Part shown: positions 1 to 64,000 of the stretch, in pieces | Numbering within the stretch: the first letter of the stretch is position 1 | Layout of the letters: every line of letters starts with the position of its first letter | Source of the DNA: Shinella lacus | Lineage (GTDB): Bacteria; Pseudomonadota; Alphaproteobacteria; Rhizobiales; Rhizobiaceae | Assembly: GCF_010994755.1 (NCBI RefSeq) | Contig: NZ_WHSB02000001.1 | Span: forward strand, 62,001 to 126,000 | Reading direction: 5' to 3' | DNA: 64,000 nt | The notes under the pieces: generated by a model | What the model was told of the DNA's origin: nothing | Seen by the model: only the letters and a program-made list of their open reading frames with translations | Database searches by the model: none | Position numbers and translations under genes: made by a program

Positions 1-717
1 CTCGCCCGGCTGACGCGGCTGGAAAAGGAACTGGAACAGGAGAAGGACAAAGGCGAGCGCCAGGAAAAGCGGCTTGCCGTCGCCGCCGACGAGCGCGTCG
101 CGCTCCGCCAGCGCATCCGGCAGCTCGAAGAGCGGATCGTGCAGGCGGAAGCGACCGCCGCACCCTTCGGCCAGCGGGTACGCGCGGAAGAAGGCAGCCC
201 TGCCGAACGCGCGGACACCGAGGCCGCACGCGCCAACGCTCTCTCCCAGCGGCTCGCCGAGGCCGAGGAAAGGTGCCGCGCCTTGCAGCGTGACCTCGAA
301 CAGTTGCAGGACCATAGCCATTCGATCCTCCGGGAGAACGAGGCGCTCGAAGCGGCCGTGACCGCGCAGCTCCAGGCCGGCGGCAGCCAGGCGAGCCCGC
401 AGCCGGCAGGCCCCGTGCTCTATGTCGGCGGCCGGCGTAATCTTTTTGATCACCTGCGCGCCTATGCTGAAAGCCGCAATGTCGACCTCCTGCTGCATGA
501 TGGCGGCATGGAGGACAGCACGACGCTGCTGCCGGCACTTGTCGGACAGGCATCGACGATCCTGTTTCCGGTCGATCACATCAGCCACAGCGCCGTCGGC
601 CTGGTAAAACGCCTGTGCCGCGCGCAGGGAAAACCCTACCTCCCACTGCGCTCCGCCGGCCTCGCGAGCTTCCTCGCCGCCATTACAGGAGCCGGTGGCG
701 CCTACGGCCGGCTGTAG
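1..717 (+). CDS. DUF2325 domain protein, 3' part
   Basis: The reading frame is open from the first base of the window, so the 5' end lies outside; 238 residues are visible. The first ~115 residues are rich in Glu, Arg, Ala, Leu and Gln with heptad-like spacing and should form a coiled coil. The last ~100 residues begin with VLYVGGRRNLFDHLR, followed by LLLHDGG and a PVDHISHSA segment, which is the DUF2325 pattern. The domain has no firmly established biochemical role; a Rossmann-like nucleotide or ligand-binding fold is plausible. The gene is followed by a 26-bp palindrome and shows no functional link with the GntR/ABC operon downstream. The family call is fairly secure; function is unknown. 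Confidence 0.75.
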   Translation, partial: LARLTRLEKELEQEKDKGERQEKRLAVAADERVALRQRIRQLEERIVQAEATAAPFGQRVRAEEGSPAERADTEAARANALSQRLAEAEERCRALQRDLEQLQDHSHSILRENEALEAAVTAQLQAGGSQASPQPAGPVLYVGGRRNLFDHLRAYAESRNVDLLLHDGGMEDSTTLLPALVGQASTILFPVDHISHSAVGLVKRLCRAQGKPYLPLRSAGLASFLAAITGAGGAYGRL

Positions 718-742
718 CCGCTTCTTCCCTCTCTACCTCTGA

Positions 743-768
743 TTTTGCCTGCCAGCTGGCAGGCAAAA
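743..768. repeat. 26-bp perfect palindrome
   Basis: A perfect dyad symmetric over 13 bp per arm, with half-site TTTTGCCTGCCAG, lies 26 bp after the DUF2325 stop and 115 bp before the GntR start. As RNA it would fold into a strong hairpin, but the U-run is on the 5' side and the A-run on the 3' side on both strands, so it is not a canonical intrinsic terminator. It could be an operator or a factor-assisted terminator hairpin. Confidence 0.6.
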
Positions 769-841
769 GCGCACCGCGCCGCCCATCGGTCGCCAGCCGA
801 TGAGCGGCATTTGTCGTTTTCGCATTCCTTCAAAGAGGTCG

Positions 842-869
842 TTGACAGTAAATATTCAGATGATATCTT
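842..869 (+). promoter_or_regulatory. candidate sigma70-type promoter for the GntR/ABC operon
   Basis: TTGACA (842-847) is followed after 16 bp by TATCTT (864-869) in an AT-rich island that contrasts with the GC-rich surroundings. Transcription would start only a few bases before the ATG at 883, where no Shine-Dalgarno is visible, so the mRNA may be leaderless or nearly so. The imperfect dyad TTCAGATGATATCTTGAA overlaps the promoter and could be the operator of the GntR protein. This is inference from consensus matching only. Confidence 0.35.
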
Positions 870-882
870 GAAAATATATTTT

Positions 883-1590
883 ATGGAGCGACCCAAAGTG
901 CAGCCTCTCTCCACCAAGAAAATGCGCCTGAGCGACGTCGCCTATCACGGGCTGCGCACCGCCATCATCAAGGCGGAACTGCTGCCGGGCTCGCCGATCG
1001 ACGAGAAGGAATGCATGGAGCGGCTGGCGGTCGGCCGCACGCCGCTGCGCGAGGCGCTGCAAAGGCTGGCGCAGGAAGACCTGTTGCTGGCGGTGCCGCA
1101 GCGCGGTTATTTCGTCTCCTCCACCTCGGCCACCGATTTCTTTCAGCTCCAGGAATTTCGCCTCCAGGCCGAGCTCTGGGCCGCGCGGCTTGCCGCCACC
1201 CGCATCAGCGACGCGCAGCTCGATCGCCTGGCCGCGCTGATCGAGGAAGCGCGCGCCGGCGTCGAGGCCAAGCGCATGGAGATCGAATGGCATCTCGGCA
1301 TCGACGAGGAGATGCACAAGCTGATCGCCGAGGCCTCCGGGAACACTTACCTGATGCAGGCGCTGACGCGGCTCTATGCGCTATCGGTGCGCAGCCTCTA
1401 TGTCTCGCGCATGCCCGTCGCGCTTCTCTTTGAAGACCTGAACGACATGGTGGTGATCCACGAGGCGCTTGCCAGCCGCGATCCCGACAGGGCGGAGGCG
1501 GCAATGCGGGGGCACCTCTCGGTCAGCGCGACGAACCTCATCCGCCCCGTCGAGCCCTCCCGCCAGACGCGCATGGAGACACGGAAATGA
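883..1590 (+). CDS. GntR family transcriptional regulator (FadR/FCD subfamily)
   Basis: A 235-residue DNA-binding regulator. The N-terminal winged helix-turn-helix (about residues 12-75) carries the recognition segment VGRTPLREALQRL typical of GntR. The C-terminal all-helical FCD domain holds the usual metal/ligand-site pattern: DEEMHKLIAEASGN, then VVIHEAL and MRGHL. A longer frame begins at 745 but its N-terminus is not protein-like and crosses the palindrome and AT-rich promoter island, so the ATG at 883 is preferred. Its TGA overlaps the ATG of the first permease gene (ATGA). FCD-type GntR proteins usually repress their own catabolic operon and respond to a carboxylate, so control of the 883-8525 unit is likely. 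Confidence 0.88.
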   Translation: MERPKVQPLSTKKMRLSDVAYHGLRTAIIKAELLPGSPIDEKECMERLAVGRTPLREALQRLAQEDLLLAVPQRGYFVSSTSATDFFQLQEFRLQAELWAARLAATRISDAQLDRLAALIEEARAGVEAKRMEIEWHLGIDEEMHKLIAEASGNTYLMQALTRLYALSVRSLYVSRMPVALLFEDLNDMVVIHEALASRDPDRAEAAMRGHLSVSATNLIRPVEPSRQTRMETRK

Positions 1591-2447
1591 TCGCCGCGCG
1601 CCGAGGCAATCTCGTGACACTGGCGCTCCTCGCCCCGTCCCTCCTCAGCGCCATCCTCCTGCTGGTCATCCCGATCCTCATCGTCATCGCCTTTTCCTTC
1701 GCCGAGCAGGACACCTATGGCGGTGCGAAATTCGGCTTCACGCTGGCGAGCTACCGCGAGCTCTTCCAGGCCATCTACCTGCCGATCTTCCTGAATTCGC
1801 TCCAGCTTGCCGCTGTCTCCACCATCGTTTGCCTGCTGGTCGGCTATCCGATCGCCTATTTCATCGCGTTGCGCGCCGGGCGCCATGCCGGGTTGCTGCT
1901 GGCGCTGCTGCTCATTCCCTTCTGGATCGATTTCATCGTGCGCATGTCGGCCTGGATGGTGCTGCTCGGCCGCAACGGCACGATCAACAGCGCGCTCCTC
2001 GGCCTCGGCTTCATCGAGCAGCCGATCCGCATGATCGGCACCTATCCGGCCGTGCTCGTCGGCATGCTCTATGCCTTCCTGCCGACCACGGTGCTACCGA
2101 TCCATGCCGCGCTGAACGGCCTCGACAAGCGCCTACTGGAAGCCGCAGACGATCTCGGCGCGACGCCGCTGCAATCCTTCTGGCGGGTCACCTTCCCACT
2201 GTCGCTGCCGGGCGTGATGGCCGCCATCCTCTTCGTCTTCGTGCCGGCCATGGGTGTCTATGCCATCCCCGTCCTGCTCGGCGGCGGCAAGAGCATCATT
2301 CTCGGCAACCTGATCGTCCAGCTCTTCCTCGATTTCCGCAACATGCCGCTGGGTGCGGCCGTCTCCGTGGTGCTGCTGGTCATCTCGTCGGGCATCATCG
2401 TCTGCTACATGCGCGTGCTGCGCTCCGTCGAGGAGGCGCGAACATGA
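1587..2447 (+). CDS. ABC transporter permease (PotB/PotH-like)
   Basis: A 286-residue inner-membrane permease with about six hydrophobic segments. The cytoplasmic EAA loop is visible as EAADDLGATPLQSFWRV, which contacts the ATPase. Length and order match the first permease of spermidine/putrescine-type importers (COG1176). The start overlaps the GntR stop (ATGA) and the end overlaps the next permease (ATGA), indicating translational coupling. It should pair with the permease at 2444, the binding protein at 3264 and the ATPase at 4360. The family also moves Fe3+, mannopine-type opines and other small organic solutes, so polyamine specificity is not proven. Confidence 0.88.
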   Translation: MIAARRGNLVTLALLAPSLLSAILLLVIPILIVIAFSFAEQDTYGGAKFGFTLASYRELFQAIYLPIFLNSLQLAAVSTIVCLLVGYPIAYFIALRAGRHAGLLLALLLIPFWIDFIVRMSAWMVLLGRNGTINSALLGLGFIEQPIRMIGTYPAVLVGMLYAFLPTTVLPIHAALNGLDKRLLEAADDLGATPLQSFWRVTFPLSLPGVMAAILFVFVPAMGVYAIPVLLGGGKSIILGNLIVQLFLDFRNMPLGAAVSVVLLVISSGIIVCYMRVLRSVEEART

Positions 2448-3232
2448 AGAAGCTGATCGCGCTCTACGTCCCCGCCGCCACGCTTATCGGCTACATCTTC
2501 CTCTTCGCGCCCTTGCTGGTCCTCGTCATCTACGCCTTCAATGCCGGCCGCTCGACAGTGGTCTGGGAAGGGTTTTCGCTCGCCTGGTTTGCGGAAGCGC
2601 TGCGCGACCGGGGGCTGCGGGCCGGCCTGCAAGTCAGCGTCATCGTCGCCATCGCCTCGGCGGCACTTGCAACGATGATCGGCACCAGTGCAGCACTCGC
2701 CGTGGTCAAGCGCCCCTTTGCCGGAAAGAACCTATTCTCGACGCTCATCATCGCGCCGCTGGTGCTGCCGGAGATCGTGCTCGCGGTCGGCCTGCTCGTC
2801 GCGACCGTCTGGACCGGCGTGCCCCTCGGCTACGGCACCTTGATCGCCGGCCATGTGCTCGTGTCGATCCCGTTTAGCTTCCTGATCGTGCGCGCCGCTG
2901 CCTCCGGTCTCGATCCGCGCCTCGACGAGGCGGCCGCCGATCTCGGCGCCAACGGTAAGCAGGCCTTCCTGCGCGTGACGCTGCCGCTGTTGGCGCCCGC
3001 CATCCTCTCGGCCTTCCTGCTCTGCGCAGTGATCTCCTTCGACAACTTCGTCGTCTCGACCTTCGTCTCGGGCGTCGGCTCGACGCCACTGCCGATCCAG
3101 ATCTACGCCACGCTGAAGTCCGGCCTCACGCCGAAGATCAATGCGCTCGGCGCCATGCTGATCGCGGTCAACGTGCTGGTCATCCTGGTCGTCATGAGCC
3201 GCTACCTCAAGACGATCCGCAAACAATCATAA
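2444..3232 (+). CDS. ABC transporter permease (PotC/PotI-like)
   Basis: A 262-residue second permease of the importer (COG1177 type). The start ATG at 2444 overlaps the stop of the preceding permease as ATGA; the frame is open further upstream, but that extension overlaps other genes and is not protein-like. About six transmembrane segments are visible, and the EAA loop reads EAAADLGANGKQAFLRV. Near the C-terminus SFDNFVVSTFVSG is the characteristic potC-like segment. It forms the heterodimeric membrane channel with the permease at 1587. Confidence 0.88.
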   Translation: MKKLIALYVPAATLIGYIFLFAPLLVLVIYAFNAGRSTVVWEGFSLAWFAEALRDRGLRAGLQVSVIVAIASAALATMIGTSAALAVVKRPFAGKNLFSTLIIAPLVLPEIVLAVGLLVATVWTGVPLGYGTLIAGHVLVSIPFSFLIVRAAASGLDPRLDEAAADLGANGKQAFLRVTLPLLAPAILSAFLLCAVISFDNFVVSTFVSGVGSTPLPIQIYATLKSGLTPKINALGAMLIAVNVLVILVVMSRYLKTIRKQS

Positions 3233-3263
3233 GAACCACCAACCAAGAAATGGGGAATGCGCA

Positions 3264-4292
3264 ATGAAAAACTGGAGAACACTTTTTGCATCGGTCAGCC
3301 TGGTCGCCATCGCCTCCGGCGCCTCGGCCGCCGAGCTCAACATCTATGCCTGGTCCGGCGAAGTGCCGCAGGAAATCGTCGACGACTTCGCGAAGGAGAC
3401 CGGCATCACGGTGACCTTCGACACCTACGACTCCAACGAGACGATGATGGCGAAGCTGTCGGCCGGCGCCAGCGGCTACGACCTCATCGAACCCAGCCAG
3501 TACACCGTGCAGGTGCTCGCCAAGCAGGGCCTGTTGCAGGAACTGGATCACGCCAAGATCCCGAACATCGGCAATCTTGGCGCGCCCTTCAAGGAGGTCT
3601 CCTACGATCCCGGCCAGAAATGGTCGGTACCCTATATCTGGGGCACCACCGGTTTTGCCTATAACGAGGACTGCGTGAAGACGCCGCCGACGAGCTGGAA
3701 GGCGCTGTGGGACCCGCAGTATGAAGGCCGCATCTACATGCTCGACAATATGCTGGCAGCCTATATCGCTGGCCTCCAGGTCAACGGCTTCGATGCCGGC
3801 ACCACCAAGCCGGAGGAAATCGAGAAGGCGACCCAGTCCCTCATCGAGCAGAAGAAGGTGCTTGGCGGTTACAACAGCACCAATTACGGCGACCTGCTCG
3901 CCTCGGGCGAAGCCTGCATCGTGCAGGGCTGGAACGGTTCCATCGCACAGGTGATGGTGACCAATCCGAAGGTGAAATACGTCATTCCGGATGAAGGCGG
4001 CTCGATGTGGATCGATGGTTTCGCCATTCCGACATCGGCCAAGAATGTCGAGGAAGCCTACAAGTTCATCGACTACATCATGCGGCCGGACGTCGCCGCC
4101 AAGGCGGCGGATCTCTCGAAATCGGCGACCGTCATCGACAAGGCCAAGGCGCTGCTGCCGAAGGAAACAGCAGGAAACGCCGCCATCTATCCGCCGGAAG
4201 ACAAGCTGATGAAGGCCGACTTCATCCTCGACGTCGGCGATGCGACAAAACTCTACCAGGATGGCTGGACCAAGGTGAAGACCGCCCAGTAA
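3264..4292 (+). CDS. ABC transporter periplasmic binding protein (PotD-like)
   Basis: A 342-residue secreted solute receptor. A signal peptide of about 23 residues ends at ASAA, followed by a mature start of ELNIYAWSGEVPQEIV, the classic beginning of the PotD/PotF spermidine/putrescine-binding family (SBP_bac_8). YDLIEPSQY and the WGTTGFAYN segment are also typical of the family. The ligand-binding acidic and aromatic residues cannot be assigned with certainty by eye, so the substrate could be a polyamine or another small charged solute. A strong hairpin follows the stop codon and may stabilise this mRNA segment relative to the permease genes. Confidence 0.87.
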   Translation: MKNWRTLFASVSLVAIASGASAAELNIYAWSGEVPQEIVDDFAKETGITVTFDTYDSNETMMAKLSAGASGYDLIEPSQYTVQVLAKQGLLQELDHAKIPNIGNLGAPFKEVSYDPGQKWSVPYIWGTTGFAYNEDCVKTPPTSWKALWDPQYEGRIYMLDNMLAAYIAGLQVNGFDAGTTKPEEIEKATQSLIEQKKVLGGYNSTNYGDLLASGEACIVQGWNGSIAQVMVTNPKVKYVIPDEGGSMWIDGFAIPTSAKNVEEAYKFIDYIMRPDVAAKAADLSKSATVIDKAKALLPKETAGNAAIYPPEDKLMKADFILDVGDATKLYQDGWTKVKTAQ

Positions 4293-4309
4293 CGGCGGCC
4301 CGGACCATC

Positions 4310-4331
4310 GGCGGCCGGGTTGCCGGCCGCC
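4310..4331 (+). other. intercistronic GC hairpin after the binding-protein gene
   Basis: A 9-bp perfect stem GGCGGCCGG / CCGGCCGCC with loop GTTG lies between the binding-protein stop (4292) and the ATPase start (4360). It lacks a strong T-run. Such hairpins between receptor and downstream transporter genes commonly protect the 5' message from 3' exonucleases; that role here is inferred. Confidence 0.5.
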
Positions 4332-4359
4332 CCTTTCCCTGAGCGAGTTCCAGAACGAT

Positions 4360-5478
4360 ATGCCGCCTGACATCACGACAGAGCCGGCCGGCGTGAGCCG
4401 TGCTGCCATCGAACTGATCGATATCCGCAAGGCCTTCGGCACCGGAGCCGAGACGGCCTATGCCGTCGACCGCCTGAATCTGACGATAAAGGCGGGCGAA
4501 TTCTTCACCTTCCTCGGCCCGTCGGGCTGCGGCAAGACGACGACATTGCGCATGATCGCCGGCTTCGAGGAGCCGACCTCCGGCCGGCTGCTGCTCGACG
4601 GCCGCGACGTGACCGGCGTGCCGGCACACCAGCGCAACGTCAACACCGTGTTCCAGAGCTATGCGCTCTTCCCGCATCTGAACGTCGGCGAGAATGTCGG
4701 ATTCGGCCTTTCGGTAAAAGGTGTCGCGAAGGACGAGATCCGCGATCGCGTAAAAGCCGCGCTCGACAGCGTGCACATGACCCATGCCATCGACCGCAAG
4801 CCCTCAGCCCTTTCCGGCGGCCAGCAGCAGCGCATCGCGCTTGCCCGCGCGCTGATCAACCGCCCCTCCGTGCTGCTGCTCGATGAACCCTTCGGCGCGC
4901 TCGACCTCAAACTGCGCCGCGAGATGCAGATGGAGGTGAAGGAGATGCAACGCCGCCTCGGCATCACCTTCATCTTCGTCACCCACGACCAGGAAGAAGC
5001 GCTGACCATGTCGGACCGTATCGCCGTGATGAACAACGGCGTCGTCCAGCAGGTGGGCGGCCCGGTCGAGATCTACGAGCGGCCGGCCAACCGTTTCACC
5101 GCTGGCTTCATCGGCGACATGAACCTCATCGAGGCGCGCATCACCGCCCGCAATGGCGATCAGTTCACTCTGGAGGCCGCCGGCAGCCGGATCGATTTCC
5201 CCTGCACCCTGCCGCTGCAGCCCGGCGATGCCTGCATCCTCGCCATCCGCCCCGAGGCGCTGCATTTCGTCGAGGGCGAGGCCGGCGGGTCGGTCCGCTT
5301 TTCCGGCGCGCTCGGCGAGGCCGTCTATATCGGCACCGACACTGTCTACGCGCTCGTGCTCGCCGACGGCACCCGCCTGCATGCCCGCGTGCGCAACGGC
5401 GACCGGCCGATGCCGCAAGCCGGCGCACCGGCCACGCTCGCCTGCGCCCCCTCCGCCATCAGACTCCTCACGCAATAG
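4360..5478 (+). CDS. ABC transporter ATP-binding protein (PotA-like)
   Basis: A 372-residue ATPase that drives the importer encoded at 1587-4292. Walker A GPSGCGKT is at residues 53-60, the signature is LSGGQQQR, Walker B reads VLLLDEPFGALD and the switch is VTHDQEE. The C-terminal ~120 residues form a TOBE_2-type regulatory domain, as expected for PotA/UgpC-like ATPases. No strong ribosome site is seen before the ATG at 4360. All catalytic motifs are intact. Gene order permease-permease-receptor-ATPase differs from the enteric potABCD order but is common in rhizobia. Confidence 0.9.
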   Translation: MPPDITTEPAGVSRAAIELIDIRKAFGTGAETAYAVDRLNLTIKAGEFFTFLGPSGCGKTTTLRMIAGFEEPTSGRLLLDGRDVTGVPAHQRNVNTVFQSYALFPHLNVGENVGFGLSVKGVAKDEIRDRVKAALDSVHMTHAIDRKPSALSGGQQQRIALARALINRPSVLLLDEPFGALDLKLRREMQMEVKEMQRRLGITFIFVTHDQEEALTMSDRIAVMNNGVVQQVGGPVEIYERPANRFTAGFIGDMNLIEARITARNGDQFTLEAAGSRIDFPCTLPLQPGDACILAIRPEALHFVEGEAGGSVRFSGALGEAVYIGTDTVYALVLADGTRLHARVRNGDRPMPQAGAPATLACAPSAIRLLTQ

Positions 5479-5492
5479 GATCTTTTTTCATC

Positions 5493-6188
5493 ATGTCGAT
5501 CAAATCCTACCGGATCGCCGACCCTGCGCCGCAGCTCGACGCCGGCCTTCTCGCCCGCTTCGCCCGCGTCGAGGCCGCGACCGTCGGCCACTACCTGCAC
5601 GATCGTTTCATGCGCAATGACCTGCGCCCGCTGATCGATGGCGTGCGGGTGGCGGGCACCGCGCAGACCGTGTCGATCCCCGGCCCGGATTCCACCCTGC
5701 TCTATCACGCCATGGATCGCGTGCGCCCCGGCGATATCCTCGTGATCGACCGGGCCGGCGACGAGCGCCATGCCGCCTGGGGCGGCTTCATGGCCGCCGT
5801 CGCCAAGGAGCGCAAGCTCGCCGCCGTCATCGTCGACGGCATGATCACCGACCCGGCGGCAATCCGCGAGGCCGGCGTACCGACCTGGGCGCGCGGCGTC
5901 TCGCCGATCACCACGAAGCTGCTCAATCTCGGTGGCGGCTACAACATCCCCGTCTCCTGCGGCGGCGTCACCGTCAATCCGGGCGACGCGATCCTCGCCG
6001 ACGACTGCGGCATCCTTGTGCTGCCGCCCGACCAGGTGGCCGGTATCGCCGATATCGCGCTCGCCGACCAGGAAGACGAAGGAAGCTGGGTGGCACGCAT
6101 CAATGCCGGCGCCACCTTGCAGGAACTGGTCGATATCGCCGGCATGATCGCCGACCGGCAGAAAAAGGATGGTGCCGCCCATGGCTGA
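5493..6188 (+). CDS. RraA/HMG-aldolase family protein with altered catalytic Arg
   Basis: A 231-residue protein of the RraA fold, which includes 4-hydroxy-4-methyl-2-oxoglutarate aldolases and the RNase E regulator RraA. The phosphate/substrate-binding glycine segment HAAWGGFMAAVAKERK is followed by AAVIVDGMITD. Class II pyruvate aldolases of this fold normally have an Arg-Asp pair at the end of that strand; here the Arg is replaced by Thr while the metal-binding Asp is kept. Oxaloacetate or HMG aldolase activity is therefore uncertain. It sits 14 bp after the ATPase gene and overlaps the next gene by 8 bp, so it belongs to the importer operon. The related name 'dimethylmenaquinone methyltransferase' seen in databases is a known misannotation. 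Confidence 0.78.
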   Translation: MSIKSYRIADPAPQLDAGLLARFARVEAATVGHYLHDRFMRNDLRPLIDGVRVAGTAQTVSIPGPDSTLLYHAMDRVRPGDILVIDRAGDERHAAWGGFMAAVAKERKLAAVIVDGMITDPAAIREAGVPTWARGVSPITTKLLNLGGGYNIPVSCGGVTVNPGDAILADDCGILVLPPDQVAGIADIALADQEDEGSWVARINAGATLQELVDIAGMIADRQKKDGAAHG

Positions 6189-6903
6189 CACGCTCGACAA
6201 TCTCGCCGTCTGGCTCTCGACCCCGCACCAGGCGATGATCGAGATCGCCCACGACATCGGCTACCGCCATATCGTGCTCGACGTAGAGCACGGCCTGTTC
6301 GACCTCGAAGCGCTGGACCGCATCCTCGCTCTCGGCAAGGCGCTCGGCATGACCATGCATGCCAAGGTCTTGGGGCCGGAAGCAATCCCGATCCAGCAGG
6401 CGCTCGACATGGGCGCCGACAGCGTGATCATCCCGCATATCGGCGATGTCGAGCATGCGCGCCGCGTGACCGCGTCCGCCAAATACCCGACGCTCGGCAC
6501 GCGCAGCTTTTCCGGCACCCGCCCCGCTCGCTATGGCGGCGTGAAACCGGAATATTACGATAACGAAAACGCCAAGACGCGCTGCTATCCGATGATCGAA
6601 TCCGCCGCCGCCCTCAAGGATGTCGAGGCGATCCTCGCGCTGCCGACCGTCGACGGCCTCTTCGTCGGCCCGAGCGACCTCTCGCTCGATTCCGGCCGCG
6701 GCGCCTATCGCAACACGGATGCGGACAAGGCAGATCTTAGAAAGATCGCGCAAGCGGCTGAAAAAGCGGGGAAACCCTGGATCATGCCTGCCTGGTCGCG
6801 CGCCGAGCGCGCCTTTGCCAAGGAGCTAGGCGCGAGCCTGATGGTCGTCGCCGACGAATACGGCTCGATCTGGACGGGCCTCGAAGACGCCGCAAAACCC
6901 TGA
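6181..6903 (+). CDS. HpcH/HpaI family class II aldolase
   Basis: A 240-residue TIM-barrel aldolase/citrate-lyase family member. Visible family signatures are IVLDVEHGLFD (catalytic His region), MIESAAAL with the metal-binding Glu, and LFVGPSDLSLD with the metal-binding Asp. At the position where HpaI-type enzymes carry a conserved Arg (as in the paralogue near 38.9 kb, VRVPEG) this protein has HAKVLG, so the Arg appears to be Lys. The ATG at 6181 overlaps the previous stop by 8 bp; an ATG at 6169 is possible but less likely. Expected chemistry is retro-aldol cleavage of a 2-keto acid to pyruvate plus an aldehyde. Substrate is unknown. Confidence 0.8.
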   Translation: MADTLDNLAVWLSTPHQAMIEIAHDIGYRHIVLDVEHGLFDLEALDRILALGKALGMTMHAKVLGPEAIPIQQALDMGADSVIIPHIGDVEHARRVTASAKYPTLGTRSFSGTRPARYGGVKPEYYDNENAKTRCYPMIESAAALKDVEAILALPTVDGLFVGPSDLSLDSGRGAYRNTDADKADLRKIAQAAEKAGKPWIMPAWSRAERAFAKELGASLMVVADEYGSIWTGLEDAAKP

Positions 6904-6923
6904 AAATCGAACGGAATTTCATC

Positions 6924-8525
6924 ATGAACGAGACCATTTCCTGCGGCAGCCGCCTGATGCAGATCCTCAAGGCCTATGGCGTCGATACCGTCTTCGGCAT
7001 GCCGGGCGTGCACACGCTCGAAGCCTATCGCGGCATGGAGGCCGCCGGCATCCGCCATATCGGCGTGCGCCATGAACAGGGCGCCGGCTTCATGGCCGAC
7101 GGTTATGCCCGCATGTCGGGCAAGCCGGGCGTCTGCGTGCTGATTTCAGGCCCGGGCGTCACCAATGCGGCGACCCCGATCGGCCAGGCCTATTCCGACA
7201 GCGTGCCGATGCTGGTCATCACCTCCGTAGCCGCCAACAAGGATCTGGGCATGGGCCGCGGCATGCTGCACGAGATCACCGACCAGTCCGCCGTCACCCG
7301 CCCCCTCACCGCCTTCTCCGAGACCGCGACGAGCCCCGACCAGGTGCGCGAATATATCGCCCGCGCCTTCGCCCTCTTCGATAGCGGCCGCCCGCGCCCG
7401 GTGCATGTGTCGATCCCGCTCGACGTCTTCAAGGCGCCGGACGACAAGGCCGCCACCCGGCGCACCACCGCGCGGCGCCGTGCACCCGATGCCGCACAGG
7501 TCGAGGCGGCTGCCGCGATCCTCAACGCGGCCAAACGGCCGGTGATCCTCGCCGGCGGTGGTGCGGTTTCCGCAGCCGCCGAGGTCCGCGCCTTAGCGGA
7601 AAAGATCGGCGCGGCCGTGGTGCCGACCATCGCCGCCAAGGGCATCCTGCCCGACGACCACCCGCTCGCCCTGGAAGTGACCGTCGACCGTGGCGCCACG
7701 CAGGATTTCGTGCGCGAGGCCGATGCGGTGCTGCTCATCGGCACCGAGCTTGCCGAGCCCGACATTTGGCTCGACGGCCCGCTGCCGATGAGCGGCAAGA
7801 TCATCCGCATCGATATCGACCCCGCGACGCTGGTGCGTGACTACGACGTGGACGTCGCCATGGAGGCGGATTCGAAACTGGCCGTCGCGGCGATCGCGGA
7901 GAAAGTTTCCGCGGCCACCGGCTTCAAGAACAGCAATGCCATCGCCGAACTGCGCGCCACCGAGCGCGACGGGCTGACGCCGCTCGAACAGAAACATGTG
8001 CGCGTGCTCGACAGCCTGCGCAACGCCATCCCCGATAACGGCGTGGTCTATACCGACATGACGCAACTCGCCTATACCGGCTACGCCTTCTACCGCAGCG
8101 CCCTGCCGCGCACCTGGCATTTCCCCGCCGGCTTCGGCACGCTCGGTTACGCGCTTCCGGCGGCGATCGGCGGCAAGATCGCGAGCCCCGAGACGCCGGT
8201 CGCCGTCATCGTCGGCGACGGCGGTTTCCAGTTCACGCTCCAGGAACTCGGCACGGCTGTGGAAAACAAGCTGCCGCTCGCCATCATCCTGTGGAACAAT
8301 GACAGCCTCGCCCAGATCCGCGATGGCATGATCGCGCGCGACATCCCGACCATCGGCGTCAACCAGCACAATCCGGATTTCGTCAAGCTGGCCAAAGCCT
8401 ATGGTTGCCGGACCGCCGAGCCGACCAGCTTCGAGGACCTGGAAGCCGCCGTCAAAGCCGCCTTCGCCGCGGACGGCCCGACGGTCATCCACCTCAGGGA
8501 AAATGCACCCTTCCTGAAGGCCTGA
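6924..8525 (+). CDS. ThDP-dependent decarboxylase, AruI-like (5-guanidino-2-oxopentanoate decarboxylase family)
   Basis: A 533-residue member of the acetolactate synthase/2-oxoacid decarboxylase superfamily. The N-terminal PYR domain has the catalytic Glu in VRHEQGAGFMADGYAR, the central domain runs from about 190 to 330, and the C-terminal PP domain carries the ThDP motif GDGGFQ followed about 24 residues later by WNND. The segments GPGVTNAATPIGQAYSDSVP and GMLHEITDQS are those I associate with AruI, which decarboxylates the 2-oxo acid of arginine in the transaminase pathway. No arginine:pyruvate transaminase gene lies nearby, so a different 2-oxo acid delivered by the adjacent importer and enzymes remains possible. 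Confidence 0.75.
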   Translation: MNETISCGSRLMQILKAYGVDTVFGMPGVHTLEAYRGMEAAGIRHIGVRHEQGAGFMADGYARMSGKPGVCVLISGPGVTNAATPIGQAYSDSVPMLVITSVAANKDLGMGRGMLHEITDQSAVTRPLTAFSETATSPDQVREYIARAFALFDSGRPRPVHVSIPLDVFKAPDDKAATRRTTARRRAPDAAQVEAAAAILNAAKRPVILAGGGAVSAAAEVRALAEKIGAAVVPTIAAKGILPDDHPLALEVTVDRGATQDFVREADAVLLIGTELAEPDIWLDGPLPMSGKIIRIDIDPATLVRDYDVDVAMEADSKLAVAAIAEKVSAATGFKNSNAIAELRATERDGLTPLEQKHVRVLDSLRNAIPDNGVVYTDMTQLAYTGYAFYRSALPRTWHFPAGFGTLGYALPAAIGGKIASPETPVAVIVGDGGFQFTLQELGTAVENKLPLAIILWNNDSLAQIRDGMIARDIPTIGVNQHNPDFVKLAKAYGCRTAEPTSFEDLEAAVKAAFAADGPTVIHLRENAPFLKA

Positions 8526-8539
8526 GCGGAGCGCTCCGC
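8526..8539. repeat. 14-bp palindrome after the decarboxylase gene
   Basis: GCGGAGCGCTCCGC starts at the base after the TGA of the decarboxylase gene. As RNA it can form only a short hairpin and is followed by GTTAAACCC rather than a T-run. It may mark the 3' end of the operon, but terminator function is not supported by a U-tract. Confidence 0.3.
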
Positions 8540-8608
8540 GTTAAACCCACCTCGCGGTGGAGGTCGTCGGGCGGCAGTGTGGCACCGCTCGACATCGGTC
8601 CATAAGGA

Positions 8609-8653
8609 CACAATATGGACGATTTAACTTGACTATCAAACTCATATATTGTG
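8609..8653. repeat. 8-bp inverted repeat flanking the upstream region of the AraC-type gene
   Basis: CACAATAT (8609-8616) and ATATTGTG (8646-8653) are perfect inverted copies separated by 29 bp, in the only AT-rich stretch between the decarboxylase gene and the regulator start at 8694. A TTGACT hexamer (8629-8634) lies between them. The arrangement could be an operator pair for the regulator or for an iron sensor. No match to a named consensus is claimed. Confidence 0.4.
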
Positions 8654-8693
8654 ATCGTCTCCCGCGAAAAGACCCTCTCCCCCGGAGACTATC

Positions 8694-9521
8694 GTGGAGA
8701 TCATCCGCGCCTGCGGCCTCAACATCTTTCTGGACACCTCGCCCGTGCGCCGGGAGATGGTTTGGGAGAGCGTAACACCGCCCGGCCACTGGATCGGCAC
8801 GCTGCTGGAAGGCAGCCTCTCGGTGGAGCAGGAGGGTTTTGGCTCGCATCTCTGGCAAAGCGGCGGCGGTACGATCTTTTCCGCGAGCGAGCATGTGCAT
8901 ACGCGCCATGTGGTGCTGCGCGACGGCGGCGTCGCGGCGGTCTTCGTGCAGATTGAGGAGGAGATGGCCGAACCGCTGATGGGGGGCGATACGCTGTCGC
9001 TGATCGCCCGCAAGACGCCGGACCCGCGCCTCGCGCTGCCGGAAGCCGCGCGCATGATCGCCTGGCAGATGCTCGGCTGCCCGCTGCAAGGGCCTGCCCG
9101 ACGCCTCTATATGACCGGCAAGGCCATGGAGATGGTGGCGCATATTCTCGACGACGCGACCGTGCCCGACCATGGCGGCGCGGCCAATTGGCCGACGCGC
9201 GACATCGCCCGGCTGCACGAGGCACGCGGCATCCTGCTTGCCGAACTCGCCGCACCGCCGAGCGTGCCCGAGCTCGCCCGCCGGGTGGGCACGAATGCCA
9301 AGAAGCTCGGCGCGGGTTTCCAGGCACTGTTCGGCAGCACCGTCTATGGTTTCGTCAAGACGAGCCGGCTCGATGCCGCACGGCTGTTGCTTGAAGGCGG
9401 CGAGACGTCGATTGCTCATGTCGCGCGGCAGGTCGGCTACCAGCCGCAGCATTTCGCCACCGAATTCCGCCGCCGCTTCGGCATGGCGCCCACCACCATC
9501 ACGGGCCGGGCACGCACGTAG
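8694..9521 (+). CDS. AraC family regulator, PchR-like
   Basis: A 275-residue regulator starting at GTG 8694, 6 bp after GGAGA. The N-terminal ~180 residues form a cupin-like effector domain. The C-terminal ~90 residues hold two HTH motifs; NAKKLGAGFQALFGSTVYGF and ETSIAHVARQVGYQ match the PchR/YbtA class, including the FG.T...Y segment shared by siderophore-responsive AraC proteins. Its gene immediately precedes a TonB-dependent receptor and an FptX-like importer, the same company PchR keeps in pseudomonads. It most likely activates the downstream uptake genes when the cognate ferri-siderophore is inside the cell. Confidence 0.85.
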   Translation: MEIIRACGLNIFLDTSPVRREMVWESVTPPGHWIGTLLEGSLSVEQEGFGSHLWQSGGGTIFSASEHVHTRHVVLRDGGVAAVFVQIEEEMAEPLMGGDTLSLIARKTPDPRLALPEAARMIAWQMLGCPLQGPARRLYMTGKAMEMVAHILDDATVPDHGGAANWPTRDIARLHEARGILLAELAAPPSVPELARRVGTNAKKLGAGFQALFGSTVYGFVKTSRLDAARLLLEGGETSIAHVARQVGYQPQHFATEFRRRFGMAPTTITGRART

Positions 9522-9540
9522 TCCGGTTCCCGAACACCTT

Positions 9541-9564
9541 TGGCGCAATCCCGAACGTGCGCCA
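9541..9564. repeat. 7-bp inverted repeat between regulator and receptor genes
   Basis: TGGCGCA (9541-9547) and TGCGCCA (9558-9564) are perfect inverted copies with a 10-bp spacer inside the 100-bp gap before the TonB receptor. It could be the binding site of the AraC-type protein or a leader hairpin. No RirA/Fur-like or Irr-like box is obvious in the gap. Confidence 0.4.
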
Positions 9565-9621
9565 GATTGTGCCCCCGGCAGGCCGCATGCGAAGACCCAC
9601 GCAAAGCTGAGGGAATTCGTC

Positions 9622-11727
9622 ATGAATCAAAAACGCCACGCCGCCTTGCGCACCGCCACCATCCTCGCGACCGCGGGCTTCGTCCTCTTCGATGCCGCCC
9701 GGCTTTCCGCGCAGGAGCAACCGGTCGAAGGTACGACGGTGCTTAAACAGATCGTCGTAACTGCCCGCCGCCGTGAGGAAAAAATCCAGAACGCGCCCGT
9801 CGCCGTCACCGCCATTGCCGGCGAGGACCTCGGCAAGGGCCGGACGGATACGATGGAGGACGTGGCCTTCAAGACGCCGAACGTGCTGTTCAACGGCCAG
9901 GGCGGCCCGGTCAGCATCCGCGGCGTCACCTCGCTCGGTATTTCCGGCGGCGTCGATCGCCAGCCGGCCGTCGGCATGTTCCTCGACGACGTCTACATCG
10001 CCCGACCGATGGGCTATCCCTTCATCCTGGAAGATCTGGAGCGCGTCGAGGTCGTGCGCGGCTCGCAGGCCACCCTCTATGGCAAGAACACGATCGGCGG
10101 CGCGGTGAACCTCATCTCGCGCGAGCCGGGCGACACGGCGGGCGGCGAATTCTCCGCGACGATCGGCACCGATCTCGACAGCCGCTTCAAGGCCGCCTTC
10201 GAAACGCCGATCGAGGGCACCGGCTGGGCTGTGCGCACCTCCGCGGCCTGGAGCGGCAATCGCGGCTACATCGAAAACCTCGTCAATGGCGATGATGTCA
10301 GCGATACCGACGTGTTCGGAGGTCGCGTCGTGGCGACCGGCGAGGTTGGCGACGACACCCGCGTGAAAATCATCGGCGACTTTACCCGCGACCGCAGCGA
10401 TGGCGGGCTCTGGTATGCGCCCCTCCCGCTCGCCTTCAACCACAAGGCGACACATGATTTTAATCCGGACAACAGCGTCGACAGCGGCGGCGTCTCGGTG
10501 CGCCTCGACCACGATTTCGAGACCGTGCGCCTGACCTCGGTGACGGCGTTCCGCGGCCATGAGATGAGCAGCTATCTCGACGGCGATTTCACCGCGACAC
10601 CCTATATCGGCCAGGCGCAGGAGGAGACCCAGCGCCAGTTCAGCCAGGAACTGCGCCTCTCCTCGCTCGACGACGACGTGTTCCGCTGGAGCGGCGGGCT
10701 GTTCTACATGCACGAGCGTTTCGAGGGCACGCAGTTTTTCGACCTCGTCTCCTTCCCGCGCAACGTCTGGAGCCGCGACGTCTTCGAGCAATCGGCCGAC
10801 ACGTTCTCGGTCTTCGGCGAGGCGAGCTATTTCGTGACGCCGGCATGGGAACTCTCGGCCGGCGGGCGCTACACCTATGACCGCAAGTCGACGACGAGCG
10901 AGATTTCCTCGCCGAGCGGCAGCTTCATGTTCGGCACGCCGGGCCGGGCGGAGGGCGACGTCTCCTTCTCCAACTTCTCGCCGGAAGCCGCCATCACCTA
11001 CCACGTCTCGGAAGGCAACATCGCCTACGCCAAGATCAGCCACGGCTACAAGTCGGGCGGCATCAGCCCCTATATCGAGGAGGACGGCTCGGCGAACCGC
11101 TACGATCCGGAAACCACCATGTCCTACGAACTCGGCACCAAGGCGACGTCGGACGACGGCCGGTTCACGCTGGCGGCATCGCTATTCTACATCGACTGGA
11201 AGGACCAGCAGGCGGTCATCTACACGACGCCGTTCACACGCGTCTATCGCAACGCCGCCGCCGCGACATCGAAGGGTTTCGAGATCGAGGCGACGGCCCA
11301 GTTGACCGAGGAGATCGGCCTTCGCGGCGGCTACGGTTATACCCATGCCCGCTACGACGAATTCGTCGATACCGTGATGGGCGCGGACTATAGCGGCAAC
11401 GACCTGCCCTTCGCACCGCGCCACAGTTTCAGCGCCGGTGTGAATTTCGCCCGCGAGCTCGAAGCCGGCGCGACGCTGAAGGCCGGCATCGACTACACGT
11501 TCCGCAGCTCCTACGCCTTCACCTCGGACAATAAGTACCGGCAGGACCCGACCCATCTGGTCGATGCCCATATCGGCATCGAGAAGGACGGCTGGAGTGC
11601 CAGCCTCTGGGCCAAGAACCTGACGGACGAGCGCTATCTGAAGAACTATTTCAGCTATAGCGGCACCGATATGGGCGTCGCCGCAGCCGGCCGCACCGTC
11701 GGCATCACGCTGGCGAAGGTGTGGTGA
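9622..11727 (+). CDS. TonB-dependent siderophore receptor
   Basis: A 701-residue outer-membrane receptor. The ATG at 9622 starts a signal peptide ending near RLSAQ; the frame is open upstream but that part overlaps the regulator gene. A TonB-box-like TTVLKQIVVTARRREEKI is followed by a plug domain (about residues 45-160; VEVVRGSQATLYGKNTIGGA) and a 22-strand-type barrel ending in the terminal aromatic strand VGITLAKVW. The AraC regulator and FptX-like gene on either side indicate ferric siderophore uptake. No siderophore biosynthesis gene is in the window, so the ligand is probably a xenosiderophore. The stop overlaps the next start (TGATG). Confidence 0.9.
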   Translation: MNQKRHAALRTATILATAGFVLFDAARLSAQEQPVEGTTVLKQIVVTARRREEKIQNAPVAVTAIAGEDLGKGRTDTMEDVAFKTPNVLFNGQGGPVSIRGVTSLGISGGVDRQPAVGMFLDDVYIARPMGYPFILEDLERVEVVRGSQATLYGKNTIGGAVNLISREPGDTAGGEFSATIGTDLDSRFKAAFETPIEGTGWAVRTSAAWSGNRGYIENLVNGDDVSDTDVFGGRVVATGEVGDDTRVKIIGDFTRDRSDGGLWYAPLPLAFNHKATHDFNPDNSVDSGGVSVRLDHDFETVRLTSVTAFRGHEMSSYLDGDFTATPYIGQAQEETQRQFSQELRLSSLDDDVFRWSGGLFYMHERFEGTQFFDLVSFPRNVWSRDVFEQSADTFSVFGEASYFVTPAWELSAGGRYTYDRKSTTSEISSPSGSFMFGTPGRAEGDVSFSNFSPEAAITYHVSEGNIAYAKISHGYKSGGISPYIEEDGSANRYDPETTMSYELGTKATSDDGRFTLAASLFYIDWKDQQAVIYTTPFTRVYRNAAAATSKGFEIEATAQLTEEIGLRGGYGYTHARYDEFVDTVMGADYSGNDLPFAPRHSFSAGVNFARELEAGATLKAGIDYTFRSSYAFTSDNKYRQDPTHLVDAHIGIEKDGWSASLWAKNLTDERYLKNYFSYSGTDMGVAAAGRTVGITLAKVW

Positions 11728-12983
11728 TGAGCGTGAACCCCGACACCCCGCCGCTCGCCGCCGCCAACACTTCCAGCGAAGCCGGGCGCCTGCGCTTCTT
11801 CCTGCTGATCGGCGCGCTCTATTTCACGCAGGGGCTGCCCATGGGGCTTTCCATGGAGGCCGTGCCGGTGCTGATGCGTCAGGCCGGCGTCTCGATGGAT
11901 GTCATCGCGCTGGTGCCGCTCGCCGGCCTTCCCTGGATCATAAAATTCCTCTGGGCGCCGATGGTCGACAACCGCTGGCATGCCGGCCTCGGGCGGCGCA
12001 AGAGCTGGATCGTGCCGATGCAGGCGATCCTCGCCGCCTGCCTGCTGCTGCTCGGCTTCCTGCCGCTCGAAGGCAGCGGCCTGTGGATGGCGGTGACGGC
12101 ACTCGCCATCGGCACGATTGCCAGCGCCACGCAGGACACCGCGACAGACGGCCTTGCCGCGGAACAACTGGCGGGACGCGGGCTCGCCTATGCCAATGCG
12201 TTGCAAGTGGGAGGCATGATGGCGGGCTTCATGGTCGGCGGCGGCGGCGTGCTGATGGTCGCCGATGCGCTCGGCCAGCAGGGCGTGTTCCTGCTGCTGG
12301 CGCTATTCCCGGCCCTGACGGTCGCCATCGCGCTTGGCTGGCGCGAACCGCCAAGGCCGGTTCCGGCACGCGAAGACACCAGGGCGCGGCTTGCCTATAC
12401 GTTCCGGCGGCCCGGCGTGGCCCTCCTCCTTGTGCTCGCCTTCATCTATGGCGGCGCGCATGCCGGTGGGCTCAGCGTCAGCAAAATCTTTCTCGTCGAC
12501 CAGGGCTGGTTGAACCAGGATACCGGGCTCGTCTCTACGATCAGCGGCCTCGTCATGCTCGTCATCGGCTGCCCGCTCGGCAGTGCGCTGACCGCACGCA
12601 ACCGCTGGGTCGCCATGGGCACGGGCATGCTGCTCGCCGCCACCTCGTTTGCCGCCTGGGGGCTGATCGCCGGCGGCATCCTGCCGTCCGGCTGGCTCTC
12701 GGTGTCGCTGGCGATCGGGCTCCTGTCGGTGGCAAGCGGCTTCATCGCCGTCTCCGCGGCGACCATCATCATGGCCTTCGGCGGGGCTGGCAAACAGGCG
12801 GGCACGGACGTCACCGTGCTGCAAAGCGCCAACGTGCTCGGCGAGATGGCGATTGCCGGCGTCGTCGTCTGGGTCGCCGGGCGCACCGGCTATGCCGCGA
12901 CATTCGCGGGCGCCACCGTGGCGCTTGTCCTCGCCGCACTCTTCGTCTCGCGCGCCGCGCGCTCCCTCCCCGTGACCCGATAG
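11727..12983 (+). CDS. RhtX/FptX-type siderophore importer (MFS/AmpG-like)
   Basis: A 418-residue inner-membrane carrier with about 12 hydrophobic segments. The N-terminal pattern FFLLIGALYFTQGLPMGL followed by GLPWIIKFLWAPMVD is the AmpG/RhtX/FptX family signature (rhizobactin 1021 and pyochelin importers are the characterised members). The ATG at 11727 shares its A with the receptor stop; GTG codons at 11721 and 11724 are alternatives. Placed directly after a TonB receptor it should carry the intact ferri-siderophore across the inner membrane by proton motive force, replacing an ABC importer. AmpG muropeptide permease activity is less likely in this context. Confidence 0.83.
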   Translation: MSVNPDTPPLAAANTSSEAGRLRFFLLIGALYFTQGLPMGLSMEAVPVLMRQAGVSMDVIALVPLAGLPWIIKFLWAPMVDNRWHAGLGRRKSWIVPMQAILAACLLLLGFLPLEGSGLWMAVTALAIGTIASATQDTATDGLAAEQLAGRGLAYANALQVGGMMAGFMVGGGGVLMVADALGQQGVFLLLALFPALTVAIALGWREPPRPVPAREDTRARLAYTFRRPGVALLLVLAFIYGGAHAGGLSVSKIFLVDQGWLNQDTGLVSTISGLVMLVIGCPLGSALTARNRWVAMGTGMLLAATSFAAWGLIAGGILPSGWLSVSLAIGLLSVASGFIAVSAATIIMAFGGAGKQAGTDVTVLQSANVLGEMAIAGVVVWVAGRTGYAATFAGATVALVLAALFVSRAARSLPVTR

Positions 12984-12999
12984 ATCGAGGATCCGATCC

Positions 13000-13635
13000 A
13001 TGCTTTCGCTCTCGTCCACCATGGTCGACCGCATCGCGCGGCGGCCGGGCGGCCTTCTCGGCTACCTGCTTTACCGCTTCCCCTTCGGCCACAAGATCGG
13101 CTTCAACCTGGCCTTCGACCGCCTGCCGCCGGAAAAGAGCGACCTCGTGCTCGAAGTCGGTTGCGGCGGCGGCGTCTTCCTGCGCCGCCTGCTCGCCGGC
13201 GGCTGTCGCGCCATCGCGATCGACCACAGCCCGGACATGGTGGCCAATTCCGGCAGGCTGAACGCCCGGGCGCTCGCCGAAGGGCGGCTGGCGCTGCACC
13301 AGGCGGACGCCGCGGCCCTACCGGTGGCGGATGGCGCGGTCGACAAGGTGTACTGCCTCAACGCCTTCTTCTTCTTCCCGCAACCAGCCGAAAGCCTGCG
13401 CGAAATGGCCCGCGTGTTGAAACCCGGCGGTCGGCTGGCGCTGATCACCTCGCCGCCTGCGTTTCGCCAGCAGATCGCGCGCTTTTCCCCCAGCATGGCG
13501 GAGAACATGCGCTTCGACGCACCGGAGACGCTCGCCGAATGGGCGAAGGATGCCGGCCTGAAGCCGGTCGAGACCCGCGAGGTCGCGACCGCGGGCTTCC
13601 TGTTCATTGCCAACAAGGAGGCGGCGCATGAGTGA
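13000..13635 (+). CDS. class I SAM-dependent methyltransferase
   Basis: A 211-residue methyltransferase. Motif I LVLEVGCGGGVFLRRLLAGG binds SAM, IAIDHSPDMV is the acidic end of strand 2, and VDKVYCLNAFFFFPQPAESL with MARVLKPGGRLAL is the typical post-motif pattern of the Methyltransf_11 family. It begins 16 bp after the importer gene and overlaps the small cupin gene by 8 bp, so it is part of the siderophore uptake unit. A methyltransferase is not a standard part of rhtX/fptX loci; it could modify the imported siderophore during iron release. Substrate is unknown. Confidence 0.8.
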   Translation: MLSLSSTMVDRIARRPGGLLGYLLYRFPFGHKIGFNLAFDRLPPEKSDLVLEVGCGGGVFLRRLLAGGCRAIAIDHSPDMVANSGRLNARALAEGRLALHQADAAALPVADGAVDKVYCLNAFFFFPQPAESLREMARVLKPGGRLALITSPPAFRQQIARFSPSMAENMRFDAPETLAEWAKDAGLKPVETREVATAGFLFIANKEAAHE

Positions 13636-13909
13636 CCCGCAGATCATCGAAGGCCCCGGCTTTCGCGGCCGCATCACCGGCAGGCTCGGCGACATGCTGG
13701 TCATCGACGCTGAGGTGGAGGCCGACATCCCGGCGCACGCCGCCGACACCGAGGAATTCGCCATCGTCGTCTCCGGCCGATTCGAGGTGACGATAAACGG
13801 CACGACGCTGCCCTGCGGCCCGGGCGATCACCTCGTCGTCGAGGCCGGCGTGGAACACGCCATCCGCGTCATCGAGCCCGGCCGCCTCGTGCTGATCGGC
13901 AGGATGTAG
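13628..13909 (+). CDS. small cupin domain protein
   Basis: A 93-residue single-domain cupin. The segment DTEEFAIVVSGRFEVTINGT and the following GPGDHLVVEAGVEHAIRVIE give the two conserved cupin strands, with Glu, His and His at possible metal positions. The ATG at 13628 overlaps the methyltransferase stop by 8 bp, implying translational coupling. A role next to siderophore import is not established; metal or ligand binding is a guess. This is the last gene of the locus. Confidence 0.75.
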   Translation: MSDPQIIEGPGFRGRITGRLGDMLVIDAEVEADIPAHAADTEEFAIVVSGRFEVTINGTTLPCGPGDHLVVEAGVEHAIRVIEPGRLVLIGRM

Positions 13910-13999
13910 CGACCTTCCGGCGGAAACTTGCCGGCAACACGGCCTCCGCGTCAAGAAATTACGCGCCATGACGTCCGTGCGAATTTTTCTAACAAAAAC

Positions 14000-14027
14000 T
14001 TGACTCCCTTACTCTTATTAAGATAGG
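14000..14027 (+). promoter_or_regulatory. candidate promoter for the glutamate synthase-like operon
   Basis: TTGACT (14000-14005) and GATAGG (14022-14027) are separated by 16 bp in an AT-rich stretch of the 156-bp gap. The -10 match is weak. The start would give a leader of about 30 nt ending with the strong ribosome site AGGAGG at 14053-14058. No sigma54/NtrC-type site, which might be expected for nitrogen control, is visible. Confidence 0.35.
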
Positions 14028-14065
14028 TCAGCATCACTGACACATTCGATATAGGAGGATGCGAC

Positions 14066-17000
14066 TTGGAGCACCGTGGCAACACCACCGGCCTTTACGA
14101 TCCCTCGCAAGAGAAGAGCAGTTGCGGCGTTGGCTTCATCACGCGAAAAGACGGCGTCCAGACGCATGACGTGCTCAAGAGGGGCCATGAGGCGCTGTGC
14201 GCCGTGCCGCATCGCGGCGGCATGTCGGCGGAAGGCGTGGGCGATGGCGCCGGCGTTTCGGTCGATCTGTCGCTCGGCTTCTTCCGCAAGCTGACCGCAC
14301 GCCCCGACCTCCAGTCGCGCCGCTTCGGCGTCGGCAACTTCTTCCTGCCGAGCGACCCCGCCTGCCGCGCGGAAGCAGAACAGATCATCGGCGATGCGCT
14401 CGCCGGGCAGGGTTTCGCCCTGCTTTTGGAGCGTGCCGTTCCGGTCGACGAAAGCGCCATCCGGCCGGCCGCCGTGCGCTACCAATTGCCGATCCGCCAA
14501 TGGGTCTTTGCCTGCCATGACGCGGCGGCAAGCGAGGCTGTATTCGATTTCCGCATCCACAAGGCGCTGCTGGCGATCGAGGCTCGTGCCTATATCGAGC
14601 CGCACCTTGCCGGGCTCTATCCGCTCTCGATGAGTGCAAGGACGCAGGTGCTGAAGGGCCGGCTGAACTCCAACGAGGTCATGCCCTATTTCCGCGACCT
14701 GGTGGACCTCGACCACACCGTCAACACCATGTATTTCCACACGCGGTTTTCCACCAACACCGACCCGCATCCCTCCATGGCCCAGCCCTTCCGGCTGATG
14801 GCGCACAACGGCGAACTCAACACCGACCGCAAGAACCGCCTCTCCGAGGCCGCGATTGCGCTTGCAAAAAACGCCTCGATCATCCGGCCGAAGGGCCAGT
14901 CGGACAGCTGCCGTCTCGATCAGACCTTGCAGACCCGCGTGCTGGAGGACGGGCTCGATCTCGTCACCGCCGTCGTCTCGATGATGCCGCCGGCCTGGGA
15001 GAACGACGATACGCTGTCGCCCGAGGTCGTGGCGATGCTCGAATACTTCTCGCTCTACGAGGAGAAGAACGACGGCCCCGCCGCCCTCATCTTCGGCGAT
15101 GGCGACATTATCGGCGCACGGCTCGACCGGCTGGGCCTGCGCCCGCTGCGCACGGTCGAGACGGCGGACTATCTCTGCGTCATGTCGGAAGCGGGCCAGA
15201 TCGCCTTTCCGCCGGAAGCCGTGCTGCGCCGTGGCCGCATCGAGGCCGGCGGCATGCTCTGCTACGATCACACCGCCAAGCGTGCCTTCGGCACCAACGA
15301 GGCGCTGGAGATGCTGGCCGCCCGCCGCCCTTATCGCGACCTGCTCCGCGACGCGCGCGTGAACCTCGCCGACCTGCCGGAAGTCCCGGCCGACGCGCAG
15401 GGCTCGCCGCTGCGCTACAATGGCGATCTCGAACGCCAACAGCGTTACGTCGCCTATTCGTTCAACCAGGAAAGCTTCAAGTTCCTGATGGACCCGATGC
15501 TCCAGACCGGGGCGGAGAAGATCTCCGCCATGGGCTACGGCAACGCCATCAATGCGCTCTCCGACCAGGAAGGCGGCGTCGCGAAATACTTCTCGCAGCG
15601 TTTCGCGCAGGTGACCAACCCGCCGCTCGATTCGATCCGCGAGGCGGACGGCATGACGCTGCGCGTGGCGCTCGGCGCCAAGCCGAATATCGGTGCGAAG
15701 GCGGCCCGCCAGATCGTCGTGCCCTCGCCGATCCTCACCCATCTCGACATGCTGCGCATCCGCGAGCAGGCGGAAACGCCGGTGCGGCGGTTCGAAATGC
15801 TGTTCACGCCCGACCTTGAGGACGCGGCGGCGAACGAACATGCGCTCGAACAGGCGATCGCCACCCTCTGCGAGGCGATTGCCGGCTTTGCCCGCGAGGA
15901 AGGCGGCATCGCCGTTGTCACCGACCGGCATGTGGCGAAGGGCCGTGCGGCATTGCCGATGATCCTCGTCGTCTCCGCCGTCAACCAGAAGCTCATCGAG
16001 GAAGGCCTGCGGCTGCGGCTCTCGCTGGTCGTCGAAAGCGGGCAGATCTGCTCCTCGCACCATGTCGCGGCCGTGCTCGGCTTCGGCGCCTCGGCGGTCT
16101 ATCCGCTCGGCGTGCAGTTCCGCGCCGAGGAAAAGTTCGGCGCGGAGGCCGACAAGGCCTTCAAGCGCTTCGCCAAGGCGGCCGAAAAGGCGCTGATGAA
16201 GACCATGGGCAAGGTCGGCCTCTGCACCGCGGAAAGCTATATCGGCGGCGAGTTCTTCGAGCCCAACTTCCTCGACACCAACGATCCGGTGCTGAAGCGC
16301 TACTTCCCCAACGTGAAGACGCCGGTCGGCGGCGTGAATTTCAAGGTCATCGCAGCCGCCGTCGCCGGCTGGCACGCCAAGGCGCTGACCGTGAAAAGCG
16401 AGAACGACATCCCGCTTCTTGGCCTCTTCAAGGAGCGCGCCGAGGGCGCCGGCCACTCCTTCGGCACGGCGGCCGTGCGCGGCTTCGTCGACATGACGGA
16501 GGAGAAGATCGCCTTCGACGGCGCGGGTGAGGACGATCCCTTCCTGCGCCTGCTGACGCTCAACCGGCTGGACGACGCCTTCGGCCTCGACGATGCCGCC
16601 TATAGCAACAACGGCTTCGAGAAGCTGACATCCGAGGCGATCGATCGTTTCACCATCACGCCCGGCTACCGCACCTTCATCCGCCAGATGACCGAGGAAC
16701 GCACCCGGCGGCCCGCGGCCTTGCGCGACGTGCTCGCGCTGCCGGCGGACATCACTTACCTCGCGTCGGCGGAGGATTTCCGCAAGGAGATGGGCCGCTT
16801 CTCACGCAAGGGCAACAACAGTTTCATGGTGCGCGGCCTCGCCTGCGAAACACTTGCCGACGATACCTTCCGCCTGACACTCGCCGGTGGCGAACTGGCG
16901 CGGCTCGCGGCGCTTGGCCAGTCCCTCGTCATGCGTTTCGGCCCCGACATCCTCGGCCATTGGCTGGAGGGCGGGGCGTTGATGGTGCAGGCGGCCGGCG

Positions 17001-19549
17001 AGGCGCTGGACTATCTCGCGCTCATCCGCACCGCGCCGGAGAGCATTCCGCTCGATGCCGTGCAGAAGGCGAGCGAGATCACGCCGCTGCTCGCCTCCGG
17101 CGCCATGAGCCATGGCGCGCTGGTCGCCAACGCCCACGAGGCCGTCGCGCACGGCACCAACATGGTCGGCGGCATGTCGAATTCCGGCGAGGGCGGCGAA
17201 CATCTTTCGCGCTATGGCACGATCCGCGCCTCGCGCATCAAGCAGTTCGCCTCCGGCCGCTTCGGCATCTGGGCCGGCTATCTCGCCGATCCGATGCTGG
17301 AGGAGTTGGAAATCAAGATCGGCCAGGGCGCCAAGCCCGGTGAAGGCGGCCAGCTTCCGGCGCAGAAGGTGACGGTCGAGATCGCCGCCGCCCGCGGTGG
17401 TACGCCCGGCGTGGAGCTCGTCTCCCCGCCCCCGCACCACGACACCTATTCGATCGAGGACCTCGCCCAGCTCATTCACGACTGCAAGGCGGCGCGCGTG
17501 CGCGTCATTGTCAAGCTCGTCTCCTCGGAGGGTATCGGCACCATCGCCGTCGGTGTCGCCAAGGCGGGAGCCGATGTCATCAACGTCGCCGGCAACACCG
17601 GCGGCACGGGGGCGGCCGCCGTCACCAGCCTGAAATATACCGGCCGCGCCGCGGAGATCGGCATTGCCGAAGTGCACCAGGCACTCTGCGCCAACGGTAT
17701 CCGCCAGAAGGTGCAATTGCGCTGCTCCGGCGCGCACCAGACGGCGAGCGACGTCGTCAAGTCGGCGCTTCTCGGCGGCGACAGCTTCGAATTCGGCACG
17801 ACGGCGCTGATGATGCTGAAATGCGTGATGGCCAAGAACTGCAACGTCAAATGCCCCGCCGGCCTCACCACCAATCCGGAAGTCTTTGACGGCGACCCGC
17901 GGGCGCTGGCGCAATACCTCCTCAACATCGCCCACGAAACGCGGGAAATCCTCGCAGCCCTCGGCCTGACGTCCCTGCGGGAAGCGCGCGGCCGCAGCGA
18001 CCTGCTGCACCTCCTCGACCATCCTTCGAGCGTCGGGCAGCTCGACCTTCGCGCGATGCTTGCGGTCGTGGATGAAGTGAAGATCACCGATCCGGTCTAT
18101 ATGGAGAAGGATTTTGCGGTCGACGACGGTTTCATCGACCTCGTTCGCTCCGCCCTCCTCGACGGCAGGCGCCAGACGGTGGAGCTTGGCGGTAACCGCT
18201 ACCTCAACAATTGCAACAAGACCGTCGGCGGCCAGCTCGCCGTCGATATCGAGCGCCTGCTCAACCACGAGCTCACCGAAGCACAGGCACGTGACCTGCC
18301 CGCCGTGCGGCAGGACGATCGTGGCCGCCGTTTCCTCGATGCCGACAGCGTGCGGATTTCCACCTCGGGTTCGGCCGGCCAGTCCTTCGGCGCCTTCTGC
18401 AACGACGGCATGGCGCTGACCCATACCGGCACCTGCAATGACGGCGTCGGGAAAAGTGCCTGCGGCGGCGTCATCACCGTGCGCTCGCCGGGCGGCGGCT
18501 CGCAGGAGGCCGGCGGCAATGTGCTGGTCGGCAATTTCGCGCTGTTCGGCGCGACCGGCGGGCGCCTCTTCGTCGAGGGCCAGGCGGGCGACCGCTTTGC
18601 CGTGCGCAATTCCGGCTCGACCGCCGTAGTCGAAGGCGTCGGCGATTTCTGCTGCGAATACATGACGAACGGCGCAGTGCTGAACCTCGGCACCTTCGGC
18701 AAGGGTTTTGGCAACGGCATGAGCGGCGGCTTCGTCTACCAGTACGATCCCTATGGCGACCTGCCGAAGAAGATGAGCCACGACTCCATCCTGCTGGGCA
18801 CGATCGGCGACGAGATGGATGCCATGGCGGCGGTGCATGCGGATGCCATCCGCCTGATGCTGGAATGGCATGTGGCGGCGACGGGCTCCGAGAAGGCCCG
18901 CTGGCTGATCGAAAACTGGGAGAGCGAAAGGCACAATTTCGTCTATGGCCTGCCGCGCGCACTGCTGCTCTACCAGGACAGCGACGCCATCCTGAAGGCG
19001 AAGAGCCGCAAGGATCTCGTCGAGGAACTGTCCACCGCGCTCGCCGCCCATCAGGTCCGAAAATTCAAGCTCGCCTATCGCGACCGAAAGGCGGTCCTCA
19101 ACGGCACCGTGCCGGGTTACGGCGAGACAGATACGGAGGGCATGTTCGTGCTTCTCAACAACTATACTGTGCTCAGCATGGCGCAGTCGCTCGCGCTTTC
19201 GCGGGTTCCGGCCGCGCGCGGCGCATCCGATCCGGCCGTCGAGAAGGCGGTGCGCAACCTGCTGCTGACGGAGGATTTTTCGCTCATGCAGCGGCTTGCC
19301 CGCTACGCCCGCGAGGCGATCGCCGACTATGACGACGAAGCGCTCGCCGTCATGGTCGCCTCGAAGCGCCTCGACGACTATCGCCAGGCGCTCAAGGGCC
19401 GCAACACGCGCTCGATCGACAGCCCCGGCACCTATGGCTGGATTCTCCACCAGACCGCCCGCAATGTCGAACGCATCGGCCGCATCCCGAGCTTCGAGGA
19501 ATTGTTCGCGCGGCAGGCGATTTCCGGGTTCGCCCCGGCCAGACAGTGA
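14066..19549 (+). CDS. glutamate synthase large subunit-like protein, extended (1827 aa)
   Basis: Starts at TTG 14066, 7 bp after AGGAGG. Domains: class II glutaminase with Cys20 in SSCGVGF, to be exposed by removal of 19 residues; RFSTNT and HNGELNT (about residues 227-250); central domain with RFAQVTNPPLDSIRE; FMN/synthase domain (about 1000-1330) with QGAKPGEGGQLP; GXGXG domain (about 1460-1560). Three things are odd. The cysteines of the expected [3Fe-4S] site are C1253, C1259 and C1263 (CX5CX3C), one residue shorter than the usual CX5CX4C. The usual DGGTGA loop reads NTGGTGA. About 190 extra C-terminal residues follow the normal end of GltB. The neighbour is a diflavin reductase, not GltD. 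A ferredoxin-type GltS or a different glutamine amidotransferase reaction are the alternatives. Confidence 0.85.
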   Translation: MEHRGNTTGLYDPSQEKSSCGVGFITRKDGVQTHDVLKRGHEALCAVPHRGGMSAEGVGDGAGVSVDLSLGFFRKLTARPDLQSRRFGVGNFFLPSDPACRAEAEQIIGDALAGQGFALLLERAVPVDESAIRPAAVRYQLPIRQWVFACHDAAASEAVFDFRIHKALLAIEARAYIEPHLAGLYPLSMSARTQVLKGRLNSNEVMPYFRDLVDLDHTVNTMYFHTRFSTNTDPHPSMAQPFRLMAHNGELNTDRKNRLSEAAIALAKNASIIRPKGQSDSCRLDQTLQTRVLEDGLDLVTAVVSMMPPAWENDDTLSPEVVAMLEYFSLYEEKNDGPAALIFGDGDIIGARLDRLGLRPLRTVETADYLCVMSEAGQIAFPPEAVLRRGRIEAGGMLCYDHTAKRAFGTNEALEMLAARRPYRDLLRDARVNLADLPEVPADAQGSPLRYNGDLERQQRYVAYSFNQESFKFLMDPMLQTGAEKISAMGYGNAINALSDQEGGVAKYFSQRFAQVTNPPLDSIREADGMTLRVALGAKPNIGAKAARQIVVPSPILTHLDMLRIREQAETPVRRFEMLFTPDLEDAAANEHALEQAIATLCEAIAGFAREEGGIAVVTDRHVAKGRAALPMILVVSAVNQKLIEEGLRLRLSLVVESGQICSSHHVAAVLGFGASAVYPLGVQFRAEEKFGAEADKAFKRFAKAAEKALMKTMGKVGLCTAESYIGGEFFEPNFLDTNDPVLKRYFPNVKTPVGGVNFKVIAAAVAGWHAKALTVKSENDIPLLGLFKERAEGAGHSFGTAAVRGFVDMTEEKIAFDGAGEDDPFLRLLTLNRLDDAFGLDDAAYSNNGFEKLTSEAIDRFTITPGYRTFIRQMTEERTRRPAALRDVLALPADITYLASAEDFRKEMGRFSRKGNNSFMVRGLACETLADDTFRLTLAGGELARLAALGQSLVMRFGPDILGHWLEGGALMVQAAGEALDYLALIRTAPESIPLDAVQKASEITPLLASGAMSHGALVANAHEAVAHGTNMVGGMSNSGEGGEHLSRYGTIRASRIKQFASGRFGIWAGYLADPMLEELEIKIGQGAKPGEGGQLPAQKVTVEIAAARGGTPGVELVSPPPHHDTYSIEDLAQLIHDCKAARVRVIVKLVSSEGIGTIAVGVAKAGADVINVAGNTGGTGAAAVTSLKYTGRAAEIGIAEVHQALCANGIRQKVQLRCSGAHQTASDVVKSALLGGDSFEFGTTALMMLKCVMAKNCNVKCPAGLTTNPEVFDGDPRALAQYLLNIAHETREILAALGLTSLREARGRSDLLHLLDHPSSVGQLDLRAMLAVVDEVKITDPVYMEKDFAVDDGFIDLVRSALLDGRRQTVELGGNRYLNNCNKTVGGQLAVDIERLLNHELTEAQARDLPAVRQDDRGRRFLDADSVRISTSGSAGQSFGAFCNDGMALTHTGTCNDGVGKSACGGVITVRSPGGGSQEAGGNVLVGNFALFGATGGRLFVEGQAGDRFAVRNSGSTAVVEGVGDFCCEYMTNGAVLNLGTFGKGFGNGMSGGFVYQYDPYGDLPKKMSHDSILLGTIGDEMDAMAAVHADAIRLMLEWHVAATGSEKARWLIENWESERHNFVYGLPRALLLYQDSDAILKAKSRKDLVEELSTALAAHQVRKFKLAYRDRKAVLNGTVPGYGETDTEGMFVLLNNYTVLSMAQSLALSRVPAARGASDPAVEKAVRNLLLTEDFSLMQRLARYAREAIADYDDEALAVMVASKRLDDYRQALKGRNTRSIDSPGTYGWILHQTARNVERIGRIPSFEELFARQAISGFAPARQ

Positions 19550-19559
19550 GGCAGATTCG

Positions 19560-21320
19560 ATGAAGATCCCCTATATCCCGGAAGACGCACCGTTCAACGC
19601 CGACCAGCGCGCCTGGCTTTCCGGCTTCCTCGCCGGCCTGCATTCCCGCCTCGCCATCGAAACGCCGGCCGTGGCCGCAGCTAGCGCACCGGCGAAGGCC
19701 GCGAGCCTGCACATCCTCTACGGCACCCAGACCGGCAACGCCGAACGGGTGGCGATGGATGCGGCGGCGATCGCCCGCAGCCTGGGGCTCGCACCGGAAG
19801 TGGCCGGCCTCGACGATATCGGCATGGATGAACTTGCCGCCATGCAACGCCTGATCGTCGTCACCTCCACCTATGGCGAAGGCGAGATGCCGGACAATGC
19901 GCAACTGTTCTGGGAGGCGCTTTCCGCCGCCGCCGCGCCGCGGCTGGAAGGCTTGCGCTTCGGCGTCCTGGCGCTCGGCGACACCGGCTATGACGGCTTC
20001 TGCCAGGCAGGCAAGCTCATCGACATGCGCCTCGAGCAGCTCGGCGCGACGCGCATCCTCGCCCGGCGCGACTGCGATATCGACTACGAGGACCCGGCCG
20101 CCGCATGGGTCGGCGAGGCCCTGCCGCTTGCCGCCGCGACGGCGGACAGCGATGGCATTGCGGTTGTCGCACAGCCGCTTGCCGCCGCTGCCCCGGCTCG
20201 CGAGGCTTCCGGCTGGAACCGCAAGACCCCCTACCCGGCCCGGCTCGCCGTCAACCGCCGGCTTTCCGGCAGCGCGTCGGCCAAGGAGATCCGCCACTAC
20301 GAATTCGACCTCGGCGACAGCGGGCTCACCTACGAAGCCGGCGACGCGCTCGGCGTCATGCCGGTCAATGATCCCGCGCTCGTGCACCTCCTCCTCTCCC
20401 GCCTCAGCGCCGATCCGCAAGCACTGGTGGGCGACGTGCCGCTCGAAGCCCTGCTCACCACAAAGGTCGAGATCTCGACCCCGTCACGCGACCTGATCGC
20501 CGAGGTGGAGCGGCGGGCCGGCAACGAGGAACTGACCCATGTGCTGCGCAACGGCGACAAAGAAGCGCTCGACGCCTTCCTTTGGGGCAAGGATATCTGC
20601 GACCTGCTGGCGCTGGCACCCGAAGGGGCGTCTTCGGCGACGGAGTTCGCAGCCCTGCTGAAGCCGCTCCAGCACCGCGCCTATTCTATCTCGTCCAGCC
20701 CGCATGCCGCCAGCGGCAGCGTGCACCTGACGATCGCCAGCGTGCGTTACCACGCGGATGGCCGCGATCGGGGCGGCGTGTGCTCGACCTTCCTCGCCGA
20801 CCGCGTGGCGCAGGATGGGACAGCTGGCATCTTCGTCTCCCAGAATAAGTCCTTCCGCCTGCCCGCCGACAACGACGCGCCGGTGATCATGGTCGGCCCC
20901 GGCACCGGCATCGCCCCCTTCCGCGCCTTCCTGCAGGAACGCCGCACCCGTGGCGCAAAGGGCCGCAACTGGCTGTTTTTCGGCGACCAGCACCGCGCGA
21001 GCGATTTCATCTACGAGGACGAACTGGCGGAGATGAGCCGCGACGGGCTGCTGACACGGCTCGACCTCGCCTTTTCCCGCGACCAGCAGGAGAAGATCTA
21101 CGTGCAGACCCGCATGCGGGAGAACGGCAAGGCGCTCTACGCCTGGCTGGAGGACGGCGCGTCGTTCTACGTCTGCGGCGACGCCAGCCGCATGGCCCGC
21201 GACGTCGACAGCGCGCTTGCCGACATCATCGCTACCCATGGCGGTATGACGGCAGACCGCGCGACCGACTATATCGCCGGCCTGAAGCGGGAAAAGCGCT
21301 ATCTTCGCGACGTCTACTGA
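19560..21320 (+). CDS. CysJ-like diflavin reductase (FMN/FAD/NADPH)
   Basis: A 586-residue flavoprotein starting at ATG 19560, 10 bp after the glutamate synthase-like gene. The N-terminal flavodoxin domain has YGTQTGNAERVA and STYGEGEMPDN (about residues 57-125). The FAD domain shows RAYSISSSPHA near residue 373 and GGVCSTFLAD. The NADPH domain shows GPGTGIAPFRAF near 445 and YVCGDA near 538, ending in RYLRDVY with the usual terminal aromatic residue. This matches sulfite reductase alpha subunits, but no hemoprotein CysI lies nearby. The arrangement suggests it passes electrons from NADPH through FAD and FMN to the glutamate synthase-like partner. Confidence 0.85.
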   Translation: MKIPYIPEDAPFNADQRAWLSGFLAGLHSRLAIETPAVAAASAPAKAASLHILYGTQTGNAERVAMDAAAIARSLGLAPEVAGLDDIGMDELAAMQRLIVVTSTYGEGEMPDNAQLFWEALSAAAAPRLEGLRFGVLALGDTGYDGFCQAGKLIDMRLEQLGATRILARRDCDIDYEDPAAAWVGEALPLAAATADSDGIAVVAQPLAAAAPAREASGWNRKTPYPARLAVNRRLSGSASAKEIRHYEFDLGDSGLTYEAGDALGVMPVNDPALVHLLLSRLSADPQALVGDVPLEALLTTKVEISTPSRDLIAEVERRAGNEELTHVLRNGDKEALDAFLWGKDICDLLALAPEGASSATEFAALLKPLQHRAYSISSSPHAASGSVHLTIASVRYHADGRDRGGVCSTFLADRVAQDGTAGIFVSQNKSFRLPADNDAPVIMVGPGTGIAPFRAFLQERRTRGAKGRNWLFFGDQHRASDFIYEDELAEMSRDGLLTRLDLAFSRDQQEKIYVQTRMRENGKALYAWLEDGASFYVCGDASRMARDVDSALADIIATHGGMTADRATDYIAGLKREKRYLRDVY

Positions 21321-21322
21321 AC

Positions 21323-21820
21323 TCAGCCGGCGGAGGCCGAAAGCTTGCCGAAGCGCTTGCGGAACCAGTCGGCAAGCAGCTCCTTTTCATGCGCGAACCG
21401 TTCGGGCCGCCGCGCCGCCGCGCTCCAGAGATAGGTGGCATTGGTGAGGGTTTCCTCGCCGCGGGCGAGAACCCTGTCGCCTGCGCGAAGCGTGTAACGC
21501 AGCTTGAAGCGCGGCGGCGTGGAATCGCGCAGGATGCGGACGTCGTAAAGGCCGGTGTTCCACGGTTCGTATTGCCCGGCAAGCCGCACATCCAGCACTT
21601 CGATATCGAGGTGCTGTCCGGCTTTCAGGTAGCGCTTGTCGAGTTTCTGGAGATACCGCGTCAGCTCGGCGGTGATACGCTCGCGTTTCGCCTCGCTGCG
21701 GAAATCCCGGTCGCGGTATCGTTCGGGATGGACGAAGGCGACGCGGACCGCCGCCTCGGCAATGGCTTTGGTGAGCATCAGGGCGATGGTGGCCGCTGCA
21801 AGGCACTTTACGACACGCAT
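21323..21820 (-). CDS. secreted DUF3016-like protein
   Basis: A 165-residue protein with an N-terminal signal peptide (about 23 residues, ending AIAEA). The mature part has VRVAFVHPERYRDRDF, GQHLDIEVLDVRLAGQYEPW and TPPRFKLRYTLRAGDRVL, a pattern I associate with DUF3016 envelope proteins of unknown function. It is convergent with the diflavin reductase gene, only 2 bp apart. The start at 21820 has an AT-rich region upstream containing a 17-bp palindrome at 21933-21949. No catalytic residues can be proposed. Confidence 0.7.
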   Translation of the reverse strand: MRVVKCLAAATIALMLTKAIAEAAVRVAFVHPERYRDRDFRSEAKRERITAELTRYLQKLDKRYLKAGQHLDIEVLDVRLAGQYEPWNTGLYDVRILRDSTPPRFKLRYTLRAGDRVLARGEETLTNATYLWSAAARRPERFAHEKELLADWFRKRFGKLSASAG

Positions 21821-21932
21821 GGATCTTCTCCGCTCATCGGCATGGTCGCATAGGCAGAAGATAGGTTTTCATAAGCCGATCTCACCGGCGTGACGATTGA
21901 AACACATTCATCTCTTGTCACGCGGCAGAAAC

Positions 21933-21949
21933 ATGATAATTTTTATCAT
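21933..21949. promoter_or_regulatory. 17-bp AT-rich palindrome with a TGA-N9-TCA core
   Basis: ATGATAA and TTATCAT are perfect inverted arms around TTT. The core fits the TGA-N9-TCA form of the iron-responsive operator bound by RirA in rhizobia. It lies 113 bp upstream of the DUF3016 gene start and just past the stop of the 43-codon remnant at 21951-22082. Iron control of the DUF3016 gene is possible but not shown, and AT-rich palindromes of this size also arise by chance. Confidence 0.4.
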
Positions 21950-21950
21950 C

Positions 21951-22082
21951 TTAATACGTTCGGCCCCGTGGCACCATCGGGCGCAGCCATTTGGACAGGG
22001 CATCCCGATCCAGAAACGCCGCATAGATAGTCTCCGGCGTCGATCCGATCCGCCCTGAGGGGATATTCCGTCGATCATCCAT
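21951..22082 (-). pseudogene. N-terminal fragment of an AHSA1/SRPBCC protein
   Basis: A 43-codon frame starting at ATG 22082 behind GGAGAG. Its translation includes GSTPETIYAAFLDRDALSKW followed by LRPM, which is the N-terminal helix-strand pattern of AHSA1/SRPBCC proteins (commonly PxxIYxAFLDPxxLxxWLPP). The family is normally about 140-160 residues, so this is a truncated remnant that stops soon after the first conserved block. It keeps a start codon and ribosome site. The region 21821-22318 otherwise contains only the palindrome and the upstream region of the histidine kinase gene. Confidence 0.55.
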
Positions 22083-22318
22083 GGCTCTCCGCTCCCTTCG
22101 CAGCCACCGCATTGCGAGCAGTCTGAAGGGAAAGCGGGACTGTTATGAGGTCACCAACGGCGCTTCAACGTCGCCGGAGCAGCTCTCCTTCGCAGCGGAT
22201 CTGGCCTGGCGGATATACGCCGCAAGCCGCGCAGAATTTGACGGATGCCAATTCCATTGACCGCAGAGATGGGTACAATCCGGCAAGCTGCTTTGCTCAT
22301 CAGTCGAGGTCCTATCAC

Positions 22319-25072
22319 GTGCCGGCGCAACAGGACGACGATCAGAAGACCCAACCGGCCGTGACCATGCCGCCCGCCTCCACCGAAGGCCTTGCCGCGA
22401 GCGAAGCGCGCCTGCGGTTCCTCGACGTGCTCGGCAAGGCGACGGCACCGAGCGCGGATGCGGACGAGATTCTCGCGATCACCACGCGGATGCTCGGGCA
22501 ATATCTCGACGTCTCCGTCTGCGCCTACGCCGACATGGAGCCCGACCAGGACCATTTCACCATCCGCGGCGACTGGAGCGCCTCGGGCTCCTCCAGCATC
22601 CGCGGCTATTATAGCCTCGCCGCCTTCGGCGTGCGCGCGGTGGACGACCTGCATGCGGGGCGGCCGCTCGTCATCAACGACAACCGCGCCGAGCTGCCGC
22701 CGGAAGAGGCCGCCACGTTCCAGGCGATCGGCATTTCCGCCACCATCTGTATGCCGCTCGTCAAGCAGCGCCGCCTCACCGCGCTGATGGCGATCCACCA
22801 CCGGCAGCCGCATGTCTGGCGGCCGGCGGAACTTGCGATTCTCGGCGAGGTGACGGAGCGCTCCTGGGCGCATATCGAGCGCGTGCGCTCGCAGCAGACG
22901 GCGCGCGAAGCGGCGGAGCGGCTGAAGCTCGCGACGGACGCCGCCTCGATCGGCATCTGGGACTTCGACGTCACCGCCAACCGACTGACCTGGGATACTC
23001 GCTGCAAGGCGTTGTTCGGCCTGCCGCCGGATGCCGAGATCACCTATGAAGGCAGCTTCCTGGCCGGGCTTCATCCGGACGACCGCGACCGCGCGGACAA
23101 GGCGGTGCAGGAATCGGTGTTCGGCACCATCACGAAACCCTTCAATATCGAATACCGGACGATCGGCATCACCGATCACCGCGAGCGCTGGATCGCCGCC
23201 AACGGTGACGTCGTCGCCTCCGACGACGGGGTGCGGTTCGTCGGCTCCGTGCGCGATATCACCGCGCAGAAGAAGGCCGAACGCCACCTTCAGATCATGA
23301 ACGATACCGGCGCGACTATTGCCGCCGAACTCGATCTCGAAAAGATCGTCCAGACCGTCACCGATGCCGGCGTCGAACTGTCGGGCGCGGAATTTGGCGC
23401 CTTCTTCTACAATGTGCTCGACAATGAGGGCGGGAGCTACATGCTGTACGCCCTGTCGGGCGCCCCGCGCAGCGCCTTCGAGACCTACCCGATGCCGCGG
23501 GCAACAGATGTCTTCAAGCCGACCTTTCTCGGCGAAGGCGTGGTGCGCTCCAACGACATCCTGAAGGACCAGCGCTACGGCCACAACCTGCCGAGAAAGG
23601 GCATGCCGGAAGGCCACCTGCCCGTGCGCTCCTATCTTGCGGTGCCGGTCATCTCGCGCTCCGGTGCGGTGCTTGGCGGCCTGTTCTTCGGCCATCAAGA
23701 GACCGAGCGTTTCGGCGAGGAACACGAGACCGCGCTGCTCGGCATTGCCGGCCATGCCGCAACCGCGATCGACAATGCCCGGCTGTTCCAGGCCGTGGAG
23801 GCGGAACTCGCCGAGCGGCGGCGCGCGGAAGCTGCCCTCCAGGCGCTGAACGCCACGCTGGAAGAGCGGGTCGCGGACGAGGTGGCCGAGCGCGCCAAGG
23901 CCGAGGAGCAGCTGCGCCAGGCGCAGAAGATGGAGGCGGTCGGCCAGCTCACTGGCGGCATCGCCCACGATTTCAACAACATGCTGGCCGTCATTCTCGG
24001 CGGGCTCAGCATGCTGCAACGACGGCTTGCGCGCGGTGACACCGATGTCGGCCGCTTCGTCGACGGCGCAGTGGATGCGGCGCAGCGCGCAGCGACGCTG
24101 ACGCAGCGACTGCTCGCCTTTTCCCGGCGCCAGCCGCTCTCCCCGCAGCCGCTCGATCCCAACCGCGTGGTCGGCGGCATGAGCGAGCTCCTGAACCGCA
24201 CACTGGGTGAGACCGTCGCGCTCGAAACCGTGCTTGCTGCCGGCGCCTGGCAGATCAATGCCGACCCTGGCCAGCTCGAAAACACGCTGCTCAATCTCTG
24301 CGTCAATGCCCGCGACGCCATGCCGAACGGCGGGCGGCTGACGATCGAGACGGCGAATATCTATGTCGACGACCGTTATGCGCGCGACGCCGGCTTGGAA
24401 ACCGGTCAGTTCGTGCTGATCGCCGTCACCGATACGGGCACCGGCATGGCCGATGCCGTCGTCGCCAAGGCCTTCGACCCCTTCTATACGACGAAGGCGG
24501 TGGGCAAGGGTACGGGGCTCGGGCTCAGCCAGGTCTACGGCTTCGTGCGGCAATCGGGCGGTGCGGTGAAGCTCTACTCGGAAATCGGCGTTGGCACAAC
24601 GGTCAAGGTCTACCTGCCGCGGCACTACGGCGCGATCGCTGCGGCGGAAGAAAACACCGCGGTGCAGCATCTTTCCCCCGGCCGCGAGGGCGAGGTGATC
24701 ATGGTGGTGGAGGATGACGACCGGGTCCGCGCTGTCTCCGCCGATGCGCTGCGCGAACTCGGCTATACGGTGATCGAGGCAGCGGATGGCGCAGAGGCCC
24801 TGCGCATCATCGAAGGCGGCCAGACCCTCTCGCTGCTTTTCACAGATGTCGTGATGCCGGGCATGTCCGGCCGCGAGCTGGTCGACCAGCTGCGCACGAA
24901 GGGCGTAAGCGTGCCGGTGCTCTACACGACCGGCTATACGCGCAATGCCATCGTGCACAACGGCATCCTGGAGCCCCATACGCAGCTCCTGCCAAAACCC
25001 TTCACGATCGAGGATCTCGCAAACAAGATCCGCTCGATCCTCGACGTGAAATCCCTGCGCGAAGCCGATTAA
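22319..25072 (+). CDS. hybrid sensor histidine kinase (GAF-PAS-GAF-HisKA-HATPase-REC)
   Basis: A soluble hybrid kinase of about 917 residues. Order: GAF (about 40-185), PAS (200-320), second GAF (335-490), a short coiled linker, HisKA with the phospho-accepting His in GGIAHDFNNML near residue 549, HATPase with NLCVNARDAMPNGG and GKGTGLGLSQVYGF, then a receiver with LLFTDVVMPGMSG. No membrane segment is seen, so it should sense a cytoplasmic or diffusible cue. Starts at ATG 22145 and ATG 22367 are also open; GTG 22319 is preferred for the GAGG 9 bp upstream and because residues encoded before it look non-coding. Its stop overlaps the convergent response regulator gene by 4 bp. Confidence 0.88.
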   Translation: MPAQQDDDQKTQPAVTMPPASTEGLAASEARLRFLDVLGKATAPSADADEILAITTRMLGQYLDVSVCAYADMEPDQDHFTIRGDWSASGSSSIRGYYSLAAFGVRAVDDLHAGRPLVINDNRAELPPEEAATFQAIGISATICMPLVKQRRLTALMAIHHRQPHVWRPAELAILGEVTERSWAHIERVRSQQTAREAAERLKLATDAASIGIWDFDVTANRLTWDTRCKALFGLPPDAEITYEGSFLAGLHPDDRDRADKAVQESVFGTITKPFNIEYRTIGITDHRERWIAANGDVVASDDGVRFVGSVRDITAQKKAERHLQIMNDTGATIAAELDLEKIVQTVTDAGVELSGAEFGAFFYNVLDNEGGSYMLYALSGAPRSAFETYPMPRATDVFKPTFLGEGVVRSNDILKDQRYGHNLPRKGMPEGHLPVRSYLAVPVISRSGAVLGGLFFGHQETERFGEEHETALLGIAGHAATAIDNARLFQAVEAELAERRRAEAALQALNATLEERVADEVAERAKAEEQLRQAQKMEAVGQLTGGIAHDFNNMLAVILGGLSMLQRRLARGDTDVGRFVDGAVDAAQRAATLTQRLLAFSRRQPLSPQPLDPNRVVGGMSELLNRTLGETVALETVLAAGAWQINADPGQLENTLLNLCVNARDAMPNGGRLTIETANIYVDDRYARDAGLETGQFVLIAVTDTGTGMADAVVAKAFDPFYTTKAVGKGTGLGLSQVYGFVRQSGGAVKLYSEIGVGTTVKVYLPRHYGAIAAAEENTAVQHLSPGREGEVIMVVEDDDRVRAVSADALRELGYTVIEAADGAEALRIIEGGQTLSLLFTDVVMPGMSGRELVDQLRTKGVSVPVLYTTGYTRNAIVHNGILEPHTQLLPKPFTIEDLANKIRSILDVKSLREAD

Positions 25073-25446
25073 GAGGCGATGCGGCGGCCGACCGAGCGGC
25101 TGCGTTTGTCCAGCGCCCTGCCCAGCGCATCGATGATGTCGTCGTCGCTGAAGGGCTTGCGCACCACCGCGAGCGCACCGTCGAAACCCTGCTGGACCGG
25201 GCCAGGATCGCCCGTCACGAAGATCACGTCGATGCCGAAACGGTCGATCAGGCGGCGGGCGAGCAGGTGGCCGCTATTGCCGTCGGAAAGGCCGAGATCA
25301 ACCAGTGCAATATCGGTGCGCGGCGCATAGGCGAGCGCCTGCTCCATGGTCGAAACCGGGCCGATGGTCTCATGGCCCTGTTCCTGCACCACCGTTTCAA
25401 GAAGTTCCGCAATCAGCGTTTCATCCTCGACGATCAACACCCGCAT
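25069..25446 (-). CDS. single-domain response regulator
   Basis: A 125-residue stand-alone receiver domain: VLIVEDETLIAELL (acidic pocket), ALVDLGLSDG with the phospho-acceptor Asp, VTGD and VRKPFS with the conserved Lys. There is no output domain, so it probably acts as a phosphate sink or through protein contact. Of two in-frame ATGs, 25452 abuts the Shine-Dalgarno GAGGAGG, while 25446 has proper spacing and is preferred. The gene lies 17 bp downstream of the DUF3008 gene and likely shares its promoter. It is convergent with the hybrid kinase, a likely partner. Confidence 0.87.
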   Translation of the reverse strand: MRVLIVEDETLIAELLETVVQEQGHETIGPVSTMEQALAYAPRTDIALVDLGLSDGNSGHLLARRLIDRFGIDVIFVTGDPGPVQQGFDGALAVVRKPFSDDDIIDALGRALDKRSRSVGRRIAS

Positions 25447-25463
25447 ATCCATCCTCCTCAGGG

Positions 25464-25655
25464 TCAGTCCGATTTCGACACGTGTTCCGGCTTGCCCTTT
25501 CTCTTGGTCGAAGCCATTTCCTTCAGTTCGCCTTCGGACATCGATTTCTCCATGTCCTTGGACGCGCCTTTCAATTCGCTCTTCTTGATATCGCCGCGCT
25601 TGGCCGCGAGGGCTGCGCCCGCGGCCTTTTGCTGGGCTTTCGATTTTGCTGGCAT
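25464..25655 (-). CDS. DUF3008 family small basic protein
   Basis: A 63-residue highly charged protein: MPAKSKAQQKAAGAALAAKR at the start, then SELKGASKDM and STKRKGKPEH. This is the characteristic DUF3008 sequence, common in rhizobia and often induced by stress; function is unknown. The ATG at 25655 has CGGAGG upstream; a longer frame to 25733 runs into the terminator of the fasciclin gene and is rejected. A GGAAC-N16-AGTT element upstream suggests general-stress (EcfG) control. It is probably cotranscribed with the response regulator that follows. Confidence 0.8.
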   Translation of the reverse strand: MPAKSKAQQKAAGAALAAKRGDIKKSELKGASKDMEKSMSEGELKEMASTKRKGKPEHVSKSD

Positions 25656-25684
25656 GGGAAGACCTCCGTGAGCTTTCGCCCTCG

Positions 25685-25709
25685 AACTGTCGAAGCCGCC
25701 AAAAGTTCC
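25685..25709 (-). promoter_or_regulatory. candidate EcfG (general stress) promoter
   Basis: On the minus strand GGAAC (25709-25705) is followed after 16 bp by AGTT (25688-25685), close to the alphaproteobacterial EcfG consensus GGAAC-N16/17-CGTT. The start would lie about 25 nt upstream of the DUF3008 ATG. The -10 element matches at three of four positions. Confidence 0.45.
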
Positions 25710-25716
25710 ACGCAGC

Positions 25717-25744
25717 AAAAAGGCCGCCGGCAAAACCGGCGGCC
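25717..25744 (-). terminator. rho-independent terminator of the fasciclin gene
   Basis: On the minus strand a perfect 9-bp stem GGCCGCCGG / CCGGCGGCC with loop TTTTG is followed directly by TTTTT. It lies 56 bp past the stop of the fasciclin gene and isolates it from the DUF3008/response regulator unit. Confidence 0.85.
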
Positions 25745-25799
25745 CAAGGCTGCTAAAGGCTGATCCGCGCTGGATTCGAGGCGAACGCGGATTTCGAGG

Positions 25800-26357
25800 T
25801 CAGGCCTTCGGCAGCAGAACCTTGTCGATGACGTGGATGACGCCGTTCGACTGCTTGACGTCAGCGATCGTTACCGTGGCCGTGCCGCCGGTCTCGTCGG
25901 TCAGGGTGATCTTGTCGCCGTCCATCTTGGCCGACAGCATGCAGCCGCCGACGGTCTTGACCGGATGATCGCCCTTGTCATCGGCGATCATCTTGCCGAT
26001 CGCATCGGACATCGCATTGGCCGAAACCACATGGCAGGTCAGAACCTTGACGAGCTGGTCCTTGTTTTCCGGCTTCAGCAGCGAATCGACCGTGCCGGCC
26101 GGAAGCGCCGCGAAGGCTTCGTTCGTCGGCGCAAAGACGGTGAACGGACCGGCGCCCGAAAGCGTCTCAACGAGGCCGGCAGCCTTCACCGCGGCGACAA
26201 GTGTCGTGTGATCCTTCGAATTGACGGCGTTCTCAACGATGTTCTTGTCTTCGAACATCGCCGCGCCGCCGACCATCGGGTTTTCAGCATGAGCGGCAAA
26301 GGCGCTGAGGGCGAAAACGGAGGCGAGAGCGGCGGTGCGGAGCGTGAAACGGATCAT
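25800..26357 (-). CDS. secreted fasciclin (FAS1) domain protein
   Basis: A 185-residue protein with a signal peptide ending in FAAHA. One FAS1 domain follows: NIVENAVNSKDHTTLVAAVK, AGPFTVFAPTNEAFAALP (H1 box) and GVIHVIDKVLLPKA (H2 box). FAS1 proteins mediate adhesion or protein contacts in the envelope. ATG 26357 has AAGGA upstream; an upstream frame to 26417 is less likely. It is followed by a strong terminator. It lies 155 bp from the anti-sigma gene on the same strand; a link with that ECF system is common in proteobacteria but not shown here. Confidence 0.9.
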   Translation of the reverse strand: MIRFTLRTAALASVFALSAFAAHAENPMVGGAAMFEDKNIVENAVNSKDHTTLVAAVKAAGLVETLSGAGPFTVFAPTNEAFAALPAGTVDSLLKPENKDQLVKVLTCHVVSANAMSDAIGKMIADDKGDHPVKTVGGCMLSAKMDGDKITLTDETGGTATVTIADVKQSNGVIHVIDKVLLPKA

Positions 26358-26512
26358 GGTGGGGTGGTCCTTCTTTTCGGCCCGCATGATGCGGGTCCTC
26401 CCGGTTGCGATGCCCAACGGGCGATCACTTCGAGCAACGGGACCTTGGGAAAAAGAGTTTCAGGACCAGCGATCTTTTTTCGTAATAGATTGAAAAAGCG
26501 CGGAAAATTCGG

Positions 26513-27235
26513 TCAGTCGAACCGCGTAGCGCCCGACGCGATGACCGGTCCGGTCGCGCTGCCCGTCGGCGAGCCGCCGAAAGGTTCGACGCTGACGGCC
26601 AGCACCGCGCCCTGCACGAGGCGCCCGCGCATCACGGCCGGCACGGCGAGTTCGCCCTCGCCGGTCTGCGGCAGCACGCCGAGCGAGACCGGCGCCTTGC
26701 CGTCTTCGACGAGCCAGAGTTCCAGCGATTTTTCCTGCGCCCTGCCGGCAGCGACCGGTGTCACGCGAAGCGTACCGCTGGCATCGTCATACCGCGCCAC
26801 GAGATTGACGGTCGCTCCCTCGCCCGCCAAATCCGCAATCAGCTGCCCGCCTTGTACATGACGTGGCCCGACAAGCGTGCTCATCCAGATGCCAAGGCCG
26901 GCGGCGACAGCGATCGAGGCGAAGGCCAGCGAGCGCCAGAGCGCCAGCGAATTCCAGAAGCCGCCAGACAAAACCGTGTCGCGCGGGGCCGCGCCGAGAA
27001 TGCGCTGTTCGATGGCGGAAAAGGTCAGCGGCGAGGGTTGCAGCGCCTCGTAGTCCTCGTTGAAGGTCGCGAGGTTTTCCTCCCAGCGGCTCACCATGGC
27101 GGCGAACGCGCGATCGCGCGCCAGCCGCGCCTCGACCTTGCGGCGGTCCTCGGCGGAAAGCACCCCGAGCACATATTCGCCGGCGATCACCTCGTCGCGG
27201 CGGGGGTCTTTCATGTCTTTGTCGGGCGCCGTCAT
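26513..27235 (-). CDS. anti-sigma factor, RskA-like
   Basis: A 240-residue membrane-anchored anti-sigma factor. The N-terminal sigma-binding domain has VIAGEYVLGVLSAEDRRKVE; one transmembrane helix lies near residues 103-123 (LAFASIAVAAGLGIWMSTLV); the C-terminal periplasmic RskA domain includes LELWLVEDGKAPVSLGVLP. The ATG at 27235 overlaps the stop of the sigma factor gene as ATGA, so the pair is translationally coupled; an ATG at 27247 is an alternative. It should hold the ECF sigma factor inactive until an envelope or oxidative signal triggers release. Confidence 0.87.
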   Translation of the reverse strand: MTAPDKDMKDPRRDEVIAGEYVLGVLSAEDRRKVEARLARDRAFAAMVSRWEENLATFNEDYEALQPSPLTFSAIEQRILGAAPRDTVLSGGFWNSLALWRSLAFASIAVAAGLGIWMSTLVGPRHVQGGQLIADLAGEGATVNLVARYDDASGTLRVTPVAAGRAQEKSLELWLVEDGKAPVSLGVLPQTGEGELAVPAVMRGRLVQGAVLAVSVEPFGGSPTGSATGPVIASGATRFD

Positions 27236-27771
27236 CGGCTCATGCACTCTCTCAGTTTCAAAAGGCTCCGGCGAAGCCAGGTTCTCACCGTGTTCAGCGG
27301 CACGCCATGCATCTCCGCGAGTTCCTCATAGCTGAGGCCCTCGACATAGGCGCGCCGTACGGCGGCCGCCTTGTCGGGCTCGAGCCGATCCATGCAGGCG
27401 TCGATCCGGCGGCCCTCCGAGCGCAATATGGCATTTTCTTCCGGCGTCGCCAGCGGGTCGGCAATATCGTAGGCCGCATCGATGTCCGACGCCACCGGCT
27501 TGCGCCCTCGGATTCGGTCGATCGCCTGATGGCGAGCGACGGCGGCAAGCCAGGCCATCGCATGGGTTTCGCTCTCGACATAACGGTCAGCGCGCTGCCA
27601 GATCTTGACGTAAACATCCTGCAACACCTCTTCTGCATCGCTCCTGTCCTTGAGGATACGAAAGCAGATGCCAAAAAGTTTCGAGGCGGTCAGATCATAA
27701 AGGGCGGCAAAGGCCTTGCGGTCCTTCAGCGACACGCGCCCGATGAGATAGGAGATGTTGTCGCCGGTCAC
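27232..27771 (-). CDS. ECF-family RNA polymerase sigma factor
   Basis: A 179-residue sigma factor starting at GTG 27771 behind GGAAG. Region 2 reads ALYDLTASKLFGICFRILKD followed by SDAEEVLQDVYVKIWQ; region 4 reads GLSYEELAEMHGVPLNTV followed by RTWLRRSLLKLRE. It lacks regions 1 and 3, as ECF sigmas do. It is coupled to the RskA-like anti-sigma gene. A TGATCC-N18-TAATGG element upstream may be its own target promoter, giving autoregulation. Confidence 0.9.
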   Translation of the reverse strand: MTGDNISYLIGRVSLKDRKAFAALYDLTASKLFGICFRILKDRSDAEEVLQDVYVKIWQRADRYVESETHAMAWLAAVARHQAIDRIRGRKPVASDIDAAYDIADPLATPEENAILRSEGRRIDACMDRLEPDKAAAVRRAYVEGLSYEELAEMHGVPLNTVRTWLRRSLLKLRECMSR

Positions 27772-27806
27772 ACGCGTCTTCCGTCATGTCGCTGAAGTGC
27801 ACTCCC

Positions 27807-27836
27807 CCATTACGCTGCGCGCCGCCGAACGGATCA
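27807..27836 (-). promoter_or_regulatory. candidate ECF-sigma autoregulatory promoter
   Basis: On the minus strand TGATCC (27836-27831) is followed after 18 bp by TAATGG (27812-27807), about 35 nt before the GTG of the sigma gene. TGATCC with an 18-bp spacer and a TA-containing -10 resembles the Rhodobacter RpoE/ChrR-type promoter. The sigma group here has not been verified to use that motif. Confidence 0.4.
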
Positions 27837-27848
27837 TCAGCGACCGGG

Positions 27849-28307
27849 TTAGATCTGCCGGCCGATGAGGTGATCGAGTGAATGCCGGTTGGCGCCGCGC
27901 ACCACGAAGAACAGCGTGATCGCCGCCCAGAGGATCGATTTCTCCGCGCCGAACACGCCCTGCTCCTGCAGCACGCCGTGGAAATAGACGGTGACAAGCA
28001 GGATGACGGTCGTCACCAGCGCTGCGAACCGGGTGAAGAGCCCGAGCATCAGGCAGACGCCGCCGGCAAACTCGCTGACCGAAAGCAGCGGCGACCAGAA
28101 GGCGCCCGGATAGAAGCCGATGCTCTCCACCATGCCGGCGGCACCGAACGGATCGAGGATTTTCGGCAGGCCATGCGTGATGAGAAGCCCACCGGCCACG
28201 ACGCGCAAAAGCGTCTCGGCGCCGACATGCAGCCGGCCGTAGAGCGGGGAAAGCGAGGGGATATAAAGGCGAGCGGAAGCCGTCGGCTCCGCGTTGGAAT
28301 TCGACAT
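27849..28307 (-). CDS. DoxX family membrane protein
   Basis: A 152-residue integral membrane protein with four hydrophobic segments. RVVAGGLLITHGLPKILDP at the first segment and the ELAGG-like SEFAGGVCLMLGLFTRFAAL are typical of DoxX. The biochemical role of the family is uncertain; members are linked to quinone-related redox or sulfur/thiol stress. It precedes the ECF sigma gene on the same strand with 77 bp between, and follows the unknown 394-residue gene by 21 bp, so it may be the last gene of the propeller operon. Confidence 0.82.
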   Translation of the reverse strand: MSNSNAEPTASARLYIPSLSPLYGRLHVGAETLLRVVAGGLLITHGLPKILDPFGAAGMVESIGFYPGAFWSPLLSVSEFAGGVCLMLGLFTRFAALVTTVILLVTVYFHGVLQEQGVFGAEKSILWAAITLFFVVRGANRHSLDHLIGRQI

Positions 28308-28328
28308 GGTGCGCTCCTTTGGGGTTTT

Positions 28329-29513
28329 TCAGTCGGGACAGTCGGCCCGCCCGGCAACCGGATAGGCAGTGTTTGTGAAGCCGGGGATGGTGATGGCCTT
28401 CGGATCGAGGCCGTTGTCGCTCAGCTCGTCGATGATGAATTCGGCGACGGAGTTCGACAGGAGCTGGCGCGGGTCCTCCATCACCATGCGCAGCCGCGAG
28501 ATGGCGGTGAAGCGGTCGTCCGGATGTTGCAGCCGCGGCATTTCGCTGAGCGTGCCTTGGGGATCAGTGATCACCGCGGCCTCGCCGATATCGGGCACGA
28601 AGGCGGGGAAGCCGGCAAACATCTTCCCGCCGATCTCCGCCGTTACCCGCGTCTTGCACCAGAGCGTGCGATAGGCCTTCTCCAGGTCTTGCAGGTCGGC
28701 ACCGCTCTTGATCATGTCGAGGTTGAGGCTCGGCGCGTGCGGGGAGATCAGCAGATGCTCGGGCGCAAGCGTCTTTTGCGACGCACGCCACAGGAGATGG
28801 CACATATTGTTGGTGGCCCAGGTGAGACCCGCCGTCGGCCGGCCGGAACTGCCGCAGATCATCACCATCACGGTGCGCCAGTCGAGTTCCAGCGAATTCA
28901 GCCAGCGCATCATGCGGTGCGTGATATCGAGGAAGGTCAGCGCGAAGGTCGCGACCATGACGTCATTATAGGGAACCGGTAGGCCGCCCGGCTGCGGCGG
29001 CTCCAGGAAACGCTCGCGAAGGGCTGCGTAGGTGAAGACGGAGGGGTCCGAAAGCCCGGCGCGCAGGTAGTCTTCGCTGGCGCGACAGGCATAGTCGACC
29101 ACGTCGACAATCTTCGGCTCCCAACCTTTCCAAGCCTCGACCGCGACGTTCTCGGTCCAATATGGCACGGACGAGATTGCGCGCACCTTCTCGCATCGCG
29201 CCAGGAACCGGCGAGCCCAGACCTGCCATCCATCCATTCCCTCCTCCTGCATCTCGACCACCCAGGCCATGGCGGTGCCGAGATGGGAGACGGCGGTCAA
29301 TTCCTTGAAGCCGCGGGTGCTGTGGCGAAAGCTCTCATAGACCGGATCGCGACCGCGGCCGGGGAAGAGCACGAGGTCGGACCCGGTCGAGATCAGGAGG
29401 GGCGTGTCGGCGGTCGCATCGCGCTTCTTCTGGCTGAGTTCGGCCGCGATGCTGCTCGGGCCGGTGTAAAGCTCGTAGAGATCGACGAAACGCGGATCGG
29501 GTCTGTAGGACAT
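28329..29513 (-). CDS. conserved hypothetical protein, 394 aa
   Basis: I do not recognise the family. There is no signal peptide and no clear membrane helix. The sequence has several aromatic and Gly/Pro-rich blocks: LLISTGSDLVLFPGRGRDP, ELTAVSHLGTAMAWVVEM, VMVMICGSSGRPTAGLTWA and FAGFPAFVPDIGEAAVITD. The ICGSSGRPTAG stretch could be a loop binding phosphate or a cofactor, but this is only a visual impression. It lies 34 bp downstream of the EAR-propeller gene on the same strand and is probably cotranscribed with it under the divergent LysR regulator. It looks like a soluble enzyme. Confidence 0.6.
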   Translation of the reverse strand: MSYRPDPRFVDLYELYTGPSSIAAELSQKKRDATADTPLLISTGSDLVLFPGRGRDPVYESFRHSTRGFKELTAVSHLGTAMAWVVEMQEEGMDGWQVWARRFLARCEKVRAISSVPYWTENVAVEAWKGWEPKIVDVVDYACRASEDYLRAGLSDPSVFTYAALRERFLEPPQPGGLPVPYNDVMVATFALTFLDITHRMMRWLNSLELDWRTVMVMICGSSGRPTAGLTWATNNMCHLLWRASQKTLAPEHLLISPHAPSLNLDMIKSGADLQDLEKAYRTLWCKTRVTAEIGGKMFAGFPAFVPDIGEAAVITDPQGTLSEMPRLQHPDDRFTAISRLRMVMEDPRQLLSNSVAEFIIDELSDNGLDPKAITIPGFTNTAYPVAGRADCPD

Positions 29514-29547
29514 GGACTGACTGCTCCTGAAACGGCGAACGCGCCGT

Positions 29548-30690
29548 TCAACCTAGAAATTCATAAATCGCGGTGTTTTCCGAAAACCGGACGTCCGGCG
29601 TCAGGCTGTTCGTCACGACGAGATGCTGCCTGCCGTCGGCCTCGAAGAAGGCGGCATCCGTGCCGCCGAAGGTCTCGAACTGGTCAACGCGCTCCCAGGT
29701 TTCGCCAGACCAGACGTAGATCACGGACAGGAGATCGGTCTTCGGCGCCTTCGGCGAGCCCTCGATGAAGTTGACCTGCACGAGATAGTGCCGCCCGCCG
29801 CGGGTGATGGAGGCGAACTCCCGTCCGCCCGGGCCGCTCAGCACCTGCATGGGCGCGAAACGCTCGCCGTCCCACCGGTAGACGACCGTGTCGTCGGCGA
29901 TGGCGGCGAAGGCCACCTGCACGGGGCCTGGCACCAGCAGGACATGAAAGGCGCGGCCGGTCTTGCCCTCGAAGCGCTGGAAGACCGCAAAAGTCTCGCC
30001 GGCCCATTCGAGCATCACCGACTTGCCTGTGTGGTCGGCATAGGCGAGGAACTGCCGGTCGCCGACGACGATCTTCGTCCAGTTGTAGCCCCAGGGACCG
30101 TCGAGCGTCAGGAAGGGCACGAAGGCGGCGCCGTCCCATTCGAAGATCGCGGACTGGCGTGGATTGGTGGCCTCGACACCCTCGACGGTCACGCCGAGTG
30201 CCAGCGCGAGGAAGAGGCGATCACCGAAACGCAAGGCCTTCCACTGCTTGGCGAGGAAGCCCGCAAAGCGCTGGAACGGTGCCCATTCGCCTTTGATATA
30301 TTCGTAAACGGCGGAATCGACATTGGGCTGGTAAGGCCCCGCCCCTGTGCGGGCACTAGCGGTGGCGAGGAAACGCCGATCGCCGATCGTGAAGAATTCC
30401 GCATCCTCGCCGCCCGGAACCGGCAGGCTGGTGGCCGGCACGAAGCCGCCGTTCACCCATTCGAAGATCAAGAGGTCGGTGTTGCTGTCGCCGCTGTTCA
30501 TATGCGCCGGCAGGTCCGCCACGTCATAGGCAAGCTGCGGGATGGCGAGAAAGAGGCGGCCATCCATTCGAAAAATTTCGCAGGCGCGGGCGCCGGAGGT
30601 CGGCAGGCTCGCGACGCGCCGCAGCAGCCCGCCCTCGGACAGGACGCTTCCGTTGCGCTCCTCCCGCTCGCTCCTCATTGCTTTATCCAC
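29548..30690 (-). CDS. EAR/EPTP-repeat beta-propeller protein
   Basis: A 380-residue protein built of seven ~45-residue repeats. The unit is [S/T]xIYEWxGxxFxPFQxL, then a G-rich turn, then aromatic-rich xFxIGDRxFLAxAx. Examples are SAIFEWDGAAFVPFLTLDG, TVVYRWDGERFAPMQVLSG and SVIYVWSGETWERVDQFE. The first repeat lacks its opening strand, and the protein ends with TAIYEFLG, so the last strand probably closes the ring as a molecular velcro. This is the EAR/EPTP pattern known from vertebrate LGI proteins and found sporadically in bacteria. No signal peptide is visible. It is divergent from a LysR gene. Function is unknown; ligand or protein binding is expected. Confidence 0.75.
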   Translation of the reverse strand: MDKAMRSEREERNGSVLSEGGLLRRVASLPTSGARACEIFRMDGRLFLAIPQLAYDVADLPAHMNSGDSNTDLLIFEWVNGGFVPATSLPVPGGEDAEFFTIGDRRFLATASARTGAGPYQPNVDSAVYEYIKGEWAPFQRFAGFLAKQWKALRFGDRLFLALALGVTVEGVEATNPRQSAIFEWDGAAFVPFLTLDGPWGYNWTKIVVGDRQFLAYADHTGKSVMLEWAGETFAVFQRFEGKTGRAFHVLLVPGPVQVAFAAIADDTVVYRWDGERFAPMQVLSGPGGREFASITRGGRHYLVQVNFIEGSPKAPKTDLLSVIYVWSGETWERVDQFETFGGTDAAFFEADGRQHLVVTNSLTPDVRFSENTAIYEFLG

Positions 30691-30773
30691 GAATGCCTCC
30701 CTGCATGATGATTTCTCCGCCCATTATTGGGAGAATTCGCCGCGCGCAGCCAATTCAATTTTTGCGCGTTTTG

Positions 30774-30783
30774 TTTTGCAAAA
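30774..30783. promoter_or_regulatory. TTTTGCAAAA palindrome in the divergent LysR/propeller region
   Basis: The 10-bp perfect palindrome TTTTGCAAAA lies in the AT-rich middle of the 160-bp region between the propeller gene (start 30690) and the LysR gene (start 30851). It is a reasonable candidate for the core of the LysR binding site shared by the two promoters, although the classical T-N11-A form is not clear. Confidence 0.35.
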
Positions 30784-30850
30784 TGCATCAATCACTGCCT
30801 ATCATCCCATCGTCTAAAACGACAAACAAATGCCGCCCCGGATAATCGCC

Positions 30851-31753
30851 ATGAACTTCAAGCACTTGCTCTATTTCCGCACGCTCGCCGAGGAGCTGCA
30901 TTTTCGCCGCGCGGCCGAAAAGCTCAACATAACCCAGTCGCCGCTGTCGATCGCGATCCAGAACCTGGAGGAGGAGCTGGGGGCGCCGCTGTTCCTGCGC
31001 ACCCAGCGCAGCGTGCAGCTCACGGAATTCGGCCGACTGCTCTATCACCATTCGCTCGGCATTCTGGAGCGCATCGATACGTGCGAACAGGAAATGAAGG
31101 CGGTGGCGAGCGGCAAGGCCGGGCAGTTGCGCATCGGCTTTACCGCCGCCTCCTCCCTGCTTTCGCCGTTTCCGGCGTTGATCCATGCGTTCCGCAACCA
31201 CTATCCCGATATCAACGTCACGCTGAAGGAGCACACCAGCATCGCGCAGTTGCGGGCGATCGGCGAGCGGGAGCTGGATGTCGGCGTAATCCGCCGTCCG
31301 CAGCGCAACCTCGTCTCCGGGATTTCGTTCCGCAAGCTCGCGACGGACCGGCTAGTCGTCGCGGCGCACAGCGGCCACCCGCTGCTCGAAAAGGCGGAGA
31401 TCCGTATCCAGGACCTCGCCGATCAGAATTTCATCTTCTACCCGCGCAAGATCGGCGTCGGCATCTACGACCAGTTCATCGAACTGTGCGGCAAGCGCGG
31501 CTTCTTCCCCAACATCGTGCAGGAGGCACAGGAGGCGACGACGATCATCGGCCTCGTGGCATCCGGCCTCGGCATCGCCGTCGTGCCATCGGGCCTGCAA
31601 TTCATCAAGATCCCCAATGTCGCCTTCCTGCCGCTTGCCGATGACGATGCGGAGACCGACCTGTTCCTGGCCTTTCGCGCCGGTGAGGAAAATCCCCGCA
31701 TCGCCCATCTCATCCGGCTGGCGCAGACGGCCTTCCACAACCAGGAAGGCTGA
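30851..31753 (+). CDS. LysR family transcriptional regulator
   Basis: A 300-residue LTTR. The N-terminal HTH reads FKHLLYFRTLAEELHFRRAA, then EKLNITQSPLSIAIQNLEEE. The effector domain starts near GQLRIGFTAASSLLSPFPAL and resembles that of CatR/BenM-like regulators of aromatic or chlorinated-compound catabolism. The ATG at 30851 matches the usual family start; the frame also opens at 30830. It is divergent from the EAR-propeller operon, which is its most likely target, and convergent with the peptide-type ABC operon. Confidence 0.88.
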   Translation: MNFKHLLYFRTLAEELHFRRAAEKLNITQSPLSIAIQNLEEELGAPLFLRTQRSVQLTEFGRLLYHHSLGILERIDTCEQEMKAVASGKAGQLRIGFTAASSLLSPFPALIHAFRNHYPDINVTLKEHTSIAQLRAIGERELDVGVIRRPQRNLVSGISFRKLATDRLVVAAHSGHPLLEKAEIRIQDLADQNFIFYPRKIGVGIYDQFIELCGKRGFFPNIVQEAQEATTIIGLVASGLGIAVVPSGLQFIKIPNVAFLPLADDDAETDLFLAFRAGEENPRIAHLIRLAQTAFHNQEG

Positions 31754-31798
31754 GGCCTTTCAGCCCCAGCCTGCCCGTTCAGGATTTTTGCGCCCAAC

Positions 31799-33388
31799 CT
31801 ATTCGTCGAGCCAGGTCGAGGATTGGTCGAGGTAGAGGAAGTTGCTGGGGTTGAAGGTCCAGCCCTTCAGCGCGGCATTCATCGCGACGATGCGTTCCAG
31901 CCAGACGACCGGCACCGAATAAGACTTTTCATAGAGCCGGCTTTCGAAGGTGCGCAGCAGCGCCATGCGTTTCACCTTGTCCTGCTCCAGTGCCTGTTTG
32001 TGCCACAGATCGTCGAGTTCGCGATCCGTGAAGCGGCCGGCCGAGCGGGCGGACACGTCGTGCGAGACATATTTCGTCATCTGCTCGGTCGGCTCCTCGC
32101 GCAGCGCCGAATAGATGTCGATGATCACCTGGTAGGACCCTTCCGAAAGCGCGGCCGCCCACGGCGGGGTCTCGACGACGACGTTGCGGGCGTTGACGCC
32201 GATCTGGCGCCACTGGTCTGCCAGGAAGACGCCGAAATCGACGACGATCGGCGGGCCGTTGCGCACCGTCAGGTCAAAACTCAGGTTCTCCTGGCCGGCC
32301 TCCTTGAGCAGGCGCTTGGCCTCCTCGCGCGCTGCCGCAATATCGGTGCCAAAGCCAGCCATCTTCTGAAGCTCGGCGTCGGAGGCGGCGAACTGCCCGC
32401 CCGGCAGGAAGATGCCGCCTGCATAGCGCATTTCGGTCGTGCGGCCGAGGCCCTTGACGCCGCCCCACCGGTCGATGGCGAGGTTCAGTGCGCGGCGCAC
32501 GCGCTCGTCGTCGAAGGGCGGCTTTTCGGCGTTGAAGGTCACCAGGAAATGGGTGAGCGCCGGGCCGGATTCGATGGAAATGCCGTCACCGAGGCTCTGC
32601 TTCAGCCGGTCCGCACCCTGCGGGCTGACACCGCGGAAATCCGTATGGATCTGCCCGGCCTGGATGGCGTTCACCACCGCCGGCCCCTCCATCGTGTAGG
32701 ATTCGAGCCCGTCGAGATAGGGCTGGCCCTCGCGGAAATAATCCTCGAACTTTGAGGACTTCCAGACCGAGCCCGAGACGAACTCGTCGAAGACGAAGGG
32801 CCCGCTGCCCATCACCTTCTCTTTCGGATAGCTCGCATCCGACTTCAGCAATGCTGCCGAATAGACGCAATTATAGGGCGAGGCGAAGGTGCCGAGCACG
32901 GATTCGTCCCATTCCTTCAGCTTGAAGCGCACCGTGTAGTCATCGACGACATCGATCTTCTCGATCTGGCGGAAGGTCTCCAGTCGCTCCGAAACCACGC
33001 CTTCCGGCGGCCAGGTCAGCCGATCGTAGGTCGCAGCGATGTCGGCGGCCTTCAGGTCGCTGCCGTCGTGGAATTTCACGCCCTGGCGAAGCTTGAAGGT
33101 ATAGGTCAAATCCGCGGGATTGGCCTCCCAGCTATCGGCAAGGTCCCCCTCGATATCGGGATAGCTGCCGGGCTTGAAGCGCAGCAGGGTGGAATAGTGC
33201 GGCGCAAGCCGCATCAGGGCCGCAAAATGGTTGGCGGCGTGGCAATCGAAGTTGGCGGGATCGTCACTCACCGCATAGCGCAGGATGCCGCCCTCCTTCG
33301 GCACCGGCTCCTGCGCGGCCGCGACAGCGCCGTTCAGCAGCAGCGCGCCCATCGCGGCAAGCGCCAGTATCTTCCCGTGGATCGTCAT
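31799..33388 (-). CDS. ABC transporter substrate-binding protein, family 5 (DppA/OppA-like)
   Basis: A 529-residue periplasmic receptor. A signal peptide ends near AVAAA; the mature part has GGILRYAVSDDPANFDCH, ADLTYTFKLRQGVKFHDGS and LNLAIDR, all typical of SBP_bac_5. Length is normal for the family. It is the last gene of a five-part importer operon read leftward, with the enzymes at 37378-39091 upstream. Family 5 receptors bind peptides, nickel or other bulky solutes; the linked amidohydrolase and aldolase favour a catabolised organic compound over peptides. Confidence 0.88.
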   Translation of the reverse strand: MTIHGKILALAAMGALLLNGAVAAAQEPVPKEGGILRYAVSDDPANFDCHAANHFAALMRLAPHYSTLLRFKPGSYPDIEGDLADSWEANPADLTYTFKLRQGVKFHDGSDLKAADIAATYDRLTWPPEGVVSERLETFRQIEKIDVVDDYTVRFKLKEWDESVLGTFASPYNCVYSAALLKSDASYPKEKVMGSGPFVFDEFVSGSVWKSSKFEDYFREGQPYLDGLESYTMEGPAVVNAIQAGQIHTDFRGVSPQGADRLKQSLGDGISIESGPALTHFLVTFNAEKPPFDDERVRRALNLAIDRWGGVKGLGRTTEMRYAGGIFLPGGQFAASDAELQKMAGFGTDIAAAREEAKRLLKEAGQENLSFDLTVRNGPPIVVDFGVFLADQWRQIGVNARNVVVETPPWAAALSEGSYQVIIDIYSALREEPTEQMTKYVSHDVSARSAGRFTDRELDDLWHKQALEQDKVKRMALLRTFESRLYEKSYSVPVVWLERIVAMNAALKGWTFNPSNFLYLDQSSTWLDE

Positions 33389-33421
33389 GTCGTTTCCTCC
33401 CTAGAAACATGCAAAGCAGTG

Positions 33422-34327
33422 TCAGCGGTCAGCGCGCGCCTTCGGGTCGAAGACGTCGCGCAGCGCATCCCCGAACATCGAGAAGGCGAAGACCACCAGT
33501 GCGATGGCGAGGCCGGGATAGATGACGATCCACGGCGCAGTCATCGAGGTGTTGAAGGCGTTGCCGGCGAGCATCAGCCCCCAGGACGGCGTGGGCTCGG
33601 CTACACCCAGTCCGAGATAGGACAGCGACGCCTCGATGAGGATCGCCTGGCTGATGAAGGCGGTGAGCATCACAATGTACGGGCCGAAAATGTTCGGCGC
33701 CATGTGGCGCACGATGATGCGCAGGTCGCTGAAGCCGAGCGTCACGGCGGCGTCGATATAGGACAGGTTGCGGATGGTCAGCGCCTGCGAGCGGGCGACA
33801 CGCGCCATCTTCGGAATGATCGGCAGGGCGATTGCGAAGACGAGGTTGAGGTCGACCCCGTAGACCATGTTGCGCCCCAAGCTGGAGACGAGCACCAGCG
33901 CCAGAACCGTGATCGGGATCGCCAGCAGGATTTCCATGAAGCGTTCGACGATGGCATCGACCCAGCCGCCGGCATAGGCGGACGTGATGCCGACGAAGAG
34001 GCCGATCGTGCAGCCGATGAAGCTTGCCGAGACGCCGATGAGGAAGGCCGTCCTGCCACCGAAGAGGATGCGCGAAAGGAGATCGCGGCCAAAGCTGTCG
34101 GTGCCCATCCAGTGGGCGAAGGACGGCGGGGCGATGGCGTTTCCGTAGTCGGTGGCGAGCGGGTCGTAGGGCGCAATCCACGGCGCGGCGAAGGCGACGA
34201 CGAACCCGAGCACGATCAGCACCAGGCCGAGCGCGCCCAGCGGCTGGCCGAGAATGTGTTTCATCACCGGCCCGCGCGGCTTGGGCAGGGTCGTCCAGAG
34301 TTCGGTTGCGGCGGAGGATTTGCGCAT
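33422..34327 (-). CDS. ABC transporter permease (DppC/OppC-like)
   Basis: A 301-residue permease with about six membrane segments and the N-terminal OppC-type tail (LPKPRGPVMKHILGQPLGAL). DSFGRDLLSRILFGGRTAFL is the diagnostic DppC segment, and AVTLGFSDLRIIVRHMAPN is the EAA-like loop. The ATG at 34327 is 4 bp from the stop of the companion permease; an ATG at 34366 would overlap that gene and is rejected. It forms the channel with the product of 34332-35285. Confidence 0.88.
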   Translation of the reverse strand: MRKSSAATELWTTLPKPRGPVMKHILGQPLGALGLVLIVLGFVVAFAAPWIAPYDPLATDYGNAIAPPSFAHWMGTDSFGRDLLSRILFGGRTAFLIGVSASFIGCTIGLFVGITSAYAGGWVDAIVERFMEILLAIPITVLALVLVSSLGRNMVYGVDLNLVFAIALPIIPKMARVARSQALTIRNLSYIDAAVTLGFSDLRIIVRHMAPNIFGPYIVMLTAFISQAILIEASLSYLGLGVAEPTPSWGLMLAGNAFNTSMTAPWIVIYPGLAIALVVFAFSMFGDALRDVFDPKARADR

Positions 34328-34331
34328 GGCT

Positions 34332-35285
34332 TCAGCCCAACTGGATACGAGGGTCGATGACCGCATAGGCGAGATCGACCAGGAAATTGACGGCGATGAA
34401 GATCAGGGTCAGCACCATGACGATGCCCTGGATGACGATGAAGTCGCTGCGCGACACGGACTCGATGAACAGGCGCCCGATGCCGTTCAGGCTGAACACC
34501 TGCTCGATGACGACGAGGCTGCCGACGAGCAGTGCGAATTCGAGCCCGATCATGGTGATGGTCGGCAGCAGCGAATTGGGGATGACATGGCGCCGGATGA
34601 TGGTGCGCATCGCCAGCCCCTTGGCCCGCGCCGTGCGCACGAAATCCTCGTGCATGGTCTCGATGACCGAGGAGCGCATCATGCGGATGAGGATGGCGGA
34701 GTAGCGGTAGCCGACCGCAATGGCCGGCAGGATGAGCTGTTGCAGCGCCGTCAGCGGGTTCTTGAACAGCGAGGCGGTGCCGAGCGGCGGCAGCCAGTTG
34801 AAATACCACAGCATGGCAAGCGCCACGACCATGCCGAACCAGAACGACGGCAGCGCGATGCCGGCAATGGCAAAGGAGCGGATCGCATAGTCGACGGTGC
34901 TGCCCGGATACATGCCGGCGATGGTGCCGAGTGGGATGGCGAGCGCGATCGCCACGATCATGCTGAGTGCGGCCACTTCCAACGTGACGGGCAGCCGGGA
35001 GAAGATTTCCTCCGCGACGGGCTTGCCGGTCCAGTGTGACTGGCCGAGATCGAGCACGGCCAGCCCCTTCAGGAACTCGAAATATTGCACGATGAGCGGC
35101 TGGTCGAGGCCGAGGCGGGCGCGCTCGGCGGCGACGAGCTCCACCGATGGATTGCCGCCCTCGGCGCGCAGCATCGTCTCGACGAGATCGCCGGGCAGCA
35201 CATGCAGCATGAAGAAGGTCAGCGTCGCCACGCCGAGAAGGGTGGGAAGGGCCAGAAGCAGGCGTCTGCCGATGAACTGGAGCAT
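34332..35285 (-). CDS. ABC transporter permease (DppB/OppB-like)
   Basis: A 317-residue permease. It starts with the typical LQFIGRRLLLALPTLLGVAT membrane anchor and has LGLDQPLIVQYFEFLKGLA, the DppB-type periplasmic segment, plus the loop RTARAKGLAMRTIIRRHVIP. It lies 4 bp downstream of the ATPase gene. It pairs with the DppC-like permease. Confidence 0.88.
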   Translation of the reverse strand: MLQFIGRRLLLALPTLLGVATLTFFMLHVLPGDLVETMLRAEGGNPSVELVAAERARLGLDQPLIVQYFEFLKGLAVLDLGQSHWTGKPVAEEIFSRLPVTLEVAALSMIVAIALAIPLGTIAGMYPGSTVDYAIRSFAIAGIALPSFWFGMVVALAMLWYFNWLPPLGTASLFKNPLTALQQLILPAIAVGYRYSAILIRMMRSSVIETMHEDFVRTARAKGLAMRTIIRRHVIPNSLLPTITMIGLEFALLVGSLVVIEQVFSLNGIGRLFIESVSRSDFIVIQGIVMVLTLIFIAVNFLVDLAYAVIDPRIQLG

Positions 35286-35289
35286 GATC

Positions 35290-37311
35290 TCAGACCCTTA
35301 TGCAGGCGACGCGGTGGGTATCGGAAAAGGCGACGGGCGGTGGTACGACCTTCGCGCACGCCTCCACCGCCATCGGACAGCGCGTGCGGAAGACGCAGCC
35401 GCTCGGCGGATTGAGCGGCGACGGCAGCTCGCCGGTGATCTTCGCCTCCGGCCCCTGCCCCGCATCCGCCGCGAAAGACGGCACGGCCGCAAGCAGGGCG
35501 CGGGTATAAGGATGGCGCGGCGTAGAAAAGAGCTCGGCGCGCGTCGCCGTCTCGACGACCCGGCCGAGATACATCACCGCCACGACATCGGAGATATGCC
35601 GCACGACCGCGAGATCGTGGGCGACGAAAAGGTAACTAAGGCCGAGCTTCGCTTGGAGGTCGGCGAGCAGGTTCATGATCTGCGCCTGGATCGACACGTC
35701 GAGCGCCGAGACGGGTTCGTCGCAGACGATCAGCCGCGGGTTCATGCCAAGCGCGCGCGCAATGCCGACGCGCTGGCGCTGCCCGCCGGACATCTGATGC
35801 GGATAACGCTCCGCCATCTCCGCCGGCAGGCCGACCAGGCCGAGCAGTTCCTCGACGCGCGCCCGGGCCTCGCCCTGTGACTTGCAAAGGCCGTGCACCA
35901 AGAGCGGCTCAGCGAGGATGGAGGCGATGCGGTGACGGGGATTGAGCGAGGTGGACGGGTCCTGGTAGACGACCTGGATCTGCCGCCGCAGCGCGACAAG
36001 ATCCCGCTTGCCCGCCGACAGGATGTCCTGCCCCGCGAAATCGGCACGGCCGGAGGTGGCGCTCTGAAGCCTCAGCAGCGTGCGCACCACCGTCGTCTTG
36101 CCGCAACCCGATTCCCCGACGAGACCGAGCGTACCGCCCTGCGGAATGTCGAAAGACACATCCTCGACCGCACGCACCACTGCCCTGCGCTTCAGGTGAA
36201 AGTGGCGCGTCAGGCCACGCACACTGAGCACTGTCGTGCCAAACGTGTGCTCGGCACCTGCCGCCGCATGCTCTCCCTCCTGTGGCAGCACATCGACGAC
36301 CGGATGGAAACAGGCATAGCGCCGGTCGCGGGTGACCGTATCGGCCGGCACACTGCCGCAGGCCGCTGTCGCCGCGCCACAGCGGGGGCTGAAGGCGCAG
36401 CCGGATGGGAAACGCGCCGGGCTCGGCGGTTGTCCGGGGATCGTGTGCAGCCGCGCCGCACGCGGCAGGTCGAGCCGCGGGACGGCCATTAGCAGGCCCG
36501 CCGTATACCGATGCCGCGGCTGGCGCAGCACATCCTCGACCGTGCCGGATTCGATGATCCTGCCGCCATACATGACGTTGACGCGATCGGCATAGCGCGC
36601 CACCAGCGCCAGATTATGGGTGATCAGCACGAGGCCGACGCCGGTCTCCTTCACCAGAGCGCGCAGGAGATCGAGGATCTGCGCCTGGATGGTGACGTCG
36701 AGTGCTGTGGTCGGCTCGTCGGCGATGATGACCTTGGGATTGCAGGACAGCGCAATCGCGATGACGACGCGCTGGCGCATGCCGCCGGAAAACTCGTGCG
36801 GATACTGGTCCATGCGCCGTTTCGGATCCGTCACGCCGACCCGCTTCAGGAGGTCGATCGCCCGCTCGCGTGCGGCGGCGCGGTCGATGTCCAGGTGTTC
36901 CAACATCGGTTCCATGATCTGGCGGCCGACGGTCATCAGCGGATTGAGCGAGGTCATCGGCTCCTGGAACACCATGGCGATGTCGCGACCGCGCAGCCGC
37001 CGCATCTCGCTTTCCGGCAGGCGCAGATAATCCCGCCCCGCAAGGCGCACCTCGCCGGAAAACCGCGTCGTCGTCGGATCGGACAGCAGGCGCATCACCG
37101 CGAGCGACGAGACGGACTTACCGCAGCCGGATTCCCCAACCAGCGCCACCAGCTCACCGGCCCGCACATCGTAGCTGACGTCGCGCACGATATGCAGCAG
37201 CCGGTCGTTCGAACGGAACTGAACGTTGAGATTGCGGACGGAGAGAAGCGGTTCCGCCGCGGCATCCGGTCGTGCTTGCATGGTTCCGGCCTCAGTCGCG
37301 TTGTGTTCCAT
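35290..37311 (-). CDS. fused dual ABC ATPase (DppD-DppF / GsiA-like)
   Basis: About 673 residues with two complete nucleotide-binding domains in one chain. The first has [15 protein letters not shown] and the C-terminal Opp region CAFSPRCG; the second has [15 protein letters not shown] and CVFRTRCP. Both Walker B motifs ([22 protein letters not shown]) are intact. The fusion is common in rhizobial peptide-type importers and replaces separate DppD and DppF. Start is uncertain: ATG codons at 37341, 37311 and 37281 are all open and none has a clear ribosome site; 37311 is a compromise. The gene follows the amidohydrolase gene on the same strand. Confidence 0.87.
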
Positions 37312-37377
37312 GGCCGCTATGCTGGGTAATCCTATATACATCTGCGTGCCCTGCCAGCCGGTATCAATGCCGGTCCT

Positions 37378-38256
37378 TCATTCGAAGCCGAAGAGCCTGT
37401 TTGGGTTGTCAACGAGGATTTTCTGCCGATCGGCGGCATCCGGCGCCCATTCGACGAGAAGATTGAGCAATTCGCCTGTGTCGCGGCCCGATTTCGGGAT
37501 GTGCGGCCAGTCCGATCCCCAGATGGCGCGGCTCGCATCCGTCTCGACGATCGCCTTCGCCACATGGGCGACGGCGCCGTAGCCCTTGTCCTTGGCGACG
37601 CGATAGGGGCCGCTCAGCTTCAGGTAACAATGGCTCTCCGTCATCAACGTCAAAAGTTTTTGGAAATCCCTCTCCGTCAGCCCGTCCTCCTCCATCATGT
37701 AGCCCATGTGGTCGATGACGTAGGGGGCGGTCAGCGTGCCGAGGAAACCGATCAGGTCGCGCACGACGCGGCCCGGCACGTAGAATTGCAGGTGCCAGCC
37801 GAGCGGCGCGATCTTCGCCGCCATCGCGGTGATATAGGCCTGGATCTCCGCGATCGGCCGGTCTGCGCGCTTGAAGAGATCGAGGCGCAGGCCGCGAATG
37901 CCCTGTTCGTGCAGGGCCTCCAGCTCGGCCGACGACACATCGTCCTCCACCATCGCGACGCCGCGCGCGCGTTGCCCGGCCACCTTCAGCGCATCGAGCA
38001 TGCAGCGATTGTCCGTGCCGTAAAAGCTCGGCTGCACGATGATGTAGCGTTCGAGATGCAGCACCGTCATCAACTCGTGGAAATGATCGAGCTTGCCGTC
38101 GGGAAGCGTGTAATGGGGCTTCGGCACATGCGGATAAAGCGATTCCGGCCCGAAGACATGCATATGCGCGTCGCAAGCGCCTTTCGGCACCTCGAAGGAA
38201 GGCCGGGTGAGGCCTGCAAGTGGCAGCATGGGTTCGGAGGTCAGCGGTTCAGTCAT
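37378..38256 (-). CDS. amidohydrolase, 2-pyrone-4,6-dicarboxylate lactonase-like
   Basis: A 292-residue TIM-barrel metal hydrolase. The HxH motif is intact in GACDAHMHVFGP, followed by YIIVQPSFYGTDN, PYVIDHMGYM and AIWGSDWPHIPK with the conserved Asp. The pattern is that of the PDC-lactonase/amidohydrolase_2 group, enzymes that open lactones or hydrolyse or decarboxylate cyclic acids. ATG 38256 has a GCAGGGA upstream and avoids overlap with the aldolase gene; the frame also extends to 38307. Encoded between an aldolase and a dedicated importer, it is probably a catabolic step for the imported compound. The substrate is unknown. Confidence 0.82.
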   Translation of the reverse strand: MTEPLTSEPMLPLAGLTRPSFEVPKGACDAHMHVFGPESLYPHVPKPHYTLPDGKLDHFHELMTVLHLERYIIVQPSFYGTDNRCMLDALKVAGQRARGVAMVEDDVSSAELEALHEQGIRGLRLDLFKRADRPIAEIQAYITAMAAKIAPLGWHLQFYVPGRVVRDLIGFLGTLTAPYVIDHMGYMMEEDGLTERDFQKLLTLMTESHCYLKLSGPYRVAKDKGYGAVAHVAKAIVETDASRAIWGSDWPHIPKSGRDTGELLNLLVEWAPDAADRQKILVDNPNRLFGFE

Positions 38257-38287
38257 CGAAAATAGTCCCTGCAATGGTCGTGAAGAA

Positions 38288-39091
38288 TCAGGCGGAGATG
38301 GCGGCACGCCACCGGGCGATGCGCTGGTCGAGAACGTCGACGAAGATGTCGGTATCTATGGCCGCGAAGACGTAAGGGGCGGCGCCGAGATCGACCAGTT
38401 CGCGGTAGTGATCAGGCCCCTGGAGGCCGCCGATGATCACGAGCTTGCCGTGTTTCGCGCCAACCTCAATGGCCCGACGGCAAAGCGTGGTGATCGCCTC
38501 CGCACGCACGTCGCCAAAAATGTTCAGGTTCGCGGAAAGATCGTTCAGGCCGAGCCCGATCGCGTCCACGCCGTCGACGGCGGCGATCGCATCGATATTG
38601 TCGATGGCATGGGCGGATTCCAGCAGGACCTGCAGGAAGACCGAGCGGTTGGCGGCCGCGGCCCTCACCTTGCCATCCATTCTGCGGAAGCCGAAGGGAG
38701 ACGTGAGCGCATTGTGCGACCGGCTGCCTTCGGGCGGATAGCGGCAATAGCTGACGGCCTTGCGCGCATCCTCGGCCGTCTCGACCTGGGGGATGATCAG
38801 TCCGGAGGCGCCGCCATCGAGCACCCGCCCGATCACGCCGAAATCGCCCTCCGGCACCCGTACCCAGGCTTCGAGCCCCAGGTCGCGCGCCGTCGCCGTC
38901 ATCTGGGCCGTCGTATCGAGTGGGATGGTGCTGTGTTCGAGATCGATCCAGATGGCGTCATAGCCGGAACTTGCCGCCATGCGCACGAAATCCACCGAAC
39001 GGGCGGTGCGGATGCCCAGCGAATAGCATGGCTCCCCGGCCCGCAGGCGCTCGGCAAAAGTCCGGCCGTCAGGCGACGTCACATCCAGCAT
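38288..39091 (-). CDS. HpcH/HpaI family aldolase
   Basis: A 267-residue class II pyruvate aldolase. Catalytic and metal positions are all present: IWIDLEHSTI (His), WVRVPEG (Arg), QVLLESAHAI (Glu) and AIGLGLNDLSANL (Asp). It should cleave a 4-hydroxy-2-oxo acid to pyruvate plus an aldehyde, or do a related reaction. ATG 39091 sits behind a strong GGGAGGAG; the frame extends to 39124 but lacks such a site. First gene of the leftward operon that continues through the amidohydrolase and the five-part importer. A paralogue with a changed Arg is at 6181-6903. Confidence 0.87.
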   Translation of the reverse strand: MLDVTSPDGRTFAERLRAGEPCYSLGIRTARSVDFVRMAASSGYDAIWIDLEHSTIPLDTTAQMTATARDLGLEAWVRVPEGDFGVIGRVLDGGASGLIIPQVETAEDARKAVSYCRYPPEGSRSHNALTSPFGFRRMDGKVRAAAANRSVFLQVLLESAHAIDNIDAIAAVDGVDAIGLGLNDLSANLNIFGDVRAEAITTLCRRAIEVGAKHGKLVIIGGLQGPDHYRELVDLGAAPYVFAAIDTDIFVDVLDQRIARWRAAISA

Positions 39092-39106
39092 AGGCTCTCC
39101 TCCCAT

Positions 39107-39128
39107 TCGGATGCGAATGTTCATCCGA
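39107..39128. promoter_or_regulatory. inverted repeat upstream of the aldolase/peptide-ABC operon
   Basis: TCGGATG (39107-39113) and CATCCGA (39122-39128) are perfect inverted arms with an 8-bp spacer, just upstream of the ribosome site of the aldolase gene. The position fits an operator that represses the operon. No dedicated regulator is adjacent except the LysR and MarR genes further away. Confidence 0.4.
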
Positions 39129-39234
39129 TGATCGAAAGCTAGCCCATGCCGGTGATTACCTCCAATTCACAAAGCGGGGGAATTGATTTCCTTTTCCAAT
39201 CAAACACCATCCGCGCAGAACCGACCTCGCTCCA

Positions 39235-39681
39235 TCAACCTGGCGCCGAGGTCGTGAGCGCGGTGCGCAGCGCCTGGATGCGAGTGTTGAGCGCGATGAT
39301 CTCGTCGACCGTCATGCCGGAGCGTTGCAGCAAGGTTTCTGTCAGGCAGCCGGTCTGCGCCTGCAGACCCCGGCCCTTGTCGGTGAGATGCACGCCAACC
39401 AGCCGCTCGTCGACTGTCGAGCGCTGGCGCTGCACGAAGCCCGCTGCTTCGAGTCGCTTGACGAGCGGCGTGATGGTGCTCGGTTCCAGCGCCAGCCGGT
39501 CGGCGAGTGCCGTGATCGTCTGGCCATCGCCTTCCCAAAGGACGCTCAGCACGAGATATTGCGGATAGGTGATGCCGAGTGCGTCTAGCATCGGCTTATA
39601 GGCGCGGTTGATGGCGATTGTCGTGCCATAGAGCGAGAAACAAAGCTGGCTATCCAGCGGGATCGGTTCGAAATCGGGCAT
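39235..39681 (-). CDS. MarR family regulator, OhrR-like
   Basis: A 148-residue winged-helix regulator. The N-terminal SQLCFSLYGTTIAINRAYKP contains a Cys at the position of the redox-sensing Cys of OhrR, and GITYPQYLVLSVLWEGDGQT is the OhrR-type second block. The wing region reads EPSTITPLVKRLEAAGFVQR. OhrR proteins lose DNA binding when this Cys is oxidised by organic peroxides. The gene is divergent from a secreted alpha/beta hydrolase rather than an Ohr peroxidase. Two identical palindromes between them are its likely operators. Peroxide sensing is inferred from family resemblance. Confidence 0.83.
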   Translation of the reverse strand: MPDFEPIPLDSQLCFSLYGTTIAINRAYKPMLDALGITYPQYLVLSVLWEGDGQTITALADRLALEPSTITPLVKRLEAAGFVQRQRSTVDERLVGVHLTDKGRGLQAQTGCLTETLLQRSGMTVDEIIALNTRIQALRTALTTSAPG

Positions 39682-39745
39682 TGCGGAACTCCTGATTTGT
39701 GAGGTCGGTTCTGGATGCGTGAAGACATCTTACCACAAAAATAGA

Positions 39746-39755
39746 TATCGCGATA
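39746..39755. promoter_or_regulatory. MarR-type operator candidate 1 (TATCGCGATA)
   Basis: The perfect 10-bp palindrome TATCGCGATA lies 64 bp upstream of the MarR gene. An identical copy is at 39798-39807, centre-to-centre 52 bp, about five DNA turns, so both sites face the same side of the helix. The pair sits between divergent promoters. Confidence 0.6.
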
Positions 39756-39797
39756 AAAACATCTGGACAATGATCAGTGTTGCGGATATCTAATGAT

Positions 39798-39807
39798 TAT
39801 CGCGATA
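39798..39807. promoter_or_regulatory. MarR-type operator candidate 2 (TATCGCGATA)
   Basis: The second copy of TATCGCGATA, here extended to TTATCGCGATAA (39797-39808), lies 31 bp before the hydrolase ATG. It would overlap or flank the hydrolase promoter. Its proximity to that gene suggests repression of the hydrolase by the MarR protein. Confidence 0.6.
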
Positions 39808-39838
39808 ACGATTGTCGCGCCAAGAAAAGGAGATACAA

Positions 39839-40609
39839 ATGTCCATCACCAACACCGTGCTCGCTACCGCCGCTTCCCTGTTCGCTTTCGCCGCTGCCGT
39901 ACCCGCCGCCCATGCCCAGCCCACCCCCACCAAGTCCATCGTGCTCGTCCATGGCGGCTTCGTCGATGGCTCCGGCTGGCAGGGCGTTTACAATGTCCTG
40001 AAGAAGGACGGCTACAAGGTCACTATTGCACAGAACCCCACCCTCTCGCTGAGCGACGACGTCGCCGTCACCAAGCGCGCCATCGCTGCTGCCGAGGGCG
40101 ACGTCATCCTCGTCGGTCATTCCTATGGCGGCGTGGTCATCTCCGAGGCCGGCACGGACCCGAAGGTCAAGGGTCTCGTCTATATCGCCGCCTTCGCCCC
40201 GGATGCCGGCGAATCCATCGCCAAGCTCATCGCCAATCCGCCAGAAGGCGCTGCCGTTCCGCCGATCCTGCCGCCGCAGGATGGTTTTCTCTTCCTCGAC
40301 AAGGCAAAGTTTGCCGCAGCTTTTGCCGCTGACGTCGACCCCGAAGTGGCCGCCTTCATGGCCGACTCGCAGGTTCCGTGGGGTGTCGAGGCGCTTGCGG
40401 GCGAAGTGACGGTTCCTGCCTGGAAAGAAAAACCGAGCTGGTATCTCGTCGCCACCGAAGACCACATGATCCCGGTCGAAGCGCAGCGCAACATGGCCAA
40501 GCGTGCCGGCGCCACCACCGTCGACCAGGCCGGCAGCCATGCCGTCTACGTCTCCCAGCCGGAAGCCGTCGCCAAGCTGATCGAGGATGCGGCAAACGGC
40601 ACGAAGTAA
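39839..40609 (+). CDS. secreted alpha/beta hydrolase
   Basis: A 256-residue protein with a signal peptide ending in AAHAQ. The fold shows the oxyanion segment VLVHGGFVDGSGW, the nucleophile elbow VGHSYGG (Ser), the acid in ATEDHMIP (Asp) and the catalytic His in AGSHAVYVSQP. It resembles the small esterase group around salicylate esterase and hydroxynitrile lyase-like enzymes. ATG 39839 has AAGGAG upstream. It is divergent from the OhrR-like regulator and followed by a strong terminator. An esterase acting in the periplasm is likely; substrate is unknown. Confidence 0.87.
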   Translation: MSITNTVLATAASLFAFAAAVPAAHAQPTPTKSIVLVHGGFVDGSGWQGVYNVLKKDGYKVTIAQNPTLSLSDDVAVTKRAIAAAEGDVILVGHSYGGVVISEAGTDPKVKGLVYIAAFAPDAGESIAKLIANPPEGAAVPPILPPQDGFLFLDKAKFAAAFAADVDPEVAAFMADSQVPWGVEALAGEVTVPAWKEKPSWYLVATEDHMIPVEAQRNMAKRAGATTVDQAGSHAVYVSQPEAVAKLIEDAANGTK

Positions 40610-40622
40610 TCACTGAGAAGGA

Positions 40623-40655
40623 AAACCCCCCGGATGCGCGAGCGTCCGGGGGTTT
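40623..40655 (+). terminator. rho-independent terminator after the hydrolase gene
   Basis: CCCCCGGA (40627-40634) pairs with TCCGGGGG (40645-40652), with flanking A and T runs extending the stem (AAA / TTT, one bulged C). It begins 13 bp after the hydrolase stop. The A-run on the left side means it could also work leftward for the minus-strand fragment at 40666. Confidence 0.8.
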
Positions 40656-40665
40656 CTGTGCAAGA

Positions 40666-40935
40666 TCAGGAGAGGCGCAAAAGCGCCAACGATAGCGCGC
40701 CCAGCGCGATCCCGAGAGCCAATGCGAACCACATCCGGTAGCCGGCAAGCCACATTGCGGCAAGCTTGCCTATCGAAAAGCCCCGGCCACCAATCTGAGC
40801 CATCAGGGTCGGCGTATCAGAGCAAATCCACTCCTCCGCGATCTTCCCGTCGGAGATGCGGTAAATCTCAGTGCTCTCATAGTCCACTTTCTTTCCCGTT
40901 GGTTGAACGCCCAGGCAATCCCTGTTCGCGGGATT
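40666..40935 (-). pseudogene. C-terminal remnant of a SnoaL-like/ester cyclase gene with a hydrophobic tail
   Basis: The frame from about 40935 reads CLGVQPTGKKVDYESTEIYR then ISDGKIAEEWICSD, the conserved C-terminal half of SnoaL-like ester cyclases (typically GxPPTGKxVxxxxIxIYRIxDGKIxEEW). The N-terminal half of the ~130-residue domain is missing and no good start codon lies in frame; the GTG at 40887 has no family support. The end is an added hydrophobic stretch (about 30 residues, WFALALGIALGALSLALL) not usual in the family. It is probably a decayed gene. Bases 40936-41038 hold nothing else recognisable. Confidence 0.5.
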
Positions 40936-41038
40936 GAGCGCTGAGAAACTGGGGGCGTTCGTCGAAACGCTGGATCTGTTGATAGGACGGTTGGAACGCC
41001 TGATAGCAGAAGAGGCACAACAGCCCTAACGCTCGGTA

Positions 41039-42304
41039 TTATGCCTTGGCGCCCGCCGTTCTGCGAAGGATTTTTGGTGCGATCCAGCCGAGCAGAGGCA
41101 GAAGCGCGAGGCTGAGGGCGAGGCCGTCGTTGCGGGGCTGGACCACCACGATCTCGCGGTGAAAGGCGGCGGGGCCTTCTCCTTCCGAGCGGATTTCGCC
41201 ACGCGATACACCGGCCTCCGCAGGCACCGAGACCGCGAAGGCTTTCAAGTCTTCCTTTTCGCCTTCCTTGGCGGCGCGGACCTGGTAGCCGAAGCCGGAG
41301 CCTTCCGTTTGCACCACCTTCAGGCGGGCGAGCGGCAGGTCCTGCGTCTCGGTGAAGCGGGCGGCGACGCTGTCGAGCGGTGATGCCGCGCGGCGGATCC
41401 AGACGTTTCGGCCCGAAACCGCATCCTGCTGCGGCGAGACGACCGGCAGGTATTCCGTCTCGTCGAAACGATCCGCCTCGGAGAGCGTCAGATAGAAGGT
41501 GGAGCCCGGCCGGGCGAAGATGCGCATGTCCGCACTGTTGGTGGCGATGGGCCGCGTCCAGCGCTCTTCGGGCACCACATCCGCGACGGTCACCCGGCGG
41601 CCGGCCATGTCGCCTACGGCGAGGCTGCGCGCGGTGCCCGGCACGAGCACGCCTTCGACGGAGAGCGCCATTTCGTATGCGCCGGCAGCGAGCGCAACGC
41701 GATAGGCCGCAGCCGGCGCCGTTACCAGCTTGAGGCTCGGCTTGGGCAGCGGATCGGGCGCTTCGATGACCTCGACCGGCGCACCGCGCAGCCGCGCCGC
41801 GCCGGCTTCCAGGAGCTTGCGCTCATAGACACGCTGTTGCGCTTCGGCCTCGACATAGCGGCGCGCGAAGGTTCGCTCATCTTGCTGGTAAGCGCTGTAG
41901 GCCCTCATGGCCTCCGCGCCCCAAAGGAGCTGGCCGTTACCGTTCAGGGCGCCTTTGGGATAGAGGATGACATAGGGAGAAGGACCGACCTCGGCGACGG
42001 TCTTGCCGTCGCGCGTGATCGTGAGGACGCCGTTCACCTCCCGCCGTTTCTTCTCAAGGTCGACATAGACCTGCCGGGAGAGCGGCCAGTAATATTCCTG
42101 CGTCTCGACGAAGGAGATGGCGCTGTCCTGGCCGGCGAGCAGGTGCAGCGTCCCGGCCTGCGACGGCAGGAACATGTCCTTGAAGGTAAAGCCGTCCCAG
42201 ACGCGGCCGGTGACGATGACGGCGTCTCTGCGCTCGGGCTCGATCGCTTCCGCGGCGCTGGCGGAGGAGAGGCACAGAAGGAGGATAGCAAGCAATCTCC
42301 GCAT
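41039..42304 (-). CDS. secreted protein with C-terminal membrane anchor, unknown (ABC-2 exporter associated)
   Basis: A 421-residue protein with a cleavable signal peptide (ending near SAAEA) and a C-terminal hydrophobic helix followed by basic residues (LALSLALLPLLGWIAPKILRR), so most of it should sit in the periplasm. The middle contains an Ala/Glu/Arg-rich, probably helical part (about residues 130-175) and beta-rich segments. No family is recognised. Its start is 2 bp from the end of the ABC-2 permease gene, so it is tied to that exporter, perhaps as a periplasmic accessory. It is the last gene of the 11-gene leftward run. Confidence 0.65.
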   Translation of the reverse strand: MRRLLAILLLCLSSASAAEAIEPERRDAVIVTGRVWDGFTFKDMFLPSQAGTLHLLAGQDSAISFVETQEYYWPLSRQVYVDLEKKRREVNGVLTITRDGKTVAEVGPSPYVILYPKGALNGNGQLLWGAEAMRAYSAYQQDERTFARRYVEAEAQQRVYERKLLEAGAARLRGAPVEVIEAPDPLPKPSLKLVTAPAAAYRVALAAGAYEMALSVEGVLVPGTARSLAVGDMAGRRVTVADVVPEERWTRPIATNSADMRIFARPGSTFYLTLSEADRFDETEYLPVVSPQQDAVSGRNVWIRRAASPLDSVAARFTETQDLPLARLKVVQTEGSGFGYQVRAAKEGEKEDLKAFAVSVPAEAGVSRGEIRSEGEGPAAFHREIVVVQPRNDGLALSLALLPLLGWIAPKILRRTAGAKA

Positions 42305-42306
42305 GA

Positions 42307-43161
42307 CTAAGGCCCCTTCATTCTGGTGGCGATACAGGCGAAGAGCAGCAGGCCGGCCGTCAGCACGACGACGCCAAGGGACTGCGACAGCGGGAGCGCC
42401 TGCTGGGTGACGAGCCGCTCGGCCAGGAAGGCGATGCCGGCCACGGGCGAGAGCGCGTGGAGCAATGGAGTTGCAGCTTCCAGCAGCGCCCGCAGATAGA
42501 GCGAAAACAGGCTCATGCTGTCCGCCGGCATCGTCCGCAGCAGGCCGAGCACCACCTCATAGGTCGCAAGCAGCGCAACGAGCGCGAGATAGAGCACGAC
42601 TGCCATGCGCACCGACGCGGTCATGCCGGAAACGGCAAGCCCCATCGCCATGACCGGCAGCACGAACAGGCCGTTTTCGAGGATGCCGGCGAAATCCCCC
42701 GCCCCCGTCACGCCGGCGCCGAGCGGCTGGGCAGCCGCGAGATAGAGGCAGTAGACGGCGACGAGTGCGGCGAGCACCAGCAGTTCCGCGAGATATTTCG
42801 CGAGCACGACCACGCTCGACGGCACCGGGCCGACCAGCAGGACTTCGAGCGTGCGGTGCTCGCGCTCCCAGCTAAGCGAACCCGCAAGCCGCAGCCCCAG
42901 CACAAGGCCGAGAAAGGCCACCACCAGCGTGTTCAAGCCAGCCAGCGGATCGGCCGTCACCACGACGGACTCCGTCTCGAAGGTCCGTGCGAAACCGGAA
43001 CCGTAAACGTACGCCATAAGGCAGAGCGCGCTCGCGACCAGCCAGAACCACACCGACGCGAACTTGGCGGCGACTTCCCGACGCACCAGCAGGAAGGTCT
43101 GCCGCCCCAGGCCGGGCGGGCGCAATCGCGGGGAAATGTAGGGCGGGCGAACGTGCTCCAT
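42307..43161 (-). CDS. ABC-2 type transporter permease
   Basis: A 284-residue membrane protein with six hydrophobic segments. SWEREHRTLEVLLVGPVPSS after the second segment is the diagnostic ABC-2 (NosY/ATP-exporter) motif, and an amphipathic N-terminal helix precedes the first segment. The ATG at 43161 is used; the frame is open to 43404 but that part overlaps the SDR gene and is not protein-like. It should form the exporter or membrane-remodelling complex with the ATPase at 43975-44952; the SDR gene lies between them. Substrate is unknown. Confidence 0.82.
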   Translation of the reverse strand: MEHVRPPYISPRLRPPGLGRQTFLLVRREVAAKFASVWFWLVASALCLMAYVYGSGFARTFETESVVVTADPLAGLNTLVVAFLGLVLGLRLAGSLSWEREHRTLEVLLVGPVPSSVVVLAKYLAELLVLAALVAVYCLYLAAAQPLGAGVTGAGDFAGILENGLFVLPVMAMGLAVSGMTASVRMAVVLYLALVALLATYEVVLGLLRTMPADSMSLFSLYLRALLEAATPLLHALSPVAGIAFLAERLVTQQALPLSQSLGVVVLTAGLLLFACIATRMKGP

Positions 43162-43172
43162 GGCGCGGCCGG

Positions 43173-43961
43173 TCACATGACGGTGCGGATCAGGCCGCCG
43201 TCGATCCTGAGCGCCGCACCATTGACGATGCCGGTGCGCGTGCTGCCGAGGAAGGTGACAAAATCGGCCACCTCCTCCGGCTTCGACAGGCGCTGGATCA
43301 GCGAGGTCGGGCGGTTTTCCGCCACGAAGCGCCGCTCCGCCTCGGGTGTGGGAACGCCGGGATAGAGGCCGGCGATGAGATCCGCCACACCTTCGGTACT
43401 GCATGGGCCGGGAAGCACGGAATTCACGGTGACGGCGGTGCCCTTGGTCGTTTCGGCAAGGTTACGGGCAAGCGATAGCTGCATGGTCTTCGTGGCGCTG
43501 TAGGCTGGCATTTCAGGCGCGGGATTGATGCCGGATTCGCTTGCCATGAACACGACGCGGCCGCTGTTGCGCGCCAGCATTTTCGGCAGGTAGTGCCGGG
43601 CGAGGCGCACGCCGCTCATGACGTTAACCTCGATCAGAGCATACCAGCGGTCGTCGCCGGCCTTGTAGATATCGACGGCCTCGTAAATGCCGAGATTGAC
43701 CACCAGCACGTCGACATCGGGGCAGTTGGCGATGAGTTCGTCACAGCCCTCCTTCGTGCCGGAGTTGCCGACGGCCTGCTCCAGCCGCGCCTCCGGCACC
43801 TCTGCCCGGATGCGCGCGACGGCCTTCGAGATGGTGTCCTGGCTGCGGCCATTGATGACCACGGTCGCGCCCTCGCGTGCCATGGCCGTCGCAATGGCCA
43901 GGCCGAGGCCGCCGGTGGATGCGGTAATCAGGCAGCGCCTGTCGCGATAGCCGAGGTCCAT
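43173..43961 (-). CDS. SDR family oxidoreductase
   Basis: A 262-residue classical short-chain dehydrogenase. The nucleotide-binding glycine motif reads TASTGGLGLAIA, a variant of TGxxxGxG; the active-site Ser is in VVFMASESGI and the YxxxK pair is YSATK. VNSVLPGPCSTEGV follows as usual. It is inserted between the ATPase and permease genes of an ABC-2 exporter, with gaps of 13 and 11 bp, so it is surely cotranscribed. It resembles the SDRs at 50948 and 59260 (shared SSE/ASES and PGPxxT blocks). Substrate unknown; a sugar or polyol would fit the CUT1 importer in the same run. Confidence 0.87.
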   Translation of the reverse strand: MDLGYRDRRCLITASTGGLGLAIATAMAREGATVVINGRSQDTISKAVARIRAEVPEARLEQAVGNSGTKEGCDELIANCPDVDVLVVNLGIYEAVDIYKAGDDRWYALIEVNVMSGVRLARHYLPKMLARNSGRVVFMASESGINPAPEMPAYSATKTMQLSLARNLAETTKGTAVTVNSVLPGPCSTEGVADLIAGLYPGVPTPEAERRFVAENRPTSLIQRLSKPEEVADFVTFLGSTRTGIVNGAALRIDGGLIRTVM

Positions 43962-43974
43962 GGTCTTTTTCCTT

Positions 43975-44952
43975 TCAATGAACGAGCCCTGCGGGCTCCT
44001 GCCGGACCAGGCTTTCCGGCCGGGTCAAACCGATAAAGATGTCTTCGAGAGATGGCGTGGCCGCATCGACCGAGAGCACGGTGTATCCTGCGCTCGAAAG
44101 CAGCCGGACCGCATGCGCCCGCGCATCCCGCCCATCATCGGGCAAACCGCGCAGCACGAGTTCCAGCCGGTGCGGGCCGATCTGGTGCGCCCGCGCCACG
44201 CCCGGCAACGCGGCAATACCCTGAATGCATTGCGCCGCCGTCTCATAGAGTTCGACCTGAAGGCTGCTCGCCGAGAGGCCAGACGGAAGCAACTCCCCCG
44301 GCCGTCCTGTCGCCAGAACGCGGCCCTGGCGCATGAAGACGACGCTGTCGCAGACCCGCTCCATCTCCGCCAATTGGTGGGAGGAAAACAGCAGCGTCAC
44401 GCCCTCCGCCTTCATCTCGCGAAAGATCGCGCGCATGTCGGCGACGCCGTTCGGGTCGAGGCCGAGCGTCGGTTCGTCGAGGATGAGCAGTTCCGGCCGG
44501 TGCAGCATCACGCGGGCAAGGCAGGCGCGCTGCTGCATGCCGCGGGAGAAATTGCCGAGCCGCCGGTCGGCCGCGGCGGTGAGGCCGACGCGTTCGATCA
44601 CCTCCTTCACCCGGCTTCCTGCATCGGCAATGCCATAGAGATCGGCGAAGAAGCGGAGATAAGCCCGCGCGGTCATCTCCGGATAGATCCGCGGCTTCTC
44701 CTGCAAGTAACCGAACAGCACCCGCAGGTCCCGCTGGCGGCTGCCCTGCGGCACGCCGAACAGCTCGATCGCGCCGGCATCCGGCGCGGTGAGCCCGACG
44801 ATCATGTTCATCACCGTGGTCTTTCCCGCCCCATTCGGGCCGAGAAAACCGGTGATCTCGCCCCGCGCCACCGAGAAGGTGGCGTCCTCCACGGCACGTT
44901 TGGCCCCGAAGGATTTGGAGAGCGCGGTGACGGCAAGGGCGGGGCTGGTCAC
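43975..44952 (-). CDS. ABC-2 type transporter ATP-binding protein
   Basis: A 325-residue exporter-type ATPase. Walker A GPNGAGKT, signature NFSRGMQQR, Walker B LLILDEPTLGLDPNG and switch FSSHQ are all present. The C-terminal ~90 residues are the DUF4162-like tail typical of CcmA/NosF-type ATPases. It works with the permease at 42307-43161. The small membrane protein gene ends 13 bp before it, so it is in the same transcription unit as the CUT1 importer. Confidence 0.88.
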   Translation of the reverse strand: MTSPALAVTALSKSFGAKRAVEDATFSVARGEITGFLGPNGAGKTTVMNMIVGLTAPDAGAIELFGVPQGSRQRDLRVLFGYLQEKPRIYPEMTARAYLRFFADLYGIADAGSRVKEVIERVGLTAAADRRLGNFSRGMQQRACLARVMLHRPELLILDEPTLGLDPNGVADMRAIFREMKAEGVTLLFSSHQLAEMERVCDSVVFMRQGRVLATGRPGELLPSGLSASSLQVELYETAAQCIQGIAALPGVARAHQIGPHRLELVLRGLPDDGRDARAHAVRLLSSAGYTVLSVDAATPSLEDIFIGLTRPESLVRQEPAGLVH

Positions 44953-44965
44953 GGGATCATCCTTC

Positions 44966-45211
44966 TCAATAGGGCAGCGGCGTGACGTAGAGCCGGGCCA
45001 GATTGATGACGATCATCGACACGCCCGCCGCCAGCAGGAACTCCATCGGCCAGGCGAGAAGTTTGGCGCGGTCGTTCCAGAGTTTCAGCGAGACGATGAC
45101 GATGACGGCGATCAGCGAGGCCGGCCAGTGCGAGACATCGCCGGCCATGACGGTGCAGGAGCCGAGCAGCAAGGCCAGGATGACGAGAAGGATGACGTTG
45201 GACCGGTTCAT
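44966..45211 (-). CDS. small membrane protein, unknown
   Basis: An 81-residue protein with three hydrophobic segments separated by short polar loops (NVILLVILALLLGSC; ASLIAVIVIVSLKLW; MEFLLAAGVSMIVINL). LLGSC resembles a lipobox, but the following segments argue for a plain polytopic protein. It starts 1 bp after the upstream ATPase gene stop, behind GAGAGGAT. Its place at the end of the importer genes recalls the small GlpU protein of the rhizobial glycerol importer, but I see no sequence similarity to support that name. Confidence 0.6.
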   Translation of the reverse strand: MNRSNVILLVILALLLGSCTVMAGDVSHWPASLIAVIVIVSLKLWNDRAKLLAWPMEFLLAAGVSMIVINLARLYVTPLPY

Positions 45212-45212
45212 G

Positions 45213-46358
45213 TCAGATATCCTCTCTCGAAACGTCGCTGCCGGCGGCCTGCGCGATGGTGCGACCGGTCGCGGGATCGAACAGGTAGATCCAGTTCGGA
45301 TCGAAGCGGGCCGCAAGTGCGCTGCCCTCGTCCTTCGAGAGATGGGCCGTTTCGGTGGTGGAGCTGCGGGTCGTCACCATGACGGAACCGCATTGAAGCA
45401 CGTAGAGATTTTCCGCGCCGGTCGGCTCGAAGGAATAGAGCTCGGCGACAATGCGGTGATCGGCATCCGGCATTTCGCGGATCGCGATATGCTCCGGCCG
45501 GATACCGAGACGCACCGGCTGGTCGACGAGGTCCGCGACACGGTTTCGCGCCACCCAATCGGCATCGAGCGGCACAGCGAAATGCTCGGTCATCGCGACG
45601 ATTTTGCCTTCGAGGCGCGCGATGCGGGCGTCCAGAATATTCATCTGCGGCTCGCCGACGAAGGTCGCGACGAACTCCGTCGCCGGCCGCTCGAAGATTT
45701 CGCGTGGGGTGGCGAATTGCAGCATCTCGCCGTCCTTCATCACGATGATGCGGTCGGCCATGGTCATGGCTTCGAGCTGGTCATGCGTGACGAAGATGGT
45801 GGTGACGCCGACGGTCTTCTGGATATGGCGCAGCTCGGCGCGCATCTGCCCGCGAAGCTGGGCATCGAGATGCGACATCGGCTCGTCCATCAGGAAGACG
45901 TCGGCATCGCGCACCAGCATGCGGGCGATCGCCACGCGCTGGAGCTGGCCCGCCGAAAGCTGGTCGGGCTTGCGTTGCAGCACCTCGGTGATCTGCATGG
46001 TGCGCGCGACGGCCTCGACCTTTTGGACGATCTCTGCACGACCCAGCCGCCGAACTTCCAGCGGATAGGCGATGTTGCCGAACACCGTCAGGTGACGGTA
46101 GAGGCCGTAGTCCTGAAAAACCATGCCGACATTGCGGTAGCGCGGCCGGAGAAACGTGACGTTGCGGCCGCCGATGGCGATGCGCCCGCTGCTCGGCATT
46201 TCAAGCCCGGCGATCATGCGAAGCGTCGTCGTCTTGCCGCAGCCGGAGGGGCCGAGCAGGAAGACGAATTCGCCATCGTTCACCGTGATGTTGACGTCGT
46301 CGACGGCCTTGAACGCGCCGAACTGCTTCATCAGACTGTGGATCTCGATATCAGCCAT
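45213..46358 (-). CDS. CUT1 ABC importer ATPase, second copy (variant signature)
   Basis: A 381-residue MalK/UgpC-like ATPase with C-terminal TOBE domain. Walker A is GPSGCGKT, Walker B VFLMDEPMSHLD and switch VTHDQ. The signature is LSAGQLQR, with Ala in place of the second residue Gly of LSGGQ, whereas the companion ATPase at 49774 has intact LSGGQ. Two different ATPases for one permease pair implies a heterodimer, as in the rhizobial glycerol importer (GlpS/GlpT). It lies 30 bp after the permease gene. Confidence 0.88.
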   Translation of the reverse strand: MADIEIHSLMKQFGAFKAVDDVNITVNDGEFVFLLGPSGCGKTTTLRMIAGLEMPSSGRIAIGGRNVTFLRPRYRNVGMVFQDYGLYRHLTVFGNIAYPLEVRRLGRAEIVQKVEAVARTMQITEVLQRKPDQLSAGQLQRVAIARMLVRDADVFLMDEPMSHLDAQLRGQMRAELRHIQKTVGVTTIFVTHDQLEAMTMADRIIVMKDGEMLQFATPREIFERPATEFVATFVGEPQMNILDARIARLEGKIVAMTEHFAVPLDADWVARNRVADLVDQPVRLGIRPEHIAIREMPDADHRIVAELYSFEPTGAENLYVLQCGSVMVTTRSSTTETAHLSKDEGSALAARFDPNWIYLFDPATGRTIAQAAGSDVSREDI

Positions 46359-46388
46359 GATGGCGTTCCATTCTGTTGGAAAAAGAGG

Positions 46389-47246
46389 TCATTTGCGCAC
46401 CACGCCCTGCGAGAGGCCGCTGATCAGCTGGCGTTGCAGCAGCAACACGAAGAGGATGAGCGGCGCGGTGATCAGCACGACGGCGGCACCGAGCACGTTC
46501 CAGCGGATGTCCGCGCCGATCGAATAGGCCATGATCGCCGGCGGCATGGTTTTCGCCTGCGTGCTGGTGAGGAAGGTCGCGAAGGCGAACTCGTTCCAGG
46601 ACAGGATCATGACGAAGATCGAGGTCGCCGTGATCGACGGCATCATCAGCGGCAGCGTGACCTTGCGGAAGGCGGCAAACCACGTATCGCCGTCGACCAT
46701 GGCGGATTCCTCGTAGCGGCGGGGAATGTCGCGGAAGTAACCCGTCAGCATCCACACCACGAAGGGCAGCTGCATGGCCGTGTAGAGGAGGACCAGGCCC
46801 GCCAGCGTGTCGAGCAGCCCGGCGGTCTGGAAGGTGACGAAGATGGGGATGAGCACCGCCACCGGCGGCATCATGCGGTTCGTCAGCACCCAGAAGGAGA
46901 CGTCGTCGCGCCCGGTGAAATCGTAACGCGCCAGCGCATAGGCGCAGAACATGCCTATCGTCACCGAAAAGAAGGTCGAGGCGAGCGAGACGATCACGCT
47001 GTTGAAGAAGTTCTTCATGATGCCCTTCTCGACGATCAGGTAATGGAACGCTTCGAGGGAGGGCGTGAAGAACCAGGCGGGCGTGGCGGAGGATGCCGAA
47101 GCGCCGTCCATGAAGCCGGTCATGACCACCCATAGATAGGGCACGAAATTGACCAGGCAGACGAGGATGAGCACCAGGTAGACCCACCAGTTGCGCTGCA
47201 CCAGCGGCGCTGCGGGCGATTCCATATTGTAGGTTGGCTGCTTCAT
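46389..47246 (-). CDS. CUT1 ABC importer permease (MalG-like)
   Basis: A 285-residue permease with six membrane segments. The EAA loop is EESAMVDGDTWFAAFRKVTL, and VLTNRMMPPVAVLIPIFV is the typical MalG/UgpE periplasmic segment. It starts 11 bp after the companion permease. Import of a sugar, polyol or glycerol-like solute is expected. Confidence 0.88.
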   Translation of the reverse strand: MKQPTYNMESPAAPLVQRNWWVYLVLILVCLVNFVPYLWVVMTGFMDGASASSATPAWFFTPSLEAFHYLIVEKGIMKNFFNSVIVSLASTFFSVTIGMFCAYALARYDFTGRDDVSFWVLTNRMMPPVAVLIPIFVTFQTAGLLDTLAGLVLLYTAMQLPFVVWMLTGYFRDIPRRYEESAMVDGDTWFAAFRKVTLPLMMPSITATSIFVMILSWNEFAFATFLTSTQAKTMPPAIMAYSIGADIRWNVLGAAVVLITAPLILFVLLLQRQLISGLSQGVVRK

Positions 47247-47257
47247 GGCGGCTCTCC

Positions 47258-48223
47258 TTACTCGGCCACTTCGGTCTTGGACCGGAAGACGCGGATGAAC
47301 ACGAAGCTCATCACGATGATGATCATCATCATGATCAGCGACAGGGCCGCAGCCTTCGATGCATCGAAGAATTCGAGGCCGGTCTTCGTCAGGAAGACAT
47401 TCATGGTGGTGGTGGCGTTGCCCGGTCCGCCGCGGGTCATGATCACGATCAGCTCGTAGGTGCGGAAGGCATCCATGGTGCGGATGACGACGGCGATCAG
47501 GATCGCGGGCCGCAGCAGCGGCATGGTGATGGTCCAGAACACCCGCCAGGAGCTGGCGCCGTCGATCTCCGCCGCCTCATAGGGCTGGCGCGGAATGGAG
47601 GCGAGGCCGGCCGACAGCATCAGGAACATGAACGGCGTCCATTCCCAAACGTCGACGAAAACCAGTGTCTGGAAGGCGATCGTCGGGTCGGACAGGAACG
47701 GGATTTCGCCGAAGCCGAGGGCCTTGGTAATGCCGCCGACATAATAGGTCATCAGGCCGGCGCCGGGATAGAACATGTAGCGCCAGATGAGGGCCGCTAC
47801 CAAGGGCGGCAGGATCATCGGAATGAGGATGAAGACGCGCATGAAGGCGATGCCGGCCAGTTGCCGCTGGAAGAGCAGCGCCAGCCCGAGGCCGAGCCAG
47901 AATTCGATGAACACCGCCTGCACCGTGAACAGCAGCGTCTTGCGCAGCGCATGCCAGAATTCCGGATCCTGGATCAGCGCCTGGTACTGGTAGAGCCCGA
48001 CGAAGATGCGCGGCAGGTACGGCTTGGACAGGATGACGTTGTGGCTCGCGATGTAAAGCGAGTAGAGAAACGGATAGATGCCGATGGCGAACAGGATGAT
48101 CAGCGTCGGCGCCATCAGCACCCAGGGGAAGACCGCTCGGTTCGAAGGGCCGAAACGGGACAGGATGCCCCTATGGCTAAGCGCCATCGGCGGGGCTGTT
48201 GTGGTGCGTTCCGAGATCGACAT
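47258..48223 (-). CDS. CUT1 ABC importer permease (MalF/UgpA-like)
   Basis: A 321-residue permease. AVFPWVLMAPTLIILFAIGI is the first segment, GLYQYQALIQDPEFWHALRK is the usual MalF/UgpA motif, and EAAEIDGASSWRVFWTITMP is the EAA loop. It is separated from the receptor gene by 78 bp that contain a very strong hairpin, which may lower its expression relative to the receptor. Confidence 0.89.
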   Translation of the reverse strand: MSISERTTTAPPMALSHRGILSRFGPSNRAVFPWVLMAPTLIILFAIGIYPFLYSLYIASHNVILSKPYLPRIFVGLYQYQALIQDPEFWHALRKTLLFTVQAVFIEFWLGLGLALLFQRQLAGIAFMRVFILIPMILPPLVAALIWRYMFYPGAGLMTYYVGGITKALGFGEIPFLSDPTIAFQTLVFVDVWEWTPFMFLMLSAGLASIPRQPYEAAEIDGASSWRVFWTITMPLLRPAILIAVVIRTMDAFRTYELIVIMTRGGPGNATTTMNVFLTKTGLEFFDASKAAALSLIMMMIIIVMSFVFIRVFRSKTEVAE

Positions 48224-48260
48224 GTCTCAGTCCCTTTGAATTGCGGTTGGAGAGGCAGCC

Positions 48261-48292
48261 GGCACCCGGGCGTGAAATCACGCCCGGGCGCC
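48261..48292 (-). other. strong intercistronic hairpin between receptor and permease genes
   Basis: In the minus-strand transcript a 15-bp stem with one G-U wobble and a minimal loop forms; the arms run from 48292 to 48278 and from 48275 to 48261. It starts 10 bp after the receptor stop and is not followed by a T-run. It probably protects the receptor mRNA and attenuates read-through, as the malE-malF intergenic repeats do. Confidence 0.65.
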
Positions 48293-48301
48293 CTCAGGAG
48301 A

Positions 48302-49726
48302 TCAGTTCCACTCGGACGGCAGGCGATCGTAGTAGGTCAGATCACGCCACTGCTGCTTCGGCAGGTCGTTGCGGCCGGGAATGTAGTAGCCGCCCTTGCG
48401 CATGGCGTCGGTCATGCGCTTTTCCATGTTGGCGGCGGCCGTCTTGCTGTCGATCTCGCCGATCCACACGCGGTTGCCCTCTTCGCCCATGATGTCTGAG
48501 ATTTCGGCCCATTCCGGCACGCGCACGCGCTCGTCGGGATTGGTCTCCTTCAGCATGAATTCGTAGACGCCCGGCCACCAGGGCTGATATTTCGCAAGCG
48601 TTTCGCTCTTGTAGGTCGAGTGGCGCGACGGGCCGGCACCATACTGGGTGGCGCGGGCCTGAACGTCCTTCGAGGTCACCCACTGCATGAAGGTCCAGGC
48701 GGCTTCCTTGTTCTTGGAGTCCTTGGAAACGCCGAGCGACCAGGCGCCGAACCACGGGTCGATCACGCCATCGGGGCCGGCCGGCGTGTGCAGGTGCACG
48801 TTCTTGCCCGCGACCTTGGCCTGCGTTTCGGGATCCTCGAAGAAGCCCTTGACGAAGTCCTGATAGTTCCAGGTGCCGAAGGCATTGCCCGCCTGGTAGA
48901 CGGCGGTCGCCTCGCCGATGCCCCAGTTTGCGCTGTCGGCCGGCATGAATTCCTTGAGGCTCAGGAAGTAGTCGATCGAGGCGACGGTGCGCTCGTTGTT
49001 GATGGTGATCTTCCAGTCCTTGTCGACATATTCGTCGCCCTTGGTCTCGGGCGTCTGGTAGGCGAAGAGATACGGCAGGTAGGTGACACCCCAGAACCAG
49101 CGGCCCGGAATGTTGGCAAAGCCGATCATGTTGGATTCGGGATTGTTCACCTTCTTGGCGGCGTCATACATGTATTTCGTGGTGAATTCCGGCGAGAAGC
49201 GTTCCGGCAGCTTGAAGCCCGCCTTCTCCGCCACGTCCGCGCGGAAGGTCGTGCCGACGGGGCCTGCGCCGATCGGCAGCGTATAGAGCGTGTCGTTGAA
49301 AACGCCCGTGCCGCTGATGACGCGCGGCAGGAAGTCGTCGATGTCGTAGTCGGCATCCGTCAGGTCGGCATTCTTGACATAGGGCATCAGCGGTTCGAGG
49401 AAGCCGGCCGCGGCATATTCGGCCAGCCACATCACGTCGACCGCGAAGAAGTCGTAGGTGCCCGTGCCCTGCTGCATTTCCACCAGCGATTTCTGCCGGT
49501 AGTTTTCAAACGGCACCTCGTCGACGACGACCTTGATGCCGTATTTCTCCTCGAATTCCGGGAAGAACTTTGCCAGCGCCGCAAACTGCGGCATGGACGG
49601 GGCGAGGAAGTGCACGGTCTTGCCCGAAAGTGCCTTCTGCGCCTCCGTCTGCGCATGGGTCGGAAGGGCCAGCATCAATAGCGACAGCCCGGCCGCCGTT
49701 GCGGCACTCAATTTCACGATGTTCAT
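48302..49726 (-). CDS. CUT1 ABC importer substrate-binding protein
   Basis: A 474-residue periplasmic receptor with a signal peptide ending in ALPTHAQ. SBP_bac_1-type features include FFPEFEEKYGIKVVVDEVPF, YDFFAVDVMWLAEYAAAGFL and FGAWSLGVSKDSKNKEAAW. It is longer than typical MalE. ATG 49726 is used; an upstream ATG at 49768 is unlikely because the extension has no signal-peptide character. It lies between the two ATPase genes, an unusual order. Probable ligand is a sugar, polyol or glycerol derivative. Confidence 0.88.
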   Translation of the reverse strand: MNIVKLSAATAAGLSLLMLALPTHAQTEAQKALSGKTVHFLAPSMPQFAALAKFFPEFEEKYGIKVVVDEVPFENYRQKSLVEMQQGTGTYDFFAVDVMWLAEYAAAGFLEPLMPYVKNADLTDADYDIDDFLPRVISGTGVFNDTLYTLPIGAGPVGTTFRADVAEKAGFKLPERFSPEFTTKYMYDAAKKVNNPESNMIGFANIPGRWFWGVTYLPYLFAYQTPETKGDEYVDKDWKITINNERTVASIDYFLSLKEFMPADSANWGIGEATAVYQAGNAFGTWNYQDFVKGFFEDPETQAKVAGKNVHLHTPAGPDGVIDPWFGAWSLGVSKDSKNKEAAWTFMQWVTSKDVQARATQYGAGPSRHSTYKSETLAKYQPWWPGVYEFMLKETNPDERVRVPEWAEISDIMGEEGNRVWIGEIDSKTAAANMEKRMTDAMRKGGYYIPGRNDLPKQQWRDLTYYDRLPSEWN

Positions 49727-49773
49727 TCTCTCCTCCTCAGTTGATGGTGCATGCGTATCCGTCGCCACGCCGG

Positions 49774-50928
49774 TCAGGCGTGCAGTCGTGCCGGCTTTTG
49801 TCGGGTGAAGCGGGCCTGGCGCACGGTACGGCCGCTATCGGCGTCGAACAGGTAGATGAAGTCGGGATCGATGCGGAACGCGATTGCCGCACCGATCGCG
49901 CGCGGATATTTCAGCGCGGCATCGAGCGTGGTCATGGCGCGGATCACCTGCCCTTCCACCTCGATATCGAAGACCACCCGCGAGCCCAGCGTCTCCACGG
50001 CAAAAACCGTGCCCTGCACGCGGCAGGGATGCGCCGTATCCGGCGGGCAGAGGTGAAGCTGCTGCGGGCGCAGCCCCAGCAAATAATTCCCGCCGGGTTT
50101 TACCGCCTCGCCGTCCTGCATCCAGTCATGGTCGACTTCGATATAGGCGTCGCCGACGCGCAGCGAATGGCAGCCATTGGCCTCGGAAATCACCGCTTTC
50201 ATGACATTCATCGGCGGCTCGCCGACAAAGGTCGCGGCAAACAGCGTTTCCGGCCGGTCGAAGAGATCCTGCGGGGCCGCGATCTGCTCGATGCGGCCCT
50301 TGTTGATCAGCACGATCCGGTCGGCCATGGTCATCGCTTCGAGCTGGTCGTGCGAGACATAGAGCATCGTCGCCTTGAACTCGCGCTGGAGCCGCTTGAA
50401 CTCGACACGCATGCGGGCGCGCAGTTTTGCATCGAGATGGGAGATCGGCTCGTCGAGCAGGAAGACATCCGCATCGCGCACCAGCGCCCGGCCGATGGCG
50501 ACACGCTGCATCTGGCCGCCGGAGAGCTGGTTCGGCCGGCGTTCCAAGAGCTTCTCGATCTGCAACGTCTCCGCGACGCCGGCGATATGGCGGCGGATCT
50601 CGGCCTCCGCCATCTTCCGGATGCGCAGCGGATAGGCGAGGTTTTCGAAGACGCTCAGATGCGGAAACAGCGAGTGTTTGTCGTAGACCATGGCGAGGTT
50701 GCGCTCGCGCGGTGTCCATTGCGTCACGTCGCGGCCGCCAATCATGATGCGGCCTGCGCCCGCCTCCTCAAGCCCGGCGACGAGGCGCAGCGTGGTGGTC
50801 TTGCCTGCCCCGGACGGACCGAGCAGAAACACCGCCTCGCGGTCGGCCACATCGAGCGAGATGCCGCGCACCGCTTCGAAGCCGCCCTTGAATGTCTTTG
50901 CCAGGTTGTCGATCTGAAGGTCAGCCAT
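49774..50928 (-). CDS. CUT1 ABC importer ATPase, first copy
   Basis: A 384-residue ATPase with Walker A GPSGAGKT, signature QLSGGQMQR, Walker B VFLLDEPISHLD, switch VSHDQ and a TOBE C-terminal part. All catalytic motifs are intact. It precedes the receptor gene by 47 bp. It probably pairs with the variant ATPase at 45213-46358 in one importer. Confidence 0.88.
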   Translation of the reverse strand: MADLQIDNLAKTFKGGFEAVRGISLDVADREAVFLLGPSGAGKTTTLRLVAGLEEAGAGRIMIGGRDVTQWTPRERNLAMVYDKHSLFPHLSVFENLAYPLRIRKMAEAEIRRHIAGVAETLQIEKLLERRPNQLSGGQMQRVAIGRALVRDADVFLLDEPISHLDAKLRARMRVEFKRLQREFKATMLYVSHDQLEAMTMADRIVLINKGRIEQIAAPQDLFDRPETLFAATFVGEPPMNVMKAVISEANGCHSLRVGDAYIEVDHDWMQDGEAVKPGGNYLLGLRPQQLHLCPPDTAHPCRVQGTVFAVETLGSRVVFDIEVEGQVIRAMTTLDAALKYPRAIGAAIAFRIDPDFIYLFDADSGRTVRQARFTRQKPARLHA

Positions 50929-50947
50929 TGTCTTTTCCGGTTGAAGA

Positions 50948-51730
50948 TCAAAGAATTGCGCGAATGGTGCCGCCTTCGGCCCGCATCGCCATGCCGTTCA
51001 GCGCCGGCGATGCCGCAAGGTGCACCACGCTGGCGGCAACCTCTTCCGGCGCGATCATCCGGCGGATGAGCGAGGTCGGCTCGGTCTCGTCGAAATAGTC
51101 GGCGACCACCTGCTCGCGGGTGACGCCTTTTTCGCGGGCGATCTGTTCGTGGTAGCGCCGCACGGCCAAGGTGTCGGTCGGCCCGGGCAGGATGGTGTTG
51201 ACGCGCACGCGCGTGCCCTGGGTGAGTTCCGCCAGCGCCCGCGAAACACCGAGAAGGCAGGCCTTCATGGCGCCGTAATGCGGCATCCAGGCCTGCGGCT
51301 TCACCGCGCTCTCGCTGCTGATGAAGACGATGGAGCCCTCACCGCGCGCCAGCATGTCCTGCAACAGCAGCCGCGACATGCGCACGCCCGTCATCACGTT
51401 GACGTCGAAGAAGCGGAACCAGTCCTCGTCGCGCGTCTCGAAGAAGGGCCGCACTTCGAAAATGCCGACGGAGTTGATAAGGAAATCCACGGGCGCTGCG
51501 GCCCGCGCGAAATCGGCGAGACGCAGGTCCTCGCCGGTGACGGTGAGGTCGCAGGCCATGCCGCGCGCCTCGGGGCCGAGCTTCGCGACCGCATCGGCAA
51601 CTTCCGCCTCGGCAAGCCCGCTGACCGTCGCCCTTGCGCCCTCGGCGACGAAGGCCTCGGCCACCGCGAGACCGATGCCCGTGGCGCCGCCGGTGACCAG
51701 CACATGCTTGCCTTTCAGACCATAATCCAT
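50948..51730 (-). CDS. SDR family oxidoreductase
   Basis: A 260-residue dehydrogenase. The cofactor motif is VTGGATGIGLAVA, the active-site Ser block is IVFISSESAV and the YxxxK pair is YGAMK; VNTILPGPTDTLAV follows. First gene of the 11-gene leftward run, so oxidation of the imported solute is a likely first catabolic step. ATG 51730 is used because MDYGLKGKHVLVTGG is the normal family start. The 171-bp gap upstream (51731-51901) is AT-rich near 51860-51900 on the side of the LysR gene and must hold the operon promoter, but no clear -35/-10 pair is seen. Confidence 0.88.
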   Translation of the reverse strand: MDYGLKGKHVLVTGGATGIGLAVAEAFVAEGARATVSGLAEAEVADAVAKLGPEARGMACDLTVTGEDLRLADFARAAAPVDFLINSVGIFEVRPFFETRDEDWFRFFDVNVMTGVRMSRLLLQDMLARGEGSIVFISSESAVKPQAWMPHYGAMKACLLGVSRALAELTQGTRVRVNTILPGPTDTLAVRRYHEQIAREKGVTREQVVADYFDETEPTSLIRRMIAPEEVAASVVHLAASPALNGMAMRAEGGTIRAIL

Positions 51731-51901
51731 TGCCCAAACCTCCCATGGCAATCGGGGATCAACCCCGGCGCACCACCCCTCCAGGCGGTCCGCCCATTCC
51801 CTCCATCCGGCCTACCCGGCCGCCAGCCCCGTCGGCCGGAGGGAACTTGCCTCGGCCGATAGAACTAATTTCTTTTCATAACTTTTGCAAGAAAATAAAT
51901 T

Positions 51902-52840
51902 TTACACTATTTCACAGAGACTGCCCTGCGACGGCATCGCCAGATTTCCCCGCACGCCAAGCGGGGCACGGACATGGGCCTGGGCGAAATCGATGAACTC
52001 CGACGTCCTGGCCGGCAACCGGCGCCGGCTGTCGCTGAGCAGGCAGACCGTCTGCGGCTCCGGCTCAAATGCACCGAGCACCGGCACCAGAAGGCCGGAA
52101 GCCAGTTCCGTTTCGACATCGGCCAATGCCGTGCGCAGGATACCAAGGCCTTGAACCGCAAAGTTTTTCAGCGTCGCGGGATCACTCGCCCGGAAACGCC
52201 CGCCGACCGAAACGGTGCCCGCGCCCTCGCGAAAGGCCCAGTCATTGCCGGCAAACCCGGAACCGTCGAGCCGCAGGCATTCATGGCGACAGAGGTCAGC
52301 CGGGCGAGCGGGAACGCCGTGTTCCGCCAGATAGGCGGGCGCCGCGCACGTCACCGTTTCCATCGAAAACAATTTCCGGATCGTCAGGTTCGAATCCCGC
52401 ACCGGCCCGACCCGCAGCGCCGCATCGAAAGGAATTTCATGCAGGCTGCCCGGCGGATCGAAGCGCAGCGAAAATTGCAGGTCAGGATGGGCGCGCGAAA
52501 AGCTGCGCACCAACGAGAGAAGCTGTACGCGGCTGATATCGGCAGCACAGGAGAGCACGAGGCCGCCCGAGACGGCCGTGCGCCTGCCACCCATATCACG
52601 CTCCAGATCGGCAAAGCCCGACAGCACCGGCCTTGCCCGCTCCAGCAGCAGCTTGCCCTCCTCCGTCAGCAGCAGGGAGCGCGTCGTGCGCCGCACCAGC
52701 GCCACGCCGTAATGATCCTCCAGCGCCTTCAACCGTCCGCTGATCGTCGCCGGCGCCATGCCGAGGCGATTGGCGGCGCTTGCCATGCTCTGCGAGCGGG
52801 CGATTTCCGAAAACATCCTGAGATCGGCCAAACCATTCAT
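51902..52840 (-). CDS. LysR family transcriptional regulator
   Basis: A 312-residue LTTR. MNGLADLRMFSEIARSQSMA starts the HTH and NRLGMAPATISGRLKALEDH contains the recognition helix; the C-terminal effector domain follows. It is of the group that resembles DsdC/AaeR-like regulators. ATG 52840 has a perfect AGGAGG upstream; the frame extends to 52951 without family support. It reads in the same direction as the SDR/ABC operon that begins 171 bp downstream, so it may control that operon. Confidence 0.87.
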   Translation of the reverse strand: MNGLADLRMFSEIARSQSMASAANRLGMAPATISGRLKALEDHYGVALVRRTTRSLLLTEEGKLLLERARPVLSGFADLERDMGGRRTAVSGGLVLSCAADISRVQLLSLVRSFSRAHPDLQFSLRFDPPGSLHEIPFDAALRVGPVRDSNLTIRKLFSMETVTCAAPAYLAEHGVPARPADLCRHECLRLDGSGFAGNDWAFREGAGTVSVGGRFRASDPATLKNFAVQGLGILRTALADVETELASGLLVPVLGAFEPEPQTVCLLSDSRRRLPARTSEFIDFAQAHVRAPLGVRGNLAMPSQGSLCEIV

Positions 52841-53009
52841 TCCGGATCCTCCTGTCAGGCATGTCTGCCTGGCGGTTCCGATGCCCGGCGCCCGCAGCGG
52901 GGCGCCCTCCTTCAGGGCAGGCGGAACCTCTGATCCAAGAAGTAACACCACAGCCCGGCCAGGTGCGGTGAAGATTGGTCATTTGATCCTGTACGTTTCG
53001 TCACAAATC

Positions 53010-53912
53010 CTAAGCGACGATATGCCGGGCCAGATAATCGATGAAAGCTCGGATGCGCGGGGCAAGCGGCGACTGGTCCGCATAGATGATCGAGACCGGC
53101 TCGCGATCGCCCGGATTATAGGTATCGAGCACCGCGACGAGCCGCCCCGTCTTAAGGTCCTGGCCGATATGGAACTCGGACAGGCGCGCCAGCCCCACGC
53201 CATCCAGCGCGAACCGCCGCAGGCTCTCGCCATTGTCCAGGCTGAGATTGCCCTTTACCGCAAGATCGAGTTGGGTGGGAATGCCGTCCTGCTCGATGCG
53301 GAACGGCCATTTGCCGTAGCTACGGCTGAAGCCCAGCGTCAGGCAATTGTGCTCCAGCAGGTCGCGCGGCTCGGCCGGGATGCCGTGTTTATCGAGATAG
53401 GCGGGCGAGGCCACCACCCTGCGTGGCGACGCGACGATCCGCCGGGCGCGAATGGTGGAATCCGTCAAAACCCCGGTGCGGATCGCCACGTCGATGCCAT
53501 CACCGATGAGGTCGGTGGTGCTGTCGGAAAGCGAAAATTCCAGGCTGATCTCGGGATAGGTCTCCAGGAAACCGGGCACCAGCGGCGACACGCAATGCAG
53601 CCCGAAGGGCACGTTGCAACTGACACGCAGCACGCCGCCGACCTGGCCGGCACTCTCCTTCACGCCGCGCTCCAGGCTGGAAATATCCTTGAGGATCTGC
53701 TTGCCGCGGGCAAAATAATCCTCGCCCTCCGAGGTCAGCCGCAGCTTGCGCGTCGAGCGCACGGCGAGCGGCAGGCCGAGCCGCGTCTCGATGCGGGCGA
53801 TGATCTTGCTGACGGCGGATGGAGACAGATGCAGCGCATCGGCAGCCGCGGTGAAGCTGCCCGTCTCCACCACTTTCACGAAGACCTCGATCTCGGAAAT
53901 CCTGCCGGCCAT
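53010..53912 (-). CDS. LysR family transcriptional regulator
   Basis: A 300-residue LTTR. ISEIEVFVKVVETGSFTAAA with LHLSPSAVSKIIARIETRLG is the HTH. The effector domain is of the DsdC/AaeR-like group (EGEDYFARGKQILKDI is the linker). It is divergent from the PRISE-family reductase gene with 112 bp between, the normal arrangement for a LysR activator and its target. ATG 53912 is preferred; the frame extends to 53942. Confidence 0.87.
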   Translation of the reverse strand: MAGRISEIEVFVKVVETGSFTAAADALHLSPSAVSKIIARIETRLGLPLAVRSTRKLRLTSEGEDYFARGKQILKDISSLERGVKESAGQVGGVLRVSCNVPFGLHCVSPLVPGFLETYPEISLEFSLSDSTTDLIGDGIDVAIRTGVLTDSTIRARRIVASPRRVVASPAYLDKHGIPAEPRDLLEHNCLTLGFSRSYGKWPFRIEQDGIPTQLDLAVKGNLSLDNGESLRRFALDGVGLARLSEFHIGQDLKTGRLVAVLDTYNPGDREPVSIIYADQSPLAPRIRAFIDYLARHIVA

Positions 53913-54024
53913 GATCCGTCTCCATTCATGAACCTTTGTCACCTCACTTATGCCAGTGCTCCGCTTTTCGGCACAAGCGAGAAATGACAGACACGAGGTC
54001 GAACATTATGGAGGAGACATCAGC

Positions 54025-55089
54025 ATGTATCAGAAGCGGGCACTCATCGCCGGCGCCACCGGCATTGTCGGGCTCAATGTGGCCGAACACCTGCAAGATA
54101 GCGGCGGGTGGGAGATCACCGGCCTCAGCCGCCGACCACCGGCCGGCGCATCCTACATGCGCTCGATCGCCGTCGACCTGCTCGACCGCGAAGCGGCGCT
54201 CAAGACGCTCGGCGAGCTCAAGCCCACCCATGTCTATTATTGCACATGGACGCTCGGCCGCAACGAGGACGAAAACATCCGCCTCAACGGCGGCATGCTG
54301 CGCACCCTGCTGGACGGCTTGGCGGCGGCGGGCACCGTCGAGCACGTCGCGGTCGTCACCGGAACCAAGCACTATCTCGGCCCCTTCGAGGACTACGGCA
54401 AAGTGACGCCGGTGACGCCTTTCCGGGAGGACGCCCCGCGGCTGGAAAAGAAGAACTTCTATTACGAGCTGGAAGACATCGCGATGGATTATGCCGCGCG
54501 CCATGGTTTCGGCTGGTCGGTGCACCGCTCGCACACGATCATCGGCTATGCCGTCGGCAATCTCATGAACATCGGTGCGACGCTCGCCACCTATGCCTCG
54601 ATCTGCAAGGCGACCGGCGCGCCCTTCGTCTTCCCCGGCACGCCGACCGCCTATCACGGCATCAACGACATCACCGATGCGCGCCTGCTCGCAAAACACA
54701 TCGTCTGGGCCTCCACCGAGCCCAACGCCCGCAACGAAGCCTTCAACGCCACCAACGGCGACGTCTTCCGCTGGGAGCAACTGTGGCAGCGCATCGCCGA
54801 CTATTTTGGCGTGGAAGCGGCCTATCCCGGTGAATACAATTCGCTGACGGAGCGCATGAGCACGCTCGGCCCGCAATGGGAGAGGCTCGTCGCAGAACAC
54901 GGTTTGCAGCCGAACCCGCTCGACCGCCTTGCCTCGCCGTGGCACACCGACCTCGACCTCGGCCGCCCGATGGAATGCCTGCACTCCATGGCGAAAAGCC
55001 GCGCGCTGGGTTTTGCCGATTTCCAGGACACCGAACAGTCCTTCATCGACGTCTTCGACCGGCTGCGCGCCGAGCGGATCATTCCCTGA
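54025..55089 (+). CDS. PRISE-like NAD(P)-dependent reductase (extended SDR)
   Basis: A 354-residue protein of the progesterone 5-beta-reductase/iridoid synthase-like (PRISE) SDR group. The Rossmann motif is AGATGIVGLNVAEHL; AVVTGTKHYLGPFEDYG is the characteristic motif, and NFYYELEDIAMDYAARHGF contains the displaced catalytic Tyr. PGTPTAYHGINDITDARLLA is also typical. Such enzymes reduce enones. ATG 54025 sits behind GGAGGA; the frame extends upstream without family support. It is divergent from a LysR regulator and ends at a strong terminator, so it is a single-gene unit. The natural substrate is unknown. Confidence 0.85.
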   Translation: MYQKRALIAGATGIVGLNVAEHLQDSGGWEITGLSRRPPAGASYMRSIAVDLLDREAALKTLGELKPTHVYYCTWTLGRNEDENIRLNGGMLRTLLDGLAAAGTVEHVAVVTGTKHYLGPFEDYGKVTPVTPFREDAPRLEKKNFYYELEDIAMDYAARHGFGWSVHRSHTIIGYAVGNLMNIGATLATYASICKATGAPFVFPGTPTAYHGINDITDARLLAKHIVWASTEPNARNEAFNATNGDVFRWEQLWQRIADYFGVEAAYPGEYNSLTERMSTLGPQWERLVAEHGLQPNPLDRLASPWHTDLDLGRPMECLHSMAKSRALGFADFQDTEQSFIDVFDRLRAERIIP

Positions 55090-55112
55090 TCAATAAAACG
55101 CGCGTACGAAAG

Positions 55113-55142
55113 AGCCCGGAGGATCCAATCCTCCGGGCTTTT
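55113..55142 (+). terminator. rho-independent terminator after the PRISE-like gene
   Basis: A perfect 12-bp stem AGCCCGGAGGAT / ATCCTCCGGGCT with loop CCA (55125-55127) is followed by TTTT. It starts 24 bp past the stop codon. It may also terminate leftward transcription of the NifU-like gene, because AGAGCC and upstream A residues give only a weak T-run on that strand. Confidence 0.88.
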
Positions 55143-55163
55143 CTGCATGGATGAATTCTGCGA

Positions 55164-55460
55164 TCAGGCGACGGGGTAAGGATGCGCGTGCAGCAGGTTC
55201 GCCAGCCGCGACAGCGCACGCGGCCCGGCCTTCACTTGCTCGCAACGCACCTCCGACACGCCGGGGACAGCCATGAGATAGCTTCGCACCGGGCCGACGA
55301 AGGTCATGGCGAGGTTGGGACAGGCACGGCAGGCACCCGAGAGGGCGACATGCACGACGCCCTCCCTGGTGATGTCGGTAATCTCGATATCGCCGCCATG
55401 GCCGAGAACCAGCGGCCGCGCCCGGTCGAGCGCGGCTTCAAGGGCGTGAAGATCGATCAT
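55164..55460 (-). CDS. NifU C-terminal-like Fe-S scaffold protein
   Basis: A 98-residue single-domain protein of the Nfu/NifU C-terminal family. VLGHGGDIEITDITREGVVH and SGACRACPNLAMTF carry the conserved GGD and CxxC, the ligands for a bridging [4Fe-4S] cluster at a dimer interface. Its ATG overlaps the stop of the amidohydrolase gene (ATGA), so the two proteins are made together. This suggests a specific partnership rather than general cluster assembly; no other isc/suf gene is present in the window. Confidence 0.83.
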   Translation of the reverse strand: MIDLHALEAALDRARPLVLGHGGDIEITDITREGVVHVALSGACRACPNLAMTFVGPVRSYLMAVPGVSEVRCEQVKAGPRALSRLANLLHAHPYPVA

Positions 55461-56467
55461 CAGACGAGCCCCAGTTCGCGCTTCTTGGCCTCCAAGTCGA
55501 TACCCATGCCGCGGGCGAAGGCCTTGCCAAGAATGTTCTCCTTCATCTCGCGGGTGATTTCGGGATAACCGTATTTGTCCTGAAGCTCATCCGGCATGAC
55601 GAGGTTGGCGAGCGTGTCGATATAGGTCTGCACATGCGGCCAGATGAACGCTTCCGAGCCATAGCAGATGCGGTCCGAGCCGACATAAAGCAGCGCTTCC
55701 CCCAGACGCTGGAGCATCTTGTAGGGCTGAAGATAGTACTGGTTGAACCATAGCGGCAGGATCAGATAGACGTTCTCAAAGCGGCTGGCGATGGAGATCG
55801 TCTCGTCGACATAGGGATCGCCGAGGTGGTGGATGCCGAAATTCAGCTCCGGAAAATCGGCCGCCGCATATTGCAGGTCGTTGGGCTTGAAGGCCTCGAC
55901 GGGGCCGAGTTCCAGCGGAAACCCCTTGTGGAATTGCACCATCTTGATGCCGAGTTTCATCGCCTTTTCCCAGAGCGGATAGGCGATGTCGCGGTCGTCG
56001 GCGCGCCAGGCGCAACCGCGCGACTGGTACTGGTAGAATTTGAAGCTGACCGCGCCGAGTTCATGCACCTGCCGCTCCATCTCCTTCAGCGCCGGGCCGA
56101 GGCCGTGATAGACCGGATCGACGCCGCCGGTCAGCACGATGCGGGCCGGGTCCTTCTGGGCCAGCGCATGGCTGAGTTCGACGGGGCCGAGGCCGGCGCG
56201 CCAGTGGGAAAACAGCGGCACCGAACAAGCGCAGGCCATGTCCGTGTCGGCCTTGCCGAACAGCATGTCGACGCCCCAATCGAGATCCGGGTCGGAAAAG
56301 GTTTCCGGTTCCGGCGGCGGCCCGCGGCGACCCGTCAGGTTGATGAACCCGGTCAGCTGTTCGCGCAGGATGCGCACCCGCCTGCCATCGCTTCCGTCCT
56401 TGATCTGGCCATCGCTGAAATCCTGGCAATGCACCGCCGCATCAAAGACAAACATTCCGTCCTTCAT
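55460..56467 (-). CDS. amidohydrolase-fold protein with altered metal motifs
   Basis: A 335-residue amidohydrolase_2-like TIM barrel (ACMSD/related). The N-terminal strand reads FDAAVHCQDF, so the usual HxH metal motif is H-C-Q. Further conserved blocks are MVQFHKGFPLEL, LNFGIHHLGDP and ICYGSEAFIWPHV, where the normal Asp of the GSD-P motif is Glu. Two metal positions are thus changed while the barrel pattern is kept. It is coupled to the NifU-like gene. It might bind a different metal, an Fe-S-derived centre or no metal. A hypothetical carboxylase/decarboxylase or lactonase role cannot be verified. Confidence 0.72.
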   Translation of the reverse strand: MKDGMFVFDAAVHCQDFSDGQIKDGSDGRRVRILREQLTGFINLTGRRGPPPEPETFSDPDLDWGVDMLFGKADTDMACACSVPLFSHWRAGLGPVELSHALAQKDPARIVLTGGVDPVYHGLGPALKEMERQVHELGAVSFKFYQYQSRGCAWRADDRDIAYPLWEKAMKLGIKMVQFHKGFPLELGPVEAFKPNDLQYAAADFPELNFGIHHLGDPYVDETISIASRFENVYLILPLWFNQYYLQPYKMLQRLGEALLYVGSDRICYGSEAFIWPHVQTYIDTLANLVMPDELQDKYGYPEITREMKENILGKAFARGMGIDLEAKKRELGLV

Positions 56468-56508
56468 GAAGTCTCTCCCATCGATCCGAAGGCGCGCGAG
56501 CGCCGTGG

Positions 56509-56525
56509 CTGGCTTGAAAAGCCAG
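56509..56525. repeat. short perfect hairpin upstream of the amidohydrolase gene
   Basis: CTGGCTT and AAGCCAG are perfect inverted arms with a GAA loop, 42 bp upstream of the amidohydrolase ATG. With the larger dyad at 56557-56577 it fills the only sizable gap (115 bp) between the IMPase-like and amidohydrolase genes. Confidence 0.35.
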
Positions 56526-56556
56526 TCGGATCAATACCATGGAGAGAAGAGTGCCG

Positions 56557-56577
56557 GTCTTCGGATTATCGGAAGAC
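56557..56577. repeat. 21-bp dyad after the IMPase-like gene
   Basis: GTCTTCGGAT and ATCGGAAGAC flank a central T and are inverted copies with one mismatch. The dyad lies 5 bp past the IMPase-like stop on the minus strand. There is no T-run on either side, so it is more like an operator or mRNA 3'-end hairpin than a classical terminator. Confidence 0.4.
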
Positions 56578-56582
56578 TGCCT

Positions 56583-57389
56583 TCAGGCAATGGCGAAAAG
56601 GTCGGAAAGCGCGCCGAACAGGCTCGTCCCGCTCGCCAGCACAAGGCCGCCTGCGGCAAGCGATGTCTCACCGGACGGATAGGGCGCAAAACGTCCGCCG
56701 GCCGCCTTGATGAGGGCAAGACCAGCAACTGCATCCCAGGCCCACATGTGGCGCTCGAAATAGCCATCCACCCGTCCGGCCGACACGTAGGCCAGCATGA
56801 GCGCACCCGCGCCGACCTGCGAAAAACTGCCGCCGGCCGACAGGAGGCGCTCGGCATCGGCGGCAAAGACGGCCGGCGGAACACGGTGGTTATGGCCGAT
56901 GCCAAGCCGTGTCCGGTCGATGCTGTCGATGGTGCTGACCGCGATCGGCACGCCGTTGATCGAGGATGGAATGCCTTCGGCGCCGGCAAACAGCTCGTCG
57001 CGCAGCGGATCGTAGATCACGCCGAGAACCGGCTCACCCTTCCACCAGAGGCCGATGGACACGCACCAGTTATGCGCGCCCTTCAGAAAATTCGTGGTGC
57101 CATCAAGCGGATCGACGCACCAGATGAACTCTGCGCCCTCGACCGCGGAAGCACCCGTCTCCTCGCCCAGAAAACCATCCCCAGGGAAGGCCGGCGTCAG
57201 AATGGCGGCGATCGCGTCTTCCGCCTCGCGGTCGGCGTTGGAGACGAAATCGTTCAGCCCCTTCTGCTCGATGGCGAGCCCCTCGCGGCGGCCGTAATGG
57301 GCGAGCAGCAGGCGGCCGGCTTCGCGCGCGGCGCGGTCGGCAACGGCCAGGCGCGGCTTCAGCCGCGCGGCAAATGCGGTGTCGGACAT
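56583..57389 (-). CDS. inositol monophosphatase family protein
   Basis: A 268-residue IMPase-fold phosphatase. Metal-binding motifs are LGEETG (Glu), WCVDPLDGTTNFLKG (Asp, Asp and Thr) and HMWAWDAVAGLALIKAAGG. ATG 57389 is preceded by AAGGAA; the longer frame upstream is a shadow of the RpiR gene. Substrate could be a sugar phosphate, histidinol phosphate or inositol phosphate. It is the last gene of the sugar operon, 10 bp after the RpiR regulator gene, and so may dephosphorylate an intermediate of that pathway. Confidence 0.87.
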   Translation of the reverse strand: MSDTAFAARLKPRLAVADRAAREAGRLLLAHYGRREGLAIEQKGLNDFVSNADREAEDAIAAILTPAFPGDGFLGEETGASAVEGAEFIWCVDPLDGTTNFLKGAHNWCVSIGLWWKGEPVLGVIYDPLRDELFAGAEGIPSSINGVPIAVSTIDSIDRTRLGIGHNHRVPPAVFAADAERLLSAGGSFSQVGAGALMLAYVSAGRVDGYFERHMWAWDAVAGLALIKAAGGRFAPYPSGETSLAAGGLVLASGTSLFGALSDLFAIA

Positions 57390-57399
57390 CGGATTTCCT

Positions 57400-58299
57400 T
57401 CAATAACGGGTAAGGGCGGTGACGTCGGAGGTCTTTTCCAGGCCCTCGATGGCGCGGCCGAAATTGCGCACGGCGTAGAGCGAATAGAGCACGTCAATGA
57501 CCTGGAGCTGCGCGATCTTCGACACCATGGATTCGTGGTATTCGCCCGGCCCGACGACGCCGGTAATCGTCGGCGTGAACAGGCAGATGTCGGCGTGGCG
57601 GACGATCGGCGAATCCGGGAAGGATGTGATGGCAAGCGTCGTCGCGCCCTGCAATTTCGCCTGCTGGAGGCTGTCGACCGTCGAGATGGTGCGCCCGGAA
57701 TTGGAGACGCCGATGGCGAGTGATTTCGGTCCGAGCGTCGAGGTGGAGATCTGTCTTATGCCGAGGTCGCGGAAGAACAGGCAGCGCTTGCCCACCCGCA
57801 TGAAGCGCAGCAGCGCGTTTTCCACGCAGATCAGCGAGGCCCCCATGGCGAAGAAGCCGAGCACATCAGCCTCCTCGATCGCCGCGACCGCGCGCTCCAG
57901 TTCGCTTTCCGCCAGCCCCGCCCGCGTGTCGGAGACCGTCATCGCATAACGCGCGGCAACCTTCGACAACACAGAGCCGACGTCGTCTTCGGCGGTGATG
58001 TCCTCATAGACGTGGCGTTCGGAGGGCGGCTGGGCCGTTGCGGTGCCCTGCGACAATTCCTCGGCGATGAGGATCTTGAACTGCTGGAAACTCGGAACCT
58101 CGATCTCGCGCACGAAGCGGGTGACGGTCGATTCCGAGACGTCGCATTGCAGAGCGAGATCCTTGATGGAGATCGACTTGATCTCTTCCGGCGCTTTCAG
58201 CACCCGGTCCGCGATGCGGCGCAAGGCCGGGTTCATGTAGCCCGCCTTCCAGCGAATCCGCATGAGGATGGATTGCCTGTTGTCCGCTGAACTGTCCAT
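57400..58299 (-). CDS. MurR/RpiR family transcriptional regulator
   Basis: A 299-residue regulator. The N-terminal HTH_6 domain reads ISIKDLALQCDVSESTVTRF; the C-terminal SIS sugar-phosphate-binding domain has FFAMGASLICVENALLRF and AIGVSNSGRTISTVDSLQQA. ATG 58299 is used; the frame to 58386 overlaps the next gene upstream. SIS regulators sense phosphosugars, consistent with the kinase, isomerase and phosphatase genes around it, which it likely controls. Confidence 0.9.
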   Translation of the reverse strand: MDSSADNRQSILMRIRWKAGYMNPALRRIADRVLKAPEEIKSISIKDLALQCDVSESTVTRFVREIEVPSFQQFKILIAEELSQGTATAQPPSERHVYEDITAEDDVGSVLSKVAARYAMTVSDTRAGLAESELERAVAAIEEADVLGFFAMGASLICVENALLRFMRVGKRCLFFRDLGIRQISTSTLGPKSLAIGVSNSGRTISTVDSLQQAKLQGATTLAITSFPDSPIVRHADICLFTPTITGVVGPGEYHESMVSKIAQLQVIDVLYSLYAVRNFGRAIEGLEKTSDVTALTRY

Positions 58300-58370
58300 C
58301 GGACCATCACTCCCGTTGCATCGTCGCAATTCTATAGCTTGCAACGAGGGGAAAATGAAATTCCTTTTTG

Positions 58371-59249
58371 TTACCAGACAGTGCACCCGGCCCGCGCACT
58401 TTCCCGCGCCACGCGCAAGACATCATAGGCCGCCCGCGCCGCTGCCAGCGAATCCTGCCACGCCTCCCGCCACAGCCGCACGCCGCCGACCAGCCCCTCG
58501 CCGAGCATTTTGGAGGAAAACGCCTCAACGGTGAGATCGCCGCGATAGCCGGCCGATTCCAGCGCGCGGCAATAGCCGAGCACATCGAAATGCCCGCCGC
58601 CAAGCAGCCCGCGGTTGCTGTCGGCGACATGGGCGTAGCCGAGCAGCGCGGCATTGCGATGGATGGCGGCCGCGATGTCTCCCTCCTCGATATTCATATG
58701 GAACGTATCCATGTGGATGAAGAGGTTGGAGCCGCCGGAGGCGCGGATCAGGTCAGCCGCTTCGTCCAGCGTGTTGACGAGGTAGCTCTCGTAGCGATTG
58801 ACCGGTTCGAGGCCCAGGCGCACGCCGAGTTCGCCGGCGCGCCGATCGAGGCGGGCAAGGCTTGCCGCGACCTGCGCGCGCTGGGCTTTTGTTGCCGGCG
58901 CCGCATAATTGGCGAAGGCGGCATAGGTGATGCCGGAGACGGCCGGTGCCTCCAGTTCCGCGGCGATCTCCAGGCAGCGGGCGACGCTGGCTTCACCGCG
59001 GCGCGCCACCTCCGGATCGTTGGAGGCGATATCGGTATCCGGCCCGAGCGCCATGCCGAGGCGGAGGTCCAGCCCCGCCTCCCGCGCCACCCGCCTTGTC
59101 AACGGAATGTCGAGCGCGGCCGGATCGAACAGCAGCACCTCGATCAGCTCGAAACCGATTTCGGCGGCGGCGCGGCAGCTCGCCTCTGCTGCTGCGGGCG
59201 ACCAGTCATCGGTGAAGACCAGGCTGTGAATGCCGAGTTTTCCGCTCAT
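58371..59249 (-). CDS. sugar phosphate isomerase/epimerase (TIM barrel, AP endonuclase 2 family)
   Basis: A 292-residue TIM barrel of the xylose-isomerase-like family. Typical positions are LGLEPVNRYESYLVNT with the first metal Glu, LFIHMDTFHMNIEE with the Asp and His, AHVADSNRG with the third ligand, and LTVEAFSSKM with the last Glu. Metal-dependent keto-sugar epimerases such as D-psicose/L-ribulose 3-epimerase belong here. It lies 71 bp upstream of the RpiR gene and 10 bp downstream of an SDR gene, in the operon. Confidence 0.85.
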   Translation of the reverse strand: MSGKLGIHSLVFTDDWSPAAAEASCRAAAEIGFELIEVLLFDPAALDIPLTRRVAREAGLDLRLGMALGPDTDIASNDPEVARRGEASVARCLEIAAELEAPAVSGITYAAFANYAAPATKAQRAQVAASLARLDRRAGELGVRLGLEPVNRYESYLVNTLDEAADLIRASGGSNLFIHMDTFHMNIEEGDIAAAIHRNAALLGYAHVADSNRGLLGGGHFDVLGYCRALESAGYRGDLTVEAFSSKMLGEGLVGGVRLWREAWQDSLAAARAAYDVLRVARESARAGCTVW

Positions 59250-59259
59250 GTCGTGTTCC

Positions 59260-60045
59260 TCAGCCGAAGATGGAGCGGATGGTGCCGCCGTCTGCGCGGT
59301 GGCAGACGCCGTTCATCGCGCTGTTCGTCATCAACTGCACGACGCCGCGCCCGTGCATGGCCGGGTCGATCAGTTTCTGCGTGAGGTTGGACGGCTGGAC
59401 GTCGCGGTAGAAATCGGCGAGCGCCTGTTCCACGGTCTTGCCCTGCTGGGCGGCGAGGTCGGCGAAATAAGTCTCCACCGATTCCGTCGCGGTGCTGCCG
59501 GGCATGTAGCTGTTCACCCGCACATTGGTGCCGCGCGTCAATTCGGCGAGCGAGCGGCTGAGGCCGAGCATCGCCGTCTTCGTCGTCGAATAGGGGATCA
59601 TGTTGCCGATGGAGCGGATCGCCGCTTCGGAAGAGATGAAGACGATGCTGCCGTCGTTGCGCGCCAGCATGTCCTTCAGCACGATGCGCGAGATGCGGAT
59701 CGCCGTCATCAGGTTGTGCTCGAAATATTCCCGCCAGCGCTCGTCGCTGACCTCGAAGAAATCGTTGACGTCGAAGACGCCGATATTGTTGACGAGAAAG
59801 GAGACCGGGCCGAGCCTGCCGGCAAAGTCTGCAAGCGTTGTCGCGCCCTCGGGCGTCAGCAGGTCGGCGACGACGCCATGGGCGCGCGGGCCGATCGAGG
59901 CGCAGGCCTTGTCGAGCTTGGCCTGGTCGCGACCGTTAATGACGACGACGGCGCCCTCATCATGAAATGTCTTGGCGATGGCATAGCCGATGCCCGTGGC
60001 GCCGCCGGTGACGATGGCGATCTTGCCGTTGATCCCGAAATCCAT
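59260..60045 (-). CDS. SDR family oxidoreductase
   Basis: A 261-residue dehydrogenase with VTGGATGIGYAIA, the Ser block IVFISSEAAIRS and the YxxxK pair YSTTK. NVRVNSYMPGSTATESVETY follows. It is similar to the SDRs at 50948 and 43173, including the C-terminal QLMTNSAMNGVCHRADGGT, so the three look like paralogues. It lies 3 bp downstream of the MBL/phosphatase fusion gene and is part of the sugar operon. Confidence 0.88.
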   Translation of the reverse strand: MDFGINGKIAIVTGGATGIGYAIAKTFHDEGAVVVINGRDQAKLDKACASIGPRAHGVVADLLTPEGATTLADFAGRLGPVSFLVNNIGVFDVNDFFEVSDERWREYFEHNLMTAIRISRIVLKDMLARNDGSIVFISSEAAIRSIGNMIPYSTTKTAMLGLSRSLAELTRGTNVRVNSYMPGSTATESVETYFADLAAQQGKTVEQALADFYRDVQPSNLTQKLIDPAMHGRGVVQLMTNSAMNGVCHRADGGTIRSIFG

Positions 60046-60048
60046 GTT

Positions 60049-61371
60049 CTATTTCCTCTCCCTGTTTGTCGTGCTGCCCGCGCGGGCGAATTGCGCAAGC
60101 CTGTCGCAGGCCGTCTTGATCTGGTCGAAGACGGCCTCGAAGGTCGCGCGGGGTTCGCCCCACGGGTCGATGATGCTGGTTTCCTCGCCGGGCGCCGAAA
60201 AGGCGCCGAGCCGTCCGATCCGCGCCCGGCTTGTCTTGGGCCGCAGGGCGTGGATCGCCGCCATGTTGTGGTCGTCCATGCCGAGGATCAAGTCGAATTC
60301 CTCGAAGTCTGTCTTTCGGATCTGGCGCGCCACAAGCGTATCGAGGCGGATGCCGCGACCCGCCGCCACCGCGGTCGTTTCGCCATGCGGCGGTTTGCCG
60401 ACGTTCCAGTCCATGATGGCCGCGCTGTCGATGCGATGCTCCGGCAAGGCGGCGCGCAGGATACCGTCGGCGGTCGGTGAGCGGCAGATATTGCCGCGGC
60501 AGACGATCAGGACGGACAAGGGCAGACGAGCGACCGGGGCAACATGATAAGCCGTGCCGGTCTCGACGAGGCCCACATCCGCCTGCGACGCGAGGGTGGC
60601 CAGACGCCGTGCGCCATCGACGGGATCGAGCGTGTTGAAATCGAAAAGCCCAAAATGATGGCCGAGCATCGCGCGCGCGCCGATTTCGTCGGCAAGGGCC
60701 ACCGCTTCTTCCAGCGTGAGATTGCCGGGCACGCCGTTCGCCGCGCGCTCCGCATCGCGCCCGTTGACCGGCAGCAGGGCGAGATCGACGCGAAAAGGCA
60801 TCAGCCATTCCGCAAGGCCGGGAAACGGAATCGTATCGCCGGAATGCCAGAGCGTCACGCCACCGCCGGTGAGCACGTAGCCGAGAAACAGATGGCCGTG
60901 CTCCGTCTTGCGCAGGTCCTCGTGCGCCGCAGGCGTGGCGGTCGCCATCACGCCGCCGAGGTCGATGCTTTCCCCGGCATCGACCAGCACGAGCCGGTCC
61001 TCCGCCACGCCGCGTTCGATGGCGCGCGCCCGTTCCGCCCGCGGGGCGAGGACACGCGCAGCGGGATTGGCGGCCAGCAGGGCCGGGATCGTCCCGGGGT
61101 CCATATGGTCCGTGTGGCCATGGGTGCAGAGCAGCCAGTCTATGCCGGTGAGATTGCCGGGCGCGATGACCGGCGGTGTCATGCGCGTATGCGGAAAGCG
61201 TGTGCCGTGGTATTTTTCCGCAAGGGAATCCGAAAGGTAGGCATCGATGACGATGCGCAATCCGCCCTGAGCGATCAGGAAACCCGCCTGCCCCAGCCAG
61301 GCCAGCGTTGCGCCCTCGCCCGGTTCAAGGCGATCGACGCTGGCAAGGGGGCGGGTCTCCAGGATGCTCAT
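60049..61371 (-). CDS. metallo-beta-lactamase-fold hydrolase fused to LMW protein tyrosine phosphatase-like domain
   Basis: A 440-residue two-domain protein. Residues about 20-285 form an UlaG-like MBL-fold: CTHGHTDHMDPGTI is the HxHxDH metal motif, TPAAHEDL and LWHSGDTIPF give further ligands, and GHHFGLFD closes the site. Residues about 290-435 are an LMW-PTP-like domain: LIVCRGNICRSPTADGIL is the CX5R(S) P-loop and IIDPWGEP holds the general-acid Asp. The ATG at 61371 overlaps the upstream stop as ATGA. UlaG acts on a phosphorylated lactone, and the second domain would remove phosphate, so a joint role on a sugar phosphate or arsenate-like ester is possible. Function is not known. Confidence 0.8.
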   Translation of the reverse strand: MSILETRPLASVDRLEPGEGATLAWLGQAGFLIAQGGLRIVIDAYLSDSLAEKYHGTRFPHTRMTPPVIAPGNLTGIDWLLCTHGHTDHMDPGTIPALLAANPAARVLAPRAERARAIERGVAEDRLVLVDAGESIDLGGVMATATPAAHEDLRKTEHGHLFLGYVLTGGGVTLWHSGDTIPFPGLAEWLMPFRVDLALLPVNGRDAERAANGVPGNLTLEEAVALADEIGARAMLGHHFGLFDFNTLDPVDGARRLATLASQADVGLVETGTAYHVAPVARLPLSVLIVCRGNICRSPTADGILRAALPEHRIDSAAIMDWNVGKPPHGETTAVAAGRGIRLDTLVARQIRKTDFEEFDLILGMDDHNMAAIHALRPKTSRARIGRLGAFSAPGEETSIIDPWGEPRATFEAVFDQIKTACDRLAQFARAGSTTNRERK

Positions 61372-62291
61372 GGGCACACCAGGTTCTTCAAAAGATTGTC
61401 GACGGCGACACTGGTGGCGCGGTCGACGCTTTCCTCGGTGAAGCCGCCGGCATGGGGCGTCAGGATGACCCGCTCGTGGCTGAGCAGCGCGGAGGCCGAG
61501 GGCGGTTCCTGGTGGAAGACATCGGTCGCCAGCGTGGAGACCTGTCCGCTTTCGAGCGCCGCCAGCATGGCGCCGTCATCGATGAGTTCCGCCCGCGCCG
61601 TGTTGACGACGATGACGCCCTTGCGCATGCGGGAAAACATCGCGACATCGAGCATGGGCCTTTCGCCGGGCGGGCAATGGAAACTCACGGCATCCGCCCC
61701 GCAAAGCGCCTCTTCCAGGCCGATATAGCGGAAGCCCGGCCGCACGAAGGCCGCGTCGGGATAGGGGTCGTAACCGACAACCTCCATGCCGACGCCGAGC
61801 GCCATGTCGGCGACTTCGCGGCCGATCGCGCCGCAGCCGATGACGGCGAGCGTGCGCCCCTTCACCTCGCAGCCGATGCGCCGGCGCCATTCCCCCTTGC
61901 TCAGATGCTGGTGCGACCAGGGGATATGGCGCGAGGCGGCGAGCAGCAGGCCGATGGCAAGCTCGGCCACGCCGCGGGCGTTCGCCCCCATCGCCCGCTC
62001 CACCGTGATCCCGCGCGCTTCGGCTTCGAAAATGTCGATATTGTCGACGCCCGTGCCGTTGCGGCTGATAACCCGGAGGCCACTTGCCGCATCGAGCACG
62101 CGCAGGCTGATCGGCTCGACGCCGGCAAGCCAGCCGACGCAGCCCGGAATGCTGCGCAGCAGGTCCTCCTCCGACGGCATCTTGCCCGGCGCGGGATAGA
62201 CGATTTCAAAACCCTGCTCCACGAGCCGCGACAGGACGGGATGGCCCGCGCCGGAGAGCGAGCGGGGCGTGACGGCGATCTTACCGGTCAT
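61368..62291 (-). CDS. D-isomer specific 2-hydroxyacid dehydrogenase
   Basis: A 307-residue NAD(P)-dependent dehydrogenase of the phosphoglycerate dehydrogenase family. ISRNGTGVDNIDIFEA carries the catalytic Arg, LAVIGCGAIGREVADMALG is the Rossmann motif, and LTPHAGGFTEESVD contains the catalytic His, with the Glu in between. The stop overlaps the next gene (ATGA). In this operon it probably oxidises or reduces a 2-hydroxy/2-oxo sugar acid. Confidence 0.9.
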   Translation of the reverse strand: MTGKIAVTPRSLSGAGHPVLSRLVEQGFEIVYPAPGKMPSEEDLLRSIPGCVGWLAGVEPISLRVLDAASGLRVISRNGTGVDNIDIFEAEARGITVERAMGANARGVAELAIGLLLAASRHIPWSHQHLSKGEWRRRIGCEVKGRTLAVIGCGAIGREVADMALGVGMEVVGYDPYPDAAFVRPGFRYIGLEEALCGADAVSFHCPPGERPMLDVAMFSRMRKGVIVVNTARAELIDDGAMLAALESGQVSTLATDVFHQEPPSASALLSHERVILTPHAGGFTEESVDRATSVAVDNLLKNLVCP

Positions 62292-62304
62292 CGGCCTCGT
62301 CCGC

Positions 62305-62877
62305 TCAGCCGTTCCAGCGGGGATTGTCGATGACGGTCGGCTTGCCGTCGCGCTCGACCATCAGCTTGCGAAACCCCTTGCTCTCGATCGTGCCATAGTC
62401 GTGGCCGGCATTGCCGGGAAAGGCGAAGAAGGTGACGAGCGGCTCGGTCGGGTGCACGTTGATCGAGCGGTGCGCCCAGCGGCCGGGCACGTAAACCGCC
62501 TTGCCGGGCAGGAATTCCAGCCACTGCGTCTCGCCTTCCGGCGTCTCCATCATCATGTAGCCGTGGCCGCGCAGGCAGTAGTAGACCTCAGCGGTGTCGA
62601 TGACGGTGTGAAAATGACCCTTGGTCATATGGTATTCGTCGCCCACCTTGCCGGGATAGGTGATCGATGTGCCGTAGGCGACGTCCTTCTCGCTGTCGGG
62701 AACGCCCATGTCGTAGAATTCGTAGAGCAGGCTGTCGCCCCTGGCGAGCTGCGCGTCGAAGGCGGCCTCGTCGTGGAACATGCCCTTCATCTTGGAGAGC
62801 GTGCGGCGGATCGGCTCACGGGTGGAGCTAAGGCCGTTGTTGAGGTTGAACTCATGCAGGCTTGGCAAAACGGTCAT
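62305..62877 (-). CDS. cupin-type glucose-6-phosphate isomerase-like protein
   Basis: A 190-residue cupin of the archaeal-type phosphoglucose isomerase family (GPI, PF06560-like). MTKGHFHTVIDTAEVYYCLR provides the His, His and Glu metal ligands of the first cupin motif, and VYVPGRWAHRSINV the second-motif His. It differs entirely from the classical PGI fold. A phosphorylated ketose-aldose isomerisation is expected, probably on a sugar other than glucose 6-phosphate. It lies 13 bp upstream of the dehydrogenase gene. Confidence 0.85.
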   Translation of the reverse strand: MTVLPSLHEFNLNNGLSSTREPIRRTLSKMKGMFHDEAAFDAQLARGDSLLYEFYDMGVPDSEKDVAYGTSITYPGKVGDEYHMTKGHFHTVIDTAEVYYCLRGHGYMMMETPEGETQWLEFLPGKAVYVPGRWAHRSINVHPTEPLVTFFAFPGNAGHDYGTIESKGFRKLMVERDGKPTVIDNPRWNG

Positions 62878-62889
62878 GTCCTGTTCCTT

Positions 62890-63837
62890 TCAGGCGGTGG
62901 CGTCGCGGGCGATGCGGCTCAGTTCGTCGAAGGCCGGCCCGGACATAGGGATGTCGATGTCGAAAACTTCCGCGATGACGCGGGTCCAGCCGTGGATGAA
63001 GTAGACCCATCCATCATGAACCGTGAGGTTGCGATCTGCGGCTGCGGCGCGTGCCTGGTCGAGGAAGACGAGGTCGCCGCGATAGTTGAATTCCCAGACG
63101 AGCCCGTCCTGCGGGAACTGGACCGCGTCCGTCAGCGGCGAGCCCGGCCCGTCCTTGCCGAGGCCGGTGGCGTTGACCACCATGGAGCCCGGCAGCAGGT
63201 CGGCCACCACCGCGTCGGCCTCTGCGGGCGTCGGCGCAAGACGATACTCGATGGGGATGGCAAAGCCGATGTCTTCGTGAACGTGGCGCATCTCGGCCAG
63301 CGAAGCCTCGCGCCGCGCGGTCACGACGATGCGTTGCGGCGTGTCGCCGCCGGCGCGCTTCTTGTTGTGCAGGTAGAGCGAGAGGGCGAGCGAGGAGCCG
63401 CCGGCGCCGAGAATGCAGAGCGTCGCGCCCGTTTTGGCCCAATGCCCTTCCGGGGCAATGGCTTCGAAGCTGGCGCCGGCGGTGATCGGGTCCTTGGCAT
63501 GGCCGGCGAGACGCGTGCCGCGCTTGGAGATCGAGCTGATCTCGTGCAGGGTTTCGGCATAGGGGTCGAGGTCGTCGAAGAGATCGCGCGAGGCCTTGAG
63601 CAGGTTGACCTTGTGGGTGGTCACCAGCGCGCCAAGCGACAGCGGGTCGTGCTTGATGAAATCCACTGCGCCGCGATAGGTCGATGGCTCCGAATTGGGC
63701 TCGAAGTCGATGCCCTTCATCTCGGCATCGAGGCCGAGATGCGCCGACCAGGCCGGGAAGACCTTCATGATCGAGGATTTCCCGGTGGTCACGCCGATGA
63801 AATACATCGTGCGCCGGCTTGCTGGTGTGTAGGTCAT
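62890..63837 (-). CDS. shikimate/quinate dehydrogenase-like protein
   Basis: A 315-residue protein of the AroE fold. The substrate domain has GALVTTHKVNLLKASRDLF with the catalytic Lys and HAKDPITAG with the matching Asp; the cofactor domain has ILGAGGSSLALSLYL and VVNATGLGKDGPGSP. It is longer and more divergent than housekeeping AroE. In a sugar operon it may oxidise a carbocyclic or sugar acid rather than shikimate. ATG 63837 has AGGAAA upstream; an internal ATG at 63807 is possible. Confidence 0.8.
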   Translation of the reverse strand: MTYTPASRRTMYFIGVTTGKSSIMKVFPAWSAHLGLDAEMKGIDFEPNSEPSTYRGAVDFIKHDPLSLGALVTTHKVNLLKASRDLFDDLDPYAETLHEISSISKRGTRLAGHAKDPITAGASFEAIAPEGHWAKTGATLCILGAGGSSLALSLYLHNKKRAGGDTPQRIVVTARREASLAEMRHVHEDIGFAIPIEYRLAPTPAEADAVVADLLPGSMVVNATGLGKDGPGSPLTDAVQFPQDGLVWEFNYRGDLVFLDQARAAAADRNLTVHDGWVYFIHGWTRVIAEVFDIDIPMSGPAFDELSRIARDATA

Positions 63838-63849
63838 GACGAACGTTTC

Positions 63850-64000
63850 CTAGTCGTGTTCGGCCCAGTCGCGCGACCGGTCCACGGTGCGGCACCAGCC
63901 GCGATAGAGCGTGTCGGCGATCGCGCGTTCGACGGTCGGCTCGAACGCCTTGTCGAGGGCGAAGGCGGTGTGAAGTTCGGCCTGGTCCTTCCAGTAGCCG
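63850..64000 (-). CDS. FGGY family carbohydrate kinase, C-terminal end
   Basis: The frame is open to the window edge and ends at TAG 63850; 49 residues are visible. The sequence begins GYWKDQAELHTAFALDKAFE and ends RGWCRTVDRSRDWAEHD, the usual C-terminus of FGGY sugar kinases (xylulokinase/erythritol kinase-like: YxxWxxAVxRSRDW). The stop is 12 bp before the shikimate-dehydrogenase-like start. It is probably the first phosphorylation step of the pathway encoded by the operon. The body of the gene is outside the window. Confidence 0.65.
   Translation of the reverse strand, partial: GYWKDQAELHTAFALDKAFEPTVERAIADTLYRGWCRTVDRSRDWAEHD

Follow-up and report, generated by a model that had tools for sequence, protein, structure and literature searches.

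Within the window (the whole stretch of 64,000 nucleotides of Shinella lacus DNA that was analysed), a gene encoding a GltB-like large subunit, for which we use gltX as a working name, is followed 10 bp on by a gene encoding a CysJ-type diflavin reductase. An earlier note on this DNA had described the pair in these terms, with 1827 residues for the first product, and both open reading frames were confirmed. Its further statement that neither gltD nor cysI lies nearby also held, as the E. coli GltD and CysI queries gave no match at E up to 1e-3 over the whole window (tblastn). The features of the locus are as follows.

14053..14059, + strand: AGGAGGA, likely ribosome-binding site ahead of the gltX TTG start (sequence)
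14066..19549, + strand: gltX, GltB-like large subunit, 1827 aa, TTG start
14123..15340, + strand: class-II glutamine amidotransferase domain of GltX (GATase_2, residues 20-425, Pfam)
15443..16261, + strand: central domain of GltX (Glu_syn_central, residues 460-732, Pfam)
16514..17035, + strand: family-specific insert of GltX, about residues 817-990 (alignment comparison)
17030..17968, + strand: FMN/synthase barrel domain of GltX
17822..17854, + strand: CX5CX3C motif of GltX, expected [3Fe-4S] ligands (sequence alignment)
18320..18814, + strand: GXGXG beta-helix domain of GltX (residues 1419-1583, Pfam)
19043..19546, + strand: family-specific C-terminal extension of GltX, about residues 1660-1827, predicted helical
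19560..21320, + strand: CysJ-type FMN/FAD/NADPH diflavin reductase gene, 586 aa, ATG start
19713..20084, + strand: flavodoxin (FMN) domain of the diflavin partner (Flavodoxin_1, Pfam)
20220..21209, + strand: FAD and NADPH domains of the diflavin partner (FAD_binding_1 and NAD_binding_1, Pfam)

GltX contains, in this order, the Pfam domains GATase_2, Glu_syn_central, Glu_synthase and GXGXG, all above their cut-offs. A short propeptide-like stretch comes before the catalytic Cys20, the first residue of the amidotransferase domain, and both this N-terminal cysteine and the AHNGE(L/I)NT motif are kept in all 86 GltX sequences compared. Within the family the synthase core hardly varies, and its alignment with GltB is close; the NCBIfam equivalog PRK11750 (glutamate synthase large subunit) is just missed (1043.3 bits for a cut-off of 1047). 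By comparison with GltBD (E. coli; PDB 2vdc, 6s6s and 7mfm), with which identity is about 34-39%, the pair has a diflavin protein in place of GltD, and GltX is longer by about 130 residues ahead of the synthase domain and by about 170 at its C-terminal end. The insert is without counterpart in E. coli GltB or in the Shinella genome's own GltB, and its residues from about 919 to 990 are predicted to form a small bb-a-bb-a-b domain; searches of Pfam and the PDB gave no convincing sequence relative either for the insert or for the C-terminal extension. The Fe-S cysteines are spaced CX5CX3C, and not CX5CX4C, in 86/86 sequences and in two diverged members; the motifs of E. coli GltB and of the second GltB of Shinella are each longer by one residue.

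The earlier note had called the reductase CysJ-like, which is right as to family, but the diflavin partners of GltX cluster as a clade of their own, separate from the Enterobacterales CysJ proteins tested. Its gene has gltX as neighbour, with no cysI match in the window. We considered whether it could be an ordinary CysJ acting on a CysI made elsewhere, its place beside gltX being incidental. This would agree with public annotation, since 4/4 annotated records label the partner as sulfite reductase flavoprotein or alpha subunit; the best NCBIfam match of the window protein is indeed cysJ (TIGR01931), the cut-off of NF004859 (sulfite reductase subunit alpha) is passed (492 vs 432 bits), and it is the sole PF00667 gene found in the Shinella genome, where a sulfite/nitrite-reductase-type gene exists on C13 and C24 has an 821-aa frame with the same domain. 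However, the cysJ score of 615 bits stays under the cut-off of 668.15, and about 0.6 kb downstream of the sulfite/nitrite-reductase-type gene lies a ferredoxin-NADP reductase-like gene, itself below the model's cut-off. Moreover, a full-length diflavin protein of at least 59% identity occurs in exactly 4 of 151 genomes of the window's family, the same four that have the GltX extension, and each of the 17 enterobacterial genomes with the pair encodes at least one further PF00667 protein, the three that were checked grouping with E. coli CysJ and away from the partner clade. An ordinary CysJ at this place is thus highly improbable.

The earlier note had proposed looking for the pairing beyond this strain, and the reductase was found directly downstream of gltX in all of 128 further loci: 85/85, then 4/4 more, including two members 52-55% identical, then 39/39 further enterobacterial loci. 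A pairing confined to this strain, which the note would have counted as a refutation, is thereby dismissed. The pair is present in alpha-, beta- and gammaproteobacteria, in Actinobacteria and in one Verrucomicrobiales MAG, with identity of the GltB-like protein down to 52%; since the 80 genome loci sampled represent the best 80 among 584 confirmed relatives, deep members of the family are under-sampled (two were read). The two genes overlap by 1-4 nt in 13/85 loci, and the identities of GltX and of the diflavin protein are correlated with r = 0.93 (0/500 permutations as high), a value uncontrolled for shared ancestry. One genome carries gltB, gltD, gltX and the diflavin gene in a row, with gltBD as a separate pair upstream.

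These observations bear on a second explanation, in which the electrons of GltX come from ferredoxin or some other carrier. The diflavin protein would then have an indirect role; it might, for instance, reduce a soluble flavodoxin or ferredoxin from which GltX and further enzymes receive their electrons. The three Fe-S cysteines of GltX are also present in ferredoxin-dependent GltS (PDB 1llw and 1ofd), which GltX, judged by its sequence, would resemble in working without GltD and, as expected, in receiving its electrons close to the [3Fe-4S] cluster. Related diflavin modules are also fused to other acceptors elsewhere: one diflavin protein adjoining the partner clade forms a fusion with a P450, and the module is therefore able to work with acceptors of other kinds. 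On the other side stand the strict pairing, the correlated divergence of the two proteins and the overlapping genes, and, unlike in ferredoxin-dependent GltS, a dedicated NADPH diflavin gene adjoins gltX. GltX also has no counterpart of residues about 915-933 of the 1llw chain, a stretch lying between two aligned pieces and taken here to be the ferredoxin loop. We therefore judge feeding by ferredoxin or another carrier to be unlikely.

The enterobacterial genomes allow the pair to be considered in the place of the canonical enzyme. A canonical GltB frame and a stand-alone GltD are missing from 17/17 genomes with the pair, all of which have rpoN, hpf, ptsN, rapZ, npr, mtgA and arcB upstream of it, and 15 of which have sspB, sspA, rpsI and rplM downstream; these rpoN-arcB and sspBA surroundings are the same as around E. 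coli gltBD. Among 61 genomes of Pantoea, the genus of P. ananatis, 51 have GltX only (all 51 with the reductase), nine have canonical GltB only, none has both and one has neither. One enterobacterial genome, G286, has both GltX and canonical GltB. P. ananatis is of interest to biotechnology. According to a 2025 paper (PMC12364357), whose statement goes back to a 2012 genome paper, a gltB knockout of this species is auxotrophic for glutamate; the same paper puts the identity between this gltB product and a large subunit from Agrobacterium at 64%. The gene concerned (PAJ_RS19710) would, on sequence grounds, be gltX; the protein of another P. ananatis strain is 68% identical to Agrobacterium GltX and 37% identical to E. 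coli GltB.

It could be argued that the pair supports glutamate synthesis only secondarily and serves mainly to make something else, such as another amino acid derived from a different 2-oxo acid. Canonical GltB is also present in 31 of the 49 GltX genomes sampled, so that a second function of the pair is possible there, and in these genomes, as in Shinella, GltX is not necessarily the main synthase. The nearly invariant core, closely aligned with GltB, the 51/61 Pantoea genomes in which GltX stands alone and the auxotrophy reported in PMC12364357 all speak against a different product, which we hold to be very unlikely. The third type of glutamate synthase suggested in the earlier note is favoured over another product because of the absence of GltBD from 17/17 genomes, the position of the pair in the place of gltBD and the auxotrophy reported for P. 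ananatis; it is thereby supported, while electron transfer from the diflavin protein to the large subunit, which formed part of the same suggestion, is a deduction.

We consider it quite probable that the pair is an NADPH-dependent glutamate synthase in which a CysJ-type diflavin protein, and not GltD, is the NADPH-oxidising subunit. In such an enzyme, glutamine would be hydrolysed at Cys20 of GltX, and the ammonia would pass through a channel to the FMN barrel and there add to 2-oxoglutarate, giving an imine that the barrel FMN would reduce. NADPH would reduce the FAD of the diflavin partner, the FMN of its flavodoxin domain would hand electrons one at a time to the [3Fe-4S] cluster of GltX, and from there the electrons would move onward to the barrel FMN. 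The extra regions of GltX (the insert and the C-terminal extension) may dock the partner. As in CysJI, a CysJ-family diflavin gene would lie next door to the gene of an Fe-S enzyme that it supplies with NADPH electrons, although here the putative acceptor is GltB-like and not a sirohaem protein, and the partner diflavins group separately from CysJ. A diflavin-containing monomeric nitrate reductase has reportedly been described (Tan et al. 2020, J Biol Chem); it would be a precedent for the gain of a diflavin module by an assimilatory enzyme, but the catalytic enzyme is different and the word 'monomeric' in its title suggests a single chain.

The Shinella genome also encodes, outside the window, a second GltB of canonical size (on C12) with a GltD-like match beside it. 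The GltX-diflavin pair is here an addition to GltBD rather than a replacement, and since the canonical enzyme is kept, the local role of the pair is probably conditional.

Passages of a review (PMC8097209) give as electron inputs only the GltD type, separate or fused, and ferredoxin, besides archaeal single-domain frames. Neither a description of a diflavin-fed glutamate synthase nor a biochemical test of the diflavin protein was found in the open-access literature. Glutamate synthase is a central enzyme of nitrogen assimilation, and we think it likely that the pair represents a third, diflavin-dependent class of this enzyme that has spread horizontally in Proteobacteria and Actinobacteria, has taken over from GltBD at its own locus and, in most Pantoea, P. 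ananatis among them, is the sole glutamate synthase. If this is true, a core enzyme would be able to exchange its NADPH module for an unrelated one, 'sulfite reductase subunit alpha' annotations would be corrected in many genomes, and the synthesis of glutamate in most Pantoea, which have no gltBD, would be explained.

The GltB-like large subunit gene, here called gltX, and the CysJ-like diflavin reductase gene beside it, which in the reading of the earlier note would take the place of GltD in a third kind of glutamate synthase, lie as follows:

14053-14059, + strand: sequence AGGAGGA before the TTG start of gltX
14066-19549, + strand: gltX, 1827 codons, TTG start
19560-21320, + strand: diflavin gene, 586 codons, ATG start

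The gltX stop codon and the diflavin gene are separated by 10 bp. According to Pfam, GltX has all four glutamate synthase large-subunit domains in the canonical order, and the diflavin protein has flavodoxin, FAD and NADPH domains. With NCBIfam models, GltX falls just below the cut-off for the glutamate synthase large subunit (1043.3 bits, cut-off 1047), and its partner scores below that of cysJ (615 bits, cut-off 668) and above that of NF004859, "sulfite reductase subunit alpha" (492 bits, cut-off 432). The statement that neither gltD nor cysI is nearby was borne out, as E. coli GltD and CysI queries had no match in the whole 64-kb window (tblastn, E up to 1e-3). Upstream of gltX (8694-13910) are AraC-like regulator, TonB-receptor-like, transporter-like, methyltransferase-like and cupin-like frames, named by eye from their sequences and not by search.

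We scanned one genome per species and confirmed at least 584 GltX relatives, of which the best 80 loci were retained. As judged by record titles, their hosts are Alphaproteobacteria (Rhizobiaceae and others), Methylobacillus, Lampropedia, gammaproteobacteria of Pantoea/Erwinia/Mixta and SAR92, Rhodococcus, Nocardia, Mycobacterium and relatives, and a single MAG that bears the label Verrucomicrobiales. Among the 20 plasmid records listed of 240, nine carry full-length relatives, all with at least 63% identity, the closest being Shinella (91.8%); the remaining listed records have at most 37% identity, the level at which canonical GltB starts. No two of the 86 proteins aligned, which come from the window, 80 genome loci and 5 plasmid loci, are identical, and all pairs share at least 59% identity. 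The family-specific C-terminal extension (about residues 1660-1827) was found in 4 of 151 genomes of the Rhizobiaceae and in 6 of 398 genomes of the phylum, one of the six being the window genome and two, as judged by their coordinates, having already been counted.

The co-occurrence that the earlier note suggested searching for, of this GltB clade with an adjacent CysJ-like gene in other genomes, was found in 128 of 128 loci. In all 85 genome and plasmid loci, which were picked by GltX alone and not by its partner, the diflavin gene is directly downstream on the same strand, with the diflavin match starting -4 to 189 nt from the gltX stop codon (overlap in 13). It is also present in 4/4 further loci, including two diverged members (52% and 55% identity), and in all 39 enterobacterial loci fetched afterwards, one with the match in two pieces. 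Among the 151 Rhizobiaceae genomes, a full-length diflavin protein with at least 59% identity occurs in exactly the four that have the C-terminal extension. Pairwise identities of GltX and of the diflavin protein are correlated over 86 pairs (r = 0.93; maximum of 500 permutations, 0.11), a value that common descent alone would raise. A gene of 276-351 aa recurs right after the diflavin gene in 13/86 loci (L008, L029, L044, L056, L063, L065, L070, L072, L076, L077, L078, L081 and L086), and the one copy scanned matched nothing in Pfam or NCBIfam.

In a tree of 28 GltX partners and 18 other diflavin proteins, 27 of the partners form one clade (support 0.984), with the Tsukamurella partner and a P450-fused module just outside; three CysJ proteins tested from GltX-bearing Pantoea/Erwinia genomes are placed with E. 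coli CysJ, to which they have 75-78% identity. A fifth Rhizobiaceae genome of the 151 (G146, L128:6731-9694) has a 57% match to residues 35-586 of the diflavin protein. This match is the reductase part of a protein in which a cytochrome P450 is fused to a diflavin; it is placed beside the partner clade and is a closely related module serving another acceptor. Other long matches in Rhizobiaceae have at most 50% identity, among them a gene adjoining one of CysI type and fusions with molybdoenzymes. By domain search, L130 encodes a fusion of a nitrate-reductase-like molybdoenzyme with a CysJ-type diflavin; L133, judged only by its length, the start of its sequence and its CysJ match, is of the same type. 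At L129 (genome G156), a 575-aa diflavin protein (50% to the GltX partner) adjoins genes that, read by eye, are thioesterase- and polyketide-synthase-like.

In enterobacteria, the gltX-diflavin pair is found DISPLACEMENT OF gltBD (17 loci). Neighbours were identified by tblastn with E. coli K-12 proteins: rpoN, hpf, ptsN, rapZ, npr, mtgA and arcB are upstream of gltX in all 17 loci and sspB, sspA, rpsI and rplM downstream in 15; the same search found yhcC absent and gltD in none of the 17. In E. coli K-12, gltBD is flanked by arcB-yhcC on one side and, at some distance, by sspBA on the other. In a synthase-domain search of 49 genomes and one plasmid record, the long GltX frame was the only form in all 17 enterobacterial genomes and in a SAR92 genome, and GltX stood together with canonical GltB in the remaining 31 genomes. 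Stand-alone GltD was sought in 25 genomes with the E. coli query; among the 17 enterobacterial ones, 14 gave short weak matches only, one gave none, and two had a 58-60% match within frames of 651 and 660 aa; one of these two was checked and resembles YgfT/AegA. All 17 have at least two diflavin genes by PF00667, one second copy being split over two frames.

The 61 genomes of the genus of P. ananatis, a set that also includes records named Mixta and Enterobacter ludwigii, comprise 51 with GltX only, 9 with canonical GltB only, none with both and one (1.4 Mb) with neither. The diflavin gene follows gltX in all 51 (14 among the first 85 loci, 37 among the 39 fetched later), and in three of them (G334, G344, G364) the GltX frame does not reach 1800 aa. 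The E. ludwigii record (EnVs2; L057, genome G009) has GltX and may be misnamed, since it falls within the genus of P. ananatis. In the wider family (119 genomes), GltX occurs in four, three without canonical GltB. In a repeat search of nine genomes, G564, G717, G263 and G312 had the long form alone, and G428, G286, G061, G106 and G141 had both forms. In G428 (locus L140), gltB, gltD, gltX and the diflavin gene are consecutive on one strand, so that both kinds of glutamate synthase are side by side.

According to PMC12364357, E. coli GOGAT is without a close homologue in P. ananatis AJ13355, the putative gltB product of this strain has 64% identity to an Agrobacterium large subunit, and gltB knockout causes glutamate auxotrophy, a result credited there to a 2012 genome paper; the words gltD, cysJ, sulfite reductase, small subunit and flavoprotein do not occur in its main text. 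Because GltX of another P. ananatis strain (locus L064) has 68% identity to Agrobacterium GltX versus 37% to E. coli GltB, we infer from sequence that the AJ13355 gltB is probably gltX. In the open-access literature, we found no assay of a GltX-partner diflavin. Passages of a review of iron-sulfur flavoenzymes (PMC8097209) describe GltD-type, ferredoxin-type, fused NADH-type and archaeal glutamate synthases, and the term "diflavin" does not appear in them.

In the 7.04-Mb window genome, the diflavin gene beside gltX is the sole PF00667 gene. Contig C13 carries a sulfite/nitrite-reductase-type gene followed, about 0.6 kb downstream, by a ferredoxin-NADP reductase-like gene (best model match, below cut-off). 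Besides GltX, the genome encodes on contig C12 a GltB of canonical size, and about 1.2 kb past the synthase-domain match of that GltB is a match to E. coli GltD (39%); the gltX-diflavin pair is therefore, in this organism, an addition to GltBD.
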